The translations under genes and the position numbers were made by a program. Shown here one piece after another: positions 1-40,175 of a stretch of 40,175 bases of DNA (position 1 is the first letter of the stretch; each line of letters starts with the position of its first letter). Under the pieces are notes generated by a model that did no database searches, was not told the DNA's origin, and saw only the letters and a list, made by a program, of their open reading frames with translations. The stretch comes from Gemmatimonadota bacterium (GTDB taxonomy: Bacteria > Gemmatimonadota > Gemmatimonadetes > Longimicrobiales > RSA9): assembly GCA_007126035.1 (NCBI GenBank), contig SLCC01000181.1, positions 1-40,175 of the forward strand, written 5' to 3'.

Positions 1-35
1 TGGCGGCGCAGGCGGGCGGGGGTCCGGGGGGGGGA

Positions 36-797
36 CTAGCGGACCAGGGCGCCGGGGCGGTGGAGGCTGGCCTTCATCAGGTCGCGGTTCAGCCGTGCTA
101 TGTAGTCGACGCTGATCCCGGCTGGGCAAACCACCTCACAGGAGCCGTGGTTGGTGCAGTGGCCGAAGTTCTCTGCGTTCATCTGCGCCACCATGGCCCT
201 GGTCCGGTCATATCGCTCCGGCTGGCCCTGGGGCAGCAGGTTCAGGTGCGAGACCTTGGCGGCGGTGAACAGCATGGCGGAGGCGTTGGGACAAGCTGCC
301 ACGCAGGCTCCGCAGCCGATGCACGCCGCGGCCTCGAACGACAGCTCCGCGTTCTCCTTCGGGACCGGGACCGTGTTGGCGTCTGGCGCGGCGCCGGTTC
401 GTATGGATATGAAGCCTCCAGCCTGGATGATCCGGTCGAAGGCCCGCCGATCTACGACCAGGTCGCGGATGATGGGGAACCCGTCCGCGCGCCACGGCTC
501 GATCACGATCTCGTCGCCGTCCCCGAACGCCCTCATGTGCAGCTGACAGGCCGTGGTCTTCTTCCACGGGCCATGAGCCACACCGTTTATCACCATCCCG
601 CACGTGCCACAGATCCCCTCACGGCAGTCATGATCGAAGGCCACAGGCTCCTCACCCTGCCGCACGAGCTGCTCGTTCAACACGTCCAGCATCTCGAGAA
701 ACGACATCTCCGCAGAGACGTCATCCAACCGGTAGGTTTCGAACCCCCCTTTAGAACTCCGCGAAGTCTGCCGCCAGATGTGCAGCGTCAATCTCAT
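36..797 (-). CDS. sdhB: Succinate dehydrogenase/fumarate reductase iron-sulfur subunit
   Basis: This is the electron-transfer subunit of complex II. It passes electrons from the FAD of SdhA through three Fe-S clusters to the membrane quinone site. The N-terminal ferredoxin-like domain has the 2Fe-2S motif [10 protein letters not shown]. The C-terminal domain has [14 protein letters not shown] and [12 protein letters not shown] for the 4Fe-4S and 3Fe-4S centres. Length (about 253 aa) is normal. An ATG at 803 is also possible, but a run of G directly abuts it, so 797 has better ribosome-site spacing. It is the last gene of mdh-sdhC-sdhA-sdhB, separated from sdhA by about 230 bases that hold a repeat array. 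Family assignment is secure; the exact start is less so. Confidence 0.95.
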
Positions 798-900
798 ATC
801 CATCCCCCGTTATCCTAGCCGGCTCCAGCCGACTCGGCCGTCCCAGCGTCCCGTAAACGTCATCCCCCCGCCTCGCCATTGCGAGCGCCAGCAAGCCCTC

Positions 901-999
901 TGCGCCGCCAGGCGCCCTCTTGCGCCGCCAGGCGCCCTCTTGCGCCGCCAGGCGCCCTCTGCGCCGCCAGGCGCCCTCTTGCGCCGTCAGGCGCCCTCC
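901..999. repeat. Tandem array of five ~20-bp hairpin-forming repeats
   Basis: Five near-identical units start at 901, 921, 941, 961 and 980. The unit is tgcgccgccaggcgccctct; the fourth is one base short. Each contains a 5-bp inverted repeat, GCGCC-GCCA-GGCGC, able to fold in either strand. In the fifth unit the loop changes to GTCA while both arms are unchanged. Degenerate flanking copies are visible at about 880-900 and 1000-1020. The array lies in the sdhA-sdhB intercistronic gap. Function is unknown; effects on mRNA stability or translation are possible, and so is neutral repeat expansion. Confidence 0.9.
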
Positions 1000-1027
1000 T
1001 GCGAGCCGCCAGGCGAGCCCGCTCCCC

Positions 1028-2944
1028 CTACCGGTAACTCCTCTGCGACGGTGTCACGTACTCGAACTCGAGCGGCTCCTTGTGGCGCACCGGCTTCTTC
1101 TGGTCTGAGCCCGGGTACTCCCAGACCGAGACGAACGAGAACTCGTCGTCGTTGCGCTGCGCCTCGCCTTCGGGTGTGGTGTGCTCGACCCGGTAGTGAC
1201 CACCGGCTGACTCATCCCTATCCAGGGCGTCGTGGGCCATGAGCTCACCGAACTCCATGAAATCCGCTACCCGACCCGCCATCTCCAGGGACTGGTTGAG
1301 GGACGCGGCGCTGCCGGGCACCCTCACATCCCGCCAGAACTCCTCCCTGAGCTCGGGTATGAGATCCAGCACCTTGCGCAGGCCGTCGGCGTTGCGGGCC
1401 ATGCCCACGTGATCCCACATGAGCGTGCCCAGCGCCCGGTGGAAGTCGTCTACACTCCGGCTCCCCTGGATCGACAGGAATCGGCTGGTCCGTTCCCGGA
1501 TGCCCTCGAGAGCAGCGCGCACGTCGGGGTGGTCCTCGCCTCCGTCCGCATTGCCCGCACGGGCGAGGTAGTCGCTGACGGTGGCTGGGAGTATGAAGTA
1601 CCCGTCGGCCAGACCCTGCATGAGGGCGCTGGCGCCCAGGCGGTTGCCGCCATGGTCGCTGAAGTTGGCCTCTCCGCCCACGAACAGGCCGGGGATGGTG
1701 CTTTCCAGGTTGTAGTCCACCCAGAGGCCGCCCATGGTGTAGTGGGGCGCGGGGTAGATCCGCATGGGCGCCTGGTACGGGTTCTCACCCGTGATCTTCT
1801 CGTACATGTCGAAGAGGTTGCCGTAGCGCTCGGCGATGACCTCCTGGCCCAGTCGCTGGATGGAGTCCCGGAAGTCCAGGTACACGCCATTCTTCATTGA
1901 GCCCACGCCCCGGCCGTCGTCCACCGCCTCCTTGGCCCGCCGGGACGCGATGTCCCGGGGCGTGAGGTTGCCGAAGCTGGGGTAGAGACGTTCCAGGTAG
2001 TAGTCGCGCTGGTCCTCCGGGATGTCGGCGGGAGCGCGGTCGTCGCCCTGTGTCTTCGGCGCCCAGATCCGGCCGTCGTTGCGCAGCGACTCGCTCATGA
2101 GTGTGAGCTTGGACTGATAGTGTCCGCTGGGCGGGATGCAGGTGGGGTGGATCTGGGTGAAGCAGGGGTTGCCGAACCCTGCCCCGCGCTTGTACGCCCT
2201 CCAGATGGCCGTGACGTTGCACCCCTTGGCGTTGGTGGAGAGATAGTAGACGTTGGCGTACCCGCCCGTGGCCAGCACCACCACGTCGGCCAGGTGCACG
2301 TCGATGTCGCCTGTGACCATATCCCGGACCACGATGCCCCGGGCCCGGCCGTCGACCACGATGAGGTCCAGCATCTCGTGCCGGGAATAGCTGGTCACGG
2401 TCCCCTCTGCCACCTGCCGCTCGAGGGCCTGGTAGCAGCCCAGCAGCAGCTGCTGGCCGGTCTGGCCGCGGGCGTAGAAGGTCCTGGCAACCTGGGCCCC
2501 GCCGAAGGAGCGGTTGTCCAGGAGACCACCGTATTCACGGGCGAAGGGTACGCCCTGGGCCACGCACTGGTCGATGATGTTCAGGCTCAGCTCCGCCAGC
2601 CGGTAGACATTGGCTTCGCGGGAACGGAAGTCGCCGCCCTTCACCGTGTCGTAGAAGAGCCGGAACACGCTGTCGCCGTCGTTCTGGTAGTTCTTGGCGG
2701 CGTTGATGCCGCCCTGGGCGGCTATGCTGTGGGCCCGGCGAGCGCTGTCCTGGTAGTAGAAGCATTTCACCCGGTAGCCCAGCTCGCCCATGGTGGCGGC
2801 TGCTGCGCCGCCTGCCAGGCCGGAGCCCACGATGATGACGTCGTATTTCCGGCGATTGGCCGGGTTCACCAGATTCATCGAGAAGCGGTGGTTGTCCCAT
2901 TTCTCGCTGATCGGTCCCGTCGGGATCTTGGCGTGGAGTTCCAT
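1028..2944 (-). CDS. sdhA: Succinate dehydrogenase/fumarate reductase flavoprotein subunit
   Basis: The catalytic subunit of complex II oxidises succinate to fumarate, or does the reverse, using covalently bound FAD. The N-terminus has the Rossmann motif [12 protein letters not shown]. The motif [14 protein letters not shown] contains the histidine that normally carries FAD. The late HTMGG-like stretch ([12 protein letters not shown]) and the [10 protein letters not shown] motif are also present. Length is 638 aa, like the SdhA that pairs with B-type single-subunit cytochrome b. I chose the ATG at 2944 because it overlaps the sdhC stop by one base (TGATG) and because the frame further upstream only mirrors sdhC. 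The transcript continues through the repeat array into sdhB. Confidence 0.96.
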
Positions 2945-3639
2945 CAGCTCACCATCCCGAACAGCACGCCGAGGGGTATCGCGATGTACCCTACGGCAAT
3001 CACGATGGCCACGACCGCGGCGGCCGGCCGACGATATAGGTTGTACTTGGGATTGTTCATGCCCAGTGTCTGCATGCCACTCCATAGACCGTGGTACAGG
3101 TGCATCCCCAGGGCCAGGACACCGATCACGTAGATCCCGCTCACCCACCAGAGGCTGAACCCGGCGATGATGTTCTCGTACGGGTCGTGGCGCTGGAATC
3201 CGGCCGCCGGATCGGGAGTGATGTGGCCGGTGGTGAGGTGGAGCACATGGAAGATCACGAACAACAGGATCGCCAGACCGCCCCACATCATGGCCCGGGA
3301 CATCCAACTAAAGACCTGCGGGTCGAAGGTGCGGTAGCCCACGGTCCTGGCCCGCCGCTTCTGTCGCCAGAGCTGGACGTAGACCCCCACGTGGACGAAG
3401 AGGGCGGCCAAAAGTATCACCCTGGCGATCCACAACAGGCCCTCGTCCGGGAAGAGGGGGCTACCCGCCACCCGGAGCCATTCAGCATAGTCGTTGAACG
3501 GGTCAGGCCCGAAGAAGATCTTCAGGTTGCCGACCAGGTGTCCCACCACGTACAGGAACAGTACGATGGAGGACAGCGCCATCAGTACCTTCTTGCCGAT
3601 GGAGGTCGAGCTGATGGGTATGGCCGCCATCCTCTGCAT
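2944..3639 (-). CDS. sdhC: Succinate dehydrogenase cytochrome b subunit, B-type
   Basis: This is the membrane anchor of complex II, which binds haem b and reduces or oxidises quinone. The 231-aa protein has about five hydrophobic helices (near residues 17-40, 68-88, 117-135, 160-180 and 205-228). It carries histidines at helix positions expected for two b haems ([31 protein letters not shown]). The single large subunit replacing separate SdhC and SdhD defines the B-type enzyme of Bacteroidota-like lineages. The start is 8 bases from the mdh stop and the stop overlaps sdhA, so it is translated within the mdh-sdh operon. Confidence 0.93.
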
Positions 3640-3646
3640 GCCTACC

Positions 3647-4573
3647 TCAGGAAAGGGCGCCCATCAACTCGCGCACGGAATCCGCGCTCCGCTCCAGGGC
3701 AGCACGCTCATCGCTGGTCAGGTCGACCTCGATTATCTCCTCGAGCCCGTTGCGCCCCAGCTTGCAGGGCACGCCCAGGAAGATACCGCTCTGGCCGTAC
3801 TCCCCCTCGAGCCACGCCGCGCAAGGCAGGATGCGCTTCTTGTCCAAGACGATGGCCTCCACCATCTGCGCGGTAGCTGCTGCCGGCGCGTAGTACGCGC
3901 TCCCGGTCTTCAGGTATCCGACGATCTCAGCGCCGCCCTTCCGGGTCCGTTCGATGATCTCGTCCAGGCGACCGGCTTCGATGAAGTGGCTCACCGGTAT
4001 CCCGCTCACCGTGGTCATGCTCACCAGCGGCACCATGGTGTCGCCGTGGCCACCCAGCACCAGGGCCTGGATGTCCTCCACGCTCACGTCCATCTCCATT
4101 GACAGGAAGGTGCGGTAGCGGGCCGTGTCCAGAACGCCTGCCATGCCGATCACACGCTCCCGGGGGAAGCCGGTGACGTCCTTGGCCACATAGGCCATCA
4201 CGTCCAGCGGGTTCGAGACCATGATGATGATGGCGTCCGGCGACGTGCGCTTCACCTGCCCCGAGACCTGCCGCACGATGTCGGCGTTCGTGTTGAGCAG
4301 GTCGTCCCGGCTCATGCCCGGCTTGCGCGGCAGGCCGGCGGTGATAACCACCAACTGGGAGCCGTCCGTCTCCTCGTACCCGTTCGAGCCGATGATCCGG
4401 GTGTCGAACCCTTCGATGGGAGTTGACTGGTACATGTCCAGCCCCTTGCCCATGGGGATCCCTTCGGCCACGTCCACCATCACCACCTCACGGGCCAGGT
4501 GGAGTCGGGCGATTCCCTGGGCCGTCGTGGCGCCGACGTGTCCTGCCCCAACAACCGTGATCTTTTCGAACAT
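3647..4573 (-). CDS. mdh: Malate dehydrogenase, LDH-like type
   Basis: It interconverts malate and oxaloacetate with NAD in the TCA cycle. The Rossmann motif [11 protein letters not shown] is at residues 9-19, followed by Asp34 as the adenine-ribose acid. The substrate loop [11 protein letters not shown] has Arg83 and Arg89, the pattern of malate rather than lactate dehydrogenases. Asp149, Arg152 and His176 (GGHGDTM) form the active site. Length is 308 aa. The ATG at 4573 is used because the NAD fold begins at residue 5; the open frame extends further only through GC-rich noncoding sequence. It is the first gene of mdh-sdhCAB and has a promoter candidate at 4622-4650. Confidence 0.95.
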
Positions 4574-4621
4574 GAGGAGCCTTCGCCTTTGTCGCAGGTG
4601 AGCAAGGTTAGCGGGAGCAGA

Positions 4622-4650
4622 ACGTAAGGGAGCGCCCCGACCGCTGTCAA
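4622..4650 (-). promoter_or_regulatory. Sigma-70-type promoter for mdh-sdhCAB
   Basis: On the minus strand TTGACA (4650-4645) is followed after 17 bases by TTACGT (4627-4622), or after 18 by TACGTT. The -35 hexamer matches consensus perfectly and the -10 only partly. The predicted transcript would start near 4615, about 40 bases before the mdh ATG. Confidence 0.55.
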
Positions 4651-4765
4651 CGAAGGCGGCCCCCCCCCGCCCGCGCGCAGCCGCCACTGCACGTTTCGCG
4701 CCCGCTGGAGGCTCAGGCCGCCTGGATAGGGGGCCGCGGCTCGATGCAACAGCCTCGACCCGGAG

Positions 4766-5284
4766 CTAAGGTCGCCCCGGACCCGTCCCGGGGGCCTGGC
4801 GGCCCCCGCGCATGCCCCGGACCTGATCCATCATCTGCATCCTCATGACCAGGAACATGGCGTGCTGGCGAGGGTCCAGGAATTCCGCCAGGGCCGCGTC
4901 CTCGCGCCGCGCCAGCGCATGCTCCTGCTCCCGCATCGCCGACGTCTGATCGAGCAACCGCTGGTAGGTCGCCATGGGCGTGTCCTGCGCCCGCACGGCC
5001 TGCATTATCTCGCCCCGGAGCTGCCGGCTCTCTCGTGCCAGCTCCCGCCGTGCTTCGGCCCCGGTATGGATCACCTGGTGGAGACGCTGTTGCTGGGCAT
5101 TGCTGAGTGCCATGCTCTCGGCGGCGCGGGCCACGAACTGCCGGTGGAACTGCTGTTCCAGTTCTGCCCGGCGCTCCTGGGCCGCCTCGTGTCGCGGGCG
5201 TTGACCTCTGGTCGGAACCTCCTGGGCGACAGTCGCCAGAGGCGAGAGCGCCAGCACCAGCCCGATCAAGACAGCATTCCTCAT
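4766..5284 (-). CDS. Spy/CpxP-like periplasmic protein
   Basis: This is a 172-aa exported protein. An N-terminal signal peptide (residues 1-20, ending ATVAQ) precedes a charged, mostly helical domain. Two LTxxQ-type helix segments can be seen: SNAQQQRLHQVI near 60 and LDPRQHAMFLV near 145. A Gly/Pro/Arg-rich tail ends the protein. Length, helix content and paired motifs match the Spy/CpxP/metal-resist superfamily of periplasmic chaperones and metal sensors. The start overlaps the anti-sigma stop (ATGA, 5284-5281). In CnrYXH-type systems a protein of this fold feeds metal signals to an anti-sigma/ECF pair; a similar role here is inference, and a periplasmic chaperone is the alternative. Confidence 0.75.
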   Translation of the reverse strand: MRNAVLIGLVLALSPLATVAQEVPTRGQRPRHEAAQERRAELEQQFHRQFVARAAESMALSNAQQQRLHQVIHTGAEARRELARESRQLRGEIMQAVRAQDTPMATYQRLLDQTSAMREQEHALARREDAALAEFLDPRQHAMFLVMRMQMMDQVRGMRGGRQAPGTGPGRP

Positions 5285-5790
5285 GACTCCAGCTCCCGCA
5301 ACAGGTACTCCAGCTCCTCCACCGACAACTCGCTCAGCACGGGCTGATCGGCGATGAACAACCCGTCGGCCGGCCAATCGCCGTAGGGATCGTATTCCTC
5401 GAAGGCCACGAGGTCCGGGGCCTGGTCGACGTCGCTCGTGTCCGGAGCCTGGACGCCGAGCCATATCCCCACCGCTGCCGCAGCGGCGGCCAGGGGCACG
5501 GCCCACGGACGCCAGCGACCGCGCCAGCGCCGTTGAGGCGAGATGACCCCACCGGCCCGCTCCGGCGCGACCGGCCGCGCTGCTTCCCGCACGGCGCTCC
5601 TGACCCTGTCCTCGAGTCCGGCGGGCACCTCGAGAGGTGCCGCCTTCAATGCCGCGATGGTGCGAAGCGCCTCTCCGCACTCCTCGCAGTCCGCCAGATG
5701 CGCGTCCAGCCGTGCCGAGCGCTCGGGCTCCAGCACGCCCGCCGCTCGCTCCAGCAGCGCGTCAGCGAAGAACTCGCACCCCATGTTCAT
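5281..5790 (-). CDS. Zinc-finger transmembrane anti-sigma factor
   Basis: This is a 169-aa membrane-anchored regulator expected to hold the ECF sigma factor encoded just upstream. The cytoplasmic N-terminus has the ZAS pattern Cys5 ... HLADCEEC, that is one Cys, then His-x3-Cys-x2-Cys. One transmembrane helix lies near residues 95-115 (WAVPLAAAAAAVGIWLGV). The acidic C-terminal part would be periplasmic. It overlaps the sigma gene by ATGA (5790-5787) and the Spy-like gene by ATGA, so all three are probably translationally coupled. The nearby Met3 could also be the start. Assignment rests on motif and context. Confidence 0.85.
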   Translation of the reverse strand: MNMGCEFFADALLERAAGVLEPERSARLDAHLADCEECGEALRTIAALKAAPLEVPAGLEDRVRSAVREAARPVAPERAGGVISPQRRWRGRWRPWAVPLAAAAAAVGIWLGVQAPDTSDVDQAPDLVAFEEYDPYGDWPADGLFIADQPVLSELSVEELEYLLRELES

Positions 5791-6344
5791 GCCAATAGCT
5801 CCCTCAATCGTTTCAGGCCCAGATGATAGTTCACCCGCGCCGCACCCTCCGATGAGCCCAGCACCTCCCCGATCTCCCGGTGGCTCAGGCCTTGATAGAC
5901 CCGAAAGCTCACCGCCAGCCGTTGCTTCTCCGGCAACTCCTGGAGCGCACGTGCCGCACGCTCCGCCTCGCTACGGACGAACGTCTCTTGCTCAGGGTCC
6001 GATCCGCCCGTCGCAGCCTGCGTCTCCGGTACCAGCTCCACTTCACGCCGGCTCGTCTTCCTGCGCCCCACCGACCGGGCGGTGTTCGTCGCTATCCGGA
6101 GCAGCCAGGTCCGGAGACTCGATTCGCCGCGGAACCTGTCGAGCGCATTGATCGCCTTCACGAATGTGTCCTGCGTCGCGTCCGCCGCCAACTCCGGCTC
6201 GCCCAGCACCCGGTACGCCATCTCGTAGACGGACCGGTAGTGCAGGCCGACGACGGCATCGAGAGCGGCCTCGTCACCGGCACGTGCCCGCGCCACCAGC
6301 GCCTCTTCCTCTGCCTCCACCGCGGCCACCGTGTCGTCGCTCAT
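5787..6344 (-). CDS. ECF-family RNA polymerase sigma factor
   Basis: This 185-aa alternative sigma factor has region 2 (about residues 28-95, including DATQDTFVKAI and FRGESSLRTWLLRIATN) and region 4 (about 130-184, including LPEKQRLAVSFR and the helix-turn-helix SHREIGEVLGSSEGAARV). It lacks regions 1 and 3, as ECF factors do. It heads a three-gene operon with its anti-sigma factor and a Spy-like protein, and such factors often drive their own operon. I see no Shine-Dalgarno site before the ATG at 6344; instead a 5-bp hairpin (6345-6360) abuts the start codon. The ECF subgroup was not determined. Confidence 0.92.
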   Translation of the reverse strand: MSDDTVAAVEAEEEALVARARAGDEAALDAVVGLHYRSVYEMAYRVLGEPELAADATQDTFVKAINALDRFRGESSLRTWLLRIATNTARSVGRRKTSRREVELVPETQAATGGSDPEQETFVRSEAERAARALQELPEKQRLAVSFRVYQGLSHREIGEVLGSSEGAARVNYHLGLKRLRELLA

Positions 6345-6388
6345 CGTCAGTCTTTTGACGGACCTTGCAGCCTGTTCGTTAAACGTAC

Positions 6389-6426
6389 GGGGCCCCGCCT
6401 GGCCTGGCTCGGCCGGGCAGGGCCCC
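6389..6426 (-). terminator. Strong hairpin, probable terminator of the HU gene
   Basis: Arms at 6389-6404 and 6411-6426 form a 16-bp stem with two imperfect pairs and a six-base loop. It starts 22 bases after the HU stop codon on the minus strand. The downstream bases contain only a short T run (GTTTAA), so termination by this hairpin may be incomplete or assisted. Confidence 0.6.
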
Positions 6427-6447
6427 GCATGCGGACTGGTGTACGCC

Positions 6448-6762
6448 TCAGTGTCCCGCGGCCACCGCTCTCCGGGACTCGGCCTGCTCGACCTGCTCGC
6501 GCAGGTCCTTGGAGGGCTTGAAGACCGGCACGGCTCGAGCCTCCACTTCCACCCGCTCGCCAGTCCGTGGGTTGCGTGCTACACGCGAGCGCCGCTCACG
6601 CACCTTAAAAGTACCGAACCCACGGATCTCGATGTTCTCGTGCTCGGCGAGGGCCGCCTTGATCGCATTCAGCAGCCCGTCCACTACGAGCGCGCAGTCC
6701 TTCTTGGTGATGCCGGGACCGATGGCTTCGGCCACCTGTTCCACCAGATCCGCCTTCGTCAT
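6448..6762 (-). CDS. HU/IHF-family DNA-binding protein
   Basis: This is a small histone-like protein that binds and bends DNA as a dimer. The 104-aa product begins MTKADLVEQVAEA, as HU proteins do. It contains the family signature GFGTFKVRERR and the DNA-intercalating-arm motif ARNPRTGE with its proline. A charged tail of about 12 residues follows the usual end. The start at 6762 is fixed by a good GGAGG eight bases upstream; the longer frame to 6816 runs into sppA and lacks homology. It lies downstream of sppA on the same strand and ends before a strong hairpin. HU is more likely than IHF, but the two cannot be separated here. Confidence 0.93.
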   Translation of the reverse strand: MTKADLVEQVAEAIGPGITKKDCALVVDGLLNAIKAALAEHENIEIRGFGTFKVRERRSRVARNPRTGERVEVEARAVPVFKPSKDLREQVEQAESRRAVAAGH

Positions 6763-6812
6763 GTTGCCTCCATCCTTCAATGGTGCAGATGAGTCGTAGC
6801 TCTTATCCGCCG

Positions 6813-7706
6813 TCAATGGATGATGTATTTCAGTGTCGGCCAGGTAGTCTGTCCGACACCGCCTGCCAGCTCCTGGAGCGCACCGGCCACCACCTGACCG
6901 AAGAGCAGTTCCAGCAGCAGCGGCCTCCGGGGCTCCGGTGGCCGCACCGTCCGCGGGCGTGGTCCGAGTCCTGCCAGCTCGCCGGCCACGGCTATGGCGT
7001 CCTCCCGGTTGCCCAGCCGATCTATCAAACCCAGATCCTGGGCCTGGCGCCCCGAAAAGATCCTGCCGTCGGCCAGTGCACGCACCTCTTCCCCGCTCAA
7101 CCCGCGGGTCGCCATGACCGCTTCCATGAACTGGTCGTGAACGTCTTCGATCATGGCTTCCAGGATTTCCCGGTGCTCGGGGTCCATGTCCCGGAAGGGT
7201 GACGCGATATCCTTCTGCTCGCCGCCCTTCACGGTCTCCATGCGGACACCGATCCGTTCCAGCAGTCCCTGGATGTTGGGATACTCCATCAGCACGCCGA
7301 TCGACCCGGTGATGCTGCCTGGCAACGCCACGATCGAGTCGGCCGCCAGCGCCACGTAATAACCTCCCGACGCGCCCACCGCACCGATCGCGGCGATGAC
7401 TGGCACCTCGTCCTCGGCTCGCAACCTGATCAGAGTCTCGTACATGCTCTGGGATGGCGCTACCACGCCACCGGGGCTATTGATCGCCACCACCCAACCG
7501 CGCACGGAGCGGTCCCGACGCAGCCGCCTGACGTCCCGCAGGAAGCGCTCGTCGTCGCCGATCACCCCCTGTACTTCCAGTATCGCGATCCGACCGCCTA
7601 CTCCCAGGCCGGCGGTGGGACCGACCAGTGCGAGCACCAAGCCGACCACCGTCATGATTGCCAGGAGGCCTACAACGGCCACGGTTAACAGGGAGCGTCG
7701 TGACAA
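6813..7706 (-). CDS. sppA: Signal peptide peptidase, SppA type (S49)
   Basis: This membrane-bound serine protease degrades signal peptides left after secretion. The 297-aa protein has one N-terminal transmembrane segment (about residues 6-30), then a single S49 domain, like the short Bacillus form rather than the duplicated E. coli form. The Ser113 (GASGGYY) and Lys165 (GGEQKDIASPF) dyad is intact. The oxyanion loop INSPGG is at 76-81. The start at 7706 is a TTG without a clear ribosome site; a later start would cut into the membrane helix, so the 5' end is uncertain. A promoter candidate lies at 7757-7785, just beyond carA. Confidence 0.9.
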   Translation of the reverse strand: MSRRSLLTVAVVGLLAIMTVVGLVLALVGPTAGLGVGGRIAILEVQGVIGDDERFLRDVRRLRRDRSVRGWVVAINSPGGVVAPSQSMYETLIRLRAEDEVPVIAAIGAVGASGGYYVALAADSIVALPGSITGSIGVLMEYPNIQGLLERIGVRMETVKGGEQKDIASPFRDMDPEHREILEAMIEDVHDQFMEAVMATRGLSGEEVRALADGRIFSGRQAQDLGLIDRLGNREDAIAVAGELAGLGPRPRTVRPPEPRRPLLLELLFGQVVAGALQELAGGVGQTTWPTLKYIIH

Positions 7707-7756
7707 GACGAATAGCCGACCAGTCAGGTTCTCTGTGAGGTGTCCACGCGCCCGTA

Positions 7757-7785
7757 CCTTAATCCCTTGGGGTGCCGCAAGTCAA
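7757..7785 (-). promoter_or_regulatory. Promoter candidate for sppA
   Basis: On the minus strand TTGACT (7785-7780) is followed after 17-18 bases by TTAAGG/TAAGGT (7762-7756). The -35 is 5/6 to consensus and the -10 is weak. It sits within 40 bases after the carA stop and about 50 before the sppA start, which suggests separate transcription of sppA. Confidence 0.4.
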
Positions 7786-7793
7786 GGCTGTTC

Positions 7794-8909
7794 TCACACT
7801 TGCGCCATCGCCTCGATGAAACGATCGAACAGGTAGATGGAATCATGGGGGCCAGGAGCAGCTTCAGGATGGTACTGGACGCTGAAGACCGGAAGCTCCC
7901 GGTGCTCGAGGCCCTCTACGGTCCCGTCGTTCAGGTTCACATGCGTCAGGCGCAACCCAGGCGCTGCATCGATGCCCACGCCTTCGCCGCCTCGCACCGC
8001 GAAGCCGTGGTTCTGGGCGGTGATCTCGACGGCGCCGTCGCTCAACCGGCGGACTGGGTGGTTACCGGCCCTGTGGCCATACCTCATCTTGAATGTCGTA
8101 CCGCCAAAGGCTCTGGCTACCAGCTGGTGGCCCAGGCAGATGCCTAAGACGGGGATACCGTCCTCGGCGGCCCGCCGGATTGTCTCCAGTGCGTGGACCA
8201 CCGCCTCCGGGTCACCAGGGCCGTTGGATACGAACAATCCGTCAGCGCCAGAATCCAGGATCTCCTCGAAGCGCGTGTCCCTGGGCACGGCCCGCACCCG
8301 GCAGCAGCGCTCAGCCAGCAACTCGGCAGATCTGCTCTTCATGCCGAAGTCGTACGCGACCACCAGGAACCGCTCCTCCCCGGCCGGCGGCACTTCGTAC
8401 GGCTGGGACGTAGAGACCATGCCGGTCAGGTCCAGCCCTTCCATTCTCGGGTGGGCCGCCAGGCGCTGGCGCAACGAATCCTCGGAGACCGCGGCCGAGG
8501 CCAGTGCCGCCCGCATGGCGCCGGCCGACCGGATGTGACGGGTGAGGGCGCGGGTGTCCACCTCGGACAGCGTCACCACCCCGTTGCGTCTCAGGTAGGA
8601 GGAGAGCGACTCCTGAGATCGCCAGCTCGAGTGGACCAGGCTCAACTCGCGGACAACGAAGCCGGCGACGTGCGGTCGAGCCGACTCCGCATCCGCCGGC
8701 GCTACACCATAGTTGCCGATGTGAGGGGCGGTCATGGCCACTATCTGACCGGCGTAGGAGGGGTCGGTCAAAATCTCCTGATAGCCGGTCAACGAGGTGT
8801 TGAACACCACCTCGCCCAGGGCCACACCCTCGGCGCCCGCCATCCGACCCTCGAAGATGCGGCCGTCCTCGAGCAGTAGATAACCTGGGGGTTGGTCACG
8901 TAATCTCAT
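7794..8909 (-). CDS. carA: Carbamoyl-phosphate synthase small (glutaminase) subunit
   Basis: It hydrolyses glutamine and channels ammonia to CarB for carbamoyl phosphate, the precursor of arginine and pyrimidines. The N-terminal CPSase domain spans about residues 8-140 (LLEDGRIFEG, TGYQEILTDPSY). The class I glutamine amidotransferase domain follows. Cys258 (GICLGHQL), His347 and Glu349 (YHPEA) form the triad. With the ATG at 8909 the protein is 371 aa, close to the family norm; an in-frame ATG at 8924 would add five residues. It is transcribed divergently from the RNase HI-like gene. The large subunit gene carB is not in this window. Confidence 0.95.
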   Translation of the reverse strand: MRLRDQPPGYLLLEDGRIFEGRMAGAEGVALGEVVFNTSLTGYQEILTDPSYAGQIVAMTAPHIGNYGVAPADAESARPHVAGFVVRELSLVHSSWRSQESLSSYLRRNGVVTLSEVDTRALTRHIRSAGAMRAALASAAVSEDSLRQRLAAHPRMEGLDLTGMVSTSQPYEVPPAGEERFLVVAYDFGMKSRSAELLAERCCRVRAVPRDTRFEEILDSGADGLFVSNGPGDPEAVVHALETIRRAAEDGIPVLGICLGHQLVARAFGGTTFKMRYGHRAGNHPVRRLSDGAVEITAQNHGFAVRGGEGVGIDAAPGLRLTHVNLNDGTVEGLEHRELPVFSVQYHPEAAPGPHDSIYLFDRFIEAMAQV

Positions 8910-9050
8910 GGGCCCCGCGAACATATCGCTTCGATGACGGTCGGGCCAGACCCACGGCACCATCCTCTCTCGGCCCCACCCTGGCGTTGGCTCCACCGAT
9001 CAGTACCTTTCCGCCTCCGCCGAATCTGTTCCAAGGCGCCGGGAGTTCCT

Positions 9051-9632
9051 GTGAAGCATCTGGTCTACATCTACGCGGATGAATCGTGTCTCGGGATACA
9101 GTACACGGACAGGCCGTCGCCCGGGGGAGCCGGTGGGCTGGTCCAGGTCTGGAAGGATGAGCGCTGGGTCCGCCGAGACTACTGGATCAGCGAGCCGGCC
9201 ACTACCAACAACCGGATGGCATTGCGCAGCGCGATAGAACCGCTACGCGCGCTCAAGGAGCCCTGCCGCGTGATCTTCACCTCCGACTCCGAGTACCTGG
9301 TCAGGGGGATGAGGGAGTGGGTCCACGGATGGATCCGGCGAGGCTGGAAGCGGAAGGGCGGCGCCGTGGAGAACCTGGATCTATGGCAGGAGCTGGTGGA
9401 CGTCGCCAAACGTCATCAGGTGGACTGGCGGTGGGTACGAGGACACGCGGGTCATCCCATGAACGAATTCGCCAACTGGCGGGCCATCCGGGCGGCCAAG
9501 GAGCAGAGCGACTCGGGCGGACTGGTGCCGTCCAGTTTCGAGGAGTGGCTCGAGGCGGAGCGGCAGAAGGAGCGGTACCTGGACTTCTTCGAGTTCGAGC
9601 CGCCACCCCGGGACGACCTCCAGAGCCGTTGA
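9051..9632 (+). CDS. RNase HI-like protein with altered catalytic residues
   Basis: The 193-aa product aligns by eye with E. coli RNase HI across the whole fold (VYIYADESCLG, TTNNRMALRSAIE, TSDSEY, GWKRKGG, VENLDLWQ, VRGHAGHPMNE). That enzyme cleaves RNA in RNA-DNA hybrids using Asp10, Glu48, Asp70 and Asp134. Here Asp10 and Asp79 are kept, but the Glu48 position is Ala57 and the Asp134 position is Asn142. A short insertion (about residues 16-22) follows the first Asp, and an acidic tail follows residue 150. The GTG start at 9051 has GGGAG five bases upstream. It may be a weak nuclease, a binding protein or a relic; the open frame argues it is expressed. Confidence 0.8.
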   Translation: MKHLVYIYADESCLGIQYTDRPSPGGAGGLVQVWKDERWVRRDYWISEPATTNNRMALRSAIEPLRALKEPCRVIFTSDSEYLVRGMREWVHGWIRRGWKRKGGAVENLDLWQELVDVAKRHQVDWRWVRGHAGHPMNEFANWRAIRAAKEQSDSGGLVPSSFEEWLEAERQKERYLDFFEFEPPPRDDLQSR

Positions 9633-9690
9633 GCGGCCAGCGCTGGGTGGGTCGACAGAACGGCGAGGCCAGGAACAAACGGATCCCCCG

Positions 9691-9713
9691 GGGCCCGACA
9701 CGCCGGACCCTTT
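9691..9713 (+). terminator. Weak hairpin after the RNase HI-like gene
   Basis: Arms GGGCCCG (9691-9697) and CGGACCC (9704-9710) pair with one mismatch around a six-base loop and are followed by TTT. It lies in the 84-base gap between convergent genes. The short T run makes this only a candidate. Confidence 0.3.
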
Positions 9714-9716
9714 CGG

Positions 9717-10400
9717 TCACCCATCGGTCACCGCCGGGCTCCAGCTCCTGTCGAAGACCCGGCAGATCCCGTCGATGACTCGATCCTGGACCTCTGCCGG
9801 GTCCACCTCCCTGCCCAGCAACCGCTCCATGGAGGTGACGCCGTGGCTCCTGATGCCGCAGGGGATGATGGCGTTGAAGAAGCCCAGGTCCGTTGCCACG
9901 TTCAGGGCGAAGCCGTGGGACGTGATCCAGCCACTGGAGACCCTGACCCCGATGGCCGCCAGCTTCTCCTGGTCGACCCAGACGCCGGTCATGCCGGGCA
10001 GCCTGGCTGCGTCGATGCCGAAGGTGGAGACAGCCAGGATCAGGGTCTGCTCCAGGTCCCGGATGTAGCGGTGGACGTCTTTCCGGTCGGGCTTCAGGTC
10101 CAGGATTGGATATCCCACCAGCTGGCCGGGCCCGTGATAGGTGACATCGCCGCCCCTTCCTGTTTCGTGGAGCTCGATCCCCACCAGCCTTCGCTCACCC
10201 TCATCCAGGAGTACGTGACTGGCGTCGGAGCAGCTGCCCATGGTGATGACGTGGGGGTGTTCCAGGAGCAGGAGCTGGTCGGCGACCAGGCCGGCCCGCC
10301 GCTCCCGGACCAGCCGCTCCTGTAGCTCCAGGGCCCGGCCATAGGGGACCAGGCCCAGGCGCGAGACCGCCAGCTCCCGCGCCTCCTGCTCCCGCCACAT
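9717..10400 (-). CDS. lipB: Octanoyl-[ACP]:protein octanoyltransferase
   Basis: It moves the octanoyl group from acyl carrier protein to the lipoyl-domain lysine, the first step of endogenous lipoylation; LipA then inserts sulfur. The 227-aa protein has the family signature RGGDVTYHGPGQLVGYPI. It also has the conserved lysine in DQEKLAAIG and the nucleophilic cysteine in IIPCGI. The ATG at 10400 lies four bases after the stop of the E2 gene, whose lipoyl domain is an expected substrate, so the enzyme and its target are probably co-transcribed. lipA is not in the window. Confidence 0.94.
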   Translation of the reverse strand: MWREQEARELAVSRLGLVPYGRALELQERLVRERRAGLVADQLLLLEHPHVITMGSCSDASHVLLDEGERRLVGIELHETGRGGDVTYHGPGQLVGYPILDLKPDRKDVHRYIRDLEQTLILAVSTFGIDAARLPGMTGVWVDQEKLAAIGVRVSSGWITSHGFALNVATDLGFFNAIIPCGIRSHGVTSMERLLGREVDPAEVQDRVIDGICRVFDRSWSPAVTDG

Positions 10401-10404
10401 TACT

Positions 10405-11799
10405 CTATGCTTCCTCCGGGAAGGTTTCCAGCAGCTCCTTGAGCCGGGCCATGAAGCGGGCTGCATCGGCGCCGTCCACTATCCGGTGGTCATAGCCCAG
10501 GGAGAACATGGACATCAGGCGTATGGCGATCATGTCGGCGCCGTCCACCTCGATCACCACCGGCCGCTTCTCGATGGCGCCGGTGCCCAGGATCGCCGCG
10601 GTCCCTTCCGGGATGATGGGCATGCCCACGTAGGTCCCGAGGACACCCGGGTTGGTGATGGAGAATGTGGCGCCCTGTATCTCATCGGGCTTGAGCTTCC
10701 GGTCCCGGGCCCGCCCCGCCAGGTCGATGATCCGCTTCGACAGGCCGATCAGAGTGAGCTCTTCGGCTTCTCGTATCACCGGCACGATGAGTCCCGGGTC
10801 CAGGTCCACGGCAATGCCCAGGTTGACGCTGCCGCGTAGCACCAGCTTGTCTCCGGAAACGGTGCCATTGACCCTGGGGAACTCCTTCAGGGCCCGGGCC
10901 ACCGCCCAGGCGACGAAGGAAGTGACGCTGACGCGCACCCCCTGCTCTGACCACCGGGCCTTGCTGGCGCGGCGGATCCGGTCGATGCGGGTGAAGTCGA
11001 TCTCGATGAACGAATGGACATGTGGCGCAACCCGCTTCGCCAGCACCATGTGGTCGGCTGTCAGCCGGCGGATTCGGTCCATGGGCTCGACCCGGTCGCC
11101 CTCACGGATCGGCCACTCCGGATGCTGCACCTCGCGGTAGAACCGGTCCCAGATGTCCGCTCCCGCCGCCGGAGCCGGTTCCCGGGCCGGTGGCGCAGTC
11201 GGTTTCGGCTCCGGCGCCGCTTCCTTCGGCGGCTCCTCCTCGCGGCGCTCGATGAAGGACATGATGTCTTCCTTCGTCACCCGGCCGCCGCGGCCGGTGC
11301 CTTCCACGCGAGACAGGTCCACCCCGTGCTCTGCGGCTATCCGGCGCACCAGGGGCGACGATCGCCGCCGCAGCCGCTCCTCGGCCGTCTCAGGGGCGCC
11401 GTCCCCCTCCTCCTCGGCGGCCTCCGCAGCCGGCGCTTCCGCAGCCGGCGCTTGCGCAGGCTCCTGTCGGGGCGCCTCACCTGCCACCTCGGCTCCAGTT
11501 TCCGGCGCGGAGGCCGGCTCCGCCGCTTCGGCCTCCGCCTCGGCCGCCCCGGCAGCACCGTCGGTGTCGATGAAGGCCACCACGGTCCCTACTTCTACGG
11601 TCGCCCCCTCCTCGACCTGGATATCTACCAGCGTTCCCGCGGTTGGAGCCGGTATCTCCGCGTCCACTTTGTCGGTGGAGATCTCGAGGATGGGCTCGTC
11701 TCGCTCTACGACGTCTCCTGGCTGCTTCAGCCAGCGCGAGACTGTACCCTCGGCGATCGACTCGCCCATCTGCGGCATCGGAACTTCGATCTTTGGCAT
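10405..11799 (-). CDS. 2-oxoacid dehydrogenase E2, dihydrolipoamide acyltransferase
   Basis: This is the core subunit of a pyruvate or branched-chain 2-oxoacid dehydrogenase, moving acyl groups from lipoate to CoA. The 464-aa protein has one lipoyl domain (residues 1-78, lipoyl Lys44 in STDKVDA). An Ala/Pro/Glu-rich flexible linker (about 82-140) leads to a peripheral subunit-binding domain (about 143-180, SSPLVRRIAAEHGVDL). A second linker and the catalytic domain (about 235-460) follow, ending with the active-site motif YDHRIVDGA. The family also includes 2-oxoglutarate E2, but the E1alpha/E1beta neighbours argue for a pyruvate or branched-chain complex. No E3 gene is present here. Confidence 0.93.
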   Translation of the reverse strand: MPKIEVPMPQMGESIAEGTVSRWLKQPGDVVERDEPILEISTDKVDAEIPAPTAGTLVDIQVEEGATVEVGTVVAFIDTDGAAGAAEAEAEAAEPASAPETGAEVAGEAPRQEPAQAPAAEAPAAEAAEEEGDGAPETAEERLRRRSSPLVRRIAAEHGVDLSRVEGTGRGGRVTKEDIMSFIERREEEPPKEAAPEPKPTAPPAREPAPAAGADIWDRFYREVQHPEWPIREGDRVEPMDRIRRLTADHMVLAKRVAPHVHSFIEIDFTRIDRIRRASKARWSEQGVRVSVTSFVAWAVARALKEFPRVNGTVSGDKLVLRGSVNLGIAVDLDPGLIVPVIREAEELTLIGLSKRIIDLAGRARDRKLKPDEIQGATFSITNPGVLGTYVGMPIIPEGTAAILGTGAIEKRPVVIEVDGADMIAIRLMSMFSLGYDHRIVDGADAARFMARLKELLETFPEEA

Positions 11800-11832
11800 C
11801 TGTGATCCCGTGTGGCTGTCAGTTGGTAGACC

Positions 11833-12849
11833 TCAATAGGCCTTCAAGTACCTGCACGCCGTCAGGATATCCTCCACCTGCGGCAGAAAAAAGTCTTCCA
11901 GGGGAGGCGAGTAGGGGACGGGAGTGTCCAGCGCCGTCACCCGCAGCATGGGCGCGTCCAGCCACTCGAATGCCTTCTCACTTACCCGCATGGCGATCTC
12001 CCCTGCGATACCGCCGGTCCGCGTGTCCTCGTGCACCACCAGGAGACGGTTCGTCTTGCGCACGCTGTTGAGTATGGCCTCTTCGTCCAGCGGCATCAGG
12101 GAACGCAGATCCAGAATCTCGACAGATACGTCTTCCTCCGCGAGCTGCTCGGCTGCCCTGGTACTTTCGTGTACCATGTTCCCGTAGGTGACAATGGACA
12201 CGTCCACACCCTCCCTGACCAGGCGCGCCTGTCCCAGCGGCACCGTGTAATCCCCGGGGGGCAGCACCTCCCGCAGGAATGGGGCCCGATAGAGCTTCTT
12301 GTGCTCGAAAAACAGCACCGGGTCATCATCGCGGATTGCTGCTTTGAGCAGCCCCTTGGCGTCCTGGGCCGTGCTCGGATAGACGATCTTGAGTCCGGGC
12401 GTGTGGAAGAACGCCATCTCCGGGTTCTGGGAGTGGAATGGCCCACCACGCACTCCGCCACCCACCGGTCCACGGATCACCAGCGGTTGAGGGCCGGCAT
12501 TGCGCCACCGGGAAGTGGCGATGTAGTTGGTGAGGGGCTCATAGGCGCAGCTCACGAAATCCATGAACTGCATCTCCACCACTGGACGGAGGCCCATGTG
12601 GGCGGCACCCGCTGCGGCGCCGGTGAATCCGGCTTCGCTTATGGGCATGTCCACCACTCGCATCTCACCGAACCGCTGGAGGAACCCGTCGGTGACCTTG
12701 AACGCCCCGCCGTAGGCCCCTATATCTTCCCCCATCAGGAACACTCCAGCGTCCCGCTCCATCTCCTCCCACAAGGCTTCGCGGATGGCCTCGAGCATGG
12801 TGACCGGCTGGCCCAGCTCGGTCTGTCGTACGTGGTCCGGTCGCTCCAT
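11833..12849 (-). CDS. 2-oxoacid dehydrogenase E1 beta subunit
   Basis: This is the beta half of the thiamine-diphosphate-dependent decarboxylase E1. The 338-aa protein has the transketolase-type pyrimidine-binding domain (MGEDIGAYGGAF near residue 40; PISEAGFTGAAAGAA near 80) and the C-terminal transketolase domain (VEILDLRSLMPLDEEAI; VHEDTRTGGIAGEIA). Length is usual. It starts two bases after the E1alpha stop and is followed by E2 33 bases later. Sequence alone does not settle whether the substrate is pyruvate or branched-chain oxoacids; linkage to gapA, pgk and tpiA favours pyruvate by inference. Confidence 0.93.
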   Translation of the reverse strand: MERPDHVRQTELGQPVTMLEAIREALWEEMERDAGVFLMGEDIGAYGGAFKVTDGFLQRFGEMRVVDMPISEAGFTGAAAGAAHMGLRPVVEMQFMDFVSCAYEPLTNYIATSRWRNAGPQPLVIRGPVGGGVRGGPFHSQNPEMAFFHTPGLKIVYPSTAQDAKGLLKAAIRDDDPVLFFEHKKLYRAPFLREVLPPGDYTVPLGQARLVREGVDVSIVTYGNMVHESTRAAEQLAEEDVSVEILDLRSLMPLDEEAILNSVRKTNRLLVVHEDTRTGGIAGEIAMRVSEKAFEWLDAPMLRVTALDTPVPYSPPLEDFFLPQVEDILTACRYLKAY

Positions 12850-12851
12850 CC

Positions 12852-13922
12852 CTAGGCCTCGTCCGGATCTTCCAGTCCACCACGCGTCCAGGGGATCCAG
12901 CCCCGCTCGTGGGCGTACACGCCGTCCACGCCGCTGCGGGGCTCCGGCATGGGCGACGACTCGGCCACCGACCGCGCCTCGGCCACCTCCTCCCGCACCC
13001 GCTCACGGACCCGCTCCAGCTCACCGGCTTCCATGCCGCCCGTCTCCAGCAGCCACCGCTCGTACCGGTCGACAGGATCCCGCGCCTCCCACTCGGAAAC
13101 CTCACCAGCGGGGACGTAGGGCTGGGAGTCGTGCTCCGCGTGACCGAGTCGACGGTAGGTGACCAGCTCGAGCAATGTCGGACCGCCGCCGGCCCGGGCG
13201 TGCTCGACCGCCCGCCGCGAAGCCGCCCACACCTCCAGCACGTCGTTACCGTCCACCCGCTCGCCACGTATACCGTACCCGTCAGCCTTGTCCGTGAAGG
13301 CCGCCGCCGCCGTCTGCTTCGACGTGGGCGTCGAGTAGGCGTAGCCGTTGTTCTCGACCACCACCACCAGGGGCAGGCGCTGGACCGCAGCCAGATTGAG
13401 ACCTTCGTGGAACCCGCCAGTCGACGTCATCCCGTCTCCGCTGTATACCAGCGCCACCCGATCCTCACCCCGTACCTTGAATGACAGCGCCACCCCCGCC
13501 ATCACCCCCACCATGACGCCGAGGTGCGAGATGAGACCCACGTACCCCTTCCCGTAGTCAGAGAAATGGACGTTCGTTTCACGCCCGCCCGTGGGCCCGT
13601 CGCCCCTGGCCATGTATTGCTTCATGATGTCGGCGGGGGCTGCGCCCATCATGAGCATGGCGCCAAGGTCACGGATGGCGGGCGACAGCACGTCCCCCGT
13701 GCCATCCGCGCGGCGTCGCAGCGCGTACGCGGTACCCACCGCCCCGGCCTCCTGACCCAGGGAGCGATACAGACCGCCGATGACCTTGTTCTGACGATAG
13801 AGGTTGGCCAGGACGCGCTCGACCTCGCGCGTCAACTGCAGCCAGTAGTACAGGTCGAGGAGCGAGTCCGGGGCGGGCGGCCCGACTTCCCGGGCCCACT
13901 CCGATTCCGACTGGTCCGCCAT
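12852..13922 (-). CDS. 2-oxoacid dehydrogenase E1 alpha subunit
   Basis: This is the alpha half of the E1 decarboxylase, binding the thiamine diphosphate pyrophosphate through Mg. The ThDP motif is clear: GDGMTSTGGFHEGLNLA followed about 12 residues later by VENNGYAYSTP. Upstream sit GGLYRSLGQEA and GRETNVHFSD. The phosphorylation-loop-like stretch YRRLGHAEHD is also present. Length is 356 aa. It begins 14 bases after the secG stop and is followed by E1beta and E2, giving the order E1alpha-E1beta-E2-lipB. Confidence 0.93.
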   Translation of the reverse strand: MADQSESEWAREVGPPAPDSLLDLYYWLQLTREVERVLANLYRQNKVIGGLYRSLGQEAGAVGTAYALRRRADGTGDVLSPAIRDLGAMLMMGAAPADIMKQYMARGDGPTGGRETNVHFSDYGKGYVGLISHLGVMVGVMAGVALSFKVRGEDRVALVYSGDGMTSTGGFHEGLNLAAVQRLPLVVVVENNGYAYSTPTSKQTAAAAFTDKADGYGIRGERVDGNDVLEVWAASRRAVEHARAGGGPTLLELVTYRRLGHAEHDSQPYVPAGEVSEWEARDPVDRYERWLLETGGMEAGELERVRERVREEVAEARSVAESSPMPEPRSGVDGVYAHERGWIPWTRGGLEDPDEA

Positions 13923-13936
13923 ACCTGCCGGGGCGC

Positions 13937-14326
13937 CTAGGGCTCGACGCCTTCCTGGGCTCCCGGATCACCTGCGCCGGGTATGGCCTCACCCGGCACC
14001 GCCTCCTGGCCCGGCTGCGGGACCACCGGCTGAGGCGCTATCGGCGTCGGTCGCCGGAATTCCTCCTCCAGCAGCGGCCGCGTATCCTGCGCCCGCGACG
14101 ACATCACGGCAAGCACCACGGACAGCCCGAGGAAGATGGCGCCGGTTGTCCACGTGGCCTTCGTCAACACCGTCGCCGCCTGCCGACCGCCACCCATGAA
14201 CGTCTCCGTTCCGCCCGCGCCGCCGCCCATGGCCGCCAGCCCGCCGCCCTTACCCGCCTGCATCAGGACGATGATGATGAGCAGGATCCCGTCCAGGATC
14301 AGGAGTGCAAGAAGTAGTACAAACAC
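13937..14326 (-). CDS. secG: Preprotein translocase subunit SecG
   Basis: This small membrane subunit of the SecYEG channel assists protein export. The 129-aa product has two hydrophobic helices (residues 1-22 and about 58-78) joined by a glycine-rich loop (MQAGKGGGLAAMGGGAGG), the SecG hallmark. A Pro/Glu-rich cytoplasmic tail of about 45 residues follows. The start is a GTG at 14326 with only a weak AAGAAG ribosome site. It sits between tpiA and E1alpha; tpiA-secG adjacency is common in bacteria. Confidence 0.92.
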   Translation of the reverse strand: MFVLLLALLILDGILLIIIVLMQAGKGGGLAAMGGGAGGTETFMGGGRQAATVLTKATWTTGAIFLGLSVVLAVMSSRAQDTRPLLEEEFRRPTPIAPQPVVPQPGQEAVPGEAIPGAGDPGAQEGVEP

Positions 14327-14400
14327 CAGTGTCGCTTCTTTCCAGAGGGTTCCAAAATCCAGCTAGTGAAACTCGCCACCATGGCCCTGCAAGTCAATGC

Positions 14401-15156
14401 TCATGCTGCGGCGATACGAGCGAAGTCCCGGGGGTCCAGGCTGGCGCCGCCCACCAGCACTCCGTCGACCTGGTCGGCGGCCAGCAGTTCGCCGGCGTTG
14501 TCCGGCTTGACGGAGCCGCCGTAGAGGATGGGGACGTCGTCTGCCGCATCGCCCAGTCGTTCCCTGAGGCGGTTGCGGAGCCGGGTATGGGCGTCAGTGG
14601 CGTCTTCCGGCGTGGCGGTCTCACCCGTCCCGATGGCCCAGACGGGCTCATACGCGATGAGCAAGTGCTGGAAGTCTTTGTCCGACAGCGTCTTCACACC
14701 GGCACCGAGCTGGCGCAGGATCACCTCTTCGAGTCGACCCGCCTTCCGCTCCTCGATGGTCTCGCCTACGCAGAGGACCGGGAAGAGGCCGGCTGCCATG
14801 GCGGCCGCCACCTTGAGGGAGGTCTCTTCGTCGGTCTCTTTGAAGACGTGCCGCCGCTCGGAATGGCCGACCAGCACGTACTCGGCGCCTGCTTCCCGTG
14901 CCATAGGGGCGCTGATCTCGCCGGTGAACGCGCCATCTTCCTCCCAGTATATGTTCTGGACGCCGACCCCAACGTCGTGCTCGATGAGATCGGCGCGCAC
15001 CACGGTGAGGGAGAGGGCCGGTGGGAACACGATCAGCGTACGATTCTGGGCGGGCGCCACCTGGGCGAATTCCCGGCAGAACTTCCTGGCGGCATCCGGT
15101 CCCTTGTGCATCTTCCAGTTGCCCGCGATGACGGGCGTTTCGAACGTGTGGGGCAT
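14401..15156 (-). CDS. tpiA: Triosephosphate isomerase
   Basis: It interconverts dihydroxyacetone phosphate and glyceraldehyde 3-phosphate. The 251-aa TIM-barrel has the substrate Asn and Lys in GNWKMHK (residues 11-17). The catalytic His is in VGHSERR (near 95) and the catalytic Glu in AYEPVWAIGTG (near 167). The phosphate-binding YGGSVKPDN lies near 210. Its ATG overlaps the pgk stop by one base (TGATG), so translation is coupled to pgk. Confidence 0.96.
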   Translation of the reverse strand: MPHTFETPVIAGNWKMHKGPDAARKFCREFAQVAPAQNRTLIVFPPALSLTVVRADLIEHDVGVGVQNIYWEEDGAFTGEISAPMAREAGAEYVLVGHSERRHVFKETDEETSLKVAAAMAAGLFPVLCVGETIEERKAGRLEEVILRQLGAGVKTLSDKDFQHLLIAYEPVWAIGTGETATPEDATDAHTRLRNRLRERLGDAADDVPILYGGSVKPDNAGELLAADQVDGVLVGGASLDPRDFARIAAA

Positions 15157-16367
15157 CAGTCCTCCCGATCGTCGAGCACGGCTACGCCTGGCAGGGTGCG
15201 GCCTTCGAGGAACTCGAGGGACGCGCCGCCGCCTGTGGACACATGTGACATCTTGGCATCGAGGCCCGCCTCCTTGACGGCCGCGGCGGTGTCGCCGCCC
15301 CCGACGATCGTCGTGGCGCCGGTGCGGGTGATATCCGCCACTGCCCTGGCCACGCTGTTGGTGCCGCCGCGGAACGGCTCGACCTCGAACATTCCCATGG
15401 GGCCGTTCCAGATCACGGTTTGGGCTCCGGCCAGGAGTTCACGGAACCGGGCGACGGAGCGGGGGCCGATGTCCAGAGCCTTCCAGCCACCGGGTATCTC
15501 TTCCCGGTCGACTGTCCTGGTGTTGGCACCTGGCTCAGCCTCTTCGGCGACCACACAATCCACGGGCAATACCAGCTTGTCCTCCGCTCGCTCGAGCAGG
15601 GCCCGGGCCATTTCGACCCTGTCCTCTTCCACCAGGGAGTCCCCGGTCTCCAGGCCCATGGCCCGGAAGAAGGTGTTGGCCATGGCGCCGCCTATGACCA
15701 GGTGGTCGACCCGTGGGAGGAGGCTCTCGATGACGTCTATCTTGCCGGAGATCTTGGCACCCGCGAGGATGGCGACGAACGGCCGCTCCGGTGACTCCAG
15801 GGCATTGCCCAGGAAGCGGAGCTCGGCATCCATGAGCAGGCCAGCCACTACCGGCTTCCCTTCCCTCTTCATGACCTCGGGCGCACCCACGGTCGACGCG
15901 TGGGCCCTGTGGGCGGCGCCGAACGCGTCATTGACGAACACAGAGGCCATGCCCCCCAGCTGCTCCGACAGGTGTGGGTCGTTCGTCTCTTCACCCGGCA
16001 GGAACCGCGTGTTCTCCAGCATCAGGATCTCGCCGCCGTGCATGGCGGCAACCGCGTCACGGGCATCGCTGCCCACCACGTCGGGCACCAACCGGACCGG
16101 AACGTCCATGAACTGGGCAAGGGTGTCCGCTGCCGGGCGCAGCGAATATTCGTCCTTCCACTCGCCTTTCGGACGTCCCACGTGCGACATCAAGATGACA
16201 CAGGCACTGTGCTCCAGCAGGTGCCGCAGCGTGGGCAGCGTGGCCCGGATCCGTGAGTCGTCCGTCACACGCCCATCCTTCAAGGGCACGTTGTAGTCGA
16301 CGCGCACCAGCACCCGACCTCCGCTGAGTTGGCGGGCGTCCAGGTCCTTGATCGTCTTCTTCTTCAC
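15156..16367 (-). CDS. pgk: Phosphoglycerate kinase
   Basis: It transfers phosphate from 1,3-bisphosphoglycerate to ADP. The 403-aa protein has the N-domain signature RVLVRVDYNVPL, substrate arginines in HVGRPKG and LENTRF, and the nucleotide domain with GAKISGKIDV, WNGPMGMFE and VGGGDTAAA. The start is a GTG at 16367 with GGGAGG six bases upstream. That ribosome site directly follows a terminator-like hairpin with a T tract (16381-16416), so expression probably depends on readthrough or on RNA processing. It overlaps tpiA by one base. Confidence 0.96.
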   Translation of the reverse strand: MKKKTIKDLDARQLSGGRVLVRVDYNVPLKDGRVTDDSRIRATLPTLRHLLEHSACVILMSHVGRPKGEWKDEYSLRPAADTLAQFMDVPVRLVPDVVGSDARDAVAAMHGGEILMLENTRFLPGEETNDPHLSEQLGGMASVFVNDAFGAAHRAHASTVGAPEVMKREGKPVVAGLLMDAELRFLGNALESPERPFVAILAGAKISGKIDVIESLLPRVDHLVIGGAMANTFFRAMGLETGDSLVEEDRVEMARALLERAEDKLVLPVDCVVAEEAEPGANTRTVDREEIPGGWKALDIGPRSVARFRELLAGAQTVIWNGPMGMFEVEPFRGGTNSVARAVADITRTGATTIVGGGDTAAAVKEAGLDAKMSHVSTGGGASLEFLEGRTLPGVAVLDDRED

Positions 16368-16380
16368 GGCTGCCTCCCAG

Positions 16381-16416
16381 AAAAGAAGTCAGCCACGGCC
16401 TTGCGACCGTGGCTGA
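16381..16416 (-). terminator. Rho-independent-terminator-like hairpin before pgk
   Basis: On the minus strand a perfect 10-bp stem (TCAGCCACGG with CCGTGGCTGA; arms 16407-16416 and 16389-16398) with an eight-base loop is followed by CTTCTTTT (16388-16381). The pgk ribosome site begins right after it. It could end gapA/zinc-ribbon transcripts, attenuate pgk, or mark a processing point. Confidence 0.7.
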
Positions 16417-16449
16417 TCATCGCGCTCGTCCATGTCACCGCGCCTGCCA

Positions 16450-16650
16450 TCATTGCCGTACGGGCTCCTCTGAGACCTGTACCCGAAATCGTATCGAGTC
16501 CGGGCCCCGGGAAGTCACGTTCAACGGCGTGTTGCAGTAGCTGCACAGGATGCGCACGGAGTCCTGGCCTGGCGGCAGGTCCGCCGTGTCGCGGTGACCG
16601 CACACTGGGCACCGATACGTACCGCTGCGTCCGTGCTGAGGTGTTGCCAT
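16450..16650 (-). CDS. Small zinc-ribbon protein of unknown function
   Basis: This is a 66-aa protein with two CxxC knuckles (Cys14/Cys17 in CPVCGH and Cys36/Cys39 in CSYC) 18 residues apart. That is a classic zinc-ribbon arrangement, and it is followed by a short beta-rich stretch (DSIRFRVQV). No enzymatic domain can be seen. The ATG at 16650 is chosen for the strong GGAGGG seven bases upstream; the frame extends nine codons further without support. It lies between gapA and pgk on the same strand and has its own promoter candidate at 16707-16735. A role in RNA, protein or metal binding cannot be decided from sequence. Confidence 0.75.
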   Translation of the reverse strand: MATPQHGRSGTYRCPVCGHRDTADLPPGQDSVRILCSYCNTPLNVTSRGPDSIRFRVQVSEEPVRQ

Positions 16651-16706
16651 GGCTCCCTCCGGACAAGAGTCCAGCATCCGACCGCCAGGGGCGCCAGATA
16701 CGTGCC

Positions 16707-16735
16707 AGGCTAGCGCCCCACCACGGCGTCGTCAA
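16707..16735 (-). promoter_or_regulatory. Promoter candidate for the zinc-ribbon gene
   Basis: On the minus strand TTGACG (16735-16730) is followed after 17 bases by TAGCCT (16712-16707). The -35 is 5/6 and the -10 only 3/6 to consensus. It lies in the 142-base gap after gapA and about 50 bases before the zinc-ribbon start. Confidence 0.4.
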
Positions 16736-16792
16736 TAGGGTCGCGGTTGATGCATATTCTCCGGTCACGACCCGCAGGCCCTTATATTACAC

Positions 16793-17836
<1,044 letters not shown>

Positions 17837-18577
17837 TCAATCCAGCCGCATCCGGCCCGTTGCCCGGGCGAACGTTACGACGCTGACGCAGCGGGCGCCG
17901 GCGGCGACCAGCGCCTGGGTACAGGCGGTGATCGTGGCGCCAGTCGTGAGCACGTCGTCCACGAGCACCAGGTGCTCGCCGGCGATCTCCGCCTCCATCC
18001 CCGCCACCGGGCCAAAAGCACCCGCCACGTTAGCCAGCCTTGCAGCCGGTTGCAAGGTGGTCTGGCTGCTGGCTCCGGACCCGCGAGCCAAAGCGCTTAT
18101 CAGCGTGGTGTTTGAGGCATCGGCGAAGGCTCGTGCCAGGAGTTCGGCCTGGTTGTAGCCGCGCTCCCGTAGCCGTGCGGCGGTTGTTGGGACGGGAACG
18201 ACGAGTCGTGCCTCTTCCCGCACATCGTCGGGCATCCTGACATTCAGCATGGCGTTCGCCATGAGCGGTGCGAGCCCGTGCCATGCCCGGTACTTGAGCT
18301 GGTGGACCAGCGCGTCTGCGGGCGGCGCCAGGAGGCATGCGGAGCGGGCTGCTCGCAGGCCGGGCGGCCATTCCTGGCACTCCTGGCAGGTGGGTCCGGG
18401 CATGCGACCGGTGCGGAGACGAGGGAAGCCACAGCGAGGGCAGAGAGGCGGCGGTGGCGGTGCCAGGCGGGAACGGCACCGACCGCAGACCAGGTCCCGG
18501 CGGCGGCCTGCCGGTCCGTTACAGCCGAGACAGCGGGGGGCGAATACCAGGTCGAAGATGCCGGTGGCTATGGACAT
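17837..18577 (-). CDS. ComF family phosphoribosyltransferase-like protein
   Basis: This 246-aa protein is of the ComF/GntX family. An N-terminal zinc-binding region has several Cys-x2-Cys pairs (CLGC, CGRC, CPRC, CQEC; residues 16-68). A type I phosphoribosyltransferase domain follows, with the PRPP loop VLVDDVLTTGAT near residue 205 and the segment RERGYNQAELLARAF. ComF in Gram-positive bacteria helps DNA uptake through the membrane; the role in Gram-negative relatives such as GntX is less clear, so no competence function is claimed. It lies between aroE and gapA on the same strand. Confidence 0.9.
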   Translation of the reverse strand: MSIATGIFDLVFAPRCLGCNGPAGRRRDLVCGRCRSRLAPPPPPLCPRCGFPRLRTGRMPGPTCQECQEWPPGLRAARSACLLAPPADALVHQLKYRAWHGLAPLMANAMLNVRMPDDVREEARLVVPVPTTAARLRERGYNQAELLARAFADASNTTLISALARGSGASSQTTLQPAARLANVAGAFGPVAGMEAEIAGEHLVLVDDVLTTGATITACTQALVAAGARCVSVVTFARATGRMRLD

Positions 18578-18643
18578 GCCCCACCCTGATGGTGGACAGG
18601 GGGCGGAGCGATAGCCGAACGGGACAGGTACCGGCAGGCGGCG

Positions 18644-19498
18644 TCAGGAGAGATCGTCGGGATCGCGACCCGATTCCTCGAGGGCCGCACGCATGGCGGC
18701 CAGATCCGGTTCGACGCCGAACCAGCGACGGAACGCGGCGGCTCCCTGGTGGACGAGCGTGGGCCGGCCGTCGGCGGCCGGGATCCCCCGCTCTCGCGCT
18801 TCCATGACCCAGGGCGTGAGCTCCCTTCCGTAGGTCAGATCGAGGACGGCGCCGATACGGGCCGGCTCGTCAAGGTCCAGAGGTGTGGCATCCCGGTGGT
18901 CCAGTCCCAGCGGTGTGGCGTTTACCACCAGGTCATATCCCTCCCGGTGCAGCGGTCGCTCCGGTCCGAGCACCGATACGTGACGGCCTCGGGGATCCAG
19001 ATGGGTCTGGAGCTCTCGAGCCCGGACGGCGCTTCGGCTACGCAGGTATATCCCCGCCGCCCTGGCGTGCAGCAGCGCCATGACGGCGGCCCTGGCTGCG
19101 CCGCCTGCACCGAGCACCAGTACCCGGGCACCGGCGGGTGAGCCCATGAGCTCCCGCGCAGCACCGGCGAAGCCGTCGACATCGGTGTTGTCGCCGTGGA
19201 TCAGGCCATCTTCGCCCCAGAAGGTATTGCACGCTCCCGTGCCCTCTACGGCCGGAGTGGGGACATCCAGGAGCAGTGGGGCCCGCTGCTTGTGTGGTAT
19301 GGTGACGTTGCCGGCACCACCCGCTCCGACCACGCCTCGCATGAGGCCGGGGAGAGCTTCATGGTGGCAGCGGAGCGCCAGATAGATGGCATCCAGGCCG
19401 GCGGCACGGATGGCCGCGTTCTGGATCCGTGGCGACAGGGAATGGGCCACGGGGTCGCCGAGCAGGGCGATGAGACGGGTCCCAGCGCCGATCTCCAT
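18644..19498 (-). CDS. aroE: Shikimate dehydrogenase (NADP+)
   Basis: It reduces 3-dehydroshikimate to shikimate in aromatic amino acid synthesis. The 284-aa protein has the substrate motif GDPVAHSLSP near residue 15, the catalytic Lys in VTIPHKQR and Asp in GDNTDVDGF. The nucleotide motif GAGGAARA comes next, and HQGAAAFRRWFG stands near the end. The ATG at 19498 is chosen; a TTG eight codons upstream would overlap the preceding gene and neither has a clear ribosome site. It follows the low-molecular-weight phosphatase gene and precedes comF. Confidence 0.93.
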   Translation of the reverse strand: MEIGAGTRLIALLGDPVAHSLSPRIQNAAIRAAGLDAIYLALRCHHEALPGLMRGVVGAGGAGNVTIPHKQRAPLLLDVPTPAVEGTGACNTFWGEDGLIHGDNTDVDGFAGAARELMGSPAGARVLVLGAGGAARAAVMALLHARAAGIYLRSRSAVRARELQTHLDPRGRHVSVLGPERPLHREGYDLVVNATPLGLDHRDATPLDLDEPARIGAVLDLTYGRELTPWVMEARERGIPAADGRPTLVHQGAAAFRRWFGVEPDLAAMRAALEESGRDPDDLS

Positions 19499-19511
19499 GA
19501 TGGCTGGCGGT

Positions 19512-20003
19512 TCAGGGGGCAAGGATCGGCTGGAGCCGATCGAGCACGGCGCTCACTGCCCGCTGGAGCTGGTCCCTGGTAGTACGATAGGTTTCGACAG
19601 ATCCGCCGATGGGGTCGACCACGGACTGCCCCGCCTCAGGGCCTTCCAGGTAGGCGGTGACGAGGTTGACCTTCTCGCCTCCGCCCATGGCAGTGACGAC
19701 TTCCAGATGGCCGGGTCCCATGACCAGTACTGAATCGGCCCAGTCCACCAGGTCCCTGCTCAGCTCCGTCGCCCGATGGTCGCCGGCCTCTATCCCCACC
19801 TCTGCCAGCACCACCGGTACCTGATCAGAGGCGGGCGAGCCTGCAAGAGCCGCTGTCCCGGCCGAGGCCACCTCCACGTGATGCCAGCCTCGGGCACTGA
19901 GCTCCTGCCGTGCCAGGGCCGCTGCCATGGGACTTCGGCAGGTATTGCCCGTGCAGACGAACAGGAGGTTGAAGGTTGTTGGTTCGGTCCGGTTCCGGGT
20001 CAT
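19512..20003 (-). CDS. Low-molecular-weight protein phosphatase, arginine-phosphatase-like
   Basis: This 163-aa phosphatase of the LMW-PTP fold dephosphorylates proteins. The P-loop near residues 17-24 reads CTGNTCRS, the C-x5-R-S signature, and the general acid aspartate lies in VVDPIGGS near residue 128. Threonine after the nucleophilic Cys, as in CTGNTCRS, is the pattern of the protein-arginine phosphatase YwlE, whereas tyrosine phosphatases usually have Leu or Ile in this loop. Arginine specificity is therefore suggested, not shown, and no McsB-type arginine kinase gene is in the window. It overlaps ispD by ATGA (20003-20000). Confidence 0.88.
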   Translation of the reverse strand: MTRNRTEPTTFNLLFVCTGNTCRSPMAAALARQELSARGWHHVEVASAGTAALAGSPASDQVPVVLAEVGIEAGDHRATELSRDLVDWADSVLVMGPGHLEVVTAMGGGEKVNLVTAYLEGPEAGQSVVDPIGGSVETYRTTRDQLQRAVSAVLDRLQPILAP

Positions 20004-20692
20004 CGCGAGCTCCTCGCGGCTATGATTGTCTCGGCCAGGGCCAGGTCGCCCGGTGTCGTTATCTTGATGTTGTGCACATCTCCTCGCACCACCACTACCC
20101 GTACCCCGACTCTTTCCACCAGTCCTGCGTCGTCGGTGGCGGTCAGGTCCAACTCGGTGGCAGACCGATAGGCTTCGCTGATCACCTGCCGGGGGAAGCC
20201 CTGCGGCGTCTGCACCGCCCAGACGCCCGCTCGGTCCAGGGTGGAAGTCACGACCCGGTCTCCAGTCACCCGCTTCAGGGTGTCCTGAACGGGGAGGGCT
20301 GCCACGGCGCCTACCCCCGAGGCCGCGGCTTCCAGGACGCGGGCCACGACCGAGGCGGTAACGAGCGGCCGGGCGGCGTCGTGGATGAGCACGACGTCGA
20401 CCCGGTCCGGGATCACCGCCAGCCCGTGGAGCACAGACTCACCCCTGGTCTCCCCTCCCGCCACCACGGTCACCTGCTCCGGCAGGAAGGCAGGCGGGTT
20501 GGCCGCGTCGTCCGCCGGCAGTGCCACGACAACCAGTTCGAAGGCGGGATGCTCCAGGAACACGTTCAGGGAACGGAGCAAGATCGGCGTACCCGCCAGT
20601 TCAACGTACTGCTTCCTGACACCGCCAGCTCCCATGCGCTGGCCGGTCCCGCCGGCCGGCAGCACCACCGCTGCCCTGGGCGGGGCGGTCAC
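20000..20692 (-). CDS. ispD: 2-C-methyl-D-erythritol 4-phosphate cytidylyltransferase
   Basis: It couples CTP with methylerythritol phosphate in the non-mevalonate isoprenoid pathway. The 230-aa protein has the nucleotide-binding loop PAGGTGQRMG followed by RKQYVELAG (catalytic Arg/Lys). It also has the motifs VLIHDAARPLV and VWAVQTPQGF, and the late TTPGDLALAE. It starts with GTG overlapping the radA stop (GTGA, 20692-20689) and overlaps the phosphatase gene by ATGA. ispF is not adjacent. Confidence 0.94.
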   Translation of the reverse strand: MTAPPRAAVVLPAGGTGQRMGAGGVRKQYVELAGTPILLRSLNVFLEHPAFELVVVALPADDAANPPAFLPEQVTVVAGGETRGESVLHGLAVIPDRVDVVLIHDAARPLVTASVVARVLEAAASGVGAVAALPVQDTLKRVTGDRVVTSTLDRAGVWAVQTPQGFPRQVISEAYRSATELDLTATDDAGLVERVGVRVVVVRGDVHNIKITTPGDLALAETIIAARSSR

Positions 20693-22050
20693 AGTGCCTC
20701 CACGAGCTCTACCACCGACGGGACCCGGATCAACTCCAGGTCAACGGCTGCCCGGGCCGAGGCAGGCACGTATGCGGTACGGAAGCCGAGCCGCTCCGCC
20801 TCACCCAGCCGCCGCTCGAGCTGGCTGGCGGCGCGGAGCTCACCACCCAGACCCACCTCGCCCACGAACAGGGCGTCCGGCGGGACCGGCCGATCCAGCA
20901 GGCTGCTCGCCAGTGAGGCCACCACGCCCGCGTCCGACGCCGGCTCGGTGAGCCGGACGCCGCCCACCGCGTTCAGGAATACGTCATGATTGCCGAACGG
21001 CAGGCCAGCGCGCTTTTCCAGGACCGCCAGGAGCAGGGCGAGCCGCTGCCGGTCGAAGCCGGTGGTGACCCGCTGTGGCGCCCCGTACGCCGTCTGAGCG
21101 CAGAGGGCCTGGACCTCGACCAGGAGTGGCCGTGTCCCCTCGAGGATGGAAACGACCGCTGCCCCGCTCACACCGGTAGCCCGCTCACCGAGGAACAGCT
21201 CCGAGGGGCTGTCGACGACCTCCAGGCCTGTGGCGCTCATGCGGAAGACACCTATCTCATCGACACCGCCGAAGCGATTCTTCGTGGCGCGGAGGACCCG
21301 GTGGTCCAGGCTCCTGCTGCCTTCGAAGTAGAGGACCGTGTCGACGATGTGCTCGAGGGTTCGGGGCCCGGCGACCGTCCCGCCTTTGGTCACGTGGCCC
21401 ACCAGGAACACGGCGGTGCCCGTTTCCTTGGCGAACCGCTGGAGTCGCGCAGCGCACTCCCGGACCTGGGTCACACTGCCCGGCGCGCCCTCCACGGCGT
21501 CCGTGTACGCGGTCTGGATCGAGTCCACGACCAGCGCCTGCGGGCTCAACACGGCGCTGCGGGCCAGTATGCTCCCCAGCTCCGTCTCGCCCAGGAACAG
21601 GACGTGCTCGGCCCCGCGGCCGAGACGGTCCGCCCGCAACCGCACCTGCGCGGCGGACTCCTCCCCCGACGCGTACAACGTGGTGTGGTCTCCCTCTTCG
21701 AGGCGCGCCGCCACCTGGAGGAGCAGCGTGCTCTTCCCTATACCAGGCTCACCGCCCAGCAGGATCAGGGAGCCGGGGACGACGCCTCCACCCAAGACGA
21801 AGTCCAGCTCGCGGATTCCGGTGGACCAGCGCTCCGCCGCTCCAGGCAGGACATCGACGAGGCGGGTGGGCTCTGCGGGAACGGAAGCCGGCAAGCCCGT
21901 GCGGGGCGAGGCGCCACCGGCGCGCGCCCGCCGCGGCCTCAACTCCTCGGACAGGGAGTTCCACTCCCCGCAAGCGGGACACTGACCCTGCCAGCGGGCT
22001 GCCTCGTTGCCGCACTGGGTACAGAAGAAGGTGGTCTTGGTTCTGGACAT
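20689..22050 (-). CDS. radA: DNA repair protein RadA/Sms
   Basis: This RecA-like ATPase acts in recombination and branch migration. The 453-aa protein has an N-terminal C4 zinc finger (CTQCG then CPACG, residues 10-28). The RecA domain has Walker A GGEPGIGKSTLLLQ and the RadA-specific motif KNRFGG near residue 250. A Lon-protease-like C-terminal domain follows (about 290-450), including GEVGLGGELR. The ATG lies 18 bases after the dnaB stop, so replication helicase and recombination helicase genes are probably co-transcribed. Confidence 0.96.
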   Translation of the reverse strand: MSRTKTTFFCTQCGNEAARWQGQCPACGEWNSLSEELRPRRARAGGASPRTGLPASVPAEPTRLVDVLPGAAERWSTGIRELDFVLGGGVVPGSLILLGGEPGIGKSTLLLQVAARLEEGDHTTLYASGEESAAQVRLRADRLGRGAEHVLFLGETELGSILARSAVLSPQALVVDSIQTAYTDAVEGAPGSVTQVRECAARLQRFAKETGTAVFLVGHVTKGGTVAGPRTLEHIVDTVLYFEGSRSLDHRVLRATKNRFGGVDEIGVFRMSATGLEVVDSPSELFLGERATGVSGAAVVSILEGTRPLLVEVQALCAQTAYGAPQRVTTGFDRQRLALLLAVLEKRAGLPFGNHDVFLNAVGGVRLTEPASDAGVVASLASSLLDRPVPPDALFVGEVGLGGELRAASQLERRLGEAERLGFRTAYVPASARAAVDLELIRVPSVVELVEAL

Positions 22051-22068
22051 GGGCAGAGCCAGGCCCTG

Positions 22069-23457
22069 TCAAGCCCGTTCCACGGGGGTGAAGGACTCGA
22101 ACCGGGTGCTCTCCTTCCGGAAGAAGAGGTCCACGATGCCGGTGGGGCCGTTGCGCTGCTTCGAGATTATGAGCTCGGCCTTGCCAGCCAGACCCTTCTC
22201 CTGGGCCTCCACATCGGAGAGATAGTACTCTGGCCGGTACAGGAACATGACCAGGTCGGCGTCCTGCTCGATGGAGCCCGATTCCCGGAGGTCCGATAGC
22301 TGGGGCCGGTGATCGGACCGCTGCTCGGGAGCCCTCGAAAGCTGTGACAGGGCGATGACGGGCACCTCCAGCTCCTTGGCCAGAGCCTTCAGTCCGCGGC
22401 TGATCTCGCTCACCTCCTGCTGCCGGTTCTCCGCGCCCTTCGCGCCGCCCTGCATCAACTGGAGGTAGTCCACCACGATCAGCCCCAGATCAGGCTGTTC
22501 CGTCTTCAAGCGACGGGCCTTGCCCCGCATTTCCAAAACTGTGAGGGCGCCGGAATCGTCGATCCAGATGGGGGCGGTGTTCAGGTGCCCCGCCGCCTGG
22601 GCCAGCCGGACGTAGTCGTCGTCGGTGAGGCGGCCCCGGAGCAGTCGGCCCAGGTCCACCAGCGCCTCGGAGCAGAGCATCCGCTGGACCAGCTGCTCCT
22701 TCGACATCTCGAGGGAGAACAATGCCACCGGCTTCTGCTGGGCAATGGCCGCCTGGAGCAGGACGGAGATGACCAGCGCCGTCTTACCCATGGACGGACG
22801 AGCGGCGATGATGATGAGGTCACTCTTCTGGAAGCCGCCCGTCTTACCGTCCAGGTCCGGGAAGCCGGTGCCCACCCCGGTGACACCACCCTTGGCGGCC
22901 TGAAGCTGTTCGATCCGCTCGAAGGTGGGGTACAGGATCTTCTTGATCCAGACGAACCCCTGCCGCTCGTGGGACTGGGCCACCTGGAAGATCTTGTGCT
23001 CCGCCTGGTCCAGGAGCTCGTCCACGCTTCGCTCGCCGGGCTCGTAAACGTCCTGGATGATCCCGCTGGAAGCCTCGATGAGCCGGCGCATCAGCGCGCG
23101 CTCCTGCACGATGCGGGCGTGGTACTCGATGTTGGCCGCCGTGGGAACCGCGTCCAGCAGCTCAGCCAGGTACGGGAGTCCACCGGCCTGCTCCAGGTCG
23201 TCGGTCTGCCGGAGGTCCTCGGCCACGGTAGTGGGATCAACCACCTCGCCCCGCTGGAACAGGCGGGACATGGACCGGAAGATCCGACGGTGGCCTTCAC
23301 GGTAGAACATGGACTCGTCCACCGCCTCGATGGCCTTGGCGACGGCGTCCCCATCGATGAGCATGCCGCCGAGCACGCTCACCTCCGCCTCGGCCGCGTA
23401 CGGCGGCTGGCGGTCCGGCGCTCTGAAGGTCACCATGCCGGCTTCAGGAAGGCTCAT
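22069..23457 (-). CDS. dnaB: Replicative DNA helicase DnaB
   Basis: This is the hexameric helicase that unwinds DNA at the replication fork. The 462-aa protein has the N-terminal primase-interacting domain (about residues 18-120, AEVSVLGGMLID), a linker, and the RecA-like ATPase domain from about 180. Walker A is ARPSMGKTALVI, the B motif is in LIVVDYLQLM, and ALSQLSRAPEQR and DLRESGSIEQDADLV complete the family set. The start at 23457 overlaps the upstream glycosylase by 14 bases; Met8 at 23436 would avoid this. No intein is present. Confidence 0.96.
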   Translation of the reverse strand: MSLPEAGMVTFRAPDRQPPYAAEAEVSVLGGMLIDGDAVAKAIEAVDESMFYREGHRRIFRSMSRLFQRGEVVDPTTVAEDLRQTDDLEQAGGLPYLAELLDAVPTAANIEYHARIVQERALMRRLIEASSGIIQDVYEPGERSVDELLDQAEHKIFQVAQSHERQGFVWIKKILYPTFERIEQLQAAKGGVTGVGTGFPDLDGKTGGFQKSDLIIIAARPSMGKTALVISVLLQAAIAQQKPVALFSLEMSKEQLVQRMLCSEALVDLGRLLRGRLTDDDYVRLAQAAGHLNTAPIWIDDSGALTVLEMRGKARRLKTEQPDLGLIVVDYLQLMQGGAKGAENRQQEVSEISRGLKALAKELEVPVIALSQLSRAPEQRSDHRPQLSDLRESGSIEQDADLVMFLYRPEYYLSDVEAQEKGLAGKAELIISKQRNGPTGIVDLFFRKESTRFESFTPVERA

Positions 23458-24136
23458 CCAGCACCTGTTTCAGTAGTTGGAGGTCCTGCCACGCGTCCCG
23501 TGTGGCGCTGGGCGTGCGGAGCAGGTACGCCGGGTGATAGGTAGCCACCACCGGCACGCCCTCGTGACGGTGGACCCGACCTCGCAGTCGCCCGATGCTG
23601 GCGTCGCTACCAGCCAGCATCTGGGCGGCGAATCGGCCCACCGCCAGCACTGCCCGGGGCGCCACCGCCTGGAGCTGGTCCCGCAGATACGGCGAGCAGG
23701 CCGCCACTTCTTCCGGCCGCGGATCCCGGTTCTTCGGTGGCCGACACTTGAGCACATTGCAGATATACACACTGCCCCGGTGGAACCCGATGGTCAGGAG
23801 CAGGAGGTCCAGGAGCTTCCCCGCCGGACCCACGAAGGGCAGGCCCATGCGATCCTCTTCACCGCCGGGCGCCTCTCCCACCACCATCAACCCGCCCGTT
23901 CCGCTCCCCCGGGCGAACACCACGTTGGTTCGACTGCCGCTCAGGCCGCACTTCTGGCACGCTTCGGCCCGGGCCTCCAGCGCCGCCAGAGGATTCCCGG
24001 CATCCGCCGGAGACGGGGCGGAGCCGGCGGCCAGAGCAAGGGCTTCTTCGGTTGTCAGGTCATCCAGGAAGAGTTCCCTGCAACCCAGCTCCTCCAGAAC
24101 CCGGAGCACACCTGCCAGGCGAGCGCGGTCATCCAC
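23444..24136 (-). CDS. Uracil-DNA glycosylase, family 4 (Fe-S)
   Basis: It removes uracil from DNA in base-excision repair. The 230-aa protein has the four cysteines of the Fe-S cluster (CQKC near residue 60, then CNVLKC and AACSPY near 125-145). The uracil-binding motif is GEAPGGEEDRMGLPFVG and the later motif is YHPAYLLR. An N-terminal extension of about 50 residues precedes the domain. The start is GTG at 24136, three bases from the coaBC stop. It overlaps dnaB by 14 bases. Confidence 0.92.
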   Translation of the reverse strand: MDDRARLAGVLRVLEELGCRELFLDDLTTEEALALAAGSAPSPADAGNPLAALEARAEACQKCGLSGSRTNVVFARGSGTGGLMVVGEAPGGEEDRMGLPFVGPAGKLLDLLLLTIGFHRGSVYICNVLKCRPPKNRDPRPEEVAACSPYLRDQLQAVAPRAVLAVGRFAAQMLAGSDASIGRLRGRVHRHEGVPVVATYHPAYLLRTPSATRDAWQDLQLLKQVLDEPS

Positions 24137-24138
24137 GG

Positions 24139-25389
24139 CTACTCGTCGGGGAATGGCATCAGCCGCTCGATCCGGTCAAGGATCCGCTCCGCCACCTCGT
24201 CCTTCGACAGCAGGGGCAGTGGCTCCGCCTCCCCGTCCCGGTCGAGGAGCGTCACCTCATTGGTCTCCGTGTCGAAGCCCGACCGGGGCCCCGTCCGGTT
24301 CAATACCACCAGGTCCAGCTCCTTCGACTCCAGCTTGCGCAGGGCGTTCCCCTCACCCTCTTCCATCTCGAGGGCGAAACCCACGACCACCGAACCGGTG
24401 CGGCGGTCGGGTATGGTGTCCCGGAGTATGTCGGGCGCCGGCTCGAGGCTGAGCACGTCGGGAGCCGCCTCCTTCTTGATCTTCAGGGTCGCCACCTCCG
24501 CAGGCCGGAAGTCCGCCGGTGCGGCGGCCATGATCAGCAACTCGGCGTCCGCCAGCAGTCGCCGGACGGCTGACTTCATCTCTGCTCCGGTCTCCACCTG
24601 GTGCACCCTGGGCCCGTGCGGCGGCTCCAGCACGGTGGGACCGGCCACCAGGTCCACCTCCGCGCTTCGCCGCCAGGCCGCGGCGGCCAGGGCAAAACCC
24701 ATGCGGCCGCTCGACCGGTTGGACAGGTAACGCACCGGGTCCACCGGCTCCCGTGTCGGTCCCGCTGTTACCACCACGCGTCGGCCGCTGTAGCGGGTCT
24801 CCCCCACCAGCGCCCGGCCGATGTGCTGGAGCAAAACGTCTGGCTGCTCCATACGACCCGCACCCGCACCCTCCCCGTACGCCAGAGGTCCCTCGGCAGG
24901 ACCCACCAGGTAGTAACCCAGCTCCACCAGCCGTGCCACGTTCGCCTGCGTCGCCGGATGTTCCCACATGGCGTCGTTCATCGCCGGCGCGAGCAGGACC
25001 GGCGCCCGCGTGGCCAGCAGCAGCGCGGAGAGGAGATCATCGGCCCGGCCATGAGCGCCACGGGCCAGGAAATCCGCCGTGGCAGGCGCCACACACACCA
25101 GGTCCGCTTCCCGGGCGAGGCGAATGTGGTCCAGGGCACGTCCCGACTCCAGTATGTCCCAGCGTACGGGACGACCCGTAACACCCTCGAAGGAGATGTC
25201 GCCCACGAACCGGCGAGCCGAGCGCGTGGGGACCACATCCACCGTCGCCCCCATGCGTGTCAGGTCCCGGGCCAGCTGAACCACCTTGTAGGCCGCGATT
25301 CCGCCCGTCACACCCAGCACTATTCGTCGGCCGGCCCACGGTCGGCGGTCCGTCGACGCAGTCGCGCTGCCCGGCTCCGGGCCACCCAT
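24139..25389 (-). CDS. coaBC: Bifunctional phosphopantothenoylcysteine decarboxylase/synthetase
   Basis: It carries out two steps of coenzyme A synthesis: CTP-dependent joining of phosphopantothenate to cysteine, and FMN-dependent decarboxylation. The 416-aa protein has the CoaC domain first ([10 protein letters not shown] near residue 26; the His of [21 protein letters not shown]). The CoaB domain follows ([31 protein letters not shown]; the lysine-rich [22 protein letters not shown]). It sits directly after rpoZ (13 bases), a common order gmk-rpoZ-coaBC. Confidence 0.95.
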
Positions 25390-25402
25390 GTCCGACTCCG
25401 GG

Positions 25403-25621
25403 CTACAGCGCCGCCTGGCGCCGCCGCTTGATCAGACGGAACTCCAGTCGACCCGCCGCCAGGGTCTCCAGCGCCCGGGTCGTCAACTTCTTCTCCATGC
25501 CGGCGGGGACGGCATCGCGCGGCAGCGCGTTCAGCTCTCGCGCGTATTTGGCCGCGACCAGCACGCCCAGGTACTTGCTGCCAGTGTGTTCCGCGGCAGC
25601 GGCAGGTGTCACTACGTCCAT
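25403..25621 (-). CDS. rpoZ: DNA-directed RNA polymerase omega subunit
   Basis: This small subunit helps RNA polymerase assembly by clamping beta-prime. The 72-aa protein has the omega pattern KYLGVLVAAKYARELN (residues 16-31) followed by KLTTRALETLAAGRLEF (45-61), matching the two conserved helices. Position between gmk and coaBC supports the call. A promoter candidate lies at 25663-25691. Confidence 0.88.
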   Translation of the reverse strand: MDVVTPAAAAEHTGSKYLGVLVAAKYARELNALPRDAVPAGMEKKLTTRALETLAAGRLEFRLIKRRRQAAL

Positions 25622-25662
25622 GTCTTCTCAGTAGGCCCAGGGTGGTCGAGTCAGAGTTTGGA

Positions 25663-25691
25663 AAGGTAAGTGGGAGGGGGGGAATGGTCAA
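25663..25691 (-). promoter_or_regulatory. Promoter candidate for rpoZ-coaBC
   Basis: On the minus strand TTGACC (25691-25686) is followed after 17 bases by TACCTT (25668-25663), with a C-rich spacer. It sits in the 135-base gap between gmk and rpoZ, about 40 bases before the rpoZ ATG. The -10 is weak. Confidence 0.4.
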
Positions 25692-25710
25692 CGCGCTCGG
25701 TTTGACGGTT

Positions 25711-25734
25711 CGCAGGCGGGCTCGCAGGCGGGCT
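25711..25734. repeat. Two copies of a 12-bp direct repeat
   Basis: The unit cgcaggcgggct is repeated perfectly at 25711-25722 and 25723-25734 in the gmk-rpoZ gap, and a third partial copy (cgcgga) follows. The motif shares its CAGGCGGGC core with bases 9-17 of the window. No function is apparent. Confidence 0.6.
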
Positions 25735-25756
25735 CGCGGATGGGGGTCGCGCGGGG

Positions 25757-26404
25757 TCAGGTCTCGCTGATGAGGGAGCTGAGCTGGTGGAGCAGGGACC
25801 GCACGTGTTTCTCCAGGTCGGTGATGCGGCTGGTTCGGGACCATTCGGCCCGCAGTATGGATTCCAGCTCCTGGACGGCCCGGTCAACGGTGTCGTTGAC
25901 CAAGATGTGGTCGAACTCGTGGGCGGCTTCCAACTCCCGGTGTGCGTTGAGCAAGCGCCGTCGTCGTTCGTCCCGGTCTTCACTTGCGCGGCCTGTGAGG
26001 CGCCGGGTCAGTTCCTCAGCGGTGGGCGGCAGTACGAAGATCAGCAGCGCGTGTGGGAACAGTCGTCGCACCTGTCTGGCGCCCTGGACGTCGATATCCA
26101 GGAGTACGGTGCGCCCCCGCTCGATGGCGGCGGTCACCTCCCGTCTGGGGGTGCCGTAGCGGCAGCCGTGGACCACGGCCCACTCCGCGAGCTCGTCCGT
26201 CTCGATCATGCGATCGAAGGTCCCGTCATCGACGAAGTGGTAGTCCCTGCCGTCCTGCTCTTTGGGTCGGGGCGGCCGTGTGGTAGCGGAGATGGAGAAG
26301 ACCACGTCCGGATTCCGCTCAACCAGGAGCCGGGCCAGGGTGGTCTTGCCGGCGCCGCTCGGGGCGGAGAGGACTACCGGGAACGCTGGCTTGGTCAGGC
26401 TCAC
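25757..26404 (-). CDS. gmk: Guanylate kinase
   Basis: It phosphorylates GMP to GDP. The 215-aa protein has the P-loop SAPSGAGKTTLA (residues 13-24). The GMP-binding region is SISATTRPPRPKEQDGRDYHFV with the usual arginines, and DIDVQGARQV follows. The C-terminus is about 15 residues longer than usual. The start is a GTG at 26404 that overlaps the yicC stop (GTGA, 26404-26401), giving the widespread yicC-gmk-rpoZ-coaBC order. Confidence 0.95.
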   Translation of the reverse strand: MSLTKPAFPVVLSAPSGAGKTTLARLLVERNPDVVFSISATTRPPRPKEQDGRDYHFVDDGTFDRMIETDELAEWAVVHGCRYGTPRREVTAAIERGRTVLLDIDVQGARQVRRLFPHALLIFVLPPTAEELTRRLTGRASEDRDERRRRLLNAHRELEAAHEFDHILVNDTVDRAVQELESILRAEWSRTSRITDLEKHVRSLLHQLSSLISET

Positions 26405-27291
26405 TCTATGTTCTCTATCTGTTCGCGCAGCCGCTCGATCTCGTTCTTGATGGCGACGACGCGCTGTTCGATCTCGGCGTCGTTGGACTTCGACCCTATG
26501 GTATTGGCCTCCCGGTGCATTTCCTGTACGAGGAATCCCAAACGCTTACCCACGGGCTCGGCGGCGTCTTCGTCCAGCATGGCCCGGAAGTGATCGATGT
26601 GGGAGCGGAGCCGGACCAGCTCCTCACTGATATCCCAGCGATCGGCGATGAGGGCGATCTCCCTGGCCAGTCGGTCATCGTCCAGCTGGGAGGTATCCAC
26701 CAGCTCCTGGATGGAGCGTCGCAGGCGCTCTCGCTCGCGGACCAGGCGCTCAGGTGCCTGCTCAGTGACGATGGCCATGACCTTGCCGATCGCATCGAGC
26801 CGCGCTTCCAGGTCGACTCGCAGGCTGCGGCCCTCGGCCTCCCGCATGGCTACGGTGGCAAGAGCGGCACGATCGGTGACTTCCCGTACCGCCTCGACCT
26901 CCAGCGCCGGCGCATCGGTCGACACGCGCACGACCAGGTCCGTGTGGCGCGCCAGCATGTCCAGGGTGACTTCTCCGGGCAGGTCGAACTTCTCCTTCAG
27001 CTTACGGAAGACGTGGATGTACTGGGCGGCCCGCGCATCGTCCAGCGTGAGGGCCGGCACGCCGTCCTCCTGGTCATCCACGCCTTCCAGCCGGTATGTG
27101 ACGCTTACGTGACCGCGGGAGATGTGGCTCTTCAGCCATTCCCGGATCTGCGGCTCGAACCGATCGAGCGCTGTGGGGTTCCGGACGTTGAGGCTGAAGA
27201 AGCGGTGGTTGACGGTGCGGACCTCAGCCCGCAGCACGCCTATCGGGGTCTCTAGCTCGGCGTCGCCGAAGCCGGTCATGCTCCTGATCAT
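26401..27291 (-). CDS. YicC/YloC family endoribonuclease-like protein
   Basis: This 296-aa protein begins with the family hallmark MIRSMTGFG and contains VRTVNHRFFSLNVRNP near residue 28. It ends with the DUF1732 region (RLGFLVQEMHREANTIGSKSNDAEI), which is almost invariant in YicC proteins. E. coli YicC was reported to be an endoribonuclease involved in small RNA decay; the role here is inferred from family. It is the first gene of yicC-gmk-rpoZ-coaBC and lies about 60 bases after the plug-domain gene. Confidence 0.93.
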   Translation of the reverse strand: MIRSMTGFGDAELETPIGVLRAEVRTVNHRFFSLNVRNPTALDRFEPQIREWLKSHISRGHVSVTYRLEGVDDQEDGVPALTLDDARAAQYIHVFRKLKEKFDLPGEVTLDMLARHTDLVVRVSTDAPALEVEAVREVTDRAALATVAMREAEGRSLRVDLEARLDAIGKVMAIVTEQAPERLVRERERLRRSIQELVDTSQLDDDRLAREIALIADRWDISEELVRLRSHIDHFRAMLDEDAAEPVGKRLGFLVQEMHREANTIGSKSNDAEIEQRVVAIKNEIERLREQIENIE

Positions 27292-27352
27292 CGGTTGTTG
27301 AAGGTAGAGTCAAAGCATTCCGGCCGCCAGCCGGCTGGTCGAGAGGGGGGCC

Positions 27353-29299
27353 TCAGTTCCAGAATTCCCACTTCACACCGTAGATGATGTGCTGGCCGGG
27401 CCTGGCGAAGCCGGGCAGGTCTTCCTGGAACAGCTGGTGGAACACGTTCTGCCAGCGGACGAAGGCCCGCACGGTCATGACGCGTATTGTGAGCTCCAGG
27501 TTCGTGGCCTGGTATGCCCCCACGGGCACCAACCCTTCGGCCTGAGGCACCACCATGTCCCCTCTGAAGACGTGCTCCGCCCGGCCGTACAGCTCCAGGT
27601 TGTCCGTGGGCAGGGGCAGGTCGTGGTATACCAGGGCCAGGTTCCACTGTTGGGCGGGGAAATAGGGCCAGGTATCGGGGACGTCCATGCCTACGAACCA
27701 GCCCTCGATGCGAAGCGGTCGCCAGGGCGTGGGCAGAGCGACGAGAGCCTCGAGCCCGTTCGCGTCGCCCCCAGCGGCGGCAGCGCCATCGATGTCGAAT
27801 GCCAGGCCGAAGGGCGGCACCACGTCGGCCGAGGCGCGGACGACGGCTGCGCCCATCAGCCAGCGCCGACGCTGGTACTCGAGTCCGAGTCGGGCTCCGT
27901 CCCGGGACCAGCGGCCCTCCACTGCGCCCAGCTCGTCACCCGGCAGAAGGTCTTGTGCGGTGAATAGACCGATGCTGGCACTGGCGCCCAGGAGCGGGCC
28001 GGCCCGGGCTTGCACAGCCAGGCGCCCTGTGTACGGTGCTCCGTCCCAACGCCCGTGGATCAGCTCCGTCCCCACGGCGAGCCAGTATGTGGGATAGGCC
28101 CAGGCCTGCGTCTCCAGCTCCTGAGCCGGCAGGCGCGGGTGGCCCCTGAAGCGGAGAGAAGCCTCGGCTTCCACAGGCACCGGTGCCACGAGCCGCGTGT
28201 TGAGGCGCACGCCGCCCTGGGGCGCGCCTTCCCGGAGCACGAGGCCGGCCACCTCGTCCTCCACCGACGAGGCGCCTGCGTAGCCCTCGGCGGTGACCGG
28301 CCCGAAGCGCGCGCGGGCCCGCACCGCCCAATCCCGGCGTAGCCCGTCCAGGGGCTCACCCACGCCCTCCCGACTCACATCCGCCTGCCGGAGCTCGAAC
28401 TGGATACCGCTGTCCTCACCGGCCAAGGTCCACTTGAGCGACGCCCCTTGCAGGCTCGCCCCCGGCCCGGGCAGCAACTGGCTCCCCAGGCTCTCGAATC
28501 CCACGGCCAGTCCGCCGCCCAGCAGGGAGGTCATGAAGGTGCCGCGGAACAAGTTGGTCCGGTAGTCGCCCGTGGCTGCCTCGATAACGCTGTACGGCTC
28601 GACTTCCACGGGGGAGAGGGTGCGGATGCGGACCGTGGCGCCCGTTACCCGCCTCTCCACCCGCACGTGCTCCAGTGTGACCAGGGGCAGACGGGAAGGA
28701 TCGAAGGTGGGGGCGGTCAACGGGTCCAGGACGAAGCCATCGATCTCGTAGCGGATCGCTCCGGCAGTGGCCCCGAAGACCGCGGAACTCTCGGGGTGGT
28801 TCACCGCCGTGGCACGCACGGCCGTGATACCGGGGATCCGCTCCAGCAGGTGCAACAGCGACAGGTCGGCAAGGCGCAGCAGGTCGGCCCTGCTCCATTC
28901 CCACACGCCGGTGGCCCATCCCCGCGGGCCGGGGTCCACCAACGCTGGCAAGGACGGCGGTGGCTCCGGCGGAAGAGTGTCAGGCGGGACCGTGTCCGGT
29001 GCCACCTCGTCCGGTTGAACGGGCGGTAACGTGTCAGGCAGAACAGGCGGCGGCAGCGTGTCGGGTGGGAGAGTGTCCGGTGGTGGTGGCGGGACGGTAT
29101 CCGGCGGAGCGACCCGCTGGATGGTCGGGGGGCAGGCCTCGAGCCATCCGTGTTGTGTCGGGCACGCGACGGTCCCGGTAACCAGATCTGGCGCACCCAC
29201 CATGACGGCCGCGGCAGTCACGGCGGCGAGCAGGGCACGGACGACGGGCGCCCCCGACCGAATCCCGGACCGGGGGCGCCTGCCGGCCTGACAGGGCAT
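27353..29299 (-). CDS. Outer-membrane plug-domain protein with Pro-rich PDTLPP repeats
   Basis: This 648-aa exported protein starts with an Arg-rich segment and a hydrophobic signal region (about residues 18-44). A low-complexity stretch (63-118) contains six PDT[V/L]PP-type units. A plug-like domain of TonB-dependent receptors comes next (about 132-230; LLERIPGITAVR, IRYEIDGFVLD, LEHVRVERR). The remaining roughly 420 residues alternate as in beta-barrels and finish IIYGVKWEFWN, close to an aromatic end. That is short for a 22-strand receptor barrel, and no TonB box is seen. The ATG at 29299 overlaps the pepA stop by one base. The substrate is unknown. Confidence 0.75.
   Translation of the reverse strand: MPCQAGRRPRSGIRSGAPVVRALLAAVTAAAVMVGAPDLVTGTVACPTQHGWLEACPPTIQRVAPPDTVPPPPPDTLPPDTLPPPVLPDTLPPVQPDEVAPDTVPPDTLPPEPPPSLPALVDPGPRGWATGVWEWSRADLLRLADLSLLHLLERIPGITAVRATAVNHPESSAVFGATAGAIRYEIDGFVLDPLTAPTFDPSRLPLVTLEHVRVERRVTGATVRIRTLSPVEVEPYSVIEAATGDYRTNLFRGTFMTSLLGGGLAVGFESLGSQLLPGPGASLQGASLKWTLAGEDSGIQFELRQADVSREGVGEPLDGLRRDWAVRARARFGPVTAEGYAGASSVEDEVAGLVLREGAPQGGVRLNTRLVAPVPVEAEASLRFRGHPRLPAQELETQAWAYPTYWLAVGTELIHGRWDGAPYTGRLAVQARAGPLLGASASIGLFTAQDLLPGDELGAVEGRWSRDGARLGLEYQRRRWLMGAAVVRASADVVPPFGLAFDIDGAAAAGGDANGLEALVALPTPWRPLRIEGWFVGMDVPDTWPYFPAQQWNLALVYHDLPLPTDNLELYGRAEHVFRGDMVVPQAEGLVPVGAYQATNLELTIRVMTVRAFVRWQNVFHQLFQEDLPGFARPGQHIIYGVKWEFWN
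28946..29113 (-). repeat. Coding repeat for PDT[V/L]PP units
   Basis: Within the plug-domain gene this segment encodes residues 63-118, made almost wholly of Pro, Asp, Thr, Val and Leu with about six PDTLPP or PDTVPP units of uneven spacing. It would form an extended linker between the signal region and the plug domain, perhaps spanning part of the periplasm. Confidence 0.8.
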
Positions 29300-30828
29300 C
29301 ACCGTGACGCCCGCTCTCTGATCCACTCGATGAACAGGCGTGTGGGCACGCCGGTGGGTCCCTTGCGCAGGTAGGACGCCGGCTCGTCCCTGTACGCCGT
29401 GCCAGCGATGTCGAGGTGGACCCACGGAATGTCACCGACGAACTCCTTGAGGAACCAGCCGGCGGTGATGGATCCGGCGGGCCGGCCGCCGACGTTCTTC
29501 AGGTCGGCCACCTCGCTGTCCAGCTGTTTCCGGTATGGGTCCCAGAGCGGGAGGGGCCAGCAGCGCTCGCCCGTCCGCTCCCCCACGGCCCGGACCTGGT
29601 CGATGAGCCCGCCATCATTGCCCATGAGCCCTATGGCCTCGTGGCCCAGGGCGATGACCACCGAGCCGGTGAGGGTAGCCGCGTCGATCATGGCCTGGGG
29701 CTGGAAGCGCCTGGCGTACGCCAGGGCGTCGGCCAGGATCATCCGGCCTTCCGCGTCGGTGTTGATCACCTCCACGGTCTTGCCCGAATACATGGTGACG
29801 ACGTCGCCTGGCTTGGTGGCACGGCCCGACGGCAGATTCTCGGTACACGGCACCAGCGCCACCAGGTTGATGGCTGGCCGGAGACGGGCCACGGCGTGCA
29901 TTGCTCCCAGCACGGCGGCGGCGCCGGCCATGTCGTACTTCATCTCCTCCATCTTCTCCGGCGGCTTGAGGGAGATGCCGCCCGTATCGAAGGTGACGCC
30001 CTTGCCCACCAGCGCCAGGGGCTGGTCGCCTTCCTCTCCGCCATGGTACCGCAGGACGATGAAGCAGGGCTCCTCCTCGGTTCCCGCCGCCACCGACAGG
30101 ATGCCACGGAGTCCTTCCTTCTCCATGGCTGCCCGGTCAAGCACAGTGATCTCCATATCACCGTCGCGGGCTATCTCCCGCGCCACATCCGCCAGGTGGG
30201 ACGGAGTGGCCAGGTTGGCCGGCTTCGCGGCGAGCTCCCGGGCCAGGTTCTCACCGGCAGCCACAGCCTGTCCCACCTCAACGCCGGGCTGCATCTCGTC
30301 CGCCTCGCGCTGGTTCGAGGCCACTAGCATGAGTGACTGGAGGCGGACCACCGGCTCGTCGTCCTCTCCGGGAGAGGTCTTCAGGTCCCGGTAATCCCAC
30401 GCCGCCAGTGCCGCCCCCTCGACGGCGCCTCGCGCGGCGAAGTAGGCGCCCATGTGCTCACTCGTCCGCTCCACGTGTCCCAGGGCCACGGCCATCTCCG
30501 ATACGCGCATGCGCTCCGCCTGGCGGACGGCGGTGCCGACCGCCTTGCGGAGCCCCTGCATGGCGTAGCTCTCTCGCTTCCCGATCCCCACCAGGAGAAC
30601 CCGTTCAGCGGCTACGTCCGCTTGTCCGGGATACAACACCAGCGTCTCCTCGGCCTTACCACGGAAGTCGCCGCGGGACATGAGGCGAGAGAGGAGTCCG
30701 TTCAGGGCCTCATCCACCGCGGCCGCCGCACCCGTCGGCTGTCGGTCATCCTCGAAGTGTTGCAGGACGAGGAGTGGGGTGTGCACCGCAGGGACCGTAT
30801 CGGTACGAATCGAAATGTCGAGAGGCAT
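29299..30828 (-). CDS. pepA: Leucyl aminopeptidase, M17 family
   Basis: This cytosolic metallo-exopeptidase removes N-terminal residues from peptides. The 509-aa protein has an N-terminal macro-like domain (1-170) and the M17 catalytic domain. That domain includes GKGVTFDTGGISLKP (metal and catalytic Lys), the family signature NTDAEGRMILADAL, and the late SITAGWFLKEFVG with VHLDIAGTA. The ATG at 30828 has GAGGA seven bases upstream. A perfect -35 lies at 30950-30955, and a possible 14-codon leader ORF ends six bases before the start. It overlaps the plug-domain gene by one base. Some M17 proteins also bind DNA; nothing here tests that. Confidence 0.95.
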   Translation of the reverse strand: MPLDISIRTDTVPAVHTPLLVLQHFEDDRQPTGAAAAVDEALNGLLSRLMSRGDFRGKAEETLVLYPGQADVAAERVLLVGIGKRESYAMQGLRKAVGTAVRQAERMRVSEMAVALGHVERTSEHMGAYFAARGAVEGAALAAWDYRDLKTSPGEDDEPVVRLQSLMLVASNQREADEMQPGVEVGQAVAAGENLARELAAKPANLATPSHLADVAREIARDGDMEITVLDRAAMEKEGLRGILSVAAGTEEEPCFIVLRYHGGEEGDQPLALVGKGVTFDTGGISLKPPEKMEEMKYDMAGAAAVLGAMHAVARLRPAINLVALVPCTENLPSGRATKPGDVVTMYSGKTVEVINTDAEGRMILADALAYARRFQPQAMIDAATLTGSVVIALGHEAIGLMGNDGGLIDQVRAVGERTGERCWPLPLWDPYRKQLDSEVADLKNVGGRPAGSITAGWFLKEFVGDIPWVHLDIAGTAYRDEPASYLRKGPTGVPTRLFIEWIRERASR

Positions 30829-30834
30829 GGTTCC

Positions 30835-30879
30835 TCAGGTGATTGCTGGACCGGCTTCCGCGAACCCGGAGGTCTTCAT
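30835..30879 (-). CDS. Possible 14-residue leader peptide upstream of pepA
   Basis: On the minus strand GGAGGAGG (30897-30890) is followed after ten bases by ATG and 14 codons (MKTSGFAEAGPAIT), ending in TGA at 30837-30835. That stop overlaps the GAGGA ribosome site of pepA, which begins six bases later. The arrangement would allow translational coupling or leader control. The peptide resembles nothing I know and may be chance. Confidence 0.35.
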   Translation of the reverse strand: MKTSGFAEAGPAIT

Positions 30880-30926
30880 CAGGATCGCACCTCCTCCAGC
30901 GGGTGCTCGAGGTCATCGGCACGATC

Positions 30927-30955
30927 GATGTATCCGGGTCCGCCACATATGTCAA
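30927..30955 (-). promoter_or_regulatory. Sigma-70-type promoter for pepA
   Basis: On the minus strand a perfect TTGACA (30955-30950) is followed after 17 bases by TACATC (30932-30927). Transcription would start near 30920, giving a leader of about 92 bases that includes the possible leader ORF. Confidence 0.55.
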
Positions 30956-31014
30956 CTGGCTCGTACAGGGTCAGCTGTGTGGACACGCCCTCCCATATCA
31001 GCCAGAGAGCAATC

Positions 31015-31043
31015 TTGCAGCCCCCGGGCCAACCTAGTAAGAT
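31015..31043 (+). promoter_or_regulatory. Promoter candidate for the hydroxyacid dehydrogenase operon
   Basis: TTGCAG (31015-31020) is followed after 17 bases by TAAGAT (31038-31043). The -10 matches 4/6 and the -35 only 3/6. It lies 60 bases before the ATG at 31103, in the divergent gap with pepA. Confidence 0.35.
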
Positions 31044-31102
31044 CTGCTGCGTCGCGCCCGCTATCCGGACGCCGGGTCGCGTCACCTCACCAGGGGGAAG
31101 GC

Positions 31103-32077
31103 ATGGCTAAGGTCGTTTTCATCAGCGGTCAACGTGAATGGGTAGCCCAGGTACTGCAGGAGAAAGCGCCCTCGGAGGACTTCGACGTCGCATGGATTCC
31201 ACGGAAGGCGCCAGACGCGGAAAAGCTTCCTCTCCTCCACGAGGCCGAGTTCCTGGTGCTTCATCCCGCCGAGATCTCTCCTGACCTCCTCCGCGCCGCG
31301 GGCAACCTGCGCCTGATCCAGCTCCTCACGGCGGGCTACGACAAGATCGACCTGAAGCTGGCCGCCGAGCTGGGCGTGCCGGTGGCCACCAACGGTGGCG
31401 CGAACTCGTGGGCCGTGGCCGAGCACGCGGTTGCCCTTCTCCTCGCCCTGTACAAGAGGCTGCCCCACTGTGACCGTTCCGTGCGGGAGGGACGCTGGCG
31501 GGAGCCGATCACCGGATTCAACACCTACGAGGTCGCCGGCAAGACCCTCGGGCTCATCGGAGCCGGCAACATCGGACGGAAGGTCGCCCGCAGGCTCGCA
31601 GCCTTCGAGGCCAGGGTGCTGTATACCGACATCGTCCCCGCCCCGGACATAGAGGAAGATCTGGACGCGCGGCGGGTCTCCCTGGAAGAGCTCCTGGCGG
31701 AAGCCGACATCATCAGTCTTCACGTCCCCGCCACCAAGGATACCTACAGGCTGATAAACCGGGACACCATCGCCCGGATGAAGCCGGGTACCGTCATTAT
31801 AAACACCAGCCGCGGCGCAGCCATCGACGAGGAAGCCCTCGTCGAAGCCCTGCGAGAAGAACGGATCGCCGGGGCTTGCCTGGACGTGTTCGCCGACGAG
31901 CCGATCCCGGCAGATCACCCGATTCTCCAACTCGACAACGTCGTGCTCTCGCCCCATACCGGCGGCCATTCCTACGAGGGATGGTTCCGCAGGGCAGAGT
32001 TCGCGTGGCAGAATATTCAACGTGCCGTAAACGGGGAACCACTCCAGTCACTCGTCCCCGCAGCAGCGCAGGAGTGA
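31103..32077 (+). CDS. D-isomer-specific 2-hydroxyacid dehydrogenase
   Basis: This NAD(P)-dependent enzyme interconverts a D-2-hydroxyacid and a 2-oxoacid. The 324-aa protein has the catalytic domain in two halves around the Rossmann domain (GLIGAGNIGRKVA near residue 155). The active-site Arg is in INTSRGAAID, the Glu in FADEPIPADHP, and the His in SPHTGGHS. TAGYDKIDL near 77 is typical of the phosphoglycerate dehydrogenase superfamily. The ATG at 31103 has GGGGAAGG just upstream. The substrate is not determined; co-direction with the 2-oxoacid decarboxylase genes downstream suggests a glyoxylate, pyruvate or related oxoacid, by inference only. Confidence 0.9.
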   Translation: MAKVVFISGQREWVAQVLQEKAPSEDFDVAWIPRKAPDAEKLPLLHEAEFLVLHPAEISPDLLRAAGNLRLIQLLTAGYDKIDLKLAAELGVPVATNGGANSWAVAEHAVALLLALYKRLPHCDRSVREGRWREPITGFNTYEVAGKTLGLIGAGNIGRKVARRLAAFEARVLYTDIVPAPDIEEDLDARRVSLEELLAEADIISLHVPATKDTYRLINRDTIARMKPGTVIINTSRGAAIDEEALVEALREERIAGACLDVFADEPIPADHPILQLDNVVLSPHTGGHSYEGWFRRAEFAWQNIQRAVNGEPLQSLVPAAAQE

Positions 32078-32114
32078 CCGATCATCCTACCCAACAGAGA
32101 ATCGAGGTGACGCC

Positions 32115-32582
32115 ATGAAGATCACCGTCCGGCAGAAGAGCGATTTCCACTTCATCGGAACAGGCGAGGATTTCGGAGGCGAGCTACCAATCGATGCGGC
32201 TGCGCATGTTGGCGGGAAGGGCCGCGGCTTCCGTCCACCTGGCCTCATGATGTACTCCGTTGCCGCCTGCATGGGAATCCATGCATACGAAGCGCTTCAT
32301 CACGCCGGCAAGCACGTGGAGGACGTGGAGGTATTCACCGACGGCGAGCGGCGACCGGATTACCCCAAGGTCTATACCAAGATCGTCCTCTCCTTCCGGA
32401 TGAAGGGCCGGGACCTGACGGACGAGGACGTGCGCAGCGCCATCAACGACGCGCTCACGCGTACCTGTAGCATCGCGGTCATGGTCAACGTGGCCTGCCC
32501 CATCACGTGCGAGTACGAGGTCGACGTGGAGAACGGCGCACCCGTCAAGGGCGCGTTCACATCCGAGTCGGCAACGCTGTGA
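32115..32582 (+). CDS. OsmC/Ohr-family protein
   Basis: This 155-aa protein has the OsmC fold, often a thiol peroxidase against organic hydroperoxides. The two expected cysteines are present: in SVAACMGIHAYEAL near residue 52 and in RTCSIAVMVNVACP near 117. Further Cys residues follow (ACPITC). Some OsmC-like proteins bind other ligands, so peroxidase activity is likely but not proven. It lies 37 bases after the dehydrogenase stop; the next gene follows in 7 bases and uses a GAGGG that overlaps this stop codon. Confidence 0.88.
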   Translation: MKITVRQKSDFHFIGTGEDFGGELPIDAAAHVGGKGRGFRPPGLMMYSVAACMGIHAYEALHHAGKHVEDVEVFTDGERRPDYPKVYTKIVLSFRMKGRDLTDEDVRSAINDALTRTCSIAVMVNVACPITCEYEVDVENGAPVKGAFTSESATL

Positions 32583-32589
32583 GGGCACC

Positions 32590-34002
32590 ATGACCCCGGA
32601 CGAAATTCTCGATGGGTTCGCTCGTGATATCCGCGCGCTGCTCGACCAGCCAGCGGCAGCCAAGCCGGTCAAGGTCACCGACCTGACGCCGCGGGATGGA
32701 CAGCAGTGCAAGCTTGCCACGCGTGTCACGACCGATGACCTGCTGCCCCTCTGTGAAGCTCTGGACAAGTGCGGCTTCTACGCCGTCGAAGTCTGGGGCG
32801 GCGCCAGCTTCGATGTCTGCCTCCGCTACCTCAACGAGGATCCATGGGACCGGCTCCGGCGGATCAAGGAGGTGATGCCGAACACGAAGCTCCAGATGCT
32901 GCTGCGGGGCCAGCACATCCTGGCCTACCGCCCGTACAGCGACTCGATCGTTCGCAAGTTCTGTGAGCGAGCTGTGGCCAATGGCATAGACGTATTCCGG
33001 ATCTTCGAAGCCACCAACGACTTCCGGAACATCCGGACGGCCACCGAGGCAGTCAAGGAGTTCGGCGGCGAAGCGCATGTCGAGGTGAATTACACGATCA
33101 GTCCCGTGCACACCCTCGACAAATGGCTCGAGTACGCCGATCAACTGGTCGATATCGGCGCGGACTGGCTCTCTCTGAAGGACGCCACAGGGATCCTCAT
33201 GCCCTTTGACGCCTACCGGATCATCCGGGGCATCAAGGAGCGCGCCGGTGACGATCTCCCCGTCCTCCTGCACAGCCATGACATGAGTGGCGCCTCGAGC
33301 ATGTGCCACCTCATGGCCATTCTGGCGGGAGTCGATATGATCGATACGGTCCTCTCCCCCCTGTCTTTCGGCTCCTCGCATCCTGCCACAGAAACCATGA
33401 TCGCCGCCCTACAGGGCACGCCCTTCGAGACCGGGATCAACCTGGTAGACCTGGAAGAGCCTACCCGCATCACCAAGGAGATCCGGGACAAGTACCAGAA
33501 GTACCAGACAGGTTACACGGGCGTGAGCGCCGAGGTGCTAACCCACAAGATCCCCGGGGGCATGATCTCCAACATGGTGGCCCAGCTGGAGGAGGCGGGC
33601 CGCATGGACCTCATGGATGCCGCCCTGCAGGAGTGCCCCAGCGTGGAGCGGGACCTGGGCTATCCGCCACTCCTCACCCCTACCAGCCAGATCGTGGGGG
33701 TCCAGGCGGTCCTGAACGTACTGGCCGGCGAGCGCTACAAGCTCATCACCCGCGAGGTGACCGACTATGTCAAGGGCAAGTACGGCCGACCGCCGGGTTC
33801 GGTCAGCCGCGAGCTCGTCGCCAAGGTGACAGGCAGCGATTCTCCACCGGACTATTCCGTCCGCGCCGGGGAATTGGCCGACCCCGATGACTGGGAGAAG
33901 GCCACAGAGGCTCTCGGACCCCTCGCCAAGAGCGACGAGGATATCCTGTTGGGAGTACTCTACCCGATGCAGGCCAAAGACTTCCTGTCCGCCAGAGGAT
34001 AG
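32590..34002 (+). CDS. Carboxyltransferase (alpha) subunit, oxaloacetate decarboxylase/pyruvate carboxylase B type
   Basis: It moves CO2 between a 2-oxoacid and biotin. The 470-aa protein has the HMGL-like TIM barrel with metal ligands Asp36 (TPRDGQQ), His228 and His230 (LHSHDMSG), and the lysine Lys197 (LSLKDATG) that is carbamylated in relatives. The PYC/OADA C-domain follows (YTGVSAEVLTHKIPGGMISNM). The protein stops before any biotinyl domain. Usual OadA proteins read LRDAHQS and LTSQP; here these are TPRDGQQC and GSSHP, so the catalytic Thr position is Ser262. Substrate may therefore differ from oxaloacetate. It heads the alpha-beta-gamma-carrier gene set. Confidence 0.85.
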   Translation: MTPDEILDGFARDIRALLDQPAAAKPVKVTDLTPRDGQQCKLATRVTTDDLLPLCEALDKCGFYAVEVWGGASFDVCLRYLNEDPWDRLRRIKEVMPNTKLQMLLRGQHILAYRPYSDSIVRKFCERAVANGIDVFRIFEATNDFRNIRTATEAVKEFGGEAHVEVNYTISPVHTLDKWLEYADQLVDIGADWLSLKDATGILMPFDAYRIIRGIKERAGDDLPVLLHSHDMSGASSMCHLMAILAGVDMIDTVLSPLSFGSSHPATETMIAALQGTPFETGINLVDLEEPTRITKEIRDKYQKYQTGYTGVSAEVLTHKIPGGMISNMVAQLEEAGRMDLMDAALQECPSVERDLGYPPLLTPTSQIVGVQAVLNVLAGERYKLITREVTDYVKGKYGRPPGSVSRELVAKVTGSDSPPDYSVRAGELADPDDWEKATEALGPLAKSDEDILLGVLYPMQAKDFLSARG

Positions 34003-34028
34003 CGCTCAGTCCAGGGAGATAGCTGACG

Positions 34029-35171
34029 TTGGAACCTATTATCGATATCACTGCTGAGGTATGGGCTCAGTCGGGAGTGGTCGCCCTCAACTGGAAGCAC
34101 CCGATCATGTGGGCGATCGGACTGCTCTTCATATATCTGGCCGTCGCCAAGAAGTACGAGCCCCTCATTCTGCTGCCCATCGGGTTCGGTATCTTCCTGG
34201 TCAACTTCCCGGCGTCACCACTCATGGGTTGGGGCGATGACTTCCCGGACCTGCTGAGGTTCTTCTATCACTTCGGCCTGGTGTGGCAAATCCTGCCACC
34301 GCTCATCTTTCTCGGCATCGGGGCCATGACGGACTTCGGGCCGTTACTCTCCAACCCGAAGACGCTGCTGATCGGCGCCGGAGCACAGCTGGGAATGCCG
34401 GTGACGTTCATCGGCGCCATCATGATCGGGATGACGCCCGCCGAAGCGGCAGCGATAGGCATCATCGGGGGCGCGGACGGGCCCACTACCATCTTCCTGG
34501 CCCAGCAGGTCGCTCCTCACATGTTGGGGGCGGCGGCCCTGGCCGCATACTCGTACATGGCCATGGTCCCGATCATCCAGCCGCCGATCATGAGGCTCCT
34601 GACCACGGGCGATGAACGGCGGATCGTCATGACGCAGACCCGCGTGGTGACGCCGACCGAGAAGATCATCTTTCCGATCATCCTGGCTGGCCTCATATCG
34701 CTGATGGTTCCCGCTGTCATGCCGCTGATAGCCATGTTCACGTTCGGCAACCTGATGCGCGAGAGCGGCGTCGTGGACCGACTCAGCGAGACGGCTCAGG
34801 GAGCGTTGGTCAACACGGTCACGATCTTCCTGGGTATCGCGGTGGGCGCGACAATGGTTGCGGATCAGTTCCTGACACCCATACCTCTGTTCGTGCTGGC
34901 GCTGGGCCTGATCAGCTTTATCCTGTGCACGAGCGGCGGCATACTGACGGTGAAGGTGATGAACCTGTTCCTGAAGCCAGAGAACAAGATCAATCCGTTG
35001 ATAGGCTCCGCCGGAGTATCGGCTGTACCGATGGCTGCCCGGGTGTCTCAAACGGTGGGCGCGGAAGCGAACCCGCAGAATTTCCTGATCATGCACGCCC
35101 TCGGTCCGAATCTGGCAGGCGTGGTGGCAACCGCTACGGCGGCGGGTCTCTTTCTCGCCCTCTTCGCCTAG
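34029..35171 (+). CDS. oadB: Sodium ion-translocating decarboxylase beta subunit
   Basis: This membrane subunit decarboxylates carboxybiotin and pumps Na+ out of the cell. The 380-aa protein has about nine or more hydrophobic helices. The signature GIIGGADGPTTIFLA contains the aspartate essential in Klebsiella OadB. Other conserved stretches are GLVWQILPPLIFLGIGAMTDFGPLL, LIGSAGVSAVPMAARV and HALGPNLAG. The start is TTG at 34029 with AGGGAGA nine bases upstream. OadB, MmdB and GcdB are close homologues; the adjacent HMGL-type carboxyltransferase favours oxaloacetate decarboxylase. Confidence 0.92.
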   Translation: MEPIIDITAEVWAQSGVVALNWKHPIMWAIGLLFIYLAVAKKYEPLILLPIGFGIFLVNFPASPLMGWGDDFPDLLRFFYHFGLVWQILPPLIFLGIGAMTDFGPLLSNPKTLLIGAGAQLGMPVTFIGAIMIGMTPAEAAAIGIIGGADGPTTIFLAQQVAPHMLGAAALAAYSYMAMVPIIQPPIMRLLTTGDERRIVMTQTRVVTPTEKIIFPIILAGLISLMVPAVMPLIAMFTFGNLMRESGVVDRLSETAQGALVNTVTIFLGIAVGATMVADQFLTPIPLFVLALGLISFILCTSGGILTVKVMNLFLKPENKINPLIGSAGVSAVPMAARVSQTVGAEANPQNFLIMHALGPNLAGVVATATAAGLFLALFA

Positions 35172-35185
35172 AACGCGGAGGAAGC

Positions 35186-35368
35186 ATGCAGGAGGAAATG
35201 ACGGTAATGGACGCAGCACTGCTCATGGGCGTCCGTTTCGTTGCCATATTCGTGATCCTCATCATCCTGATGATCTGCCTGTACGTATTCGGCTACCTGT
35301 CCCGCAAGATTGCGGAGCGGCAGGCGGGGGGCGCTTCAGGAGCACAAAAACCCTCTGGTACGGGATAA
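35186..35368 (+). CDS. oadG: Decarboxylase gamma subunit (OadG-like)
   Basis: This 60-aa protein has one transmembrane helix (about residues 12-35) and a short hydrophilic tail, as OadG subunits have. In known complexes the gamma subunit joins the carboxyltransferase to the membrane beta subunit. Sequence conservation in this family is low, so the call rests on size, topology and place between oadB and the biotin carrier. The ATG at 35186 has GGAGG four bases upstream; an in-frame ATG at codon 5 is an alternative. Confidence 0.78.
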   Translation: MQEEMTVMDAALLMGVRFVAIFVILIILMICLYVFGYLSRKIAERQAGGASGAQKPSGTG

Positions 35369-35379
35369 GGAGAAGATTG

Positions 35380-35601
35380 ATGGCGGAACAAGTGGTCAAG
35401 GCGCCCATGCGGGCCAGGGTGATCAGGTTTCACGCGCAAGAAGGAGCGCAGGTCGCCGCGAACCAGAAGGTGTGCGACATCGAGGCGCTCAAGATGGAGA
35501 TTGCCGTATACTCGCCGGTTGCCGGTACGATTAAGGAGATCCACGCCGAGGCCGGTGCCCACGTAGACGCGGACGTCCCTCTGTTCACTGTCGAATCGTA
35601 G
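35380..35601 (+). CDS. Free-standing biotinyl carrier protein
   Basis: This 73-aa protein is a biotinyl/lipoyl domain and nothing else. The hairpin motif IEALKMEI has biotin-lysine Lys38; the usual Met before Lys is Leu. Glycine turns (EGAQV, PVAGTIKEI, AGAHVDAD) match the fold. It would carry CO2 between the carboxyltransferase encoded at 32590-34002 and OadB. The ATG at 35380 has AAGGAG seven bases upstream. In most OadA proteins this domain is fused to the alpha subunit; here it is separate, as in transcarboxylase 1.3S or methylmalonyl-CoA decarboxylase. Confidence 0.92.
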   Translation: MAEQVVKAPMRARVIRFHAQEGAQVAANQKVCDIEALKMEIAVYSPVAGTIKEIHAEAGAHVDADVPLFTVES

Positions 35602-35803
35602 CGAGGCAAACGACTTGAGCTGTGAACGGCAGCGGCATAATCACCCGCTGTGTTGACGCCGCTGGGTACAATGCTGTCCGGTCAACCTCTGAGTCCAACC
35701 TTCCAACTCATGGTATACCAACGGGTTCCAGACTTGGCGAGGTGTCCGCGATGTGAGCTGCGGCCCCTGCTCCGGCACTCCTGGCCGATGGGTGTACTTG
35801 TGG

Positions 35804-36775
35804 CTATCCGGGTGCAGTCGTCCCTTCACCGGGGAAATTGGCGGTAAAGGCGCCCTGCGCTCCCTCGGGTATCCGGACATCCCAGGCGCGGCCGGGGGGA
35901 GTCTGCTGAAGGACGAGGTGTGCGTTCAGATAGACGACACCATCCAGTGGAACACCCGCGGCCTCCGCCACGTCGGCCAGCGCCGTGCCGCCAGGCACCT
36001 GCACCGTGGCGAAGCGGAGCGGCTCCTGGAACTGCAGGTCGAGGAAGCCATGAGCCTCCGGATTCTTGGCGATATGAGCCGCGGCGATCATCAGGGGCAC
36101 ATAGTCCCGGGTCTCCCGTGGCAGCCTGTCCGCGATGCGCCAGTAGTCGGCATCGGTGCCCAGCTCGCTGCCGGTCACCTCGCGCATGATACGGCCCACC
36201 CGGTTCTCCCCCGTGTTGTAGCCGGCCGAGGCGAGGAACCAGCTATCGAAGCGGTCGTGCATCTGCTGGAGGTAGGTGAGGGCCGCGGCGGTGGACTTCA
36301 CCGGGTCCCGGCGCTCGTCCACATAGCGAGACACCTCCAGGCCGTAACGCTGACCCGTCTCGGAGATGAACTGCCACACGCCCACTGCATGCGCGGGTGA
36401 GTAGGCGTTCGAGTCGAATCCGCTCTCTATCAACGCCAGGAACAGCAGGTCTTCCGGCATGTCCCGAGCCCGCAGCTCGGCCCGGATCATCGGGCCGTAC
36501 ATGCCGACACGCTCGAGCCACTCACGCATGTCCTCATGCCGCTGTCCGCTGAGGAAATCAATGAAGAAGTCGATCCGCTCGTTCCGGTCCGACGGGAGAT
36601 CCCAATCACTGGGGATCAGGTCCCGGACCAGGTCAGCATCCGGCTGGGCCTCCGAGACCCGAGCCAGCCCCGCCATCTCCCCCCGCTTCTGCTCCGTCAC
36701 CAACCCGGTACCCAGGAGCGCCAGCGTCGAGGCCGCCAGGCCCACCGATACGGCTTCCTTCTTCCGTGACTTCAT
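35804..36775 (-). CDS. Lytic transglycosylase, SLT/MltD-like
   Basis: This peptidoglycan-cleaving enzyme forms 1,6-anhydromuramyl ends. The 323-aa protein has a hydrophobic N-terminal signal or anchor (about residues 7-27), then an SLT domain near 90-230. The catalytic Glu is in LALIESGFDSNAYSP, followed by AVGVWQFISETGQRYGL and ASAGYNTGENRVGR. The C-terminal 80 residues resemble the MltD segment before LysM repeats (TVQVPGGTALADVAEAAG), but no intact LysM is clear. The ATG at 36775 follows a weak ribosome site. It is convergent with the biotin carrier gene and downstream of murB. Confidence 0.9.
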   Translation of the reverse strand: MKSRKKEAVSVGLAASTLALLGTGLVTEQKRGEMAGLARVSEAQPDADLVRDLIPSDWDLPSDRNERIDFFIDFLSGQRHEDMREWLERVGMYGPMIRAELRARDMPEDLLFLALIESGFDSNAYSPAHAVGVWQFISETGQRYGLEVSRYVDERRDPVKSTAAALTYLQQMHDRFDSWFLASAGYNTGENRVGRIMREVTGSELGTDADYWRIADRLPRETRDYVPLMIAAAHIAKNPEAHGFLDLQFQEPLRFATVQVPGGTALADVAEAAGVPLDGVVYLNAHLVLQQTPPGRAWDVRIPEGAQGAFTANFPGEGTTAPG

Positions 36776-36927
36776 AGAGAACTCGCTCTGCGTTCTACGT
36801 CCCGCGCCTGGATGCCTGCAGATCAATGAGTTGCAAGGAAGGGACCGCCGTTCGGCCCGAACATCGAACCTCGACCCTCGAGCCTCGACGAGACCGGCGG
36901 TGCGGCGTTCGCGGGGCGCGGCCAAAA

Positions 36928-37878
36928 TCAGAATTCGCCGATGAGCCCGATCTCCGGCTCGAGGACGTAGTCTGTTTCCCGTTGCACTGTTGTCCGGGCC
37001 AGGTCGATAAGCGTCAGCACATCCCTGGCGCTGGCCCCACCGAGATTCACGATGATGTTGGCGTGGCGGTGGAAGAACTGGGCCCTGCCATGAACGTAGC
37101 CCTTGAGCCCGCATTGATCGATCAGACGCCCTGCTCCCACACCCTCCACCTTCTTGAAGATCGAGCCTGCGGAGGGGTACAGCCAGAGGTCCGGATGTCG
37201 ATCATCACGCCACCGGAGATTCTCCCGGATCACGTCCAGCATCTGCTCGCCAGGGGTCGGCTCGAGCCTGAAGGTGACAGACAGCACAATGTCGTCCCGA
37301 TCGTGGAGGATGCTGTAGTCGTAGCCGAAATCCAGGTAGCCGACGCCGACGGTGCGGACCTCCCCCCCCTCGGTCAGCAGCTCGCAACTCTCCACCATCT
37401 CTTCGATGAAGATGGTACGCTCCCGCTCCGGTGCCGGGCTCAGGAAGTGCAGGTTCTGCCAGATCGCACCCCCGACGGTGCTGGGGATGCCGACGAAGTG
37501 ATGGAGGCCACCCAAACCATGGTCCACGCACGCCTGGATCAGGTCGTGGTACACCAGCACACCGCTGCCCGCCCGGACCCGCGTGTCGTCCAGGAACTCG
37601 ATGCCCCCCGCCACGTTCCTGATGACCAGGCCCCGGAAGCCCCGGTCGCCGACCAGGATGTTGGCGCCAGCACCCAGGACGAAGTAGGGGATCTTCAACT
37701 CGCGGGCCGAACGCACCGCCCTGCACAGCTCGACAGGGGTCCTCGCTTCGTAGAACAGGTCGGCAGGTCCGCCGATACGGAACGTGGTGTAGGGCGCCAG
37801 CAGCACATTCGTGCACAGGCGGTCGGCACCGAAGCGCTCGGCGAGCTCGGCGAACGGTCGGCCGGGGTCCGCTGACAC
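36928..37878 (-). CDS. murB: UDP-N-acetylmuramate dehydrogenase, divergent MurB
   Basis: It reduces UDP-GlcNAc-enolpyruvate to UDP-MurNAc with NADPH and FAD in cell-wall synthesis. The 316-aa protein has the FAD motifs TTFRIGGPADLF (near residue 31) and VLGAGANILVGDRGF (near 67). IPSTVGGAIWQN follows, then the catalytic Ser in AGSIFKK and the final Glu in LEPEIGLIG. Compared with usual MurB the tract is IPST rather than IPGT, the stretch after VGGA reads WQNLHFLSP, and the serine motif reads YPSAGS rather than NPxAGS. Function is likely the same, but this is a divergent subgroup. Confidence 0.88.
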   Translation of the reverse strand: MSADPGRPFAELAERFGADRLCTNVLLAPYTTFRIGGPADLFYEARTPVELCRAVRSARELKIPYFVLGAGANILVGDRGFRGLVIRNVAGGIEFLDDTRVRAGSGVLVYHDLIQACVDHGLGGLHHFVGIPSTVGGAIWQNLHFLSPAPERERTIFIEEMVESCELLTEGGEVRTVGVGYLDFGYDYSILHDRDDIVLSVTFRLEPTPGEQMLDVIRENLRWRDDRHPDLWLYPSAGSIFKKVEGVGAGRLIDQCGLKGYVHGRAQFFHRHANIIVNLGGASARDVLTLIDLARTTVQRETDYVLEPEIGLIGEF

Positions 37879-37885
37879 GACCCGG

Positions 37886-38215
37886 TCAGCCTTCCCCGTC
37901 CTCGCCCGTGCTGGTCACCGGCGTCCATGACGGCGCGTCGCTGGCCGGGAACGATTGCATCGACGCCTCGTCCACTCGATCCACCTCTGCCGGCCGGTCC
38001 TCTTCACGGGCGAACTCCTCCCGCACCAGATCACCCAGACCGTCGAAGTAGCGGTCATGGCCCACGATCCCGCGGAACAGCAGGGCCCCACCGGCAACCG
38101 CCGAAAGAGTACCTCCCAGGGCATCCCGCCGCCGCAAGCTGGAGAGCACCAGCATACCTCCAAGGATCACCGACATCCAGCGCTCCGACTCGCCGATCGT
38201 GTCTTCCCGTGTCAT
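37886..38215 (-). CDS. DUF2892-type small membrane protein with SFPASD motif
   Basis: This 109-aa protein has two hydrophobic segments (about residues 14-27 and 34-51) around RRRDALGG, resembling the YgaP transmembrane domain (DUF2892). An acidic cytoplasmic tail ends with VDEASMQSFPASDAPSWTP. The SFPASDxPSW motif recurs at the ends of many small bacterial proteins without a known role. The ATG at 38215 has GGGAGGGAG just upstream; the longer frame to 38275 lacks support. It lies 8 bases before murB on the same strand. Function is unknown. Confidence 0.75.
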   Translation of the reverse strand: MTREDTIGESERWMSVILGGMLVLSSLRRRDALGGTLSAVAGGALLFRGIVGHDRYFDGLGDLVREEFAREEDRPAEVDRVDEASMQSFPASDAPSWTPVTSTGEDGEG

Positions 38216-38367
38216 GCGCGTCTCCCTCCCTTCAAGGTTCTCCCTAACAGGAACTACCAGGTAAGATCCTGGCAATCACCAGACCAGTGCAAGAGGCGGG
38301 CAAGTCAAGAGCGGCCACACGGCAGCCGCTGGCCTGTCGCTTCTGCCGCCGCCCACGCCACACCCTT

Positions 38368-38386
38368 TGTGGGGAGTTCCCCCACA
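38368..38386. promoter_or_regulatory. Inverted repeat in the leader of the SDR-DUF2867 gene
   Basis: TGTGGGG (38368-38374) and CCCCACA (38380-38386) form a perfect 7-bp inverted repeat with loop AGTTC, about 100 bases before the plus-strand gene. It may be an operator or a hairpin; there is no T run. I found no confident promoter in this 213-base gap. Confidence 0.35.
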
Positions 38387-38488
38387 CGAGGTGGGCTAAC
38401 CGACCTGACACTTTACCCTACATCGGTGTCGTACATTTGGGAGTCATGCCGCGGACGGACATTCAGCTTCTCCGGATACTGGGGTACG

Positions 38489-39955
38489 ATGCGGATACTG
38501 GTGACGGGTGCCACTGGTTACATCGGGGGTCGGCTCATCCCCCGCCTCCTGGAGCAGGGCCACGCCGTCCGGGTGCTGGTCCGGGACGAGGAGCGGATTC
38601 GTGGTCGCCCATGGTTCGATCAGGTGGAGGTGTTCACCGGGGATCTGCGGGTGGCCAGGTCGCTGCGCGGTGTGTGCGACGGCGTTGATTCGGCGTACTA
38701 CCTGGTCCATTCAATGCGGGGCGGCTCGGATTTCATCCGCACGGACCGTCTTGCTGCTGAGAACTACCTCCGTGCAGCCGGGCCGGACCTGTACACCGTC
38801 TATCTGGGAGGGCTTCTGCCTGGCGGGCGCCGTTCTTCACCGCACCTGGAGAGCCGTGCCGAGGTGGGTGCTCTTCTGCGTGCCGGGCTCCCGACGCTGG
38901 AGGTCCGGGCTGGTCCTATCGTGGGTTCGGGTTCGGCGTCGTTCGAGATGGTCCGCTACCTGACGGAGAGGCATCCGTTCATGGTGGTGCCCAGGTGCGT
39001 GCGCAACGAGGTGCAGCCCATCGCCCTTCGTGACATCATGAGCTACCTGCTCTGCTCCCTCGACCAGAAGCCCCTGGGAGTGATCGAGGTGGGTGGTGAT
39101 CGGCTATCCTTTGCCCGGATGATGAGCGTTTACGCCGAGGTACGTGGTCTCAGCCGGCATCTCCTGGTGCTGCCGATCATGACGCCCAGGCTGGTGGCGC
39201 TGTGGGCGGCAATGATGACGCCGATCCCCTACCGCATCGTCGCCCCCCTGGCCCAGGGGATGCTCCAGCCGGTGGTGGCCCACACTGACCGTGCTGGAGC
39301 CCTGTTCCCGGCCATCCGTCCCTTGAGCTACCGACGCGCGGTTGAGCTGGCCCTGGAGCGGATACAGGGGGGTCGGGTGGAGACGCGCTGGACAGGCGCC
39401 CTCGGCGCGGCCCCCACTCGGGAGCTTATCGACCGAGAGGGCATGATGTCGGAGCTCCGGACACGTCGTGTCGATGCGCCACCGGACCGAGTCCACGCGG
39501 TAGTGACTGGACTCGGCGGCGACCGTGGCTGGCTGGTGTGGGACTGGGTGTGGTTGATCAGGGGGGCAATCGATCGGCTACTGGGCGGTCCCGGTCTGCG
39601 CCGTGGCCGACGGCACCCGGACCACCTGTTCGCTGGCGAGGCGGTGGACTTCTGGCGGGTGGAACGGGTACAGCGGCCGGGCCTGCTCCGGCTGCGGGCG
39701 GAGATGAAGGTGCCTGGCCGCGCCTGGCTGCAATGGGAGACCATACCGGAGGGCGGGGGCACCAGACTGGTCCAGACCGCTCTGTTCCGCCCTCGGGGAC
39801 TGGCGGGCTTCATCTACTGGTACGCCTTGTATCCGATCCATGCCGTCATGTTCAGCCGCCTTGCCCTGGCGGTGGCCCGGAAGGCGGAGACGGAGCGACG
39901 TGGGGAACGGCACCATGAGCGGCCGCTGGAGATGTCGCATCATCACGGGCCGTGA
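38489..39955 (+). CDS. NAD(P)-binding SDR protein fused to a DUF2867 domain
   Basis: This 488-aa protein has an atypical short-chain dehydrogenase/NmrA-like domain first (residues 1-290), with the glycine motif TGATGYIGGRLIP at 7-19 and YYLVHSM near 70. A C-terminal DUF2867 domain follows (about 340-480; GWLVWDWVWLIRG, GEAVDFWRVERV, PGRAWLQWE, FIYWYALYPIH). The catalytic Tyr-x3-Lys of classical SDRs is absent, as in NmrA-type members. This two-domain protein is known from many bacteria but its reaction is not established. The ATG at 38489 has a GGGG stretch just before it; the longer upstream frame is not supported. Confidence 0.85.
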   Translation: MRILVTGATGYIGGRLIPRLLEQGHAVRVLVRDEERIRGRPWFDQVEVFTGDLRVARSLRGVCDGVDSAYYLVHSMRGGSDFIRTDRLAAENYLRAAGPDLYTVYLGGLLPGGRRSSPHLESRAEVGALLRAGLPTLEVRAGPIVGSGSASFEMVRYLTERHPFMVVPRCVRNEVQPIALRDIMSYLLCSLDQKPLGVIEVGGDRLSFARMMSVYAEVRGLSRHLLVLPIMTPRLVALWAAMMTPIPYRIVAPLAQGMLQPVVAHTDRAGALFPAIRPLSYRRAVELALERIQGGRVETRWTGALGAAPTRELIDREGMMSELRTRRVDAPPDRVHAVVTGLGGDRGWLVWDWVWLIRGAIDRLLGGPGLRRGRRHPDHLFAGEAVDFWRVERVQRPGLLRLRAEMKVPGRAWLQWETIPEGGGTRLVQTALFRPRGLAGFIYWYALYPIHAVMFSRLALAVARKAETERRGERHHERPLEMSHHHGP

Positions 39956-40017
39956 CGGAAAGAGTCGGCATTGCACCTCGCGCGGGTGTCCACGTCCGGT
40001 CTCTCCAAGCTTTCCCC

Positions 40018-40037
40018 ACACCGATCGTGGGTGTTTT
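40018..40037 (+). terminator. Weak hairpin and T run after the SDR-DUF2867 gene
   Basis: ACACC (40018-40022) and GGTGT (40030-40034) can pair around a seven-base loop and are followed by TTT. It lies about 60 bases after the stop. The stem is short, so confidence is low. Confidence 0.25.
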
Positions 40038-40092
40038 CCGACAATCAGGGATCGCGACGGGCTCAGATGTTGCTGCCCTGATCCACTCACGA

Positions 40093-40110
40093 CGGCCTCG
40101 CGAGAGGCCG
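40093..40110. other. Perfect 7-bp hairpin with GCGA loop
   Basis: CGGCCTC and GAGGCCG flank GCGA, a GNRA-type tetraloop if transcribed on the plus strand. It lies in the final 220 bases of the window, which show no supportable gene. The sequence is cut off at the window end, so it may belong to a structure continuing outside. Confidence 0.4.
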
Positions 40111-40175
40111 CGATACCACGCCTGCTTGAGGGGCTCGCCTCGCCGATCGGATCGGCCGGGCGCTCTGGGCAACCA

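Follow-up and report, generated by a model that had tools for sequence, protein, structure and literature searches.

A Gemmatimonadota type 1 RNase H of the LC9/DEDN type, with a glutamate beside the first catalytic aspartate, probably in place of Glu48

In the canonical RNase HI of E. coli (rnhA), which has the DEDD active site, two Mg2+ ions are bound by a small set of ligands, Asp10 and Glu48 for metal B, and Asp10, Asp134 and the carbonyl of Gly11 for metal A (PMC8900815). Because this carbonyl touches metal A, the side chain of residue 11 adjoins the metals. Crystal structures with Mn2+ exist for the E. coli RNase HI mutants E48A, D134A and E48A/D134N. For the metagenome-derived LC9-RNase H1, structure-based mutagenesis reportedly located the second glutamate on strand beta-1 instead of helix A, next to the first aspartate and thus as in RNase H2, in an enzyme that otherwise behaves like an RNase H1. 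The structure was deposited as 'Crystal structure of LC9-RNase H1, a type 1 RNase H with the type 2 active-site motif' (PDB 4IBN), and the title of the corresponding paper speaks of an 'atypical DEDN active site motif' (FEBS Lett 2013).

The gene described here (rnhA, LC9/DEDN type; 9051..9632, + strand) lies in a 40,175-nucleotide stretch of DNA, analysed whole and called the window below, that makes up one of the 218 contigs of a 3.88 Mb Gemmatimonadota genome. Its frame is open throughout and, from a GTG start, encodes 193 aa; an in-frame ATG at 8934 lies upstream and outside the conserved protein, and its use would create an overlap with carA. The neighbours are housekeeping genes, namely carA (7794-8996, -) and lipB (9717-10466, -), and beyond lipB there are genes matching the E2 and E1 components of 2-oxoacid dehydrogenase. 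Elsewhere in the window, a 304-aa frame (4766-5680, -), flanked by genes resembling malate dehydrogenase and an ECF-like sigma-70 factor, has no Pfam match.

In a Pfam search, RNase_H (PF00075, 4.7e-29) was the sole family matched by the 193-aa protein, with no match to the RNase HII family (PF01351), and its top NCBIfam model was RNase HI PRK00203 (5.9e-43), at 146 bits, under the curated cut-off of 160 bits. The first-pass annotation had described an RNase HI homologue that keeps Asp10, Asp79 and the His and has Ala for Glu48 and Asn for Asp134, and alignment bears this out. The protein shares with canonical RNase HI the fold, Asp10, Asp70, His124, the TTNNRM motif and the GHAGH loop, whereas it differs from it in carrying Ala for Glu48, Glu for Gly11 and Asn for Asp134, and in having an insertion and a C-terminal extension. 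We rejected the canonical DEDD class on the absence of Glu48 and Asp134 and on the sub-threshold PRK00203 score. RNase HII (rnhB) resembles the window protein in having a Glu right after the first catalytic Asp, and the motif of the genome's own RNase HII, VDEAGRG, likewise has adjacent Asp and Glu. However, it belongs to another family, and the window protein matches the type 1 family only and scores as RNase HI; assignment to RNase HII was rejected, the genome's single PF01351 hit being on contig C48.

By sequence, the top PDB match is 4ibn_A (E 2.2e-59), with the runner-up far behind (4.6e-37). LC9-RNase H1 is about 60% identical to the window protein over 164 residues, and the two are identical at all four catalytic positions (ADES, NRMAL, TDS, NEYAN): both have the Asp-Glu-Asp-Asn set with Glu right after the first Asp. 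In both, Ala occupies the position of Glu48, and the C-terminal extensions begin similarly. The window protein differs in a slightly longer insertion after CLG and in having Ile16 instead of Asn. An AlphaFold2 model built from 52 sequences (pLDDT 94.7) again placed 4ibn first among PDB folds (E 3.9e-22, 58% identity, rmsd 1.7). In this model, residues 4-13 form a strand, so that Glu11 is predicted to sit on strand beta-1 directly after Asp10.

Residue equivalences were taken from an alignment of the 193-aa protein to solved RNases HI (E. coli numbering). Conservation was scored over 92 aligned clade sequences: 90 loci drawn from families f1 to f7 and f9, plus LC9 and the window protein. Asp10 (9078..9080, +), the first catalytic carboxylate and the equivalent of E. 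coli Asp10, is invariant in all 92. It is followed by Glu11 (9081..9083, +), the putative relocated glutamate, where canonical RNase HI has Gly11; the motif reads ADESCLG, versus TDGSCLG in canonical enzymes. Glu11 and Ala57 (9219..9221, +), which occupies the E. coli Glu48 position within TTNNRMAL, are each found in 92/92 sequences and are paired without exception, the 92 being genes that were read with the diagnostic positions present and selected by having both residues. Asp79 (9285..9287, +; E. coli Asp70) and His132 of RGHAGH (9444..9446, +; E. coli His124) are invariant, and position 142 (9474..9476, +; E. coli Asp134), an Asn in the window protein, is Asn in 60/92 and Asp in 32/92. The C-terminal extension (residues 152-193; 9504..9629, +) has a near-invariant Trp166, and its first part is common to LC9-RNase H1.

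Ala57 and Asn142 are thus real, but the earlier wording that the enzyme is 'missing two catalytic carboxylates' goes too far: the glutamate has apparently moved to Glu11 rather than been lost, and at the fourth position Asn and Asp switch within the clade. This alternation fits the statement, made in that annotation, that Asn can be tolerated at 134 in the E. coli enzyme. Glu11 had been overlooked, and the anomaly is explained because the residue after Asp10 is Glu, as in LC9.

We consider it very likely that the gene encodes the cell's working type 1 RNase H and belongs to the established LC9/DEDN type, with catalytic activity and metal-ligand roles that we infer from LC9. By this analogy, two divalent metal ions would be held by Asp10, Glu11, Asp79 and Asn142, and Glu11 on strand beta-1 would replace the Glu48 that E. 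coli RNase HI carries on a helix, in a role parallel to that of the Glu after the first Asp in RNase HII. It had been suggested to look for another rnhA or rnhB; the PF00075 match was the only one across the 218-contig assembly, and one RNase HII is present. That the relocated glutamate confers on this clade's sole PF00075 RNase H an RNase H2-like property that canonical RNase HI lacks (e.g., cleavage at junctions or at single ribonucleotides), with switching between Asn142 and Asp142 tuning metal use, seems very unlikely to us.

To the suggestion of a lineage trait the phylum gives a clear answer. PF00075 was matched in 376 of 395 genomes sampled from Gemmatimonadota, nearly always once, and the pattern DESCLGN is present in 87 of 93 clade loci. 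Across the full residue table, no sequence mixes the Glu11/Ala57 and Gly11/Glu48 states, L003 aside, and the canonical comparators have Gly11 with Glu48. L003, from a close relative of the window protein (Gemmatimonadetes bacterium, 64%), shows Pro after the Asp; we do not count it as an exception, as the gene is cut at a contig end and the other fragment in the same genome reads HVDESCLGNQ. Judged from these alignments, the Glu11/Ala57 arrangement is a lineage trait and the rule in Gemmatimonadota. From families f8, f10 and f11 came nothing closer than remotely related RNase H-like proteins, which carry Gly11 and a Glu at position 57.

On a tree built without the diagnostic columns, parsimony gave one change each for Glu11 and Ala57 and at least 13 for Asn/Asp142, the latter number being approximate, given the poor resolution of many forks and the few canonical sequences sampled. 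LC9 nests inside the phylum-wide clade, in the f5 part and beside an f5 genome. Three rows labelled as canonical that fall inside the clade (L077-L079) were rejected as canonical enzymes, since these genes are truncated and show a gap at position 11. The DEDN arrangement thus looks fixed in most of the phylum, with a single inferred glutamate switch and many switches between Asn142 and Asp142. Given the Asp in 32/92 clade members, Asn at the fourth position is not strictly defining for the LC9 type.

In one order, three genomes (G284, G248 and G190; loci L037, L038 and L039) have no detectable DEDN gene. The RNase H that they encode is a canonical DEDD enzyme whose N-terminal extension contains cysteines. 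This suggests gene replacement, the alternatives being incompleteness or contamination of the metagenome-assembled genomes. Two DEDN RNase H1 copies occur in G141 (L066/L095) and in G169 (L072/L094), and those of G141 differ at position 142, one having Asp and the other Asn. Such paired copies could reflect strain mixture in the assembly.

These data also bear on other ways of reading the substitutions. With E. coli as the sole reference, an Ala in place of Glu48 together with an Asn in place of Asp134 would point to a catalytically dead homologue that binds hybrids; a hybrid-binding protein was one of the three options raised in the first-pass annotation. We consider this very unlikely and find the proposal unsupported: Glu11 never varies and always goes with Ala57; Asp10, Asp79 and His132 are equally fixed; LC9, which has the same residues, was deposited as an active-site-motif variant; and the genome carries no further PF00075 gene. 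The idea of a re-sited acid fared better in part, in that the glutamate appears to be relocated, to Glu11. The site proposed for it, an insertion after the first Asp, does exist (about 5 residues after the CLG motif in the alignment to solved RNases HI, within residues 16-24; 9096..9122, +), and its Asp20 is near the first Asp in sequence. However, the segment is variable and holds no conserved acidic residue, part of the insertion is absent from many members, and position 20 is Asp in only 32/92 sequences and otherwise Gly, Glu, Ala, Lys or others. Since Asp20 is unconserved, we exclude a replacement acid in the insertion as extremely improbable.

An assembly of 218 contigs could in principle carry sequencing or assembly errors at the codons for Ala57 and Asn142. 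The probability of this is practically negligible, because Ala57 is fixed and Asn142 and Asp142 alternate in relatives; Asn142 is the majority state, many independent genomes are involved, and Ala57 and Asn142 also have their counterparts in the crystallised LC9 protein.

Our survey of the spread of this type covered Gemmatimonadota, genomes around a Halomonas relative, plasmid and phage records, and viral contigs. Among the 299 genomes around the Halomonas relative, the DESCLGN pattern hit two, each time in a short frame that has nothing to do with RNase H. Plasmid and phage records yielded only matches below 60% identity (best about 45%), and the viral contigs searched held no LC9-like member. 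Some IMG/VR contigs (L144-L150) encode a NADAR domain fused to an RNase H-like domain (e.g., L145: PF08719, 3e-30, and PF00075, 8.5e-13). All four catalytic acids are apparently absent from this RNase H-like domain (motifs VEGSA, NRMAL and HSSCT, with no Asp134 equivalent), and from its motifs the viral fold looks truly dead, unlike the window protein.

Overall, the apparent anomaly is removed, and the arrangement had already been described in 2013 for LC9-RNase H1; the modest addition made here is the distribution of the DEDN arrangement across the phylum. An active-site residue can move within the fold while the family is retained, and annotation that checks the E. coli positions alone would wrongly call such enzymes inactive.
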